This document shows positions 1 through 42,668 of a stretch of 42,668 nucleotides of DNA, one piece after another (position 1 is the stretch's first letter; the number at the start of each line of letters is the position of its first letter). This DNA is from Deltaproteobacteria bacterium (GTDB lineage: Bacteria; Myxococcota_A; UBA9042; DTJE01), in NCBI GenBank assembly GCA_029555025.1, contig JAKPTZ010000121.1, forward strand, positions 71,425 through 114,092. Reading direction: 5' to 3'. The notes beneath the pieces were generated by a model, which did not search any database, was not told the DNA's origin, and worked only from the letters and a program-made list of their open reading frames with translations. The translations under genes were made by a program, and so were the position numbers.

Positions 1-701
1 GCCGAGACAGCCGCCCCGGCGAGGTTGGCGGTGGCCATTATGTAGTCCAGTCGCAGTCCCAGGTTTCTTCGAAACGCGTTCATCCTGTAGTCCCACCAGG
101 AAAAATCGGTTGCCAGCGGGTTCAGGCTGCGGAAGACATCGACCAGCCCAAGCGCCTGGAGGTCTGAAAAGGCCTGCCGCATCTGCGGGTTGTATATCAC
201 CGAGCCTTCCCACTCCGATTCGTTGCCCACATCCTGCGCCGTCGGCGCGATATTGAAGTCGCCGCAAAGGATCGTCGGTCCGAATGACTCAAGGCGCTTG
301 CCGAGCCATGTCGTGAAGCGGCCAAGCCATTCCTTCTTGTACTGATACTTGTCGCTGTCCGGTTCGGAACCATTCGGGAAATACGCTGAAATGACTGTCA
401 TGTCCGGAAATTGGCACGTCAGGAGGCGTGCCTGGGGATCGTCATCGCCCATACCCTTTTCAACGGACAAGGGGGTGTTCAGTGAAAGAATGGCCACGCC
501 GTTGTATGTTTTTTGTCCGAATGCCATGACATGGTAACCGGCGGCCTCCACATCCACGACGGGAAACTCGCCGTCGGGGGCCTTCAACTCCTGCAGGCAC
601 AGATAGTCGGGTCGTTCGCGCGCAAGCCAGTCCAGCAGGTGCTCGCGCCTTGCCCTGATCGAGTTCACGTTCCATGTTGCCGCGACCGCAAGTCCGTTCA
701 T
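1..701 (-). CDS. xth: Exodeoxyribonuclease III (3' end beyond window)
   Basis: Mg-dependent AP endonuclease / 3'-5' exonuclease of base excision repair, cytoplasmic. The translation begins MNGLAVAATWNVNSIRARR, the usual ExoIII start (TWNVNSxRxR). It then shows the metal-binding Glu in CLQELK, a YNGVAILS segment, the catalytic-loop pattern YFPNGSEPDSDKYQYK, GDFNIAPTAQDV and an LRLDYIMAT block. The frame runs off the left edge with about 234 codons present, so only the last part, including the final SDH-type His motif, is missing. The start ATG at 699-701 has an AGGAGG-like site just upstream. It is divergent to glmU with about 146 bp between. ExoIII is preferred over a general endonuclease/phosphatase fold because of the complete set of family motifs. 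Confidence 0.93.
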   Translation of the reverse strand, partial: MNGLAVAATWNVNSIRARREHLLDWLARERPDYLCLQELKAPDGEFPVVDVEAAGYHVMAFGQKTYNGVAILSLNTPLSVEKGMGDDDPQARLLTCQFPDMTVISAYFPNGSEPDSDKYQYKKEWLGRFTTWLGKRLESFGPTILCGDFNIAPTAQDVGNESEWEGSVIYNPQMRQAFSDLQALGLVDVFRSLNPLATDFSWWDYRMNAFRRNLGLRLDYIMATANLAGAAVS

Positions 702-847
702 CGGCGACCTCCTGATATCCGAGGCAGGATAACACGTCCCGCGAATCCCGGAGCACGCTGGTCGCGCATTGCCTCGCTTGGCGCAACGCGTGATATCATC
801 CCCCGGAATCGTTGATGGCCGGGAAGTCTCCCGGCATGGAGGTGCCA

Positions 848-2236
848 ATGGATCGCCTTGCGGCCGTCGTCCTCGCGGCCGGGCTCGGAACCCGGATGAA
901 ATCGGAAAAGGCCAAGTGCCTGCATTGCGCGGCCGGGATGCCCCTGATCTGGTATCCGGTGAAGGCGGCGTTCGATGCGGGCGCCGAGAAGGTCGTCATC
1001 GTTGTCGGTCACCAGCGTGAAGCGGTTCAGGCGGAGGTTTCGCGGTTGTTTCCCGAACGGGCGATTGAGTTCGTCGTCCAGGAACGTCAGCTTGGAACCG
1101 CGCATGCCACCGTGTGTGCGGCTGATTCGGTCGCGGGGTACGACTTGGCCGTATTCATCAACGGCGATCTGCCGCTTTTGACCGGAAGGACTGTCAGCGG
1201 CGTTGTGGATGCCTTCCGAAAGTCGGGTGCTTTTGCCCTGCTGACGGCGCATGTCCGGAATCCCGGTGGATTCGGCAGGATTGTTCGGGACGATCGCGGC
1301 GTATCGGAAATTGTCGAGGCCCGTGACGCGGATCCTTGCCAGCTCGCGATTGATGAAGTGAACGTGGGGGTCTATGTCGCCGCGCCTGGTCCTCTGTTTG
1401 AGAAACTGGCGCAGATTCGGGCGGCAAGCGGTTCGGGAGAGTATTACTTCACGGATGTCGTCAAGTCGTTCAGGGCCGATGGACGCGATGTTGGATCGTT
1501 TGTGCTGGCCGACTCGACGGACGCCAGGCAGGTGAACGACAGGCTTGAACTGGCCGTTGCCGAGGGTCTGCTTCACGCCCGGAAGGTTCGCGAACTTATG
1601 CTCGCCGGCGTGACTGTTCATCAGCCCGATTCGCAGATGATCGATTTTGACTGCTCGATTGGCTGCGACACCGAAGTCTTTCCGGGATGCGAACTGCGTT
1701 CGGCCACCAGGATCGGTTCCCGGTGCGTCGTCGGACGCGGGTGTGTGCTGTCGGCGACATCGGTGGGCGACGGCGTCGAGATCAAGCCGTATTCGGTTCT
1801 TTTTGATTCGGTTGTTGAAGACGGTTGCGTCCTTGGCCCCTTCTGCCACCTCCGGCCGGCGTCCAGGGCAATGCAGGGCTCTCACGTCGGGAATTTCGTG
1901 GAGCTGAAGAAAACGACACTGGGGCCCGGTTCCAAGGCCAACCACCTTGCGTACCTCGGGGACTGTCTGATCGGTTCTGGCGCCAATATCGGGGCCGGGA
2001 CGATTACCTGCAACTATGACGGCTACAAAAAGATGCCGACGGAGATTGGCGACGGCGCCTTTATCGGATCCGATTCCCAGCTTGTCGCGCCGGTCAAGGT
2101 CGGGGCTGGCGCGTACGTTGCCGCCGGCACGACGGTGACGGCGGATGTCCCTGCCGGAGCCCTGGCTATTTCGCGCGTTGAACAGAAGCACGTCGAAGGA
2201 TATGCCGCAAGGAAGAAGGCCCGTTCCGGCAGGTGA
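848..2236 (+). CDS. glmU: Bifunctional UDP-GlcNAc pyrophosphorylase / GlcN-1-P acetyltransferase
   Basis: Makes UDP-GlcNAc for peptidoglycan and LPS in two steps: acetylation of glucosamine-1-phosphate, then uridylylation. 462 aa, normal for the family. The N-terminal nucleotidyltransferase signature LAAGLGTRM is at residues 9-17; the following block reads KAKCLH where most enzymes have PKxLH. The C-terminal left-handed beta-helix shows hexapeptide repeats and the acetyltransferase signatures ANHLAYLGD and GAGTITCNYDGYKK. The ATG at 848 is chosen because GGAGG lies at 838-842 and the conserved domain starts directly; an in-frame ATG further upstream would add a non-conserved tail. Divergent from the exonuclease gene and ending 11 bp before the convergent PPC-domain gene. 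Confidence 0.96.
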   Translation: MDRLAAVVLAAGLGTRMKSEKAKCLHCAAGMPLIWYPVKAAFDAGAEKVVIVVGHQREAVQAEVSRLFPERAIEFVVQERQLGTAHATVCAADSVAGYDLAVFINGDLPLLTGRTVSGVVDAFRKSGAFALLTAHVRNPGGFGRIVRDDRGVSEIVEARDADPCQLAIDEVNVGVYVAAPGPLFEKLAQIRAASGSGEYYFTDVVKSFRADGRDVGSFVLADSTDARQVNDRLELAVAEGLLHARKVRELMLAGVTVHQPDSQMIDFDCSIGCDTEVFPGCELRSATRIGSRCVVGRGCVLSATSVGDGVEIKPYSVLFDSVVEDGCVLGPFCHLRPASRAMQGSHVGNFVELKKTTLGPGSKANHLAYLGDCLIGSGANIGAGTITCNYDGYKKMPTEIGDGAFIGSDSQLVAPVKVGAGAYVAAGTTVTADVPAGALAISRVEQKHVEGYAARKKARSGR

Positions 2237-2247
2237 GGGAATCTCGT

Positions 2248-2979
2248 TCAGCGTCTTCTGATTTCGAGTTTGAAAACCTTCCGTCCGCCAAGCTGCTTCG
2301 GGTCGTGTACCTTCATCACGCCAAGGCTGAGATCGACCTGCTTTCCCGTGGCCAGCTTGATTGAAATTTTGTCGTCGGCAGGGTCGGCTGAAATGCGGCA
2401 CACGCCGAATCTGGGATGATCGACATAGTCGCCAGCCTTCATTTCAAGGATGTTGAGTTCGGTCGCCTCGACATCGTCCGTCAGGGCCGCCGGCTGTATC
2501 GTCGTTGGCCGCTGGGGACTTGGCTGAAACTCCGGAACCACGACATTTCCCGACGGCTGAAGTTGAACCCATGGCGAGAACGGGGCGACCCGCTCGCGGA
2601 TCAGGGCAGCATCCTCGCACGTCGTAATCAGGAATTCGCAGAAAAGAACCTCGCCCCCAAGTATCAGCCCGGTTGCCGCCTGCTGGGACTGAGTCCCTTC
2701 CGACTGGCCGTACAGGCGCACATGAACCTCGTCGCCAAGAAGGGAAACGTTGCCCGTGACCGACGGGAAGAATCGCGTGCCATCAACTATGGCCTCCTGT
2801 CCGAACCCCGAATGGCCCGCGACGGCGATCACCGGATTGCGGAGCATCATGGTCGCGCAGATCCATGCGCACCTGATGGAGTTTTCCCGGCAGACCGTCT
2901 TGAACCCTGCCGCCACATCCTGCGCGGCGTCAAGCCTTCCGATAAACCTTGCGGAGTCCTCGAACCTTGTAACCAGCAT
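2248..2979 (-). CDS. PPC (DUF296)-domain protein with CarD-like C-terminal segment
   Basis: 243 aa. Residues about 1-125 have the plan of the PPC/DUF296 domain: an opening TRFEDSARFIGRLD, an ICATMMLRNPVIAV strand-helix, SVTGNVSLLGDEVHVRLYG, and a closing LGGEVLFCEFLI. These domains are small trimeric folds, found in AT-hook proteins of plants and standing alone in bacteria, where their role is unclear. After a Pro/Gln-rich linker, residues about 180-243 read GDYVDHPRFGVCRI followed by basic beta strands, resembling the start of CarD/TRCF RNA-polymerase-interacting domains (GDxVxHPxxGxGxI). A role in transcription or nucleoid organisation is inferred. It is the last gene of a leftward set with the two lipoprotein genes upstream (40 bp gap). 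Confidence 0.7.
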   Translation of the reverse strand: MLVTRFEDSARFIGRLDAAQDVAAGFKTVCRENSIRCAWICATMMLRNPVIAVAGHSGFGQEAIVDGTRFFPSVTGNVSLLGDEVHVRLYGQSEGTQSQQAATGLILGGEVLFCEFLITTCEDAALIRERVAPFSPWVQLQPSGNVVVPEFQPSPQRPTTIQPAALTDDVEATELNILEMKAGDYVDHPRFGVCRISADPADDKISIKLATGKQVDLSLGVMKVHDPKQLGGRKVFKLEIRRR

Positions 2980-3018
2980 GACTTTCCCCTGGAGTTCGTC
3001 CCCGGCGCATGACTGGCG

Positions 3019-3570
3019 TCAGGGTGTTGGTACCGGTGGCATCGCGGGCGCCTGGGGCATCGAGTCGATGAACTCGAAAACCCACGCATCGCCGTTGAAG
3101 ACTGCCTTGATCCTGGATTCGCCGACGCCTTCTATCAGCGTCAACAGGGTTGCTTCCTTCCGTGACGGATTAAACCTTCCGATTTCCGATACTTTGAACT
3201 GATTCTTCAGCATCGAGACCGGCTTTCCCGTTCCGGGAAGCACAATCATCGATATGTCGCCGGTACGCCAGTACCGAACCGCATCCATCCCCTTCGCCGC
3301 CGCCTGTCCGTTCAGCAGGGCAAGCGTCATCGGACCGAGCGCCGCCACGCAGCCTTCAGCATCGCCGGCCTGAACCGCGCGCGCGAACTCCTCGAAGGCC
3401 ATCGAGGCGGCAGACTTGTCCAGGTACCATCTGCTCTGTCCGGAAAATTCCAGCGCCTTGTCGTCCTCGCCCACCAGGGGCATGATTTCACGCTTGTATC
3501 CGCAGCCCCACGCGATCAGCATGACCAGCAGGACAGTTGGTGCAACCGGTCGGAAAGGAAGTTTCTTCAT
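3019..3570 (-). CDS. Lipoprotein, NTF2-like fold suspected
   Basis: 183 aa. A basic start and hydrophobic stretch end at a plausible lipobox, IAWGC, so the protein is probably an outer- or inner-membrane lipoprotein. The body has the feel of NTF2/DUF4878-type proteins: a helix pair (AFEEFARAVQAGDAEGCVAAL), a short middle, then strands ending NGDAWVFEFID. No catalytic motif is visible. It lies between a large lipoprotein gene (11 bp upstream) and the PPC-domain gene, all leftward and probably co-transcribed. The fold assignment is inference from the pattern of helices and strands; the lipoprotein call is firmer. Confidence 0.6.
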   Translation of the reverse strand: MKKLPFRPVAPTVLLVMLIAWGCGYKREIMPLVGEDDKALEFSGQSRWYLDKSAASMAFEEFARAVQAGDAEGCVAALGPMTLALLNGQAAAKGMDAVRYWRTGDISMIVLPGTGKPVSMLKNQFKVSEIGRFNPSRKEATLLTLIEGVGESRIKAVFNGDAWVFEFIDSMPQAPAMPPVPTP

Positions 3571-3581
3571 CAGGTTAAGTC

Positions 3582-5516
3582 TTACTTGCGGGTCGCTTCA
3601 AAGTCGCCGGTAACCAGTGCCTGCGACGTATCGCCCTGGATGTACCCGGTATACACGCCATTGATGATCTGGTCAACCATCAGGTCGCAGTCCTTGTCCA
3701 TCATCCTGGCGCTGCCGGTCAGGGAAAGCGTGGTGTCCAGGGCCAGGGCGTTCAGGAACGCCTCGACGAATCCGAAAAGGCCGGTCAGGGTGGTTCGGCA
3801 GGCCTGTTCCAGATCCTGCTGGCTGCCAATCCCGATTGCCTCAAGTATGTCACCCAGGGTTCCCGCGGCGAATCCGGCGCAGTCGATCCATCTGAACACG
3901 AGTTCGAGCATGCTGTGGGCTGGCCCTTCCGGGCTGTTCTTGGTCAATCCCGCAATGACCACTTCGTTGATTACATACAGAACCAGCTTGCCGTAATTCA
4001 ATTTGATCTCGTGCTGGTTCAGGTACATCTTGTCGAAGTCGGAAATCGCCGCCGTGAATTTGCCTTCCAGGAAATTCAGCGGGAAAGCCGGGTCATCGAT
4101 GTATTCGGCCAGGTTAAGGTCGATCAGGCCGCACTGGTCGTAGTCGGGTGCGTCCGGATCGCATCCGAATTTCCAGTAGAGATGCATTCCGTACCAGTAG
4201 TGGGTGCCCTGAACGGTCTGGTCGTTGTTCAGTTTCTTGATGAGCAGGTCGGACACCAGTTCCAGGTTGGTGATGGTGCCCATCATGTCTTCGCCGATGT
4301 CGAAGAAATCCTGCAGCCAGTCCGGCGAACTGTTGCGCAGCCATCCGGTGATCCAGTCGGCGATGATGTTCCCGATCAGGTTGTAAACCGTATCGACGAT
4401 AATCGCCCCGACCCAGAGCTTCACGATGTCCCGGATGCCTTCCATGATGGTCGTTCCGGGAGTCTCGAAAAACTTGATCATTTCCTGCAGGGCGCAGCAC
4501 ACGGTCTTTCCGATGTCGGTTCCGCCGGCCACGCAGGTCATGATCGAAGTTTCGCCGCCGGCACACTGCTTGACCATGTTTCTGAAGTCGAAGTGGTCAA
4601 TCGAGTCGTATGCCCCGGCCGGGTTCAGCACGGTCGAGTACAGATCCAGTTCCAGATCCTGGCAAACGTTCGGGCTGATGTACATCCCTTCGTAGCAGCC
4701 GGTTGCCGCAACGCACGTCGAGTTGGTTCCACCTGCCTTGGTGAAGATTGTGTAGCGCTTTTCACCCGGCAGGCAGTCGAACGTGATGCCGCTGTACATG
4801 CTGGACGCGGTTCGCGAGGCGATGATGGCCGCTTCGGGAACTTCCCTGGTTGCCGACAGCGAATTGCATCGGTACTGCTCCGGCAGGATATAGACTTCGA
4901 TGTCGCGCAGCATCTCGATGGTGCCGTCATACGACATGGAAGTCCTGAGGCAGCCGCACGGAATGTCAAACACGCGCATCAGGATGGTCTTGGAGGCGAC
5001 GTCGGGAAACTCCGGTATGGAAACGGTGACTTCGTAAATGACGCCTTCGAGCGTGCCCGCGTTGAATCCGATCCTTGCGATGCCATCTGTCGAGTTCGTC
5101 AGCAGGTTAGGGTTTTCAATGAACGCATCGCCGTTTGCCGGATTGCCGTTGACGGCGTCGTTGATGTTGGTGATTTCCGCGTGGACCATCAGGTCGCCGG
5201 CCGGCTGGTTCATGCCGTAATCGATGACTTTCGCGATGATCGGGAAGCTCGTGTTGACGCGAACGTCAAGAGGGGCCGCCAGGTCGTGAAGCAGGATGAT
5301 TTCGTAAAGGTGCTTCTCGGGTATGTCCGGGGTGCCGCCCTCGTCGCGCGTCGTTTCCTCGACCACGTCCTCGGGAGGGATCGTGTCGATTCTGCCTTCA
5401 TCTTCCGGGTACCAGATTTCAACGTCCGCGGTGAATCCGTCACCCCCGCAGGCGGAAAGCGCCATCAGGGTTCCAAGCAACGCGGCCGTCAGGAACTTGA
5501 AGAGTCGGCTTTTCAT
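3582..5516 (-). CDS. Large lipoprotein with Ig-like N-terminal domain
   Basis: 644 aa from the ATG at 5514-5516, which has GGAGG nine bases upstream and starts a clean signal sequence; an upstream in-frame ATG would add nine residues before it. The lipobox is LSAC (Cys23), followed by GGDG and an acidic linker. Residues about 60-165 look like an Ig-like (Big_1-type) domain: PLDVRVNTSFPIIAKVID, then TDGIARIGFNAGTLEGVY-type strands. A Cys-containing region follows, then a long, mostly helical region with several hydrophobic helices, including one around IVKLWVGAIIVDTVYNLIGN. The C terminus returns to beta structure (LTGSARMMDKDCDLMVD...). Not recognised as a named family; probably surface-exposed or periplasmic. 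First gene of the leftward three-gene set. Confidence 0.65.
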   Translation of the reverse strand: MKSRLFKFLTAALLGTLMALSACGGDGFTADVEIWYPEDEGRIDTIPPEDVVEETTRDEGGTPDIPEKHLYEIILLHDLAAPLDVRVNTSFPIIAKVIDYGMNQPAGDLMVHAEITNINDAVNGNPANGDAFIENPNLLTNSTDGIARIGFNAGTLEGVIYEVTVSIPEFPDVASKTILMRVFDIPCGCLRTSMSYDGTIEMLRDIEVYILPEQYRCNSLSATREVPEAAIIASRTASSMYSGITFDCLPGEKRYTIFTKAGGTNSTCVAATGCYEGMYISPNVCQDLELDLYSTVLNPAGAYDSIDHFDFRNMVKQCAGGETSIMTCVAGGTDIGKTVCCALQEMIKFFETPGTTIMEGIRDIVKLWVGAIIVDTVYNLIGNIIADWITGWLRNSSPDWLQDFFDIGEDMMGTITNLELVSDLLIKKLNNDQTVQGTHYWYGMHLYWKFGCDPDAPDYDQCGLIDLNLAEYIDDPAFPLNFLEGKFTAAISDFDKMYLNQHEIKLNYGKLVLYVINEVVIAGLTKNSPEGPAHSMLELVFRWIDCAGFAAGTLGDILEAIGIGSQQDLEQACRTTLTGLFGFVEAFLNALALDTTLSLTGSARMMDKDCDLMVDQIINGVYTGYIQGDTSQALVTGDFEATRK

Positions 5517-5542
5517 GGCCCAAGACCTCCGAATACATCGCA

Positions 5543-5572
5543 ATAATACAGTTTTACAACTTCAATACTCAA
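5543..5572 (-). promoter_or_regulatory. Possible sigma70-like promoter for the large lipoprotein gene
   Basis: On the minus strand, a TTGAGT -35 (5567-5572) is followed by an 18-base spacer and a TATTAT -10 (5543-5548), about 27 bases before the lipoprotein start. The region 5530-5590 is clearly A+T-richer than its surroundings. The matches are 4/6 and 5/6, so this is suggestive only. Confidence 0.4.
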
Positions 5573-5736
5573 TAGATATTAATCCAATGCATCGGCCGGC
5601 ATGGTTCGACCGGCGATGACGGAGCACGAACTGTCTTATCGCATGATCCGCACGCCTGTTTCGTCACCGCAACGGCGTTGAACTTCTGACGTGTTTTCTG
5701 ATAGCCTTGCGGCTGCCGGATTTTCGGGGAAACACC

Positions 5737-6396
5737 TTGATACAGCAAAGCGCCGCGAAGGTGGAACTGAGGGCATTCTCTTTCATCGACAGCCTGCAGC
5801 CGCAGCTTGCCTCCTTCATAGCCACGGTCAGTCGCGGCTTTCTTCCGATGGAAGGCGACGCGGCGCTGTTCGTCGAAATCTCGCCGGGACTGGAAATCAA
5901 CGTGCTTGCGGACCTGGTTTTCAAGGGAACCACGTGCAGGCCCGGGATGCTGGTCGTGGAGCGTGCGTACGGGCTGCTGCAGGTTCATTCGCCGGATCAG
6001 GGTCAGGTTCGCCAGGCAGGCAGGATCGTTCTTGAGCACCTTGGGCTTTCGGAGGCGGAAGCACTGAAGCCGAAGATCATTTCGTCCCAGATCATAACTG
6101 GCGTGGATAACCATCAGTCCCATCTGATCAACCGCTTGCGTCACGGGCAATTCCTGCTTGCCGGCGATGCGTTCTATATCCTCGAGATTCATCCGGCCGC
6201 CTATGCGGCAATTGCCGCGAACGAGGCTGAGAAGGTCGCCCCGATCCAGAACCTGGAGGTGATGACTTTCGGCGCATTCGGTCGTCTTTACCTTGGTGGT
6301 CCCGACGACAACATCAAGGAAGCGGCCGCGGCCGTCGAAAGGATCGTGAATGCCCTGCCGGGACGGGAGAACCAAGTGAAGTCGCTGCTGTACTGA
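5737..6396 (+). CDS. Tandem bacterial microcompartment (BMC-T-type) domain protein
   Basis: 219 aa from a TTG at 5737 with GGGGA six bases upstream; a TTG at 5707 would add ten residues without a ribosome site. Two halves show the same BMC-like alpha/beta pattern. The first (about 45-103) has an ADLVFKGTTCRPGM helix-strand, VVERAYGLLQVHS, and a closing helix. The second (about 150-210) has an AANEAEKVAPIQNLEVM helix-strand, TFGAFGRLYLGG, and a closing helix. This fits shell-type BMC domains fused in tandem, which form pseudohexamers. It stands alone: no other shell protein, encapsulation peptide or cargo enzyme pathway is nearby. An ECF sigma gene follows 110 bp downstream on the same strand. 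The call rests on pattern, not on a search. Confidence 0.65.
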   Translation: MIQQSAAKVELRAFSFIDSLQPQLASFIATVSRGFLPMEGDAALFVEISPGLEINVLADLVFKGTTCRPGMLVVERAYGLLQVHSPDQGQVRQAGRIVLEHLGLSEAEALKPKIISSQIITGVDNHQSHLINRLRHGQFLLAGDAFYILEIHPAAYAAIAANEAEKVAPIQNLEVMTFGAFGRLYLGGPDDNIKEAAAAVERIVNALPGRENQVKSLLY

Positions 6397-6506
6397 ACCG
6401 GCTTGCCCCGGTACCCTTCGGCCCGGCGTTTTCATCGGGCGGGCCCCCAACGGGAATACATCCGTGCCAGCCGTTGTTTGTCCTGGCGTGGTCGCATGGA
6501 GGAATC

Positions 6507-7163
6507 ATGAAGATTCTGCCTTTCCCGAAGTCAAGGAAGGAACGCTTCGAAAAGGAAGCTCTGCCTCTTCTGGATACGCTCTACAGGTTTGCGCTGTCGC
6601 GAACCGGGGATTCCTCCGAGGCGGACGATCTCGTGCAGGAAACTTTCATGAAGGCCTGGGATGCATTCGACAGCTACGAGAGCGGAACGAACTGCCGTGC
6701 ATGGATGTGCAGGATTCTGCGCAATACCCACATCAACCGGATCAGGGCGTCGTCGAAGGAGTTCGTGACCGACGAGATCCCGGAATCGACCGCAGGGCAA
6801 TCCCTTCCCGGCTGGGCCTTTTTCGATTTCGAGGCGCCGGATGACGCGTCGTGGCTGAAGTTCACGAGGCAGCAGATCATGGGCGCTTTCGAGCGGATGC
6901 CCCAGGAATTCCGTTCCGTCGTTGAACTGGCCGATGTTGAAGGGTTTTCGTACAGGGAAATCGCCGATGCGCTTGGAATCCCTATTGGGACCGTGATGTC
7001 GCGGCTGCACCGCGGGCGGCGCCTGATGCGCGAGATGCTCCTGGCGGTTGGCGTAGGTCCGTCAAGCGGCGCCACCGCGTCCCGGGAGGCGGCCGCCGAC
7101 GATGGCGACGAAGGTGTCCTGAGTCTTGACGGTTACAGGAGGACCGGCGGGGGCGTATCATGA
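6507..7163 (+). CDS. ECF (sigma-70 family) RNA polymerase sigma factor
   Basis: 218 aa, the size of extracytoplasmic-function sigma factors. Region 2 shows EADDLVQETFMKAWDAFDSY and a CRAWMCRILRNTHINRIR helix. Region 4 shows MPQEFRSVVELADVEGFSY followed by the helix-turn-helix REIADALGIPIGTVMSRLHRGR. The ATG at 6507 follows GGAGG at 6498-6502; the longer frame starting at 6474 has no such site. It overlaps the next gene by ATGA. That gene encodes a zinc-finger anti-sigma factor, so this is a sigma/anti-sigma pair answering an envelope or redox signal. The roughly 30-residue tail after region 4 is Gly/Ala/Asp-rich and not part of the domain. Confidence 0.93.
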   Translation: MKILPFPKSRKERFEKEALPLLDTLYRFALSRTGDSSEADDLVQETFMKAWDAFDSYESGTNCRAWMCRILRNTHINRIRASSKEFVTDEIPESTAGQSLPGWAFFDFEAPDDASWLKFTRQQIMGAFERMPQEFRSVVELADVEGFSYREIADALGIPIGTVMSRLHRGRRLMREMLLAVGVGPSSGATASREAAADDGDEGVLSLDGYRRTGGGVS

Positions 7164-7888
7164 AGTGTGAAGATGCATCGAGGTACTATGACCTTTATCT
7201 TGACGGGGAGCTTGACTCGTCCGAGATGAGGGATGTTGAGCTTCATCTCGGTTCCTGCTCGCGGTGCGCGATGGCGGTTGGCCGGGAGAAGCTTTTCAGG
7301 CAGCGGTTTTCGGAGCGTATGGCGTCTCTGAAGGCGCCGGCCAGTCTCGATGCCGTGATAAGGGCCAGAACCGCCCGCCGGCGGGCCGTGCTGGAGCCGC
7401 GCAACCTTGCGATTGCGGCGTCGATACTTGTGGTGCTCGGTGTCGGTATTCCCGTTTTTGTTTCCGTTACCAGTCCGGTCGGGGACATTGACGACGCATC
7501 CTCAAGCGTTGTTCGCGCGCATCGCCAGAGTTCCGATTCCGAGGTTTACGGCAGCCGGCAGGCCGTTCAGGGCTTCGTCAGGGCCAGGGCTCCATTTCCG
7601 ACCGAGATTCCGGTCGATGACGCCGAGGGGCGCCGTCTGATAGGGGCTCGACTGACCAGTATCCAGGACAGGCCCGCGGTAATCTATCTTTACGACGTCG
7701 GCGGTCGGCGAGTGTCGGTCGCCCAGTACCTGAAGGCATCCTCGTCGGTACCCGAATCCCTGCGAATCGGCCGGGATGGAGACTATACCGTCGCGACCTG
7801 TCCCAGGGGCGAGATTGTTCAGACGGTCGTCGGTGAAGGGAGTCGTGAAACGGTGCGTCAGTTCATTCCCGCAAGCTGCACGTTCTGA
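7160..7888 (+). CDS. Membrane anti-sigma factor with zinc-finger (zf-HC2) domain
   Basis: 242 aa. Residues 3-40 form a putative anti-sigma zinc finger: KCEDASRYYDLYLDGELDSS followed by ELHLGSCSRC, giving the His-x3-Cys-x2-Cys metal site that in RsrA/ChrR-type proteins binds zinc next to the sigma-binding helix. One transmembrane segment follows (about 76-98, NLAIAASILVVLGVGIPVFV). The periplasmic part (about 150-242) has a compact beta-rich region starting GRRLIGARL, seen in other RsiW-like proteins, and two Cys (CPRGE and SCTF) that could pair. Start ATG overlaps the sigma gene stop, implying coupled translation. It should hold the sigma at the membrane until the signal arrives. Confidence 0.87.
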   Translation: MKCEDASRYYDLYLDGELDSSEMRDVELHLGSCSRCAMAVGREKLFRQRFSERMASLKAPASLDAVIRARTARRRAVLEPRNLAIAASILVVLGVGIPVFVSVTSPVGDIDDASSSVVRAHRQSSDSEVYGSRQAVQGFVRARAPFPTEIPVDDAEGRRLIGARLTSIQDRPAVIYLYDVGGRRVSVAQYLKASSSVPESLRIGRDGDYTVATCPRGEIVQTVVGEGSRETVRQFIPASCTF

Positions 7889-7900
7889 AAATGCCTCGAT

Positions 7901-8863
7901 TCAGCCGAAGAACCACGTCGTGACCAGATCGCCGAAGAACAGCCATTCAATCATGGCAAGGCCGATGAACGGGCCGAATGGCAGGGCAAGGTGTCGCAGC
8001 TCCCCTGCCTCCGCCGCGGGCCGATCCACGTGGATGGCCGACCCGTCCGGGGCGGTTGCGTCAGCGGGCTCTGCGTCAGTTGCGTCGGCCTCGGCGGCCT
8101 CGGCGCCCTCCCATGGCGGGACGGGGCGGTTTTTTGAAACGACAGCCGGAATCGCGCCAAGAAGACCTTGAATCGAACTGGCCAGGAGGATGAAGGGCAG
8201 GGCAAGGTAACCGAACCACGCGCCGGCCATCGCCATCAGCATCACGTCCCCGTAACCCATGCCCTCGCGCCCGGTCAGGCGGAAGTAAATCTCGATTATG
8301 GCAATTATGGGCAATGCGCCGGCCGCCGCGCCGATCAGGGATTCGTACCAGTGGACGTCGCCCAGGGGCGGCGCGAGCACGACCGAGGACGCGATGCCCA
8401 GGACGATGCCTGCCGCGGTAAGCGGGTGCGGGATGATCCAGTGTTCGAAATCGATGAAGACGATGCATACGGTCAGGAAGCACAGCGCGAACGGGAAGAA
8501 CCAAAGAAGTACAAGCCGGGCCGCCGTCAGTTCCAGTCCCGGCACGGCGGCAATCCCGAGCATCATGCATGCAAGGGACAGAACCGCCGTCATCAGCTCA
8601 ATCAAGGGATACCGGATGGAAATTCTGGTGCCGCAGGAACTGCACCTTGCCCGAAGGAACAACCAGCTTGCAATCGGGATGTTTTCGTACCAGGCGATCT
8701 CGTGGCCGCAGCCGGGGCAGGAAGAGCCAGGCCTGACGACCGATCTTCCGAGTGGCACCCTGTAGATGACGACGTTGGCGAACGAGCCGAAGGCGGCCCC
8801 GATCAGAAGGGCGAAAACCTTGAAGAACCACAGTGGCAGCCCCTCAACCATCAAGTCCGTCAT
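7901..8863 (-). CDS. pilD: Prepilin peptidase (A24 family), type IV pilus / T2SS
   Basis: 320 aa multi-pass inner-membrane aspartic protease that cleaves and N-methylates type IV pilins and pseudopilins. N-terminal GSFANVVIYR and a four-Cys zinc ribbon (Cys49/52 and Cys74/77: CPGC...CSSC) mark the DiS_P_DiS domain. The catalytic Asp positions are D138 in FIDFEHWIIP and D206 in GMGYGD. Unlike most family members it has an acidic Ala/Asp/Glu-rich insertion at about 246-288 before the last helix. No pilin or secretion operon is adjacent; the only other related gene here is the GspF-like one near 33 kb. It lies leftward, 12 bp from the convergent anti-sigma gene and 28 bp downstream of the glycosyltransferase gene. 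Confidence 0.92.
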   Translation of the reverse strand: MTDLMVEGLPLWFFKVFALLIGAAFGSFANVVIYRVPLGRSVVRPGSSCPGCGHEIAWYENIPIASWLFLRARCSSCGTRISIRYPLIELMTAVLSLACMMLGIAAVPGLELTAARLVLLWFFPFALCFLTVCIVFIDFEHWIIPHPLTAAGIVLGIASSVVLAPPLGDVHWYESLIGAAAGALPIIAIIEIYFRLTGREGMGYGDVMLMAMAGAWFGYLALPFILLASSIQGLLGAIPAVVSKNRPVPPWEGAEAAEADATDAEPADATAPDGSAIHVDRPAAEAGELRHLALPFGPFIGLAMIEWLFFGDLVTTWFFG

Positions 8864-8891
8864 GTGCCGCCCCCGGAATAGGCCGGAAATA

Positions 8892-11870
8892 CTACCTGAC
8901 CGTCATCTTTCCGATTCTTACCCTGTCCGATCCGTCGTTCCGGACCTTGTCCTCGTCGAAGGAAACCACCTTCAGGCGGCTGCCGCCGGGAAGGTAGAGT
9001 CCCATCCAGACGTCATAATCGCCGGCCGGAGAGCCGATCGGAACGTCCAGGGTATAGGTGTCGACGATTACGTCGCCCTTTTTCCAGTGGTTTGTGGCAT
9101 AGCAGCCGATGCAGTCGTCCTGATCCTCCGACTCCGGAACAAGGTTCAGGATCCAGTGGTCGCCATGGATTCTGGTGGATGATCCGATCTTGTCGACATG
9201 CAGGAAGACTCGGTACGATTTCGGAATCTTGCGAAGCACCCGGTAGTAAGTCTTAAGAACCGGTTTCGTTCCGCGCGTCAGGGCCTTCGGGGTGATTGAG
9301 AATCCGACCAGCTCGATGCTGTTGTCGAAATTGACCACCTTCCTTTCGACGTCATCAAGGGCGGCGAACTCCGACTCCGTCAGCGTGGCCTTCGCAAGCC
9401 AGTTACGGTCTTCCTCGCCCGGTGCCAGCCGGGAGGTTGTCAGTACGATTCGCGAGGACCTGTCGTCAAGGACTGGCAGACCGCGCTCCCGGGTCTGGTC
9501 GCGCCAGGCCGAGTTGATCTCGCTGAACTGCCTGGTCGGAACGAGGAAGAAGGTTCGCCGCGACTTGTCCGCAAGCATCGAGGTGACCTCGGATCTCGAA
9601 GCCTTTTCCTCGATGTTGGCCGTGTAGAAATTGGAGTCTTCCGAACCTCTGGAGGAGAAGGTTCCGTGCCTGAACAGGGGGCCCGCTTCCTTCCGCGCGG
9701 CGTCCTTCCATGTATCGACGATGTGCTTCTGGGAAAGGTGTCGGGAAAGTTCCGGCATGACCGAGAAGATCTGCACCGCGGTGAAGCCGGCGATGCACGC
9801 GATGAACAGCGGACGCTGAACCTTGAGTGTCTGGAAATCAAAAAACGCGGATTCAAGCCGCGAAGACCATTTGGATCCGATCACAGAGGATGCGCGGGCC
9901 CAGATGAGATCCCACCAGTGGATCGCGAAGACGATTCCAAGAAGCAGGTATAGTGCCAGGATGTCGGGGCCGGTCAGAAAGATGCGCAGCCACTCGGATC
10001 CGGCGCCAGGTTTGGTCAGCGCCGGCCATTTCAGGGCGATGAATACGATGATGTCGATCAGGATGAGTCCGCCGGCCGTGGCGACGGCGGCAATGAAAGC
10101 CTTGCGCCCGGCCATGAACGATTTGACGAGCACCGCGATGTTCGACACGCGGGATGCGACCGAAAGGATGGAAATGAGCATCAGGGCAAGCAGAAGCTTT
10201 CCGATAGTCGGGATCTGGACTGTCGAGGGGAATCCTGCGTCGCCCTGTCCAGGCTTCGAGAACATCGGATCGGTCGTAAGGAAAGTCACCAGCGGCGCCG
10301 GAGACTTCAGCATGTCCTTCATGATTACAAGGAAAAGGCCGGCCGCGAAGAAGCCGAAAATCCTTGCCGCCAGGACGCCGTCCCGATCCCTGTCTTCAAA
10401 ATCACGGAAGAAGAGGGCGGTCAGCATGGCCATGCCCGGGAGTCCGAGATAGGACGTCTGGCCGAACGGTCTGATGAACACCATCGCGGTGACCATCGGG
10501 ACGACGGCCCACAGCAGCAGGAGCATGCGGGCCGGTCTGCCAGTGTCGGAACCCGCGGCGGCCATCCAGATTGCCACAGGAATGAAGGCGCTCCACGGGA
10601 AGAATCCGAATCCGATCTCCTTGACGATAAAATCAAACGTCCTGGATTCCAGGCTCATGCCGCCCGTGAAGGTGGCGGCGGTGAATCTGAACTGCCTGAA
10701 CCAGGCGGCCTCCGGAATGAATGTGGCGATGGCCAGGACGCCCAGAAGGGCAAAGACGGCGACAACCGCCGGAAGATGACGGCGATCCGGGGATACCGCG
10801 AACCATGTGCCCGCGATCGCGGCGGCCGTAACCACGGCCGTCATTCCGCCCGACAGCCAGCACAGCACAAGTCCGGCCGTCATCAGCACCCAGGGGCCCC
10901 ACTTGCGGACAGGACATTTTTCGTCCTCGCAGGGCATGACGATCTGGCCGAATGAAAGCGCGGTCAGGGCCACGAAGAATACTTCGGCCATGCCGGCGCC
11001 GGCAAATCGCGCGGTTCCGTAAAACAGCAGGCTTGTGGCAAGGACGAACAATGCGCCGGCGGGAATGGCGTCCGAAAAAAGGCGCCGCGTCCCGAACACC
11101 AGCAGGGCCAGTGTCAGCACGGCGAAAAGAACGCCAGTCAGGCGCGCGCTGAACTCGTTGTAACCGAAAACGTCGAACCAGAGCGAGGTGATCATCGGCT
11201 CAAGCGGCGGAAGGAACGACGTCCTGCCCCCCGACTTGAACTGTGCGGTCGAACCGAAGCAGGAGGCGGCTTCCGTCACAAGTCGCTTCAGTTCGGCACT
11301 GGAGCCAATCGATACGGCGGTGAGCGCGCGTTCGAGATCGACCGGAGCATCGTCCTCGGTCGCCGCGCCCTTGATGACCGCGTCCCTGACTGCGGCGGCG
11401 TCAACCCCTTCAAGGCCGACAAGTATGAATGAAGTTGAAAGGTTGCGTGAAGCCGCGCTTCGAATGGCATTCGCAAGGGTCTTCACGGCGGCCGGATCCG
11501 TTCCGGGCGCGGCGACATCTGGAACCAGCGCGGACGGGTCGATAATAACCGCCGCGAAGATACGATCAGACGTCCTGTCCCTGAGAGCGTCCAGGCCGCG
11601 AGCCGAGCCGCCGGCCACGTCGGCGGATTCAACCTTGACTCCGTCAATCCCGACGGCGTCGCGAATGGCGTGGCCACCTTCCTTTTCGATTACGAGGATT
11701 GGCGGTTCGCCGCTCATTCGCCAGGCAACCGCGGAGTGGTTCATCTCCCACGGGTCCCACAGGCCAAGGGAAGCCGTGCCCGCGAAGAGCACAAGCGCAG
11801 AGAAAACAATGGCGGAAATGGAAATTATCCGTGTTCTGCCGATACGTGAATTAACGGGATGTCCGGCCAA
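8892..11870 (-). CDS. ArnT/PMT-like polytopic membrane glycosyltransferase with inserted and C-terminal domains
   Basis: About 992 aa from a TTG at 11868-11870, which has GAGGTGG upstream. No ATG precedes the first membrane helix (IISISAIVFSALVLFA), so the start is inferred. The core resembles GT-C enzymes that move sugars from lipid carriers: LWDPWEMNHSAVAWRM supplies the acidic residue of the first periplasmic loop, FLPPLEPMITSLWFDVFGYNEFSARL follows, then many membrane helices and a soluble block (VPTRQFSEINSAWRD...VLDDRSSR) like that of ArnT. Residues about 55-212 (11235-11708) are inserted inside the first loop. After the core, the last 170 residues form a beta-rich domain (VNFDNSIELVGFSI...GDHWILN...GDYDVWMGLY). 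The acceptor, lipid A or a protein, cannot be told from sequence. Confidence 0.75.
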   Translation of the reverse strand: MAGHPVNSRIGRTRIISISAIVFSALVLFAGTASLGLWDPWEMNHSAVAWRMSGEPPILVIEKEGGHAIRDAVGIDGVKVESADVAGGSARGLDALRDRTSDRIFAAVIIDPSALVPDVAAPGTDPAAVKTLANAIRSAASRNLSTSFILVGLEGVDAAAVRDAVIKGAATEDDAPVDLERALTAVSIGSSAELKRLVTEAASCFGSTAQFKSGGRTSFLPPLEPMITSLWFDVFGYNEFSARLTGVLFAVLTLALLVFGTRRLFSDAIPAGALFVLATSLLFYGTARFAGAGMAEVFFVALTALSFGQIVMPCEDEKCPVRKWGPWVLMTAGLVLCWLSGGMTAVVTAAAIAGTWFAVSPDRRHLPAVVAVFALLGVLAIATFIPEAAWFRQFRFTAATFTGGMSLESRTFDFIVKEIGFGFFPWSAFIPVAIWMAAAGSDTGRPARMLLLLWAVVPMVTAMVFIRPFGQTSYLGLPGMAMLTALFFRDFEDRDRDGVLAARIFGFFAAGLFLVIMKDMLKSPAPLVTFLTTDPMFSKPGQGDAGFPSTVQIPTIGKLLLALMLISILSVASRVSNIAVLVKSFMAGRKAFIAAVATAGGLILIDIIVFIALKWPALTKPGAGSEWLRIFLTGPDILALYLLLGIVFAIHWWDLIWARASSVIGSKWSSRLESAFFDFQTLKVQRPLFIACIAGFTAVQIFSVMPELSRHLSQKHIVDTWKDAARKEAGPLFRHGTFSSRGSEDSNFYTANIEEKASRSEVTSMLADKSRRTFFLVPTRQFSEINSAWRDQTRERGLPVLDDRSSRIVLTTSRLAPGEEDRNWLAKATLTESEFAALDDVERKVVNFDNSIELVGFSITPKALTRGTKPVLKTYYRVLRKIPKSYRVFLHVDKIGSSTRIHGDHWILNLVPESEDQDDCIGCYATNHWKKGDVIVDTYTLDVPIGSPAGDYDVWMGLYLPGGSRLKVVSFDEDKVRNDGSDRVRIGKMTVR

Positions 11871-11976
11871 CTTGCCACCTCGATCTGGCTGACTCAAGGA
11901 AACTGCGGTAGAGTACTTGCTGTTGCCTTTGTTTTCAATAGTCCGGGCCTTTTTACAACAAGCGAAAAAGACAGTC

Positions 11977-13656
11977 ATGATAACAAGATCCGCTTCAGCC
12001 AGGGACGTTCCGGTGTTGGCCGGCCGGTCGGCCGCGTTAGCGCTTCCGCCTGATTTCCCGAGCCTTTCCGGGACCGCCCGCCTTGATGCAATACTCAAGC
12101 TCGCTTCCCCAGGGAAATTCATTTCGCGCCTCCGGGAGGATGAGTTCGTCTTCCTCGTCAACGGGATCGGGCTGGAGGACGCTGGCGTGCTGGTGAGGTA
12201 CGCGACCAGCGCCCAGCGCAAGCTTCTTGTCGATATGGATTCCTGGGAAGGGGATGAGTTCAGGCCGGATCGGTTTGACAGGATACTGGACATCGTCAAG
12301 GAGCATGGACTCGATTTCACGGTTGAGATGCTGCGGGAGCTTGATCCAGGCATCCTCATCCTGTCTCTCGTGAAGCGGGCGAAGTTTCATACGGTCGAGG
12401 AGGCCGAGGACATGGAATTCGCGCCGGGGACCTGGTTCATGACGCCTGACGGCACCTTCGTGGTGGAATGCGCGGATGAAGACGATGTGCCGGCCGTAAG
12501 AAACCTTATCGATCTTGTATATGCCATCGGCGTGGCCTACGCGCACTGGTTGATCCAGGGTGGCAGATGGGAAACGGTTTCTTCGGTTCAGGAGCAGTCT
12601 TTCGAGTATCGGCGTTCGAGGCTTGCGGACAACGGGTTTCCCGAGGAAGAGGATCCTTATTCGATATACGAGCCGTTCGACCTGGAGTCCTTCCGGAGTC
12701 GCGTGGCTGGAACGGATCCCGGCGAAACGAGTGCCGGCACGGCAAGGGGCGAACCCCTGGCGCTGACGGTCGCGGACACTCCGAAGGGACTTTTTTTCTG
12801 GAAAGTCATTTCATCGCCGGCAGCCGCCGGGCTTGACCATGCGGCAATCCTTTCCCAGACGATGAACCTGGTCAACCGCGTCATGGGGGCTTCGGTCCGC
12901 GATCTTTCCGAAGTCGAGTCGTGGGGTCCGGTGGCGGCACACGCGCTAACCGTGGTTTCCGTCGGCCTCGAGGCCGTTTCGCGCGGTGACGTGGAGGTGG
13001 CGGCCTCCGTCCTGAAGAAGTCGGTTCCCCTTGAACTTTTTCGTGCCGGGATTGAGTTTTCCAGGCCGGTCTCGGTTCTGGCCAGGCAGGTGGTCGCGGA
13101 CGTCGGCGGCCTTGCCTCGCTGTCCCTGTTCGGCGATTCGGCTGCCGCGGATATCGATGCGGCGGCCGCCTTCCCGGTCAAGTGCCCGCCGTCGATTTCG
13201 GGTTCGGACGGGGAATATGTCGATTTCCAGAATTGCGGCCAGGTCATTGCTTCGATTTCAATGATGAAGAAGTTCAAGGCGGTGGTGCAGTTTTCGAAGG
13301 CGGTACTGGGCTTCGATCCATCAGGGAACCATTCCGGCGATGGTCTTCTTCATCCGCCGCGGTTTGCAAGCGTTGTCGCGACCGCCTGGGCCCGCCAGGT
13401 GCTCGACGGGGCACTGTCGCTGGCGCCCCTTCGCGGAGCCGACCTTGTCAGGCTTCGCGGGATTGCGTTCGATGGATCGGTGATCCGTCCAGGTCTGAGA
13501 CTTTCCGCAAGTGGCGAAGGCGACGAGTACGCGCTTGCCGTCAGGGAATTCATTTCGGAATCGCTTGATTCGGTCGAGGCCGGGCTTGGAGGTCTGGTTG
13601 ACGCCGATATGGTTGACCCGAGGCTGATTGGCGATTGTCTGCTTATTGCGGAATAG
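11977..13656 (+). CDS. DUF6178 family protein
   Basis: 559 aa. The pattern TARLDAILKLASPGKFISRL...DEFVFLVNGIGLEDAGVLVRYAT, then LLVDMDSWEGDEFRPDRF, matches the DUF6178 family of deltaproteobacterial proteins, whose function is not known. No signal peptide or membrane helix is seen, so it is likely cytoplasmic. The chosen ATG at 11977 begins MITRSASARD; a frame start at 11917 would overlap the divergent promoter region and has no support. The ribosome site is weak (AAAAAGAC). It is divergent to the membrane glycosyltransferase, with about 106 bp between, so shared control is possible. Mostly helical with a long central region; no catalytic motif recognised. Confidence 0.78.
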   Translation: MITRSASARDVPVLAGRSAALALPPDFPSLSGTARLDAILKLASPGKFISRLREDEFVFLVNGIGLEDAGVLVRYATSAQRKLLVDMDSWEGDEFRPDRFDRILDIVKEHGLDFTVEMLRELDPGILILSLVKRAKFHTVEEAEDMEFAPGTWFMTPDGTFVVECADEDDVPAVRNLIDLVYAIGVAYAHWLIQGGRWETVSSVQEQSFEYRRSRLADNGFPEEEDPYSIYEPFDLESFRSRVAGTDPGETSAGTARGEPLALTVADTPKGLFFWKVISSPAAAGLDHAAILSQTMNLVNRVMGASVRDLSEVESWGPVAAHALTVVSVGLEAVSRGDVEVAASVLKKSVPLELFRAGIEFSRPVSVLARQVVADVGGLASLSLFGDSAAADIDAAAAFPVKCPPSISGSDGEYVDFQNCGQVIASISMMKKFKAVVQFSKAVLGFDPSGNHSGDGLLHPPRFASVVATAWARQVLDGALSLAPLRGADLVRLRGIAFDGSVIRPGLRLSASGEGDEYALAVREFISESLDSVEAGLGGLVDADMVDPRLIGDCLLIAE

Positions 13657-13665
13657 TGTGACTGA

Positions 13666-15282
13666 TTACTTCGTGGCCATGGCGGGCAGGAACGTCTGCA
13701 GTTCCTCGACCCAGTAGTTGGCCCGCTTGTTGGCCCTGTCGGCCGCCAGCAGCCTTTCCATTTCCGGCATGATCGACTTGTCGCCGAGCCGCCAGATGGA
13801 CAGCAGCACGAAACGACGGAAGTCAACGTCGCGCTTGGGATCGATCTGCGGGTACAGCTCAATCAAGGCCTTCAGTGCGGCGGCCCTGGCTTCCGGTTCG
13901 GTGACGCCACCGAGGAGCAGCGCGGCCTTCTGGCCGACGGTCGTGTTCTCGTCCTTAGTCATCTGCACAAGGCACTCGACATCGAACGGCTTGCACTGTT
14001 CAAGCGGCTTCACGGTCGCCAGGAATGCCTGGGCCTCGGCGTTGTCGCCCTGGAAGCGCTCCTTCACGAGATCGGACTTCTCGGCTGCGAGCATCTTTTT
14101 GAAGACGGCATAGTTCTGCCAGTCGATGCCCAGGGAGATGACCTTCACAAGCGGCGCCCTGAAGACTTCCCGCTTGGTTTCCTTGAAAATTTTCAGCAGC
14201 GGCGGGATACCGGCAAAACCGGGAACCAGCGCGAGCGAGCTTGCGGTGTCAAGGCGCTGCTTGGCATCGTTGTCTTCGTTGGTGATCGTTTCCACCAGGG
14301 TGGGGATGATTTCCTTGTTGCCCACGTTCCACAGGGCCATCATGCTCATGGTGATGCGGTTCTGCTGGGCGATCTGCCAGGTTCTGATCACGCGATCATC
14401 AACGCCGACCGGGGGGTTGAGGACGCTGCCGAGATCCTTCGCAAGTGCAAGCGCGGCCCTTTCGTCACGAAGATCGCCAAGGATCTGGACAAGTTCCGGG
14501 CCATCGAAGATCTGCCAGTCGAAAATGCCCATCTTGCCGGCCATTGCGTTGATCTCCTCGATCAACCTGCCGTAGTTCTGGACGTCCTTGGTAAGGACGC
14601 CGACGAGCGGTTCGACCGCGGGACGGCCGATTTCGGCCAGGGCGCGACGAACCGGGACATAAGCCTGGCGACCGCGCTGATCCCTGATGAACACGGCCTT
14701 GATAAGGGCGCCGATGGCCTTTTCGGACTTCATCTGGCCGAGCAGCTTCGCGGCTTCGGCGTTGACCTCGATCTTCTGAAGGTTCGGATCCTCGAGGAGC
14801 AGCTTGATGCACAGATCCTCGTGCTGGATCAGATTATCCTTGTCGATTTTGGCCAGGGCCTTGAGGGCATTCATCCTGGCGTCGAGGGCCTTGTTGCTTT
14901 CGAGGATTTCCTTCAGTCCCGCACGGAATTCCGGACGGGCGAAATCCTCGGCGACGGCGGCAGCCTGAACCGCGGCCTCGGGATCTGCGAGTGCGGCGTT
15001 CACCAGTTCAAGCGACGCCTCGGGGGCGTTGATCTGCTGAACCGCAAGAAGGATGTCGTCCTTGTACTGGCTGCGCGGGAAAATCTCGGCCAGGGCCGGG
15101 ATCGATTCAGCGCACTTCAGCTCGCCAAGATTCTGGATGGCCTTCTTGCCGTTGACCGGGCTCTTGAGGAGTTTCACCCAGCCTTTGCAAGTCGTGGGCG
15201 TTCCACGGGCGCAGCCGGTGAAAGTCGTCAAGCCAATGGCCAGGACAGCGGTAAGAACGACGGCCTTAAGCAGATTACGCAT
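13666..15282 (-). CDS. HEAT-repeat lipoprotein
   Basis: 538 aa. MRNLLKAVVLTAVLAIGL leads to a lipobox ending TGC (Cys24), so it is a lipoprotein exposed to the periplasm or surface. The body is a run of HEAT/PBS-lyase-type helical repeats, for example the LGELKCAESIPALAEIF, AAKLLGQMKSEKAIGALIKA, RALAEIGRPAVEPLVGVL and LGDLRDERAALALAKDL units, which stack into a solenoid for protein binding. ATG at 15280-15282 has GGAGGG upstream; a longer frame to 15369 would put the signal sequence inside. It ends 9 bp from the convergent DUF6178 gene and is divergent to a smaller lipoprotein that also seems to hold HEAT-type helices. Confidence 0.85.
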   Translation of the reverse strand: MRNLLKAVVLTAVLAIGLTTFTGCARGTPTTCKGWVKLLKSPVNGKKAIQNLGELKCAESIPALAEIFPRSQYKDDILLAVQQINAPEASLELVNAALADPEAAVQAAAVAEDFARPEFRAGLKEILESNKALDARMNALKALAKIDKDNLIQHEDLCIKLLLEDPNLQKIEVNAEAAKLLGQMKSEKAIGALIKAVFIRDQRGRQAYVPVRRALAEIGRPAVEPLVGVLTKDVQNYGRLIEEINAMAGKMGIFDWQIFDGPELVQILGDLRDERAALALAKDLGSVLNPPVGVDDRVIRTWQIAQQNRITMSMMALWNVGNKEIIPTLVETITNEDNDAKQRLDTASSLALVPGFAGIPPLLKIFKETKREVFRAPLVKVISLGIDWQNYAVFKKMLAAEKSDLVKERFQGDNAEAQAFLATVKPLEQCKPFDVECLVQMTKDENTTVGQKAALLLGGVTEPEARAAALKALIELYPQIDPKRDVDFRRFVLLSIWRLGDKSIMPEMERLLAADRANKRANYWVEELQTFLPAMATK

Positions 15283-15375
15283 CAATAACCCTCCGTTGAT
15301 GCTGAACTTCCATGAAATGACCATATTAGAACAAGGTGCAGTATAATTCTGCCCGTGAACAGAGGTCAAGCGATT

Positions 15376-15930
15376 ATGCGTCTGAATTCATTACCTGCCC
15401 TGATGCTGCTTCTGGCGACTTCCTGCGGCGGGTGGACCGATGGCGGGCAGCCCGTCGGAATTGGCGGCCCGACTGCGGGAAGTCCCGAGTACAGGGCCCT
15501 TCTTGGCGGGGACATATGCCGGGCGGACAGGGATTGCGTGACGGAAATATGTTCTGACGGCACGTGCATTGGATTCCTGATGATTTCGTCCGATGCCGGC
15601 AGGAACGATGTTGGAGCCCTCATCCGGGAGAGGTTCGGTGAATCGCCCGCCTCCTTGTCGAGGCTTGCCTCCATTGCCTCGGGAATGATCGAGGATCCGC
15701 TGACCGAGGTGTATTTCCGGGGACGCTCGGCCGACTTCTTCCGGTTCCTGCCCTGCGCCATGTCGCAGCCGATGCTTAGGGACAAGCTGGCGAGCCGGGA
15801 TGAACCGGTCAGATTCTTTGCCGCCCGTGTCCTTTCGTTGTGCGGTGATCAGAATGGCAGGGAGATCCTTGACGGCTTTCTTTCGCATCCCTCGGAGGCA
15901 ATCAGGCGAATGGCGGCGGCGGTTCAGTAG
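15376..15930 (+). CDS. Small lipoprotein with Cys motif and HEAT-like C terminus
   Basis: 184 aa from the ATG at 15376, with GAGG ten bases upstream; a GTG at 15355 would add seven residues. Signal MRLNSLPALMLLLATSC gives a clear lipobox (LATSC). A Cys cluster follows (ICRADRDCVTEICSDGTC), a four-Cys knot-like pattern common in myxobacterial secreted proteins. The C-terminal half is helical, and its last part (MLRDKLASRDEPVRFFAARVLSLCGD then HPSEAIRRMAAAV) has the look of two HEAT repeats. It is divergent to the long HEAT lipoprotein, with about 90 bp between the starts, and its stop overlaps the convergent aldolase gene by 7 bp. Function unknown. Confidence 0.65.
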   Translation: MRLNSLPALMLLLATSCGGWTDGGQPVGIGGPTAGSPEYRALLGGDICRADRDCVTEICSDGTCIGFLMISSDAGRNDVGALIRERFGESPASLSRLASIASGMIEDPLTEVYFRGRSADFFRFLPCAMSQPMLRDKLASRDEPVRFFAARVLSLCGDQNGREILDGFLSHPSEAIRRMAAAVQ

Positions 15931-16562
15931 TCCATGCCGGCCGCGATGATCCGAAGGCGTTCGACCTCGGCGTCGGGCAGTGGCGACGGCTGCGAAAGGG
16001 TTCGGGCAAGAAGCACTATCCTGCTGTTGTGTTCGAGGCTTTCTAGCCGGTCGTATGCCATGAAAGGGTCGCTTCCCAGGCAGACCGCCCCGTGGCGCTC
16101 CATCATGATTACGTTGTGATCGACCGCCAGCCTTCCAACGTCCTGAGCGAGCTCGACGGAAGACGGAGTCGCGTACCGTCCGGTCGGCACCGAACCCAGC
16201 GTGATGACCGATTCTGGCAGGAATGCAGGTTCAAGCGAGAGGCCGGCCAGAGTGAGCGCGACCGAAGCCACCGGGTGTGCGTGAACGACGGCACCGCAGT
16301 CCGGACGGTTCCTGTAGCACGCAAGGTGAACCTTGATCTCGCTGGAAACCTCGAGATCGGGATCGACCGGCCTTCCGTCCATCGACGCGACCACGAGATC
16401 CTCGGGCCGGATGAATCCCTTGTTCACCCCGGAAGGCGTAATCAATATCAGCTCGTCGGTAAGCCTGACGCTGACGTTGCCCTGTCCACCGGAAACCAGG
16501 CCGCGGGCGTACATGCGTCGGCAGGTTTCCACGATCGCGGCCCTTTTTCCGGCCCAGATCAT
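15924..16562 (-). CDS. Class II aldolase / adducin family protein
   Basis: 212 aa, zinc-dependent aldolase fold (L-fuculose-1-phosphate aldolase, ribulose-5-phosphate 4-epimerase and relatives). The substrate-side pattern SGGQGNVSVR and TPSG is at 24-44. The catalytic Glu is E75 in VSSEIKVH, the metal ligands are H94 and H96 in VVHAHP, and the third is H157 in MERHGAV. All key residues are present. The substrate cannot be set from sequence; fuculose-phosphate aldolase or methylthioribulose-phosphate dehydratase-like roles are both possible and no sugar pathway is adjacent. Its start codon overlaps the stop of the upstream lipoprotein gene (ATGA), so the two are translationally coupled. Confidence 0.87.
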   Translation of the reverse strand: MIWAGKRAAIVETCRRMYARGLVSGGQGNVSVRLTDELILITPSGVNKGFIRPEDLVVASMDGRPVDPDLEVSSEIKVHLACYRNRPDCGAVVHAHPVASVALTLAGLSLEPAFLPESVITLGSVPTGRYATPSSVELAQDVGRLAVDHNVIMMERHGAVCLGSDPFMAYDRLESLEHNSRIVLLARTLSQPSPLPDAEVERLRIIAAGMDY

Positions 16563-16957
16563 TCATCCCCCGCTTTCGACTGCGGCCGTCCAGACGCGGT
16601 CGATGCCGCATCGAGCTTCCACGCGCCCGCCTCACGAACGAAAAACACGGGGACTTCCGTTCCGTCGGGAGCGATGGTCAGAACCAGTGCCGTATCGCCT
16701 GAAATTTTTTCGGATGCAATCCTTGAACGGGAAAACTTCTCTATGGGGGTCTTTTCACCGGACCATGCCTCTTTCTGGATTGACAGAAGAGCTTCGGCGA
16801 ATGGCCTGGATTGCGTGGAGAAGTGACTTCCAAAGGCAGCGGGATCCCCGCGGACGGCCGCTTCCTCAAGTTCGTTCAGTACTTTCGACGGAGAGTTGGA
16901 ACAAGCGGTTGCCAAGCCCGCCGCGAGCATCAGAACTAATGTGGCGGGGCGGTTCAT
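16559..16957 (-). CDS. Small lipoprotein, NTF2/DUF4878-like
   Basis: 132 aa. MNRPATLVLMLAAGLATAC ends in a good lipobox (LATAC), after which KVLNELEEAAVRGDPAAFGSHFS and, further on, GDTALVLTIAPDG...VFFVREAGAWKLD follow. A helix pair with 'one row per event' Ala/Gly spacing and terminal beta strands ending in W-K-L is typical of the NTF2-like DUF4878 group of bacterial lipoproteins. It overlaps the class II aldolase gene by four bases. A similar arrangement occurs in the lipoprotein at 3019-3570. The function is unknown; the gene pair with an aldolase looks fortuitous, but the overlap implies co-expression. Confidence 0.65.
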   Translation of the reverse strand: MNRPATLVLMLAAGLATACSNSPSKVLNELEEAAVRGDPAAFGSHFSTQSRPFAEALLSIQKEAWSGEKTPIEKFSRSRIASEKISGDTALVLTIAPDGTEVPVFFVREAGAWKLDAASTASGRPQSKAGDE

Positions 16958-17018
16958 GGCGGCCTTCCGAAAACGACGGCAACCGGAGGGAATTCCGGTG
17001 AAACAGCAGATCCCGATC

Positions 17019-17104
17019 TGGTGCGAGAGGGGGGACTCGAACCCCCACAGGAACTACCCTACTAGCACCTCAAGCTAGCGTGTCTGCCATTCCACCACTC
17101 TCGC
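17019..17104 (-). tRNA. tRNA-Leu (GAG)
   Basis: Read on the minus strand, the acceptor stem GCGAGAG (17098-17104) pairs with CTCTCGC (17023-17029) and is followed by ACCA, so the CCA end is encoded (17019-17021). The anticodon stem CTAGC/GCTAG closes a seven-base loop TTGAGGT giving anticodon GAG (leucine CTC/CTT). A long variable arm, as in class II tRNAs, and a T-arm with GGTTCGAGTCC are present. Length 86. Confidence 0.97.
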
Positions 17105-17149
17105 GTGGTCACAAAAGCGTGCGAATGCTATCAGTCGGAAAATTCGTTG

Positions 17150-17548
17150 TCAACGGGCTTCAGCAGGTGCGGCAGGGGCGGGTGCGGCTTCGGCAGGGGC
17201 TTCTTCGGCGGCGGCCGGCGCCGGCTGGGCACCTTCGGTCGCTGTCGGGGCTGCTGCGCCATCAGCCGTTTCCACCGGGGCGGCTTCCGCGGCCGGCGCT
17301 TCCGGAGCGGGCGGCTTCACGCCTTCTTCCGTCACAGTCGTGTTCTTCAGTTCGATGAACTTGTCCAGATTCTTCAGGTAGTCATTGCACTCGTCGTCGG
17401 CCGTCAGTTTGCCGGCCGCCTCGCAGGCAACCGTTTTCGGGGCCCTTTCGCAGACTTCCGTGGCGAGGTTGCGGCACGGATTGCGGCCGCACCCGGCGAT
17501 GGCCAGGGAAATGAATGCCGTAACAACGACAACGATGGATTTTTTCAC
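17150..17548 (-). CDS. Small lipoprotein with Ala/Pro-rich tail
   Basis: 132 aa. Signal and lipobox LAIAGC at the start, then a short Cys-rich region (CGRNPCRNLATEVCERAPKTVAC and ECNDYLKN), with four or more Cys that could form disulfides. From about residue 77 the chain is almost only Ala, Pro and Glu, a low-complexity tail likely to be extended in the periplasm or through the wall. Not recognised as a named family. It lies leftward between the tRNA-Leu gene and the Ser/Thr kinase gene, 132 bp downstream of the latter. Confidence 0.7.
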   Translation of the reverse strand: MKKSIVVVVTAFISLAIAGCGRNPCRNLATEVCERAPKTVACEAAGKLTADDECNDYLKNLDKFIELKNTTVTEEGVKPPAPEAPAAEAAPVETADGAAAPTATEGAQPAPAAAEEAPAEAAPAPAAPAEAR

Positions 17549-17680
17549 GTTGGATTCCTCCAGTCTTGACCCAAGTCTTGACCAATGATCAACCCGGCTT
17601 CAGGGCCGGACGCGGTGCCGCCCGCCCGTTTCGCCGCCGCCAGACATTACTACACTTCGCTTCAAAAGGCTTGAAGATTA

Positions 17681-18805
17681 TCAGGCCGACCACGGCATGG
17701 CCAGCAGCAGCGCGACTATCGATGCCAGCAGCACGGCCCCCGTCAGCACCCTGTAAGTCTGTATCGTCAATCCCGACACCGGGACGGAGGGCATCGACCT
17801 GCTCAGCATGGATGAGGCTGTGGGTCGTGGTTCCGGGCCCGGAACTGGCGCGGTTTGTTCCTTTGCCTTCTTTCGCCCCGAGGGTGCTTTCGATGCGCGG
17901 GTCACCATTCCCGCAAGCAACTCGCGGCCATGGCCGTCGAAGTCCGGAACCGCCGCGGCCAGGGCCTCCCTGAATTCCCTCGCGGTCTGGAATCGATCCT
18001 GAATTCTCGCACAGGTGGCCTTCAGGATGATTTCCCTGATTTCGTCCGGGCATTCCAGGGCCTTGACCGACTCCGGCTTCAGTCCTTCCTCGGCCCGCGC
18101 CAGAACCGCTATGGTGTCCCCTGTTCCGAACGCCGACTGTCCCGAAAGCGCGGCGAAGAGCGTAAGGCCGGCCGCAGCAATGTCCGATCGTCCGTCCAGC
18201 GGCTTGCCGGCCGCCTGTTCCGGACTCATGTACGAAACCTTCCCCTTGACGATGCCGGCGTTCGTGAAAGATTCCCTGAACTGCCCGGTCGCGATTCCGA
18301 AGTCTCCGATTTTCGCCCTGCCGGATCGGTCGATCATGATGTTCTGCGGGCTTATGTCGCGATGCACGATTCCCAGCGAGCGCCCCTTCTCGTCCTTGAC
18401 CGCGTGGACATATTCCAGGCCCTGCAGCACGTCGCACATGACGCATGCCGCCGCGGAAAGCGGAAGCGGCCTGGCGGCACGGGCGGCGCCAGGCTTTATG
18501 AGTGTTGAAAGGTTGCAGCCCTCGACGAATTCCATCGCCATGAAATAGTGGTTTTCGATCTGTCCAAAGTCTGTTACGCCGATTACGTTGGGATGGCTGA
18601 GCCTGGCGCCAATCCTGGCTTCGTCGATGAACATGCGGACGACGTCGCTTCCGGCCCCGAAATCAGGGTGAAGAAGCTTGACCGCCGCAAGCTTTTCGAA
18701 GCCCATCGGTCCGGTGTTCTTGGCCTTGTATACAGTGGCCATTCCACCAGTGCCGATCTCCTCCAGAAGAACGTACCTGTCCAGCTTCAGAATTGGTTCC
18801 GCCAT
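17681..18805 (-). CDS. Membrane-anchored Hanks-type Ser/Thr protein kinase
   Basis: 374 aa. A full eukaryotic-like kinase domain, residues about 10-275: glycine loop IGTGGMATVYKA, ATP-binding Lys43 in AAVKLLHP, Glu62 in the C-helix, HRDISPQN with catalytic Asp150, metal-binding DFG at 168-170 and the SPEQ at 193-197. A basic linker follows and one membrane segment near the C terminus (about 351-372, YRVLTGAVLLASIVALLLAM) with only a few residues after it, so the kinase faces the cytoplasm and no extracellular sensor domain is present. It is divergent to the TPR/FHA cluster starting at 18956, and the FHA protein there is a natural reader of phosphothreonine, so a functional link is possible. 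Confidence 0.93.
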   Translation of the reverse strand: MAEPILKLDRYVLLEEIGTGGMATVYKAKNTGPMGFEKLAAVKLLHPDFGAGSDVVRMFIDEARIGARLSHPNVIGVTDFGQIENHYFMAMEFVEGCNLSTLIKPGAARAARPLPLSAAACVMCDVLQGLEYVHAVKDEKGRSLGIVHRDISPQNIMIDRSGRAKIGDFGIATGQFRESFTNAGIVKGKVSYMSPEQAAGKPLDGRSDIAAAGLTLFAALSGQSAFGTGDTIAVLARAEEGLKPESVKALECPDEIREIILKATCARIQDRFQTAREFREALAAAVPDFDGHGRELLAGMVTRASKAPSGRKKAKEQTAPVPGPEPRPTASSMLSRSMPSVPVSGLTIQTYRVLTGAVLLASIVALLLAMPWSA

Positions 18806-18889
18806 GGTTGCCCCGGAAGAATCGAGTCACTCACCACGGATTGTGCGTCGGAACACCCGCATCAGTCAAAGATTCGACCGTCCTCCGGG

Positions 18890-18917
18890 TTGACAGTATT
18901 GATTGATCTGCAATAAT
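18890..18917 (+). promoter_or_regulatory. Sigma70-like promoter of the TPR/FHA cluster
   Basis: TTGACA at 18890-18895 (perfect -35), a 16-base spacer, then AATAAT at 18912-18917 (5/6 of the -10). This is about 39 bases before the start codon of the first cluster gene, and it lies in the intergenic region between the divergent kinase and that gene. Confidence 0.6.
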
Positions 18918-18955
18918 GCTGACAACCCGGTCCTTCTATTAAGTGGGGTCTTAAC

Positions 18956-20518
18956 ATGCGCGGTTTTCCGAAATTCGCGGTATCGACCTTTGTCGCAGGC
19001 CTTGTCATCTCCCAGTGCGCCTTCGCTGCGTCTGAGCCTGATGCCTTCGACGTGGTCGTGAACGAAGGAAAGAAGCTTTCCTCACAGGGACGCTATGTTG
19101 ACGCGGCCCTCGTGTTTGAAAGGGTTCTTTCACAGGGTAACGAATCCCAGGCCGCCTATCAGGAAGCACAGTACGAAATGGGCGTTGCCCTGTTCCTGCT
19201 GGGCCTGCCTGTGGCGGCGTTCACATACTTCGATCGTGTCGGTGAAGTCGGCGAGAGTCATGTAAGGTACATCGAGACCCTTCCGTGGCTTGTCAAGGTT
19301 CATCAGACCCTTCCCGGTGAGACAAGCTCGCTGCTCAGGATGGCTTCCTATCCCCCCGCGGCCTATCCGCCCGAGTCGGCCGATGAAATCAGCTTCAACG
19401 TGGGCCAGTACTTCTATTACACCGGAAATCTCAACCAGGCGCTTGAAAGTCTTATGCGGGTGAGCACCGCCGTGCCGGAGCTTTACGTGAAGGCGATGTA
19501 CTTCAAGGGCGTCGTTTTCGTCCGGCGCAACGACGCGCGCGCGGCGGCCTCGACCTTCCAGGAGGTTCTTGCATACCTGGATCGCTATGACGTCCCGAAC
19601 GGTGAAAGGTACCGGGTGATGGCGAACCTTGCCACGGCACGTGTTTTCTATTCCGTCGGCCAGTCAACGCCGGCCGAATTCAAGACGGCCATCAAGTATT
19701 TCGATCGCGTTCCCGACAGTTCCGAGTACTGGCTGGACAGTCTTTTCGAGAAGTCCTGGGCCTATTTCATGGATGGAAACTACGCAAGGGCGCTCGGCAA
19801 CCTGATTACCGTCAGTTCTCCCTACTTCGAGGAGGAGTACTACCCGGAGGCGAACGTCCTGCGGGCGGTCATCTTCTTCATGAACTGTCTTTATGACGAG
19901 GCGCTCCAGACGGTCGATCCGTTCTATAAGGAATACTACGACATCAGCAAGGAACTGCGGCGCGTCCTCGCCAAGTACGAGGATCCGGCATCTTTCTATC
20001 AATACCTGGCGTCGCTTTCGAAGACCGGTGGAAGTGCCTATTCGGTCAAGGTCAAGAAGATTTTCAACGCGGCGCTGGCCGATCGCAAGCTTCGGCGCCT
20101 CTTCGGATACGTCGTTGCAATCAATAATGAAATCACAAGGTTGGATGACATGGGCAAGAAGTCCGGCGCTTCGGCGCTTGCGGACTTCCTGGTTCCCGAA
20201 CTGGAGTCTTACAGGTCGTTGACGATTGCCGAGGCCGGACAGCTTGCGCGTGAACGTCTGGAGCGCATGAGCAAGGAGCTTCGCGAGCTCCTTTCCCAGG
20301 CCCTGAAGGTTCGTTTTGAGTCGCTCAACGCCCAGAAGGGCATCCTGGGCGAAAACTTCAGGCAGGAGCAGCTTGCCGCGGCGCAGGCCGGCAGTGACGG
20401 CGGAAGCATCAAGATCGATGAAGAGCACCAGCTCTGGCCGTGGAACGGCGAATACTGGAAGGATGAACTTGGTTCGTATTATTACCCGATTAAGTCGGTT
20501 TGCGGTAATCAGCAGTGA
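18956..20518 (+). CDS. Exported TPR protein, Glt/Agl-like
   Basis: 520 aa. A cleavable signal peptide (about 1-24, ending AFA-A) precedes a long TPR-type helical solenoid: repeated pairs such as GRYVDAALVFERVLSQ, YEMGVALFLLGLPVAAFTYFDRVGEV, VKAMYFKGVVFVRRNDARAAASTFQEVLAY and FEKSWAYFMDGNYARALGNLITV. The C terminus is helical with a coiled-coil-like stretch. Periplasmic or outer-membrane-associated assembly partner is inferred, as for the TPR proteins of the myxobacterial gliding cluster. It is the first gene behind the promoter at 18890-18917 and is followed, after 66 bp, by the 1408-residue TPR protein. Not identical to any single named protein on the evidence available. Confidence 0.8.
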   Translation: MRGFPKFAVSTFVAGLVISQCAFAASEPDAFDVVVNEGKKLSSQGRYVDAALVFERVLSQGNESQAAYQEAQYEMGVALFLLGLPVAAFTYFDRVGEVGESHVRYIETLPWLVKVHQTLPGETSSLLRMASYPPAAYPPESADEISFNVGQYFYYTGNLNQALESLMRVSTAVPELYVKAMYFKGVVFVRRNDARAAASTFQEVLAYLDRYDVPNGERYRVMANLATARVFYSVGQSTPAEFKTAIKYFDRVPDSSEYWLDSLFEKSWAYFMDGNYARALGNLITVSSPYFEEEYYPEANVLRAVIFFMNCLYDEALQTVDPFYKEYYDISKELRRVLAKYEDPASFYQYLASLSKTGGSAYSVKVKKIFNAALADRKLRRLFGYVVAINNEITRLDDMGKKSGASALADFLVPELESYRSLTIAEAGQLARERLERMSKELRELLSQALKVRFESLNAQKGILGENFRQEQLAAAQAGSDGGSIKIDEEHQLWPWNGEYWKDELGSYYYPIKSVCGNQQ

Positions 20519-20584
20519 CCTCGGCGTCGCCCTGACAGCTCGGATTTGGATCGGCCGCTGCGCCGGTTCAGACGGAGGATTTGT

Positions 20585-23500
20585 ATGATGGGTCATACAG
20601 GCATCAGGCTTCTGGCGGCTGTGGCCGCTTCCTTCCTGGCCGCCGCGGCCGGATATTCCGTGACGGCCAGCGCGCAGGTAGCCAGGGAGAAGTCGGTTCA
20701 GACGTTTTCCCTTTCCGATGATGGCGCGCCTGGCGGATCCTCCGTCCTGGAGATCCTGAAGACCGAGGATCAGGAAAAGGGGGCCAAGCCCCTTGGCGTC
20801 GAGGGCATTCAGAGCCGACCCAAGGCCATGGCCGATGAAAAGCTGGAAGCGTCCATTGCCACGCTGAATGACCTGATCGAGGAGGCCGACGACGACGACC
20901 CGAGCAAGCCGGAATACCTTGCAAGGCTTGGCGAGGTCTATTGGGACAAGGCCGAAAACTTCTTCAACAAGGCGCAGGGCGACCAGATTACTTCCAGGCT
21001 TCGTTCGGCAATCGACTCGAAGGACGACGCCACCATCCAGAAGATCGAGGCCGAAAGGGCCGACCTCATGGAGCAGCGCGCATACTGGCAGATGGAGTCG
21101 GTTAACGCCTACAGGCGTGTCGTTGATAACTTCCCCGAGTATCCCGCACTTGACGAGACTCTGTATTACCTGGGTTTCGCGCTTGTCCAGATGGGCAAGC
21201 AGGCAGATGCCTATCCCTACTTCGCGCGTCTGGTCCGTGAATCGCCAAACAGTCAGTACGTCCCTGACGCCCTTCTGAACATCGGCGAGTACTACTTCAA
21301 TGTCGGCCAGATGGAAGATGCCCTGAAGATCTACACCGAGGTCGAGAATTTCAAGGATTCGACCGCCTATGGACTGGCAATCTACAAAAAGGGCTGGTGC
21401 TTCTTCAACCTGGCGCGTCATGAAGAGGCCATGAATCAGTTCCTGGTCGTCATCGATTACACCGGCACCGAACAGGCCGCCAAGAGCGGTTACGGCCGCC
21501 AGTTGCTCAAGGAAGCCCAGCGCGACCTGGTCATGGCGTACTCAAGCCTGCCGGACGGCTCCCCCGACAGCGCGATCAGGGTCTTCAAGGCGATCTCCCC
21601 GGACGGTTACATGGATCTGGCCATCAAACTGGCCGAGGGCTACGCCAGCCAGGGTGATTTCCAGAAGTCGACCAGGCTGTACAAGAACATCATTGCGGAA
21701 TACGCCTCCAGGCCCGATGCATGGAAGGTCGTCCAGTTCCAGCGTGAGATTTTCGAGAACGTCTATCGCGCCGCCGTCAAGAAGGAAGTGGTCGAGGAGG
21801 CGCGCCGTCTTATCGGGTTGCTGGACAAGTTCCGCGCGGTGGCTCCGAAGGATCAGATTCAGCCGGAACTGGTTCGCGTCGAGGAGCTGATCCGCGTCGT
21901 GGCGACCACCTACCACAACGAGGCCCGCAAGACGATGGAGGATGCGACCCTGGAATTCACGCATCATCTATATAATGAATATCTGCGGCTGTTCCCGGAT
22001 GCCGAGAAGTCATTCACGATTCTCTATAACTACGCATTGCTGCTCCAGGATATCGGAAAGTTCGAGCTGGCCGCGGAAAGGTTCAGCCAGGTCGTGGCCG
22101 CCCGTCCCAGCGACCCCCTGGCGGACGACGCCGCGCACGCCGCGGTTTCGGCGTATCACAAACTGCTCGAGAATCAGCCTAACCGGGCCAAGTCCGAAGA
22201 TACGACCGACACCGAACCGAAGGAAATTCCTGAATTCGAACAGAAGCTTATCGCCGCGTCCGACACCTATCTGAAAATGGCCAAGCCGGATTCACCCAAC
22301 GTGGTCGAGACCAGGTTCGTCAGGGCAATGGCATATTACAAGTACAACCACTTCGAGGAGGCCGCCGCCGGGTTCACCGACATCATTTCGAGGGATCCAG
22401 ACCACGTGAACGCGCCAGACGCCGCCCGCCTCCTGCTTTCGTCCCTGGCCCTGATGCGCGATATTCCGCGGCTGAACGCGGCCGTTGACACGATTCAGGT
22501 TCAGCCGGCCCTGATGACCGGCGAGGTGCCCGAGATCATCAGGAAGATTAACGAGCGGAAGGACTTCAATGCCTGCTTCGAATTCGAGAAGAAGGGCCAG
22601 TACAGTCGGGCCGCCGAGTGCTTCCTTGCGTACGTGGCCAAGTTCCAGTCAACGCCGTTGAAGGATTCGGCCCTTATCAATGCCGCAAACAATTTCTTCA
22701 AGGCCCGCCGGGTCGAGGATTCCCTGAAGGTCAACGAGCAGCTCGTCAACGAGTTCCCGAATTCCGATCTCGGCAAGCGTGCTCTTTACAACATTGCAGA
22801 CACGTATCGCCGCCTGGCCGTCTATTCCGAGGCCGCGCGCATTTACGAGACTTTTGTCGACAATTACCCGAATCACGAACTTACCGAGGAAGGGTTGCGG
22901 TTCGCGACGATGCTGCGAACCGGTCTGGGAGACAACGACCAGGCAATCAAGGATTTGCGCAAGTACATAAAGTTGTTCCCGAAGTCGGAACACATCGCGG
23001 GCATCGCAATCGAGATCGCCGCAATCCTTTCCAAGCAGGGCAAGCATTCCCAGGCCATCGCCGAGTACAACGCATACATCAAGAAATATGGACAGAGCGG
23101 CGGTCCCGACCGCCTGCTGCTGGCGAACCTGAAGATCGCCCAGGCCTACGGGAAGATGGGTGGATACAAGAATTACGTGGCTTCCCAGCAGGCGTACGAC
23201 AAGACCATCGCCGTGTATGACACGATGTCGGACGAAGTGAAGCAGAAGGTTTCTCCAATCGGCCTCGCGTCGGTCGCCGAGGCGATGTTCGTCAAGGGCG
23301 AGGGCGTGCTTGACAAAATGCGGGCAATCAAGCTCTCGGGCAACATGAACGTGGTTACCGATCAGATTGCATCCAAGCTGGCCCTTGCCGAGGAGGCGAT
23401 GAAGATCTTCAACACGGTTGAAGCCTTCGGTCAGCCCAACTGGACGATTGCGGCGTTTTCAAGGAAGGGCTTCGGCTTCCAGGAACTGGCCGAAACGATT

Positions 23501-24811
23501 GAGAACACGCCGGCGCCAAGAGGCCTGAGCGAGACCCAGAAGCAGTTCTATCAGGAAGGTCTTGGCCAGCGGGCCATCCCGATCTGGGAGAAGGCGAAGG
23601 ATTCGTATCGCGAGTGCATCCAGCTCGCCCAGGAACTCAAGTGGTACAACAAGTACTCGGAAGAGGCCGAGGACGCATTGATGAAGCTGGATCCCGAGTT
23701 CAGAACGCTTGCCGACCTGCGTCCCCGTCCCGAGATCTATTCTGTCAACAATGGACGGATGACCTTCCTCGCCGAGAAGGAGGGAATGGATCCGCCGAAG
23801 TGGTCGGATGCCAACCTCGAGCAAAGGGTCCGCCAGGGCGCCGAGGCAGCCGACGCAACGCCTGAAGCCCTTTACAACATGGGTGCGCTGCTGAAGGGAA
23901 GGGCCAGGCTTGCCGAATCCCGAAGCTGGTTCGAGAGGGCGGCGGCGGCAAGGGCCGATTTCGACAAGGCGATTGCGGCAATCGGGTTCGTGCTGGCCCA
24001 GGAGGGGCGGATCTCCGAGGCCGAGGCCCAGTTCAAGGCCGCGTTGAAAATTGACCCGGCAAACGCCATAGCCAACGCGTTCTATGCGGCGCGCGCACTG
24101 TCGAAGCGCAGCTTCACCGAGGCCATCAACCTGGCGCGCGACGGACTGGTTTCCGATCCCGACAGCCGTGACGCGTACGCGGTTCTTGGCGCGGCATACC
24201 TTGAGATGGGGCTTATCGATGCCGGCCTTCTGGTTGCGAGAAACGCGATTTCGCTGGATCCGACGGACGGCCAGATCCAGAACCTGATGGCTATCATGTT
24301 TGGCAGGCAGAATGAAGTCCGCCAGGCCGTCAAGATGTTCTCCAAGGCCACCCAGGATGCGCCCGAACTTTACGACGCGTGGATGAACCTGGGCCTGGTG
24401 ACCCTCGCATACAAGGATCTGAAGACCGCCGGCGACGCATTTGATCGTGCTCTGGCCCTGAAGCCTGCCAGCAGGGATGCCCGACTCGCCAAGGCTGTCG
24501 TGCTGCGTGGCGGCAACCAGGGTGACGCCGCGATGAAGATCCTGAAGGAACTGGAATCCGAAGGCCAGGATCCCGATGTTCACTTCAATCTGTGCCTTGT
24601 GTATCAGGAAAACCTCTCGCGGGAGGAGGACGCGCTTGATGAATGTGGTAAGTTCCTTTCCCTTATTCCCGCGGATCACCCCAAGCGGAAGGAAGTTTCG
24701 CGCAGGATTGAGGGCATCCGGATCACCATCGAGGCGTTGAAGGATTCACCGCCGCCGGCCCCGGAGCCGCCGGCCACTGAACCGGCCGTTGGGCAGGATA
24801 CTGCGAATTAG
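20585..24811 (+). CDS. Very large exported TPR protein, AgmK/AgmU-like
   Basis: 1408 aa from the ATG at 20585, with GGAGG at 20574-20578; a second ATG follows directly at 20588. The signal peptide ends about ASA-Q (residue 30). Most of the chain is TPR-type repeats, with typical units such as YLGFALVQMGKQADAYPYFARL, IGEYYFNVGQMEDALKIYTE, NIADTYRRLAVYSEAARIYE and, in the C-terminal third, GAAYLEMGLIDAGLLVARNAI and NLGLVTLAYKDLKTAGDAFDRAL. The last 30 residues are Pro-rich. In myxobacteria, large TPR proteins of this kind (AgmU/GltD, AgmK/GltI) span the periplasm in the gliding machine; the likeness here is by architecture and context, not a demonstrated orthology. Second gene of the cluster. 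Confidence 0.82.
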   Translation: MMGHTGIRLLAAVAASFLAAAAGYSVTASAQVAREKSVQTFSLSDDGAPGGSSVLEILKTEDQEKGAKPLGVEGIQSRPKAMADEKLEASIATLNDLIEEADDDDPSKPEYLARLGEVYWDKAENFFNKAQGDQITSRLRSAIDSKDDATIQKIEAERADLMEQRAYWQMESVNAYRRVVDNFPEYPALDETLYYLGFALVQMGKQADAYPYFARLVRESPNSQYVPDALLNIGEYYFNVGQMEDALKIYTEVENFKDSTAYGLAIYKKGWCFFNLARHEEAMNQFLVVIDYTGTEQAAKSGYGRQLLKEAQRDLVMAYSSLPDGSPDSAIRVFKAISPDGYMDLAIKLAEGYASQGDFQKSTRLYKNIIAEYASRPDAWKVVQFQREIFENVYRAAVKKEVVEEARRLIGLLDKFRAVAPKDQIQPELVRVEELIRVVATTYHNEARKTMEDATLEFTHHLYNEYLRLFPDAEKSFTILYNYALLLQDIGKFELAAERFSQVVAARPSDPLADDAAHAAVSAYHKLLENQPNRAKSEDTTDTEPKEIPEFEQKLIAASDTYLKMAKPDSPNVVETRFVRAMAYYKYNHFEEAAAGFTDIISRDPDHVNAPDAARLLLSSLALMRDIPRLNAAVDTIQVQPALMTGEVPEIIRKINERKDFNACFEFEKKGQYSRAAECFLAYVAKFQSTPLKDSALINAANNFFKARRVEDSLKVNEQLVNEFPNSDLGKRALYNIADTYRRLAVYSEAARIYETFVDNYPNHELTEEGLRFATMLRTGLGDNDQAIKDLRKYIKLFPKSEHIAGIAIEIAAILSKQGKHSQAIAEYNAYIKKYGQSGGPDRLLLANLKIAQAYGKMGGYKNYVASQQAYDKTIAVYDTMSDEVKQKVSPIGLASVAEAMFVKGEGVLDKMRAIKLSGNMNVVTDQIASKLALAEEAMKIFNTVEAFGQPNWTIAAFSRKGFGFQELAETIENTPAPRGLSETQKQFYQEGLGQRAIPIWEKAKDSYRECIQLAQELKWYNKYSEEAEDALMKLDPEFRTLADLRPRPEIYSVNNGRMTFLAEKEGMDPPKWSDANLEQRVRQGAEAADATPEALYNMGALLKGRARLAESRSWFERAAAARADFDKAIAAIGFVLAQEGRISEAEAQFKAALKIDPANAIANAFYAARALSKRSFTEAINLARDGLVSDPDSRDAYAVLGAAYLEMGLIDAGLLVARNAISLDPTDGQIQNLMAIMFGRQNEVRQAVKMFSKATQDAPELYDAWMNLGLVTLAYKDLKTAGDAFDRALALKPASRDARLAKAVVLRGGNQGDAAMKILKELESEGQDPDVHFNLCLVYQENLSREEDALDECGKFLSLIPADHPKRKEVSRRIEGIRITIEALKDSPPPAPEPPATEPAVGQDTAN

Positions 24812-24892
24812 CGGTTATCCACGGGTGCTGTCAAAGGCTCCCGTTGTGTTTTTGGGTTCGCGGGATTACGATTTGCGCCAGTGAGGTGCTTC

Positions 24893-25156
24893 ATGAACAG
24901 GCTGCTGCTTTGGGTCGCCGCTGCAATGGTTTTTCAGGCGGGTGTTTTTGTTTCGGGTGCCGTCGTGGCCCAGAACAAGGATGCCAAGCCGACCGCCGTT
25001 GAGGAGATGAGTTTCGAGGGCGACCTTGTCGAGGCGCAGTTCCTGCGACCCGACCAGGGCGTTACCGAGGCGCTTCTTCGGAAGAAGAGATCCAGTCTGA
25101 TTAAGTTACGAACCGACTTCGTTGACGAAATACTCAAGTCCGCCGAGGACCTTTAA
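24893..25156 (+). CDS. Small exported protein of the TPR/FHA cluster
   Basis: 87 aa from the ATG at 24893 with GAGG at 24883-24886. Signal peptide about 1-27 (ending VVA-Q). The mature part of about 60 residues is charged, with a first strand-like segment (FEGDLVEAQFLRPDQGVTEALL) and a closing helix-like part (KLRTDFVDEILKSAEDL). A small protein of this shape, with a G-x-V...P start and a L-x-x-x-F-V-x-x-I-x-x-S end, sits beside AgmX/PglI-type genes in myxobacterial genomes as I recall; this would need a search to confirm. Between the large TPR gene and the FHA gene (15 bp), so probably translated with them. Confidence 0.65.
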   Translation: MNRLLLWVAAAMVFQAGVFVSGAVVAQNKDAKPTAVEEMSFEGDLVEAQFLRPDQGVTEALLRKKRSSLIKLRTDFVDEILKSAEDL

Positions 25157-25171
25157 GCATCCGGGGGTGCC

Positions 25172-26917
25172 ATGGACGGAAAGACGCCGACCATACGAAT
25201 TCAGATCTTCGAGGGCGACAGCCTCGTTCGCGAAGAAGTCTTCACATCGACGCCGATACGAATCGGGAAGGCGGGTCAGGCCCACCTCCGACTCACCGAT
25301 CCCGCGGTGAGTCGTCAGCATGCCGTAATTGACTATCTCGAAAACGGCGAGGTTCGGATTACGGACTCGCAGAGCACGGCCGGTACTTTCGTCCAGGGGC
25401 GGAAGGTGACGCAAAGCGCCCTGCAGCCCGGAAACGAGATTGTCGTCGGAACGACCAGGCTCGTGATTGACTATGTGGCCGAGGCCTCCGCGATCAAGGC
25501 TCCCGAGACGTTCCAGTCTTCGGTGTCACAGTCGGATCTCAAGACCGGGCGGTTCGGTGTCGAGGTCAGCCTCAATTGGGAAGACTACCCGCTGGCGCAT
25601 GGCTTCTTCCCCGTGGGGAGCACGGTCAAGGTCGGCGAGGGAACAAAGGACGACTTCTTCGTTCCGGAAGCCAAGACTGGATTCGAGTCGTTCGTATTTC
25701 TGAAGCCCGATGACAAATTCTTCCTGATGAACGTTGCCGGCGATCGTATCGATGCCGATTTCCTTGTCGACGACAAGATTATCCGTTTGCCCGAGATGAA
25801 GCGTCGCGGCCTTGTAATGGGCGACGAGTGGGTTCGGATTGACCATCGCACCGCCGCACGCGTCCGATACGGGGATCTTGTTTTCGTGGTTGGGCTTTCG
25901 AGCCAGCCGCGTAAGGTAATGGGCTCAAGCTGGAAGCGTTTCAGCATGCGGGAGCACATGTACCTGCTGCTTTCCCTGATGATTCACCTGGCGTTGATGC
26001 TTCTGATAGCGCTTGTTCCCGAAGAGCAGTTGAAGGCGACCAGGGATCCGTACGACCGGGAGACCAAGGCGTTGCGGAAGATTCAGGTCGCGATGCTGGA
26101 ACGCAAGGTCGAGGAAGAGAAGAAGAAGGAAGAGGAAGAGATTAAGAAGAAGTTCGAGGAGGCCAAGGAAGACGACGGCATGGTTGATCGTCTCAGCCGC
26201 GCGGAGCCGACAGACAAGCAGACCTCGAAGATCGTCGTGGCGGACACCGAGACCGACCGGAACGTCGCCAATCAGGCGTTGACCCAGGTCATGGGCGAAC
26301 AGGACGCGCGGTTCGGCCGCCTGCTTGACATGGCCGGTTCGGGACTCGGCGGCGGTACCATGGGCATCCGCGTGATCGGCGACAACGGCATCGACGCCGA
26401 TCTGGCCAGTTCGCTTGGCGCGTTCGGCGGAACCATGGGCGGCGGCGCCGGCGGCTTCCAGGGCACCGGGGCCTGGGGTGGCGGTGGCGAATACGCGCCT
26501 GCCGATATCCGCGGGATATCCGGCCTGTCGAAGAAGGATGCGGAGGGTGCAAGCTCGAAGATCAAGTTTAAGAAGGGCGACACCCAGCTTCAGGTATTTG
26601 CCGGCGACATGAAGGTCGGCGCGCTCGACAAGGAAATGGTGCGGCGATACGTCCAGTCGAAGATGAACCAGATTAGGTGGTGCTACCAGCAGGAAGCCCA
26701 GAAGAACCCGGAACTGGCGGGCAACGTTGACATGACGTGGGTCATCCTTCCGACCGGATACACCGCGGGCGTCAAGGTTCGGGACACCACCATGCGCAAT
26801 GCCGCAGTTGAAAGATGCATAATGGAACGCATCGCCACCTGGCGGTTCCCGGAACCGAAGGGCGGCGCCGCGGTTCAGGTTTCGTCGTATCCCTTCATTT
26901 TCCGCCTGACCAAGTAA
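25172..26917 (+). CDS. FHA-domain protein with transmembrane, coiled-coil and AgmX/PglI C-terminal domain (GltG-like)
   Basis: 581 aa. Residues 8-100 are an FHA (phosphothreonine-binding) domain with R30 in IRIGK, S47/R48/H50 in VSRQHA, and GTFVQG where an Asn is usual. A second beta-rich segment follows at about 127-242. A single membrane helix is at 263-282 (YLLLSLMIHLALMLLIALV), then a charged coiled coil (ERKVEEEKKKEEEEIKKK, 310-333), a Gly-rich linker, and the conserved tail at 485-581: RRYVQSKMNQIRWCYQQEAQ, CIMERIATWRFPEPKGG and SSYPFIFRL. That tail is the AgmX/PglI (TonB-like) domain, which reaches outer-membrane partners. The layout equals that of M. xanthus GltG. FHA is in the cytoplasm, tail in the periplasm. 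No MotA/MotB-like motor genes are present here. Confidence 0.87.
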   Translation: MDGKTPTIRIQIFEGDSLVREEVFTSTPIRIGKAGQAHLRLTDPAVSRQHAVIDYLENGEVRITDSQSTAGTFVQGRKVTQSALQPGNEIVVGTTRLVIDYVAEASAIKAPETFQSSVSQSDLKTGRFGVEVSLNWEDYPLAHGFFPVGSTVKVGEGTKDDFFVPEAKTGFESFVFLKPDDKFFLMNVAGDRIDADFLVDDKIIRLPEMKRRGLVMGDEWVRIDHRTAARVRYGDLVFVVGLSSQPRKVMGSSWKRFSMREHMYLLLSLMIHLALMLLIALVPEEQLKATRDPYDRETKALRKIQVAMLERKVEEEKKKEEEEIKKKFEEAKEDDGMVDRLSRAEPTDKQTSKIVVADTETDRNVANQALTQVMGEQDARFGRLLDMAGSGLGGGTMGIRVIGDNGIDADLASSLGAFGGTMGGGAGGFQGTGAWGGGGEYAPADIRGISGLSKKDAEGASSKIKFKKGDTQLQVFAGDMKVGALDKEMVRRYVQSKMNQIRWCYQQEAQKNPELAGNVDMTWVILPTGYTAGVKVRDTTMRNAAVERCIMERIATWRFPEPKGGAAVQVSSYPFIFRLTK

Positions 26918-26944
26918 TGTATTCTCCTGATGAGGATTGCAGCC

Positions 26945-27823
26945 ATGACTCATGACAGAAAGACGCTTCTTGTCGTCGCGGTTCTTGCGCTGGTGCTGGC
27001 GTCCGGGTGCTCGAAGGCCCGAAAGGACTCGGTTTCATACTGCAATCAGGGGATAATCGAATACGAGGCCGGTAATTTGAAGGAAGCAATCGGCCTTTTC
27101 GATGCGGCGATTTCGGTCTATCCCAGGAACCAGGTGGCCCATTTCCAGCTCGGCTCAATCCTGATGAACGACAAGAAGGATTACGCGGGCGCCCGGCGCG
27201 AGCTGACTGCCGCGCTCGAGCTGAATCCGAAAGACGTTGAGACGGTCTATCTTCTTGGCAGGCTTGAGTTGGCGGAAGGTAACCTTGATCCCGCGCTGGC
27301 CCGCTTCCAGGAAGCGTTGAAGATTGATCCCGTGCATCCGGGAAGCCTTTATTACACAGGCTCAATCTTCCAGAAGAAGGGCAAGCTTGACGATGCCGAC
27401 GACTACTACAGGAAGGCTCTTCAGGCAAATCCGAAGTACGCCCGCGCCTATAACTCGCTGGGGATGATGTATTACGATACGGAGAACTATCAGGCGGCCG
27501 CCGCGGTTCTGGCCGAGGGTGTCAGGCTGAACCATGACGACCCGGATCTTCACCACAACCTGGGACTTGCATACCTGACCCTTGGAAAGGTGGATCCCGC
27601 GGTCGAGGAACTCACCGCGAGCATCGAGCTCGATCCGGACAACGCCACCGCCGCGTTCAACCTGGCCAACGCCCTGATCCGCCAGCAGCGGTTCAAGCAG
27701 GCCACGTTCTACCTTCAGAGGTTCATCGTCGCCCCCGAGCTTCAGGAATCCGAGCTTCTCGAACCGGCGAAGCTTACCTTCAACGCGCTGAAGCAGGCCA
27801 TGGCCCAGGGTATCGGGCTGTAA
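26945..27823 (+). CDS. TPR lipoprotein
   Basis: 292 aa from the ATG at 26945, with TGAGG at 26931-26935; an ATG at 26930 lacks a ribosome site. Lipobox LASGC (Cys22) makes it a lipoprotein. About seven TPR units fill the rest: CNQGIIEYEAGNLKEAIGLFDAAI, AHFQLGSILMNDKKDYAGARRELTAAL, VYLLGRLELAEGNLDPALARFQEAL, YYTGSIFQKKGKLDDADDYYRKAL, YNSLGMMYYDTENYQAAAAVLAEG, HHNLGLAYLTLGKVDPAVEELTAS and FNLANALIRQQRFKQATFYLQRF. In type it matches PilF/AglT-like assembly factors, though the shorter PilF has fewer units. Last gene of the cluster, 27 bp after the FHA gene, and 27 bp from convergent pyrC. Confidence 0.83.
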   Translation: MTHDRKTLLVVAVLALVLASGCSKARKDSVSYCNQGIIEYEAGNLKEAIGLFDAAISVYPRNQVAHFQLGSILMNDKKDYAGARRELTAALELNPKDVETVYLLGRLELAEGNLDPALARFQEALKIDPVHPGSLYYTGSIFQKKGKLDDADDYYRKALQANPKYARAYNSLGMMYYDTENYQAAAAVLAEGVRLNHDDPDLHHNLGLAYLTLGKVDPAVEELTASIELDPDNATAAFNLANALIRQQRFKQATFYLQRFIVAPELQESELLEPAKLTFNALKQAMAQGIGL

Positions 27824-27850
27824 GCCCATTTGTCAGCCGGGCGGCCCCAG

Positions 27851-29101
27851 CTATTCCACCAGCCTTCCCTTGAAGCACACGACGTCCGGCCTGGAAGAAA
27901 GAGTCCGGCCGGAAAAGGGGCTCCAACCGCATTTCGATCTTATTTCCCTGTCGGAAACAACCCATTCCCGGGACGGATCGGTCAGGTAAAGGTCTGCCCG
28001 CAGTCCCGGCGCAATGGCGCCGCGGTCTGAAAGTCCGAGTATCCGCGCGGGGTTCCCTGAAGTCACCGCGGCGGCGCGCCTGGTCGTCATGCGTCCGCTT
28101 CGAACCAGGGACATGACAAATGGAACCAGCGTATCCACACCGGGAACACCGGCAGGGGCCTTCGGGTAGGGAACCGCCTTTTCCGCAAGCGTGTGCGGCG
28201 CATGATCGGTTGCAACGCAGTCAATGGCGCCCGAACATACCGCCTGCAGCACCGATTCCGCGTCCTCGCTGTCGCGAAGCGGCGGGTTCATCTTGGCAAG
28301 ATTTCCCAGCCTTCCCGTGTCCGCCGCTGAAAGCCCCATGTGGTGGGGCGCCGCCTCGCAGGTAATTCCCCCGGATGACGAAATGATTTCGACTTCCTCG
28401 CGACAGGATACGTGGCAGATGTGGAAACGCATTCCGGGACGCCAGGTCGAGGCGATCTGCCGTACTGCCGTCGTGGCGGCAATCACTGGCCGAAGGGCAA
28501 GATGGTCGCCGGCCGAGGTTCCCTCGCCAAGCCGGGCGGCCACCTGCCTGAGAACGACATCCGACTCCGCGTGAAACACGAACAGGCAGTCAAGAACCGC
28601 CGCCGCCCTCGCGACCGCGTCGATGTCACAGATCATGTTTCCCGTCGTGGCGCCAAGGAAGACCTTTACCCCGGCGAATGCCGGATGGGACTTCACCATT
28701 GCCACCTGCTCAAGATTCGACGCGGTCAGCGCCATGTAAAGCATAACGTCGCAACGCCCGCTTTTCGCCGCCAGTTCGGCCTTAGACATGAACTCGGAAG
28801 CCGTCGTGATCGGCGGCGTGTTGTTCGGCATGTCGCACACCGTGGTGACTCCCGCGAGCAACGCGGCGTTCGACCCGGATGCGAGGTCCTCCTTATGAGT
28901 GGCGCCGGGCTCGCGGAAGTGAACGTGCATGTCGATGGCCCCGGGCATCAGAAGTCGCCCCCGACCGGGAACAACGGAAGCGGCACACCCCTGAAAGTGC
29001 CTGCCGACGTCAACAATCAGGCCGCCATCAACGACAACGTCAAATGTTTCGGGGCCGTCCAGCCCCGGAAGCCTTACTTCTGAAAACAGCAAATCCGCCA
29101 C
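27851..29101 (-). CDS. pyrC: Dihydroorotase
   Basis: 416 aa class I (PyrC-type) dihydroorotase, third step of de novo pyrimidine synthesis: carbamoyl aspartate to dihydroorotate. Metal and substrate motifs are complete: DMHVHFREPG (two His and the Arg), GVKVFLGATTGN with a Lys in the carboxylation region, HAESD, HICHVS, and DHAPHTLAEK with the catalytic Asp. Start chosen as the GTG at 29099-29101, since no ATG begins the conserved domain (VADLLFSEVRLPG) and an upstream frame from 29161 runs through the promoter with a homopolymer. The ribosome site is weak (GAAGG). It is divergent to the Cys-rich lipoprotein gene. Confidence 0.94.
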   Translation of the reverse strand: MADLLFSEVRLPGLDGPETFDVVVDGGLIVDVGRHFQGCAASVVPGRGRLLMPGAIDMHVHFREPGATHKEDLASGSNAALLAGVTTVCDMPNNTPPITTASEFMSKAELAAKSGRCDVMLYMALTASNLEQVAMVKSHPAFAGVKVFLGATTGNMICDIDAVARAAAVLDCLFVFHAESDVVLRQVAARLGEGTSAGDHLALRPVIAATTAVRQIASTWRPGMRFHICHVSCREEVEIISSSGGITCEAAPHHMGLSAADTGRLGNLAKMNPPLRDSEDAESVLQAVCSGAIDCVATDHAPHTLAEKAVPYPKAPAGVPGVDTLVPFVMSLVRSGRMTTRRAAAVTSGNPARILGLSDRGAIAPGLRADLYLTDPSREWVVSDREIRSKCGWSPFSGRTLSSRPDVVCFKGRLVE

Positions 29102-29137
29102 GGCAACCACCGCCTTCGGGAAAAAAAAACGTATCCG

Positions 29138-29146
29138 ATCATAGCA
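29138..29146 (-). promoter_or_regulatory. Possible extended -10 promoter of pyrC
   Basis: On the minus strand TGCTATGAT (29138-29146) matches the extended -10 pattern TGnTATAAT except for one base, and lies about 37 bases ahead of the pyrC start. No good -35 at the usual distance; this is a suggestion only. Confidence 0.35.
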
Positions 29147-29262
29147 TTGAATCGTTGACAAATTGCTGCAAAATCACGAAAATTGGTCGGTTCGGAATGT
29201 TTGGTCTTCGGGGGACTGCCCTGTTGACGTGGATTTTTTTGGTCAATCGAAGGAGAGCCAGA

Positions 29263-30885
29263 ATGAAGAAACTGCTGAGTTTTGCCGTCGCGTGTGCCCT
29301 TTTTGGCTTCGCCGTTGCCTGCGGCGACGATGGTAACCCCAACCCCGGCGAGGACATCTACATCCCCACCGACATGAACCAGGGTGACGAAGGTACGGAC
29401 GTCAACGGCCAGCCGGACGTTATTGCCAACCCGGATGCGCTTCCGGACAACGCTCAGCCGGACGAGGGCGGACAGCCCGATCTCGTCACGCCGGATCAGG
29501 GCGTCGACGAAGGTGGCCAGACCGACGAAGGCGGCACGGACACCAACCTGCCCCCGTGCGAGGATGGCGTCGGTTCCTGCAAGTGGTACTGGGACGTCTG
29601 CGCCGCCGGGTGCCCGAATCCCCAGACCGCCGAAGGCGAAGCCTGCATGGCCGAGTGCCAGGGCCAGCTGACCGCCGAGGGACAGGAAGACCTGCAGGTT
29701 TTCAACAACTGCATTTACAACATCTGCGGCAGTTCCCCTGATGAGGAAGCCTGGTATGCCTGCATCGATGAAAACTGCACCGAAGCAATCATCGGCTGCT
29801 ACTGGGGCTGCACCTACCGCACCTGTGCCGAGATGTACGACTGCTTCGACGGTTGCCCCGAGGATGATCCGGGCACGTCCGACAACGAGACCAGCATGTG
29901 CTATGGCGACTGCCGCAACGAAAGCACCGAGGACGCCCAGCTTGACCAGAACGCGATGTACAACTGCGCTTTCGACAAGTGCCCCATTTGTGAAACGTAC
30001 GACACCGCCGCCGAGGAAGAAGAATGCAATGTCTGCTTCAACGATGCGGTTATGGGCGATTGCTGGGATTACTACAAGAATTGTGTTTCCGGCGGCACCA
30101 AGTACCAGGATTGCGTTGACTTCACAATCTGCTTCACGACCTGCCAGTACACCGCCCAGACCCAGGCCGCCTACGATGCCTGCGTTGACGAATGCCAGGC
30201 TGGCGTGACCCCGGAAGGTCTGCGTGATCGTATCATGGCCGAGAACTGCTCGCTGGATAACTGCCCGGTCTGCCAGGTCGAGGAACCCACCGCCCAGCAG
30301 GACGAAGAGTGCAATACCTGCTGGATGGAAGCGATGTACGGCGATGACGAAGGCGTTGGCGTCTGCAATGCCGAATGGTCGAAGTGCGCCGGCACCGAAA
30401 ACGAGACCTGCATGGAATACTACACCTGCGCCGGTGGTTGCCAGGACTACGCATGCGTGGCCGATTGCCGCGGCAACACCACGCTGGCCGGCATGAAGGA
30501 CATGATCATCGCGTCCGAATGCTCGTCCACCGCGTGCCCGGTCTGCGACGTGGAAAATCCCACGGCTCAGCAGAAGACCGATTGCGACAACTGCTGGATG
30601 GCGTCCCAGAAGGGCGACTGCGCCGACGAATGGAACGTTTGTCTGCCGCACGGCGATGACACCTGCGCCGAAGTGTTCAACTGCATCCAGGGCTGCCAGG
30701 ATTCCCCCTGCGCCCAGGCGTGCTACGGCAACGGTTCGTTCGATGCCCAGGACCTGTACGCGGCGTTCGAAGAATGCCTGCAGACCGAATGCGCCAGCGC
30801 GTCCGACTTCTCCGCCTGCGCCAACACCGCCATCAACGCGGGTGGTGCCTGTGCCGATGAATACGGCGCCTGCGTTCCGAGCTGA
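29263..30885 (+). CDS. Cysteine-rich lipoprotein with five repeats of a spaced-Cys module
   Basis: 540 aa from the ATG at 29263 with AAGGAGA at 29250-29256. Signal and lipobox (AVAC, Cys20) are followed by an Asp/Gly/Gln/Pro-rich linker to about residue 98. The rest is about 58 Cys in 440 residues. Five repeats can be aligned, starting near Cys106, 179, 267, 368 and 453, all with the order C-x3-C, a variable gap, C-x3-C-x17-C-x4-C; units 4 and 5 agree at all eight spacings (6,7,5,3,4,3,17,4). Repeats 2-4 then have C-x2-C (CPIC or CPVC) and a second C-x2-C. The content suggests helical hairpins held by disulfides. Not recognised as a named family; no catalytic or heme (CxxCH) motif. Promoter unclear. 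Confidence 0.85.
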   Translation: MKKLLSFAVACALFGFAVACGDDGNPNPGEDIYIPTDMNQGDEGTDVNGQPDVIANPDALPDNAQPDEGGQPDLVTPDQGVDEGGQTDEGGTDTNLPPCEDGVGSCKWYWDVCAAGCPNPQTAEGEACMAECQGQLTAEGQEDLQVFNNCIYNICGSSPDEEAWYACIDENCTEAIIGCYWGCTYRTCAEMYDCFDGCPEDDPGTSDNETSMCYGDCRNESTEDAQLDQNAMYNCAFDKCPICETYDTAAEEEECNVCFNDAVMGDCWDYYKNCVSGGTKYQDCVDFTICFTTCQYTAQTQAAYDACVDECQAGVTPEGLRDRIMAENCSLDNCPVCQVEEPTAQQDEECNTCWMEAMYGDDEGVGVCNAEWSKCAGTENETCMEYYTCAGGCQDYACVADCRGNTTLAGMKDMIIASECSSTACPVCDVENPTAQQKTDCDNCWMASQKGDCADEWNVCLPHGDDTCAEVFNCIQGCQDSPCAQACYGNGSFDAQDLYAAFEECLQTECASASDFSACANTAINAGGACADEYGACVPS

Positions 30886-30916
30886 TTCGGCCTTCGCTTG
30901 ATTGACCGATGAAAAG

Positions 30917-30951
30917 GGGGTCGCCGGGTTTCCCGGCGGCCCCTTTTTTTT
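30917..30951 (+). terminator. Rho-independent terminator
   Basis: A 12-pair stem (one G-T pair), GGGGTCGCCGGG with CCCGGCGGCCCC, loop TTT, followed by eight T. It lies 31 bases after the cysteine-rich lipoprotein stop and separates that gene from the next one; AAAA before the stem could make it work in both directions. Confidence 0.9.
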
Positions 30952-31053
30952 AGGGTGACACTGTCCGAAAGCGACACTTTTCGTTTTACTGTCGATCGTG
31001 TAACATCCGATGGTCGGTTAACGGTTTGTCAACAAATCCATATCGGGGGAATC

Positions 31054-31833
31054 ATGAAAGTCTGCACGGTTCTGTTCATGTTCGTCATTGCCATTGGTCT
31101 TGGTTGTGGATCAGATGGCAACGGCACGGATGAAGGTGGTTTGACCGACGTCGGCGGCCAGGATGTTTCGGCGCCCGACACGAACACCCCGGATGTGGAA
31201 ACCGACCTGGGGCAGCAGGAAGATGCCAATACCGGTGATACCGGCGGCGGCATCGACACCAACACGACACCGGATCAGGGTTTAAACACCGATCTGAACG
31301 TCAATCAGGATCAGGGCGGAACCGATACGACCCAGGCTTGCCCGACCGGCGTGCCGACAGGGCCAAGCTGCCTTGAAGTCGCGGCTTGTGCGGTTCTGTG
31401 CGATGACGCCGCGTTTGAAACGACGTGTCTTGCCCAGGCAGAGACGGCGGCCGCCGACGCGTGGGCTGCCCTTAAGGCGTGTGCGGCAACAAACGAGTGC
31501 ATAGCGATGTTCCAGGCCGAGCAGGTCTCCGATTGCCTTATCGGTTCATGCGGCACCGAGGCCGGCGCCTGCGTGGTCGGTGAATCGACCTGCCGCGATA
31601 TATGGACCTGTCGCAAGGATTGCCCCGCCGAAGACCCGACCTGCGCCATGAAGTGCATCGCCTCGGGAACAACCGAGGCCCAGGAACAGTGGGTTGAGTA
31701 CAAGAACTGCATACTGGACATCGACTGTTCCAGTGAGGACGTCATGGAGAATGGGTGGCCGACCTTCACGTGCGAGCAGTATGCCAGGGGCTTCTGCAGT
31801 CTTCCTTACCAGGCTTGTTTCCCGCCGACATGA
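31054..31833 (+). CDS. Second Cys-rich lipoprotein with two copies of the same module
   Basis: 259 aa from the ATG at 31054, after GGGGGAATC. The lipobox is LGLGC (Cys18) followed by GSDG and a Thr/Asp/Gly/Gln-rich linker to about residue 94. Two module copies: C106-x5-C112-x3-C116-x8-C125-x17-C143-x5-C149, and C180-x5-C186-x3-C190-x6-C197-x3-C201-x17-C219-x5-C225. The x17 gap is the same as in all five units of the preceding lipoprotein. The start codon is 103 bases after the terminator, so it has its own transcript. Same probable location (membrane surface) and no enzymatic motif. The shared module and position suggest an old duplication. Confidence 0.82.
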   Translation: MKVCTVLFMFVIAIGLGCGSDGNGTDEGGLTDVGGQDVSAPDTNTPDVETDLGQQEDANTGDTGGGIDTNTTPDQGLNTDLNVNQDQGGTDTTQACPTGVPTGPSCLEVAACAVLCDDAAFETTCLAQAETAAADAWAALKACAATNECIAMFQAEQVSDCLIGSCGTEAGACVVGESTCRDIWTCRKDCPAEDPTCAMKCIASGTTEAQEQWVEYKNCILDIDCSSEDVMENGWPTFTCEQYARGFCSLPYQACFPPT

Positions 31834-31835
31834 TG

Positions 31836-32414
31836 TCAGGTTTCGTCGTCCGGTGCGGGATCCGTTGATACCGCCTTCTCGGCGGCATCGCTCAGCAGGC
31901 GATCCAGTTCCGATCTGATCATTGCTTCCGCCAGTTCCGGAACCATCTTCATCACCGCGTCAGCGACCATCGCGTCGGCCTTCTCGCGGACTATCCGTTC
32001 GATTTCGGCCCTGACGATCGCGGTCAAATCCTGCGTCCCCGGGGTTGACGGCCGGACGGAGCCGGCCGGCGCGGGATCGGAATCGATCAACTGGCGCAGT
32101 TCCGCGGCGGAAAAAGGCACCTTCAAAGTCTTTACGCCCGGGCCGAACCCGTCGGGTGGAGGAAGCCCGACAACCATCACGACCCATCCAGTTTCCCTTG
32201 CAAAGCGGCCGGTCAGCGCCTGGACGGTCAGCCCGGCGGCCTGAAGTTCGGCAAGCCCGACTATGGCAAGGCGGCTTCCAGACTCGGCCATGGTGCGTTC
32301 GAGTTCGGCCTGAGAGTTGACGAAAATCGGCGTGCGTCCTGACTGGCCAAGCGCGACCTTGACCATCATCATGGTTCCGCGGTTGGCCGTCCAGACCGGA
32401 ATCTGCTGGGACAT
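31836..32414 (-). CDS. Degenerate receiver-like protein with helical tail
   Basis: 192 aa from the ATG at 32412-32414, with GGAGG upstream; a longer frame lies inside the RNase P RNA end and is dropped. Residues about 15-113 have the alpha/beta pattern of a response-regulator receiver: MMMVKVALG at the start, SRLAIVGLAELQ at the phosphoacceptor strand, and a TLKVPFSAAELRQLI end with Lys-x-Pro. The strand that should carry the phosphorylated Asp has Val-Gly in its place, so phosphorylation is unlikely. The C-terminal 70 residues are amphipathic helices (DLTAIVRAEIERIVREKADAM, MVADAVMKMVPELAEAMIR), a type known in some deltaproteobacterial polar or oligomerising proteins. It lies 28 bp downstream of rnpB. 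Confidence 0.6.
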   Translation of the reverse strand: MSQQIPVWTANRGTMMMVKVALGQSGRTPIFVNSQAELERTMAESGSRLAIVGLAELQAAGLTVQALTGRFARETGWVVMVVGLPPPDGFGPGVKTLKVPFSAAELRQLIDSDPAPAGSVRPSTPGTQDLTAIVRAEIERIVREKADAMVADAVMKMVPELAEAMIRSELDRLLSDAAEKAVSTDPAPDDET

Positions 32415-32442
32415 CTGGTTTCCTCCGTGAATTCGCCGGTTG

Positions 32443-32804
32443 TCGATCATGGCGGCCCGTAAGCCGGGTTCTGTCGGAACCGAAGTTCCCGACGGTCATT
32501 CATCTGAGCGTTCCGTTACCGGACGCTTCAAGCAACCTTACCCGGGGGCATCGGGTGGGCGGCCCGCCCCCTGTTCGGTCTTGCTCCGGGTGGGGTTTAC
32601 CGATCGCCAGGTTGCCCTGGCGACCCGTGGTCTCTTACACCGCGGTTTCACCCTTACCCTTCCGCCAGGCGGAAAGGCGGTCTGGTTTCTGTGGCACTTT
32701 CCCTGGGGTTACCCCCGCCGGGCGTTACCCGGCACCCTGCCCTGTGGAGCCCGGACTTTCCTCCGGCCGCAAAGCCGGCGACCGTCCAGGCCACCATGAT
32801 CGAC
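32443..32804 (-). ncRNA. rnpB: RNase P RNA (bacterial type A)
   Basis: The RNA subunit of ribonuclease P, which trims tRNA 5' ends. Read on the minus strand the conserved blocks are present in order: GAGGAAAGTCCGGGCTCCACAGG near the 5' end, GGTAACGCCCGGC, a GAAACCAGACCGCC core, AGGGTAAGGGTGAAACC, GTAAACCCCACCCGGAGCAA, and ACAGAACCCGGCTTA near the 3' end. The terminal P1 helix pairs GTCGATCATGG (5') with CCATGATCGAC (3'). About 362 bases. No T-run follows, and the receiver-like gene begins 28 bp downstream. Confidence 0.96.
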
Positions 32805-32846
32805 AAGGAAGGATACCACTGTGTGAAGGCTTGAAACAGCCGTCAG

Positions 32847-33956
32847 TTACTGAATCACCCCACGCAGTTCGCGCATCATTTCCATGTCCATCTGGGAATT
32901 CCCGCCAAGGTTCAGGACATCCAGAAAGGACTGGACAATGTTGAATGCAATGAATGAAACCACCAGCACTGAGATTGTCACGGATGCAATTCTGGCCAGT
33001 AACGCCATCCGCGCCTGGTACCTGCTCCAGGTGGAAACAGCCGCCTCCAGAATCGCATCCGAAAGGGCACCAGTCTTTTCACCAGTTCCAATCGATACGG
33101 CAATGTCGTCGGGAAGTGACGGGTGAAGCGCCGCCGAAAGGGTTGCACCCCTGGCGACCAGAAGCGCCGTGGCCTTCCACGCATCCGACGTCTGTCGATC
33201 CTGCGCGGCAATCGTCCCGAGTTTCAGTGACTGGGAAATGCCAAGTCCGGCCTGAAGTGCCAGGCCGATTGTCTGAAGGCTCGCGAAAAGCGCCCTTTCC
33301 CTTATTGCGGCACCTACGAGAGGAACATGCCGGGCGATTCGACGGAGGGCGTCTGAAGCCCTTGGGTTCAAGGTTGCAAACCAGAATGAGCCGATGATTC
33401 CGGCAATTGCCAGAAAGGGCAGAGCGGTCTTTGCGACCCCGGCCAGATATCCTCCGGGCCCGCAACTGACCAGGCGTGGAAGCGGAAGCAGCAGGCACGC
33501 GGAAAGTGCCAGGAACGCCGGATAGGCAAACGATGTCAGAATGCGGCGGCGGGTTTCGGCCTGAAGCTTCAGGGTGCGGACCATCGAGTCAAGCATGTCG
33601 GGGATCGTTCCGGTGTGTTCGGCCGCACCAATGAGGTCAGGGGCCGTTCCCGGAAATATCTGCGGCGCAAGGCGTGCCGCATCGGCAAGGGTAAGCCCGG
33701 ATTCCAGGCCGGCTGCCACGCGGTTGAGCGCAATCCCCGTACGGCCGCCAGACAGGCCGCCCAGGGACTTGAAGGCGGCAACCACGGGGATTCCGGCGAG
33801 AAGCTGGCGTTGAAGGCTTTGAAGGGTCAGCGCCCGCTTCGCAATTGCAATCGGTCGACCGGAAAAGGTCTTGCCCAGGCAGGCAAAAGCCTGAACCACG
33901 CCGGCCTGCAGTCCCGGGCGTTCCCTTCTGCCTGGTGAAACGATGTTTTGCGCCAT
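32847..33956 (-). CDS. Orphan GspF/PilC-like inner-membrane protein
   Basis: 369 aa from the ATG at 33954-33956 with GGAAGG upstream; a TTG two codons earlier is possible. The family has two repeated cytoplasmic domains and three membrane helices. The first repeat includes LLAGIPVVAAFKSLGG and LESGLTLADAARLAP followed by LIGAAEHTGTIPDMLDSM, and the second LQAGLGISQSLKLG and SIGTGEKTGALSDAILE. Membrane segments FAYPAFLALSACLLLPLP, AGVAKTALPFLAIAGIIGSFWF and IASVTISVLVVSFIAFNIV are visible. In type II secretion and type IV pili this protein couples the motor ATPase to the pseudopilus, but no GspE/PilB ATPase, pilin or secretin lies here, so its partner is elsewhere. Divergent to the lipoprotein gene at 34067. 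Confidence 0.86.
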   Translation of the reverse strand: MAQNIVSPGRRERPGLQAGVVQAFACLGKTFSGRPIAIAKRALTLQSLQRQLLAGIPVVAAFKSLGGLSGGRTGIALNRVAAGLESGLTLADAARLAPQIFPGTAPDLIGAAEHTGTIPDMLDSMVRTLKLQAETRRRILTSFAYPAFLALSACLLLPLPRLVSCGPGGYLAGVAKTALPFLAIAGIIGSFWFATLNPRASDALRRIARHVPLVGAAIRERALFASLQTIGLALQAGLGISQSLKLGTIAAQDRQTSDAWKATALLVARGATLSAALHPSLPDDIAVSIGTGEKTGALSDAILEAAVSTWSRYQARMALLARIASVTISVLVVSFIAFNIVQSFLDVLNLGGNSQMDMEMMRELRGVIQ

Positions 33957-34066
33957 CGGCAATACCTTCCTGCAAGAAGGGCACTTCTTTGACGATCCGG
34001 GTCCGGCGTCATACCATCAGTACGTCGCCGTCGAAAGTGGACGGACAATTATACCCCGCAGGTGTT

Positions 34067-34783
34067 ATGACGCGAATCGCTTTGATTGCAGTCGGAACGG
34101 TGGTGCTTGCAACTTCTGCCTGTTCGGTGCCGACCCGTGTCCAGAAGCTTGCACTGCATGCCTCCGCGCCCGGGCTTGCGGGCGAGTCAGGCCCGTTTGC
34201 AGTCCTTGACCCGGGAACCAGGCCGGAATCGCGTGATTCAGCCACGGATGGCGGCCGGAATCCAGAAAAGGACAAGCCGGCGGCCAGCCGCCAGGCATCC
34301 GGTGGCGCGTCGCAACGTGCGGCCGCCCCGACGCCCGCTGTTCGACAGCCCGCCCCGGCCAGGACGGCCGTGTTGATGGTTCCGGCATCGGGAGATGCCA
34401 GGGCAAGGCTGGCCAGGTCGGCTCGCAGGCTGGTCGGAATACGGAAGTCGTTTGATGGAAGATCCTTCATCGGCCATCTGCTTGCGATTTGCGACAGGCT
34501 TCCACGCGGGGCGTCGTCGGCTGCGTGGACGGCCGGCGATGTCAGGCAGCAGGCCGAAAAGGCGGGGACGCTTGTCACCCGGGCCGACAGGCCGGTCGTC
34601 GGCGATATAGTGTTCTTTTCCTGTGGATCCGGTTGCGGGGCCGATGCCCATGAGGGAACCGGCGCCGGTGTTGTAATCGAGGAGAGTCCGGATGGCCCGG
34701 CATTCGTCGCATACCACGATGGTGTGGTGAAGGTGATGAAAGGGATGAGTGTGGATCAGTTGACCGGTTCCTGCCCGCCCTGA
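34067..34783 (+). CDS. Lipoprotein with degenerate NlpC/P60-like C-terminal domain
   Basis: 238 aa from the ATG at 34067. A signal with lipobox ATSAC is followed by an unstructured Pro/Ala/Ser/Arg-rich part to about residue 105. The C-terminal part follows the NlpC/P60 or CHAP plan: LARSARRLVGIRKSFDGRSFIGHLLAICD, VVGDIVFFSCGSG, and HEGTGAGVVIEESPDG. In active enzymes the first block carries DCSGF with the catalytic Cys; here it reads DGRSF, with no Cys, while the later His region remains. It is therefore likely an inactive binding version, or a distant fold match. Its 3' end overlaps the convergent tmk gene by 28 bp. Function unknown. Confidence 0.6.
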   Translation: MTRIALIAVGTVVLATSACSVPTRVQKLALHASAPGLAGESGPFAVLDPGTRPESRDSATDGGRNPEKDKPAASRQASGGASQRAAAPTPAVRQPAPARTAVLMVPASGDARARLARSARRLVGIRKSFDGRSFIGHLLAICDRLPRGASSAAWTAGDVRQQAEKAGTLVTRADRPVVGDIVFFSCGSGCGADAHEGTGAGVVIEESPDGPAFVAYHDGVVKVMKGMSVDQLTGSCPP

Positions 34784-35433
34784 GCGGCGGGAATCCTTCC
34801 GGCGACGTGGTGCCAGACTATGTCCGCAATAGAGTCGGCCGGTGTTTCCCCGGGAATGATTACGACCTTGTCCCGATCCATCCGCTCGAGCGCCTTGTTG
34901 TAGTTTGCGTGAACCTGTCGCAGGATTTCGGGAACCTCGAATATATCCCTGGTAATGCGGTTCATGCTGACCCTGTTCCAGGCGACTTCCGGCGAGACAT
35001 CCAGGAAGAACAGCAGGTCTGGTTCAGGCGCGAGCGAGTTGATTGACGCAATCCATTCAAAAGGTACATCGAGTGCCTGGTAGGCAAGCGATGAAAGCTT
35101 GTACCTGTCGGAAATCGCGACTCCGCCGGAATCCAGGACCGGCTCGATTTCGCACGAGTAATGATCCAGCCGATCCGCCGCGAACAGGAGGGCGAGTGCC
35201 CCGGGGTCGAACGGCTTGTCCTTTCCGAAACAGTCGGTTCCGCGCACGCGGTGGCGAAGCACCTGCCTGATGACTGAACCGGCCGGACCGGTACTCGGTT
35301 CGGCCGTTGCCGCCGTCATCACCGTCGGTGTGCGCTGCGCCAGCCTGGCGGCAAGAAGTCTCGTCTGCGTGGTGGTTCCGGCGCCGTCAAGCCCTTCGAA
35401 GACAATGAAGAGACCTTTGCGGGAAACGTTCAT
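34756..35433 (-). CDS. tmk: Thymidylate kinase, altered P-loop
   Basis: 225 aa. dTMP to dTDP, before dTTP synthesis, cytoplasmic. Recognised by IVFEGLDGAGTTTQ at 10-23, the AEPSTGPAGSVIRQVL region, the LLFAADRLDHYSCEIEPVL helix, SDRYKLSSLAYQ and LFFLDVSPEVAWNRV. The P-loop Lys (GxxxxGK[ST]) is replaced: residue 20 is Thr, codon ACC at 35374-35376. A change from Lys codons needs two bases, so a simple read error is unlikely. Similar GTTTQ loops exist in some thymidylate kinases as I recall, so an active enzyme is probable. It is the last gene in a leftward operon (dCMP deaminase, rpoZ, lipoprotein, tmk), fitting joint dTTP supply with the deaminase. Its end overlaps the convergent lipoprotein gene by 28 bp. 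Confidence 0.88.
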   Translation of the reverse strand: MNVSRKGLFIVFEGLDGAGTTTQTRLLAARLAQRTPTVMTAATAEPSTGPAGSVIRQVLRHRVRGTDCFGKDKPFDPGALALLFAADRLDHYSCEIEPVLDSGGVAISDRYKLSSLAYQALDVPFEWIASINSLAPEPDLLFFLDVSPEVAWNRVSMNRITRDIFEVPEILRQVHANYNKALERMDRDKVVIIPGETPADSIADIVWHHVAGRIPAAQGGQEPVN

Positions 35434-35444
35434 CAGGTCACTCC

Positions 35445-36254
35445 TTATCGCAGATACATCCTTCCGAGACCTTCGGGACAGGTCTGTTCCCAGTCGTCAT
35501 CGGACACTTCTCCGTTGATCTCGGTTTCTTTGAACTTCAGCGTGGCCTTTGACCTTCGGCCCGGGATGTCGAACGTGATTTCGGCGGGGAACCTTTCCGA
35601 TCCCGCATCTGAAGAGACCGTGGAAATTCCTTTGAAGCGTATGTCAATCAAGGTCTTTGAACCTGCCGATACGGTCGATTGGCGCACCGTTCCGTCAGCG
35701 TCGGCGCGGATCCGGTGAGTCGAGCCGTCGCCCGGCGAGCCTGACAGAAGCCAGCATCCGCATCGCCTGTCAAATTCGATCTTCCATGAGACATTCTCGG
35801 GAATGAAGCAGGAACCGAGCAGTGAGTTGACGTACTGGTCGATATCGATTCCAAGCGGCAGGACCTTGTCAATCGTTTCCAGATCCGATGTCCCCGCCAC
35901 GCAGTATTTATCGCCGCGCTGGAAGTAGATGAATGTATCGGCGTTCCCAACAAACGAACCGGCCAGATCCCAGCTCGGGGTCCAAGCCTCAAGCCTCACC
36001 TGCCGATCCCGCGACACCAGGGTCGTAATCCGACCTCGCAGAAGCCCGGCCTTTGAACGACTGTCAATGCGCCCGACGGTCGAAACCGTCCGGATCCGTT
36101 GCTTTCTTTCGACAATTTTTGACAGCAGCACCGAAGGATCCGAGATCCAGTCGGCACCTGATGGAAGCGGGTGGAGTTTCCCGGCGCACCCCGGGACGAA
36201 CATGAACAGGCAGACGGCCGCCATCGGCAGCCATTTCACCTGAACCGGTTTCAT
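35445..36254 (-). CDS. LolB/DUF4292-like lipoprotein
   Basis: 269 aa. [23 protein letters not shown] has a lipobox (VPGC), so it is a lipoprotein. The body has the pattern of LolA/LolB-type half-barrels: [21 protein letters not shown], a [22 protein letters not shown] strand run, [16 protein letters not shown] and, after an insert with Cys-rich [19 protein letters not shown] and a series of strands ending [13 protein letters not shown]. Members are thought to hold lipid or lipoprotein in the outer-membrane pathway; here that is inference. Its ATGA overlaps the stop of rpoZ and it ends 11 bp before tmk, so it is part of that operon. Confidence 0.68.
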
Positions 36255-36487
36255 CTGGTCTTTTCGCCGAACCGATCCGGCAGATCCAGCATTTCGCGTA
36301 CGTCGCGCCTGAAGCCGATCCTGCCAGCGGCGATTTCCCGAAGGGCCGTGACGGTTTCCCTGTTGGTCGTATCGATGACCGGTTCAGCGTCGTCAAGCAG
36401 CGCGCGGGCACGCTTGGCTGCCAGAAGGCAGAGCGCGAACCTGTTGGTTACGGTGTCCAGACAGTCTTCAACGGTAACTCTTGCCAT
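36251..36487 (-). CDS. rpoZ: RNA polymerase omega subunit
   Basis: 78 aa, within the family size. [30 protein letters not shown] is the standard omega start ([30 protein letters not shown]), which binds the beta-prime subunit and helps core assembly. The ATG at 36485-36487 follows GGAGG in the leader. The stop overlaps the start of the downstream lipoprotein gene by four bases. Its usual neighbour in proteobacteria, gmk, is not next to it; instead a dCMP deaminase gene lies 71 bp upstream and tmk two genes downstream. Confidence 0.95.
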
Positions 36488-36558
36488 GTAAGCACCTCCG
36501 GCCGGGAAATTTAGGTTATCTGTGGGGTTTTGTCAATCCGAACCGGCCGATCGACCCT

Positions 36559-37557
36559 CTAGTCGCGGAACTGCCTTGTCGATACGCCCGCCTGCCTGAA
36601 GAGGCTGGCGGCCTCGGGCGGAAGCGGATAATCGGAGTGATAAACAACCTCCGAGATTCCCGCGTTGATGATCATCTTCGTGCACATGATGCACGGCATG
36701 AATGTCGAATATATCGTGGCCCCTTTCAAGCTGACTCCATGATAGGCGGCCTGAGTGATGGCGTTTTCTTCCGCGTGTGAACACACGCATTCGCCAAGGG
36801 CCTCGCCCGACGGAGTAAGGGAAAGGCAGCGCGGGCAGCCACCCGAATTGCAGTTTGATGTTCCACGCGGAGTTCCGTTGTAACCGGTTGAAACAATTCG
36901 GCTGTCCTTGACCACAACAGCGGCGACGCGTCGCTTGGCACAGTTCCCGCGGCTGCTGATGACCCGGGCTATGGCCATGAAGTATTCATCCCATGTGGGC
37001 CTGACCGTTCTTGCCGCCGCGTCGCGAAAGACGTTTCTGACGGCGGCCACAACGGCATCCTTTCCATCGGAGTTGTTTATTGTGTAATCGGCAAGTTCAA
37101 TCGTGGCGAGCAGTTGCTGGGTAACGGGATCGCCGCTTTGAAGCTCGCGCTCCTCGGCGGCCAGAAAGCCTTCAAGTGTGTCGGGGTCGCCAGGTCGGGC
37201 GCGCTGTCGCAAGCGCTCAAAGCGGGTTTCGCAGGGTGCATCGACGGCAACGAGAAAGAAGTTCTGCTGCTGCCGCAGAACTGCGACTTCCTGGGGATTG
37301 CGGATGGAATCGACAACCTGGTTGACTCCGTGCGAAAAGCGGCCGATTACCCTCGCCGCCAGTGCCCCAGCCCCTTCCTGCCTGCGAATCCTGTTACCTT
37401 CCTCAGTAAGCGTATCCCTGGTAATCGGAATGCCCTGCTGTTCGAGCGATCTGCGGATTTCATCGCTGAGGCTGAAATACTCGAATCCACCTGTTTTCAG
37501 CACTTCGGCCACGGTACCCTTGCCGGAAGCGTTCTTTCCTGTCAGGCCAAGAATCAT
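36559..37557 (-). CDS. Fused P-loop kinase-like and dCMP deaminase protein
   Basis: 332 aa. The first 170 residues are a P-loop kinase-like domain (GLTGKNASGKGTVAE, residues 5-18, and DAPCETRFERLRQRAR later) like dephospho-CoA or nucleoside-monophosphate kinases. Residues about 187-310 are a zinc-dependent cytidine/deoxycytidylate deaminase (RPTWDEYFMAIARVISSRGNCAKR) with the HAE at 261-263, PCIMC at 289-292 and an extra Cys cluster CNSGGCPRC. The catalytic set is complete, so dCMP to dUMP is likely. This feeds thymidylate synthesis, in line with tmk in the same operon. The architecture resembles that of yeast Dcd1, which also has a P-loop-like N terminus. The kinase half appears to have an intact P-loop, so it may be active. 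ATG at 37555-37557 after AGGGGG. Confidence 0.88.
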   Translation of the reverse strand: MILGLTGKNASGKGTVAEVLKTGGFEYFSLSDEIRRSLEQQGIPITRDTLTEEGNRIRRQEGAGALAARVIGRFSHGVNQVVDSIRNPQEVAVLRQQQNFFLVAVDAPCETRFERLRQRARPGDPDTLEGFLAAEERELQSGDPVTQQLLATIELADYTINNSDGKDAVVAAVRNVFRDAAARTVRPTWDEYFMAIARVISSRGNCAKRRVAAVVVKDSRIVSTGYNGTPRGTSNCNSGGCPRCLSLTPSGEALGECVCSHAEENAITQAAYHGVSLKGATIYSTFMPCIMCTKMIINAGISEVVYHSDYPLPPEAASLFRQAGVSTRQFRD

Positions 37558-37681
37558 GATACCCCCTGAATATCCAGCACTGTTGAACCTGCCCGCAGCG
37601 CCAGTCTTGACGGTTTCAAAACCGTTCTGAATAATCTACCACTATTCCGACTTCCGGGTGATATCTGGATTCGAGGCGGAC

Positions 37682-37909
37682 ATGCGAATGGGCGACAACG
37701 AGCAGGCGAACATAATGGACGATGAATCGAGCAGGAAGTCCCAGGTCAAGATTGATACCCCGTTCTTCTGCAAGACGATGCAGGCCGACATGATGGTCGG
37801 CCGCTGCATCGATCTGTATGTGGAAGCAAATGCGTTCGGCTTCAAGGATTCGGTGTGCTTCAAGTGCATGCAGGGCATGAAAATCCGGCAACTGCTGGCG
37901 CACGATTGA
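37682..37909 (+). CDS. Small Cys-containing protein, zinc-ribbon type
   Basis: 75 aa from the ATG at 37682 with GAGG five bases upstream; a GTG at 37658 is less supported. Two Cys positions in the middle (FFCKTMQADMMVGRCIDLYVEANAFGF) and a CFKC pair near the end, then a basic tail. Four Cys in the order C-x(9-12)-C-x(14-20)-C-x2-C are compatible with a small zinc-binding domain. No signal peptide. Similar short proteins with a MTVxxCxDxYVxxNA and CFKCxQG pattern occur in myxobacterial genomes as I recall; that would need a search. Divergent to the dCMP-deaminase operon (124 bp) and convergent with era, 9 bp away. Confidence 0.6.
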   Translation: MRMGDNEQANIMDDESSRKSQVKIDTPFFCKTMQADMMVGRCIDLYVEANAFGFKDSVCFKCMQGMKIRQLLAHD

Positions 37910-37918
37910 TAAGAGGCA

Positions 37919-38818
37919 TCATTCTCCGAGCAGCCTGTCGAGGTTCTTGTCGGACTCTGTCCAGTTGTCTTCGGTGACTACGTTAAGGGACAGCATCACC
38001 CGACTTCCGGCGAGTTCCTCGATTTCCACCCGGGCCTGCGTCCCGATCCTCTGCAAAAGGGATCCGCCCTGTCCGATCACGATGGCCTTCTGGGAATCCC
38101 TTTCGACGTGTATGGTCGCCTCAATCCTGGTTGCCTTTCGGGCGCTTCCGTCCGTCCACGATTCGATGGTCACGGCTGTCGAATATGGAACCTCCTGATG
38201 CGTCAGCAGGGTCACCTTTTCCCGGATGATCTCGGCGGCAAGGAACCTCAGGGGCCTGTCGGAGAGTTCGTCCTCGGGAAAAAGCGGCTCGCCAGCCGGC
38301 AGCATGCGCAGCAGTTCCTTAACGACATCGTTGACCCCACCGCCCTTCCTTGCGGAAATCGGGATCACCGCGGCGAAGTTTCCATGCTTCATGTATTCGG
38401 ACATCAGCGGCAGAAGCAGTGGTTTGTCGATGCGGTCAATCTTGTTGATTGCCAGGACGGCCGGCTTGCCGGATTCCCTTACGCGGGCGATCACGGTGGC
38501 GTCTTCGCGAATGGCCTGTTCGGGCCTGGTGGCGTCGGTCATCATCAAAACGACGTCCGCATCGGCAAGGGCCGAAATTGCCCTGGCGACCATCCTCCTG
38601 TTCATCGGCTTCGATGATTCGTGGATGCCTGGGGTGTCGTGAAACAGGATTTGACCGTCATCACCGGAGAAGATGCCCAGAATCCTGTCCCGGGTCGTCT
38701 GCGGCTTGGGCGTGACGATGGCCAGTTTGCTTCCTGTCACCTTGTTGAGAAAGGTCGATTTTCCGACATTCGGTCTACCTGCAATCGCGACGACACCGCA
38801 CTTGAATCCTTCTTTCAC
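37919..38818 (-). CDS. era: GTPase Era
   Basis: 299 aa GTPase that binds 16S rRNA and helps 30S maturation. G1 GRPNVGKST at about 14-22, G3 DTPG with GIHE after it, G4 NKID, and a C-terminal KH RNA-binding domain (ERDSQKAIVIGQGGSLLQRIG). The start is the GTG at 38816-38818, since this gives GTGA overlap with the prmC stop, GGAG eight bases upstream, and the usual Era length; a longer frame to 38854 would add a non-conserved tail. Last gene in the leftward run dus, prmC, era. Confidence 0.96.
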   Translation of the reverse strand: MKEGFKCGVVAIAGRPNVGKSTFLNKVTGSKLAIVTPKPQTTRDRILGIFSGDDGQILFHDTPGIHESSKPMNRRMVARAISALADADVVLMMTDATRPEQAIREDATVIARVRESGKPAVLAINKIDRIDKPLLLPLMSEYMKHGNFAAVIPISARKGGGVNDVVKELLRMLPAGEPLFPEDELSDRPLRFLAAEIIREKVTLLTHQEVPYSTAVTIESWTDGSARKATRIEATIHVERDSQKAIVIGQGGSLLQRIGTQARVEIEELAGSRVMLSLNVVTEDNWTESDKNLDRLLGE

Positions 38819-39726
38819 TTTGAATGCTCCGTGGAGTCGCCCCGCCGGGGGCATCTTCCTGCAAGGCCGCGAACCGCCCCTGATGGATCGACGATTTGCG
38901 TAACCGATTCGAATGCCGTCCGCATCCTTTCCTGAACCCTTGATGCCTGGGCCGGGGTTCCGATTTCCACCGCAAGGGCACCCCAGGGTTGAAGGCGGGA
39001 CAGGGACTGCCGGATAAGGGCATAAGTCATGTCGGTTCCTTCCGGGCCCGAGAAAAGCGCATGAGACGGTTCGAAGCCGATGGCCGATGCATCGACCATT
39101 CCGGCTTCGCTTTCGGCAATGTACGGTGGATTGGAGACAATCAGGTCGAATGACATCCCGGCAGGGTAGTCTTCAAGGACGTCGGATCTGATGAACTCGA
39201 TACGATCCGCGACTTCCAGCGTCCGGGCGTTTTGCACCGCGACATCCATTGCCGGCTGGCTTACGTCCGAAGCGACAAGCCTGACGTCGGCATTCCTGGT
39301 CGCGATTGTGCAGGCGATTGCTCCGCTGCCCGTTCCCACGTCGGCCGCGATCAGGGGCGTCCTTCCTTCCCCGGCCATGACATCCAGCAGGTCCAGGGCT
39401 GCGTCAACGATTGCCTCGGTTTCCGGCCTGGGAACAAGCACTGCCGGTGTAACCCGGAAGCTGAGGCCGAAGAACTCCCGGAAGCCCACGATATATGCCA
39501 CCGGCTCCCCCGCGGAACGCCTGACCAGGAATTTCCTGAGTGTATCGCGCTCCAGTTCCGAAAGTGGCCTGTCCGGTGCCAGGTAAAGATCCAGCCGCCT
39601 GATTCCAAGCGCGTGCGCGGTAAGTATCTGGGCGTCCAGCCTTGGACTCGCGGATCCCTTCTTTGCAAGGAATCCGCTTGAGAGATTCATCGCCTGCGCC
39701 ACCGTAAGAATTTCCGGTCCGTTCAA
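38815..39726 (-). CDS. prmC: Peptide chain release factor N5-glutamine methyltransferase
   Basis: 303 aa. Methylates the GGQ glutamine of RF1/RF2 with S-adenosylmethionine. N-terminal RF-binding helices (SGFLAKKGSASPRLDAQILTAHAL), VLVPRPETE at 97-104, SAM-binding DVGTGSGAI at 129-137, and the catalytic NPPY at 199-202. The start is the TTG at 39724-39726 with GGGGTGA upstream; no ATG precedes the conserved helices. The 3' end overlaps the era start by GTGA. prmC next to translation and ribosome genes is common. Confidence 0.95.
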   Translation of the reverse strand: MNGPEILTVAQAMNLSSGFLAKKGSASPRLDAQILTAHALGIRRLDLYLAPDRPLSELERDTLRKFLVRRSAGEPVAYIVGFREFFGLSFRVTPAVLVPRPETEAIVDAALDLLDVMAGEGRTPLIAADVGTGSGAIACTIATRNADVRLVASDVSQPAMDVAVQNARTLEVADRIEFIRSDVLEDYPAGMSFDLIVSNPPYIAESEAGMVDASAIGFEPSHALFSGPEGTDMTYALIRQSLSRLQPWGALAVEIGTPAQASRVQERMRTAFESVTQIVDPSGAVRGLAGRCPRRGDSTEHSK

Positions 39727-39753
39727 CGTATCACCCCGGGCTGACGGCCCTGC

Positions 39754-40863
39754 CTAGAATGTATCATCCGGCCTTGGCATCGGGAAGACGAATCCCCCTG
39801 CCTCCTCGCCGGCCGCAAGCAGCCTTTCAAGCGCCATCCTGAGCCCGGCCCTGTCATTGATGTGGGGCAGCCCGCGTCGGAATTCGGTCGCGCCCGTCAT
39901 GCCGCGCGTGTACCTTGCAAGGTGCTTCCGGAAAAGGCGGGCGGCGATACCCTCGAATCCGTCAAGGTAATCCAGAAAAAGATTGAAGTGATCCCAAACC
40001 GTGCGTTCCCACTCCTGCCTGTTAACGGGAGCAGGGGCTTCCTGGCCGGCCAGGCAGGCCCTTGTCTGCGAAAACAGCCAGGGATTTCCAATGGCACCAC
40101 GCGCAATCATGACCGCGTCGCAGCCAGTGGTTTCCATCATCCGCAATGCATCGGCCGGGGATCTGATGTCCCCGTTCCCGATGACGGGAATCCTGCACGA
40201 ACTCTTCATCCGGGCAATCAGGCTCCAGTCCGCCTTTCCTCGATAGGCCTGGTTTCTTGTCCTGGGATGAATGGTTACGGCGGCCAGATCCAGGTCGTTC
40301 ACCATGGCCGAAATTTCATCCACGACGATGTTGGACTGGGTCGGGCCCGATCGTACTTTCATGGACACCGGTACATCCACGGCACCTTTGACCGCACGGG
40401 CGATTTCATGAAGCAGTTCAAGATCCGAGAGCAGCGCGGATCCGGCGCCGGAATTGGTCACCCGCTGTGACGGGCATCCCGCGTTGATGTCGATGATGTC
40501 GGCGCCGGCATTGACCGCAATCCGGGCGGCCTCGACCATGATGTCTGGCTTCGCTCCCTCAATCTGGACGGCCAGGATCGACTCTCCGTCTGCCCTGCGG
40601 AGTCTTCGCATGGCATCGCTTGCCCCAAAAACCAGGGCGATTGCAGGAATCATTTCGGTGTAACAGAGCGTGGCGCCGTGCCGCAGGCAAATCGTTCGCC
40701 AGGCCGGGTCGGAGTATCCGTCAAGCGGAGCGTTGACAAGCCTGCCTTCGACGACCAGCCTTCTGAATTCCGAAACCGGCATCGGGCCTGTCGTCCTTTT
40801 CGCCAGTGTGTCCAGCCGTTTTCTGACTTTCAGTGGGATTCGCAGGGGGATATGCGGTTCCAT
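39754..40863 (-). CDS. dus: tRNA-dihydrouridine synthase (DusB-like) with N-terminal extension
   Basis: 369 aa. FMN enzyme that reduces uridine to dihydrouridine in tRNA. Recognised by VNAPLDGYSDPAWR, FMN-binding pieces, the active-site Cys130 in INAGCPSQRVTNSGAG, VKVRSGP-like KVRSGPTQ, HPRTRNQAYRGKADW and VIGNGDI and MIARGAIGNPW. The active Cys is about 30 residues later than in typical DusB, owing to a basic N-terminal extension (about residues 1-37). The ATG at 40861-40863 follows GGGAG; a start at 40782 would remove the extension. Leftward, 27 bp upstream of prmC. Confidence 0.92.
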   Translation of the reverse strand: MEPHIPLRIPLKVRKRLDTLAKRTTGPMPVSEFRRLVVEGRLVNAPLDGYSDPAWRTICLRHGATLCYTEMIPAIALVFGASDAMRRLRRADGESILAVQIEGAKPDIMVEAARIAVNAGADIIDINAGCPSQRVTNSGAGSALLSDLELLHEIARAVKGAVDVPVSMKVRSGPTQSNIVVDEISAMVNDLDLAAVTIHPRTRNQAYRGKADWSLIARMKSSCRIPVIGNGDIRSPADALRMMETTGCDAVMIARGAIGNPWLFSQTRACLAGQEAPAPVNRQEWERTVWDHFNLFLDYLDGFEGIAARLFRKHLARYTRGMTGATEFRRGLPHINDRAGLRMALERLLAAGEEAGGFVFPMPRPDDTF

Positions 40864-40873
40864 CTTCTCCCGA

Positions 40874-42668
40874 TCAATTTTCGTTCGAGCGGCAACCAAT
40901 GCCGCTTACGCTGATATTGTCGATCTGCCATCCGCGGTAAAGGTTGGCGTTCCCATCCATGGAATCGAAACGGAACCTGATCCTGAAGAATTCGCCGGCG
41001 AAGTCCTTCAAGTCGAGCTTGTAGGTGTTCCAGGTCGGGCCGGAAGCGTCGCCCCCGGAGGTCCAGCCCCCGGCTGCAGCGGCCCTGGTGACCTGCGCGG
41101 TATCGAGGGGCGTCATCGTGTTGACCGTTCCAACCAGTGTCCACAACCCGGTTTCGGACTGCGGCGACGTCTGGGCCTCGACGTACATGACATCGACCGA
41201 TGAAGTCTGGCTCTCGATTTCCCAGGCGCTGTCGAACATCAGGTACAGGGTCCACGCATCGATGCCGTTGATCCATGGCGACTCCAGCGCACCGGACACG
41301 CGTTTTCCGACAAATTCGCAGTTTTCGCCAGATTCCGAGTAGCTGCAGGTGAGCGGGTTGCCGAACCACGCGTAGAAATCGCCCCCACCGGCGCCCGCGA
41401 GGGAGCCGGGTGACGGGATGCATCCGTCGTCGTAAATTCCCTCCTCCTGGCACAGGAGGGTACCTTCGGCCGAAATGTCGGCCTCGTTGGCCGGCACCGG
41501 CAGGCATTCATTCAAATAGACAGGGGCCACGCACACCTGGCTTGACTGGATGTTCCACGTCACAGGCGATGTTTCGCCCTGGGTTATCGTCCACATGCCG
41601 ACCCTTCCCGAGTCCTCAAAGCCGTCAAAAAGACAGGAGCCTTCCTCGGACGGAAGCCTGCTCATCAGGATGGTCGAAAACGTCAGCGCGTTCATCGATA
41701 TCATTGCCTCGTAGCTGGCCGGATAGAATCCGTCCTTTACCGAGTTCAGCATCAGGTATGGTTCCGCGGGAAGCTGGGGAAGTCCGACCAGGCACCAGTA
41801 CCCGTTCGAATCAGATGTCGTCGTCGCGATTTCGGTTGACCCCGTCATGTCAACCAGCGTGATGAGAGCGGCGGGAACCGGACTCCCGCTTGCCGGCTCC
41901 GTGCTGCCGCTGGTGGTGACAACGTAGTCGTCGTACTCGAGAACGCGGCCGCACATCGAGAGCTGTGCCTGGGTCATGCCGTTCAGAAGAAGAATCATCT
42001 CGATCGGAATTACCGTTCCAGGTTCCAGAAACAGAACATCGGTTGTCATCGCCTGGTAGCCTTCGGCACTGACCTGAATGCACCACAGCCCGGGTTCAAT
42101 CGGAATCTCAGACTTTCCTTCGTCGTCGGTCGTCACGGTCCACGCCGCGCTCAACTCGGTCTCTGGCGGGCATGAATCCTTGTAGAAGCTGACCGAAGCT
42201 CCCGACAGGGCCTGGTATCCTTCCCCGGTCGCAGAGGACTTGAATGGAGGCGGTGGCAGGCTCGCCCCGAACACCTTCATCATGATCGTCGATGTCCGGT
42301 CGCAGATGAAGTCTTCGTCCGTCATTCCATCGCAGTCGTTGTCGATTGTGTCGCAGATCTCCTGGGCCGGAGTCATCGCATCGCAGTCGGCGCCACCGGT
42401 TTGAATGTCACAAACAGTCTCGCCCGTGCAGGTTCCGAATTCGTTGACGATTTCGCATTCGATTCCGACCAGGTCTTCGTCGGTCGAACCGTTGCAGTTG
42501 TCGTCCACGCCGTTGCAGGTTTCCGCCGCACCCGGGTTCCTGGCAGCGACGAGGTCGTTGCAGTCGTTACCGCCGTTCGGGCAGATGGTCGGCGTTCCCG
42601 TGATCGTCATCGCGGCGTCACAGTATCCATCGACGTCGTCGTCGCATCCCTCGTCCGTGTCCTGATCA
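40874..42668 (-). CDS. MopE-repeat surface protein with CnaB-like and MAM-like domains (5' end beyond window)
   Basis: Open at the right edge: the frame continues past 42610 (DEGCDDDVDGYC) to the window end. At least 590 residues. First come several Asp/Cys motifs like CNGVDDNCNGSTDED and CDTIDNDCDGMTDED, the MopE-type putative metal-binding repeats (PF11617 type) common in myxobacterial secreted proteins. Next, two carboxypeptidase-regulatory/CnaB-like units (GASVSFYKD...IEPGLWCIQVSAEGYQ, and ALITLVDMTGSTEIATTTSDSNGYWCLVGLP). The C-terminal 240 residues start CLFDGFEDSGRVGMWTITQ and end with YRGWQIDNISVSGIGC, a MAM/jelly-roll-type ending. Secreted or surface-bound. Only its extent at the 5' end is unknown. 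Confidence 0.82.
   Translation of the reverse strand, partial: DQDTDEGCDDDVDGYCDAAMTITGTPTICPNGGNDCNDLVAARNPGAAETCNGVDDNCNGSTDEDLVGIECEIVNEFGTCTGETVCDIQTGGADCDAMTPAQEICDTIDNDCDGMTDEDFICDRTSTIMMKVFGASLPPPPFKSSATGEGYQALSGASVSFYKDSCPPETELSAAWTVTTDDEGKSEIPIEPGLWCIQVSAEGYQAMTTDVLFLEPGTVIPIEMILLLNGMTQAQLSMCGRVLEYDDYVVTTSGSTEPASGSPVPAALITLVDMTGSTEIATTTSDSNGYWCLVGLPQLPAEPYLMLNSVKDGFYPASYEAMISMNALTFSTILMSRLPSEEGSCLFDGFEDSGRVGMWTITQGETSPVTWNIQSSQVCVAPVYLNECLPVPANEADISAEGTLLCQEEGIYDDGCIPSPGSLAGAGGGDFYAWFGNPLTCSYSESGENCEFVGKRVSGALESPWINGIDAWTLYLMFDSAWEIESQTSSVDVMYVEAQTSPQSETGLWTLVGTVNTMTPLDTAQVTRAAAAGGWTSGGDASGPTWNTYKLDLKDFAGEFFRIRFRFDSMDGNANLYRGWQIDNISVSGIGCRSNEN

Follow-up and report, generated by a model that had tools for sequence, protein, structure and literature searches.

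Two adjacent lipoprotein genes with tandem cysteine-rich units

The window analyzed here is a stretch of 42,668 nucleotides from a Deltaproteobacteria bacterium (contig JAKPTZ010000121.1, positions 71,425 to 114,092). On its forward strand lie two neighboring genes, hereafter LP1 (29263..30885) and LP2 (31054..31833), which encode lipoproteins of 540 and 259 aa and were recognized by ORF, Cys spacing, and profile match. LP1 contains five tandem units of a Cys-rich module and LP2 contains two. Both proteins share one layout, in which a signal peptide and lipobox are followed by a linker of ~75 residues (rich in Asp, Gly, Thr, Asn, and Pro) and then by Cys-rich units up to the C-terminus. A preliminary description of this DNA had both proteins anchored by a lipobox and a Gly/Asp linker, and these elements, preceded by a signal peptide, are seen in both ORFs.

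In LP1, the signal peptide and lipobox (MKKLLSFAVACALFGFAVAC) occupy 29263..29322 and end with Cys20, the predicted lipidation site. The acidic linker (residues 21-98; 29323..29556) is rich in Gly, Asp, Asn, and Pro and is probably disordered. Unit 1 (29563..29808) is flanked on both sides by an additional Cys, C99 (29557..29559) ahead of it and the linker residue C183 after it, and the former was annotated for its co-occurrence with the latter in orthologues. Unit 2 (29809..30093), with C183 at the start of its stretch and 12 core Cys, and unit 3 (30097..30396), with 12 Cys, were delimited by HMM match, as was unit 1. Unit 4 (30394..30651; 12 Cys and five predicted helices) and unit 5 (30649..30882; canonical, with 10 Cys) were delimited by profile and structure prediction.

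LP2 begins with a signal peptide and lipobox (MKVCTVLFMFVIAIGLGC; 31054..31107), with Cys18 as the predicted lipidated residue, and an acidic Gly/Asp/Thr linker (residues 19-95; 31108..31338) that is also probably disordered. Comparison of orthologues identified an additional upstream Cys, C96 (31339..31341), and, together with profile matches, defined unit 1 (31354..31581) and unit 2 (31576..31827). All of these features are on the forward strand. Promoter-like sites lie upstream of both genes, and a terminator-like hairpin with a T-run lies in the gap between them (30926..30950, forward strand); these sites and the hairpin are consensus matches only.

Definition of the repeat unit

The preliminary description had aligned the Cys of five LP1 and two LP2 units as C-x3-C, a variable gap, and C-x3-C-x17-C-x4/5-C, and this spacing is exact in all seven. 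The unit extends beyond that pattern: it begins one Cys earlier (C1-x5) and runs on to C8 and C9-x6-C10, giving C1-x5-C2-x3-C3-x(n)-C4-x3-C5-x17-C6-x4/5-C7-x(n)-C8-x(n)-C9-x6-C10 in full. Units are 74-98 aa long with 10 core Cys, and those of LP1 and LP2 have 10-12 Cys each. LP1 units 2-4 also have a CxxC...CxxC pair, by which the C7-C8 loop gains two Cys. The LP2 unit said to keep the spacing while short of one Cys is unit 1, where Phe121 (31414-31416) replaces C4. LP1 units 4 and 5 are, as reported, identical at eight successive gaps (6, 7, 5, 3, 4, 3, 17, and 4). When the LP1 module region was shuffled 20,000 times, the full pattern occurred on average 0.008 times per shuffle (maximum, 3), compared with the five copies observed.

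The spacing was then scored in 199 units from Myxococcota genomes. The x17 gap was kept in 197 of the 199, C9-x6-C10 in all 196 scorable units, C1-x5-C2 in 196 of 198, C2-x3-C3 in 192 of 196, and C4-x3-C5 in 185 of 187. The C3-C4, C7-C8, and C8-C9 loops are variable.

Comparison with known families and predicted fold

No Pfam-A family scored above its gathering cut-off for LP1, LP2, or the module units. The best-scoring Pfam family for LP1 was DUF1137, which reached 8.7 bits, or 15.3 bits with unit 5 alone, and stayed below its cut-off of 25. LP1 and LP2 had no NCBIfam match at E<=10, and among PDB sequences the profile had no match and LP1 had one at chance level. The literature searched held no description of the module. 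These results agree with the earlier statements that the pattern belongs to no named domain and is not that of EGF, since the EGF-like Pfam domains were not matched either.

Several known systems resemble the module in part. EGF-like, kringle, and sushi domains are small disulfide-locked modules that occur in tandem and are appended to extracellular trypsin-family proteases. The module is similarly small, is used in tandem and on trypsin-like proteases, and is probably disulfide-locked, but it matches none of the three in Pfam, is predicted to be all-helical, and fits 10 core Cys into ~80 aa. Twin Cx3C helical hairpins, as in small TIM and CHCH proteins, carry Cx3C motifs on helices pinned by disulfides. 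The module appears to do likewise, but with five helices, 10 Cys, and further x5, x17, and x6 spacings, and it has no Pfam or fold match to them. Nearest in concept are the repeats of TraA described by TIGR04201 (Myxo_Cys_RPT), which have three invariant Cys and for which a rigid stalk has been proposed (PMC3325183). Like the LP1 and LP2 units, they are tandem Cys-rich repeats of exported Myxococcota proteins; however, the TIGR04201 model spans 22 positions and the module ~80 aa, and LP1 and LP2 do not match TIGR04201, nor did any of 31 module units at E<=0.1. TIGR04201 repeats are found elsewhere in the host genome (G000:C67:10556-10618 and C153:22109-22171). Tandem disulfide modules are a familiar kind of structure, while this family and its predicted fold are undescribed in the databases searched.

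AlphaFold2, given 73 aligned tandem pairs, modeled LP1 units 4-5 with a mean pLDDT of 95 and a pTM of 0.73, with five helices in each unit. LP2 was predicted to be mainly helical (pLDDT, 91; pTM, 0.83). In the unit 4 model, helix 1 bears C1 and C2, the loop after it C3, and helix 2 both C4 and C5; C6 is near the end of helix 3 and C7 just past it, helix 4 bears C8, and helix 5 has C9 and C10 on either side. The x17 gap thus covers the last part of helix 2, a turn, and the greater part of helix 3. The fold class, a bundle of five helices for each unit, is a well-supported prediction, and each bundle is predicted to be cross-locked by about five disulfides. The preliminary description had read the x17 gap as a single helical hairpin pinned by disulfides; its helical and repeated character stands, whereas the hairpin gives way to the bundle. 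With a match threshold of E<=0.001, Foldseek found no PDB counterpart for the model of LP1 units 4-5 (best E, 3.1) or of LP2 (best E, 5.2), and the former also had no match among viral predicted structures. With no solved structure resembling the predicted fold, even a single experimental structure of the module would be informative.

Gain and loss of cysteines

Most units have 10 Cys (135) or 12 (36), and two have 14; odd numbers are found in 15 units (nine Cys in 10 units and 11 Cys in five), mostly explained by a partner Cys just beyond the unit. Similarly, the C7-C8 loop has no additional Cys in 148 units, two in 37, and one in four. C3 and C4 are lost jointly in two LP1 units (unit 3 of L053 and unit 4 of L061), which makes C3-C4 a likely bond. 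Of the LP1 orthologues, eight have counterparts of both C99 and C183 and four have neither; in two further orthologues, the upstream Cys is part of other Cys-rich segments.

The missing C4 of LP2 unit 1 follows the same rule. In a tally over 12 LP2 orthologues, read partly by eye, a C96 equivalent was present in all 10 that lack the unit 1 C4 (the window's LP2 among them), 8-11 residues ahead of C1, and absent from both that have it. This distribution favours C96 as the residue that makes good the absent C4. In LP2 of G005, G011, and G012, an additional Cys in unit 2 is accompanied by another at the C-terminus.

The number of Cys in the mature protein was even for 37 of 40 module-terminated proteins, and for 39 of 40 after correction of two lipoboxes that had been placed too early. 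The orthologues share ancestry, and counts over them should not be treated as independent observations when probabilities are judged. The remaining exception, L058, has lost C1 of unit 1 with no change in a partner. As additional or missing Cys come in pairs, these observations favour structural disulfides over a metal store. The pinning of Cys as disulfide partners, as first suggested from the spacing, is thus backed by pairwise gain and loss and by even counts, and the LP1 and LP2 Cys would presumably be oxidized in vivo.

Distribution and architectures of module proteins

A profile built from the seven LP1 and LP2 units, a search that the preliminary description had called for, matched nine places in the host genome (the LP1 and LP2 units and a third protein with two units, at G000:C101:40442-41005) and 34 of 36 close relatives. 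A broader profile of 31 units matched 93 of 284 sampled Myxococcota genomes, of which 52 belong to the host's class or to a closer group and 41 do not, and the non-matching genomes listed for this sample included no member of the same class. In a scan of genome contigs, an alignment of close orthologues retrieved four Myxococcota MAG loci, while LP1 alone as a query retrieved no relative. Named records of close orthologues are from MAGs labeled Myxococcota, "Myxococcales," or "Deltaproteobacteria," and LP2 had no match among IMG/VR viral contigs or PLSDB plasmids. A domain family absent from the searched databases is thus encoded by all sampled genomes that were listed for one class, and by many other Myxococcota. 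With a seed alignment and an HMM, many lipoproteins now called "hypothetical" could be annotated in this phylum, which is known for its predatory and social behavior.

Module proteins have one to six units each, usually behind a lipobox, and LP1, LP2, and most relatives have both a signal peptide and a lipobox. A recurrent architecture consists of a trypsin domain, two modules, and MopE motifs, and one module protein has a C-type lectin domain. The unit is best explained as a mobile extracytoplasmic module of Myxococcota. The MopE-type putative metal-binding motif (PF11617) is found in the same myxococcal proteins as the module but in a separate region of them, and LP1 and LP2 have none.

Module-only proteins differ from the trypsin-(module)2-MopE proteins (L095, L096, L102, L105, L116, and L134), several of which have an odd number of Cys in the mature form. 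The LP1 orthologue at L061:5844-7664 has several CGNGxCExGET...NCPxDC repeats ahead of its modules. In the window, a protein encoded at 40874-42610 also has MopE-like repeats (CNGVDDNCNGSTDEDL) and weakly matches a model for myxosortase-dependent M36 peptidases.

Conservation of the gene pair and proposed role

Twelve genomes, from the host family and from the next family in its order, retain LP2 directly after LP1. Signal peptide and lipobox point to export and lipidation of both products, and the tethers, the tandem use of the module, and its fusion to exported enzymes suggest that the proteins are exposed at the surface and serve in binding or as spacers. We consider it rather probable that LP1 and LP2 are exported, lipidated, flexibly tethered strings of disulfide-locked helical beads that act as stalk or binding modules. 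A lipid anchor and a flexible acidic tether of ~75 residues would hold five beads (LP1) or two (LP2) off the membrane, and the beads would be rigid and protease resistant. By analogy with EGF-like, kringle, or TraA Cys-repeat modules, such a bead could be used as a stable spacer or a binding unit, deployed both in pure module lipoproteins and on exported, MopE-containing proteases of the trypsin type. LP1 and LP2 would most likely be outward-facing envelope proteins that act jointly in attachment or recognition; the role in attachment is one that we infer from architecture alone. The "extended surface protein" of the preliminary description is accordingly plausible as judged from sequence. If one contact site is to be singled out, the strongest candidate is the NGWP loop of LP2 unit 2 (31750..31761, forward strand), whose N, W, and P are invariant in 12 LP2 orthologues. 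A more specific proposal, that a new all-helical, five-disulfide fold serves Myxococcota as their counterpart of EGF and that LP1-LP2 is an outward-facing recognition or adhesion pair of the host family, is tentative.

Modules that provide only length and rigidity, bind nothing, and are freely adjusted in number would make LP1 and LP2 a pure stalk. LP1 orthologues do have three to five units, and a FastTree analysis of units shows extra middle units in lineages with four or five; insertions behind the conserved first two units and ahead of the last one apparently account for the variation. In the same tree, however, units cluster by position (LP1 first, second, and last; LP2 units 1 and 2) and not by genome, which, with the invariant N-x-W-P of LP2, suggests position-specific roles and makes a role in length alone unlikely.

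LP1 and LP2 may instead face the periplasm, and an envelope scaffold tied to neighboring gliding-type machinery would have them do so. A widespread gliding core includes GltC, GltD, GltE, and GltG (PMC3169522). In the window, 18956-27823 encodes distant homologues of this core, all below equivalog cut-offs: a GltC-like protein, a 1421-aa TPR protein, a GltG-like protein with an FHA domain and an AgmX/PglI C-terminal domain, and a GltE-like TPR lipoprotein. The scaffold reading draws on the adjacency of LP1-LP2 to pyrC and Glt-like genes in several genera, and on the fact that LP1, LP2, and the Glt-like products are all envelope proteins. Nevertheless, pyrC stands between and is divergent from LP1, and the module is also found on exported proteases. 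Other genera of this family, as well as the next family, have different, unrelated genes beside LP1-LP2, so the link to gliding is weak and the scaffold is quite improbable.

Least probable, and to be given little weight, are metallothionein-like or zinc-cluster proteins with thiolates that store or sense metal at the envelope: Cys make up 13% of the LP1 module region (58/445) and CxxC-x11/12-CxxC of LP1 units 2-4 resembles zinc-binding ribbons, but Cys are gained and lost pairwise, the acidic mature proteins have one His (LP1) or none (LP2), both are exported in a host that encodes VKOR and DsbA-family proteins, and the predicted structure is confident, ordered, and helical. The metal-holding layer offered in the preliminary description is not supported on these grounds, and the structural-disulfide reading was retained; metal binding is conceivable for the CxxC...CxxC loop in units with 12 Cys. 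Heme binding was rejected as well, for LP1 and LP2 have no CxxCH, in line with the earlier view that this is not a heme pattern.

Two of the VKOR and DsbA-family matches of the host genome lie in one 458-aa frame (G000:C114:88163-89335), apparently a fused disulfide-forming enzyme.
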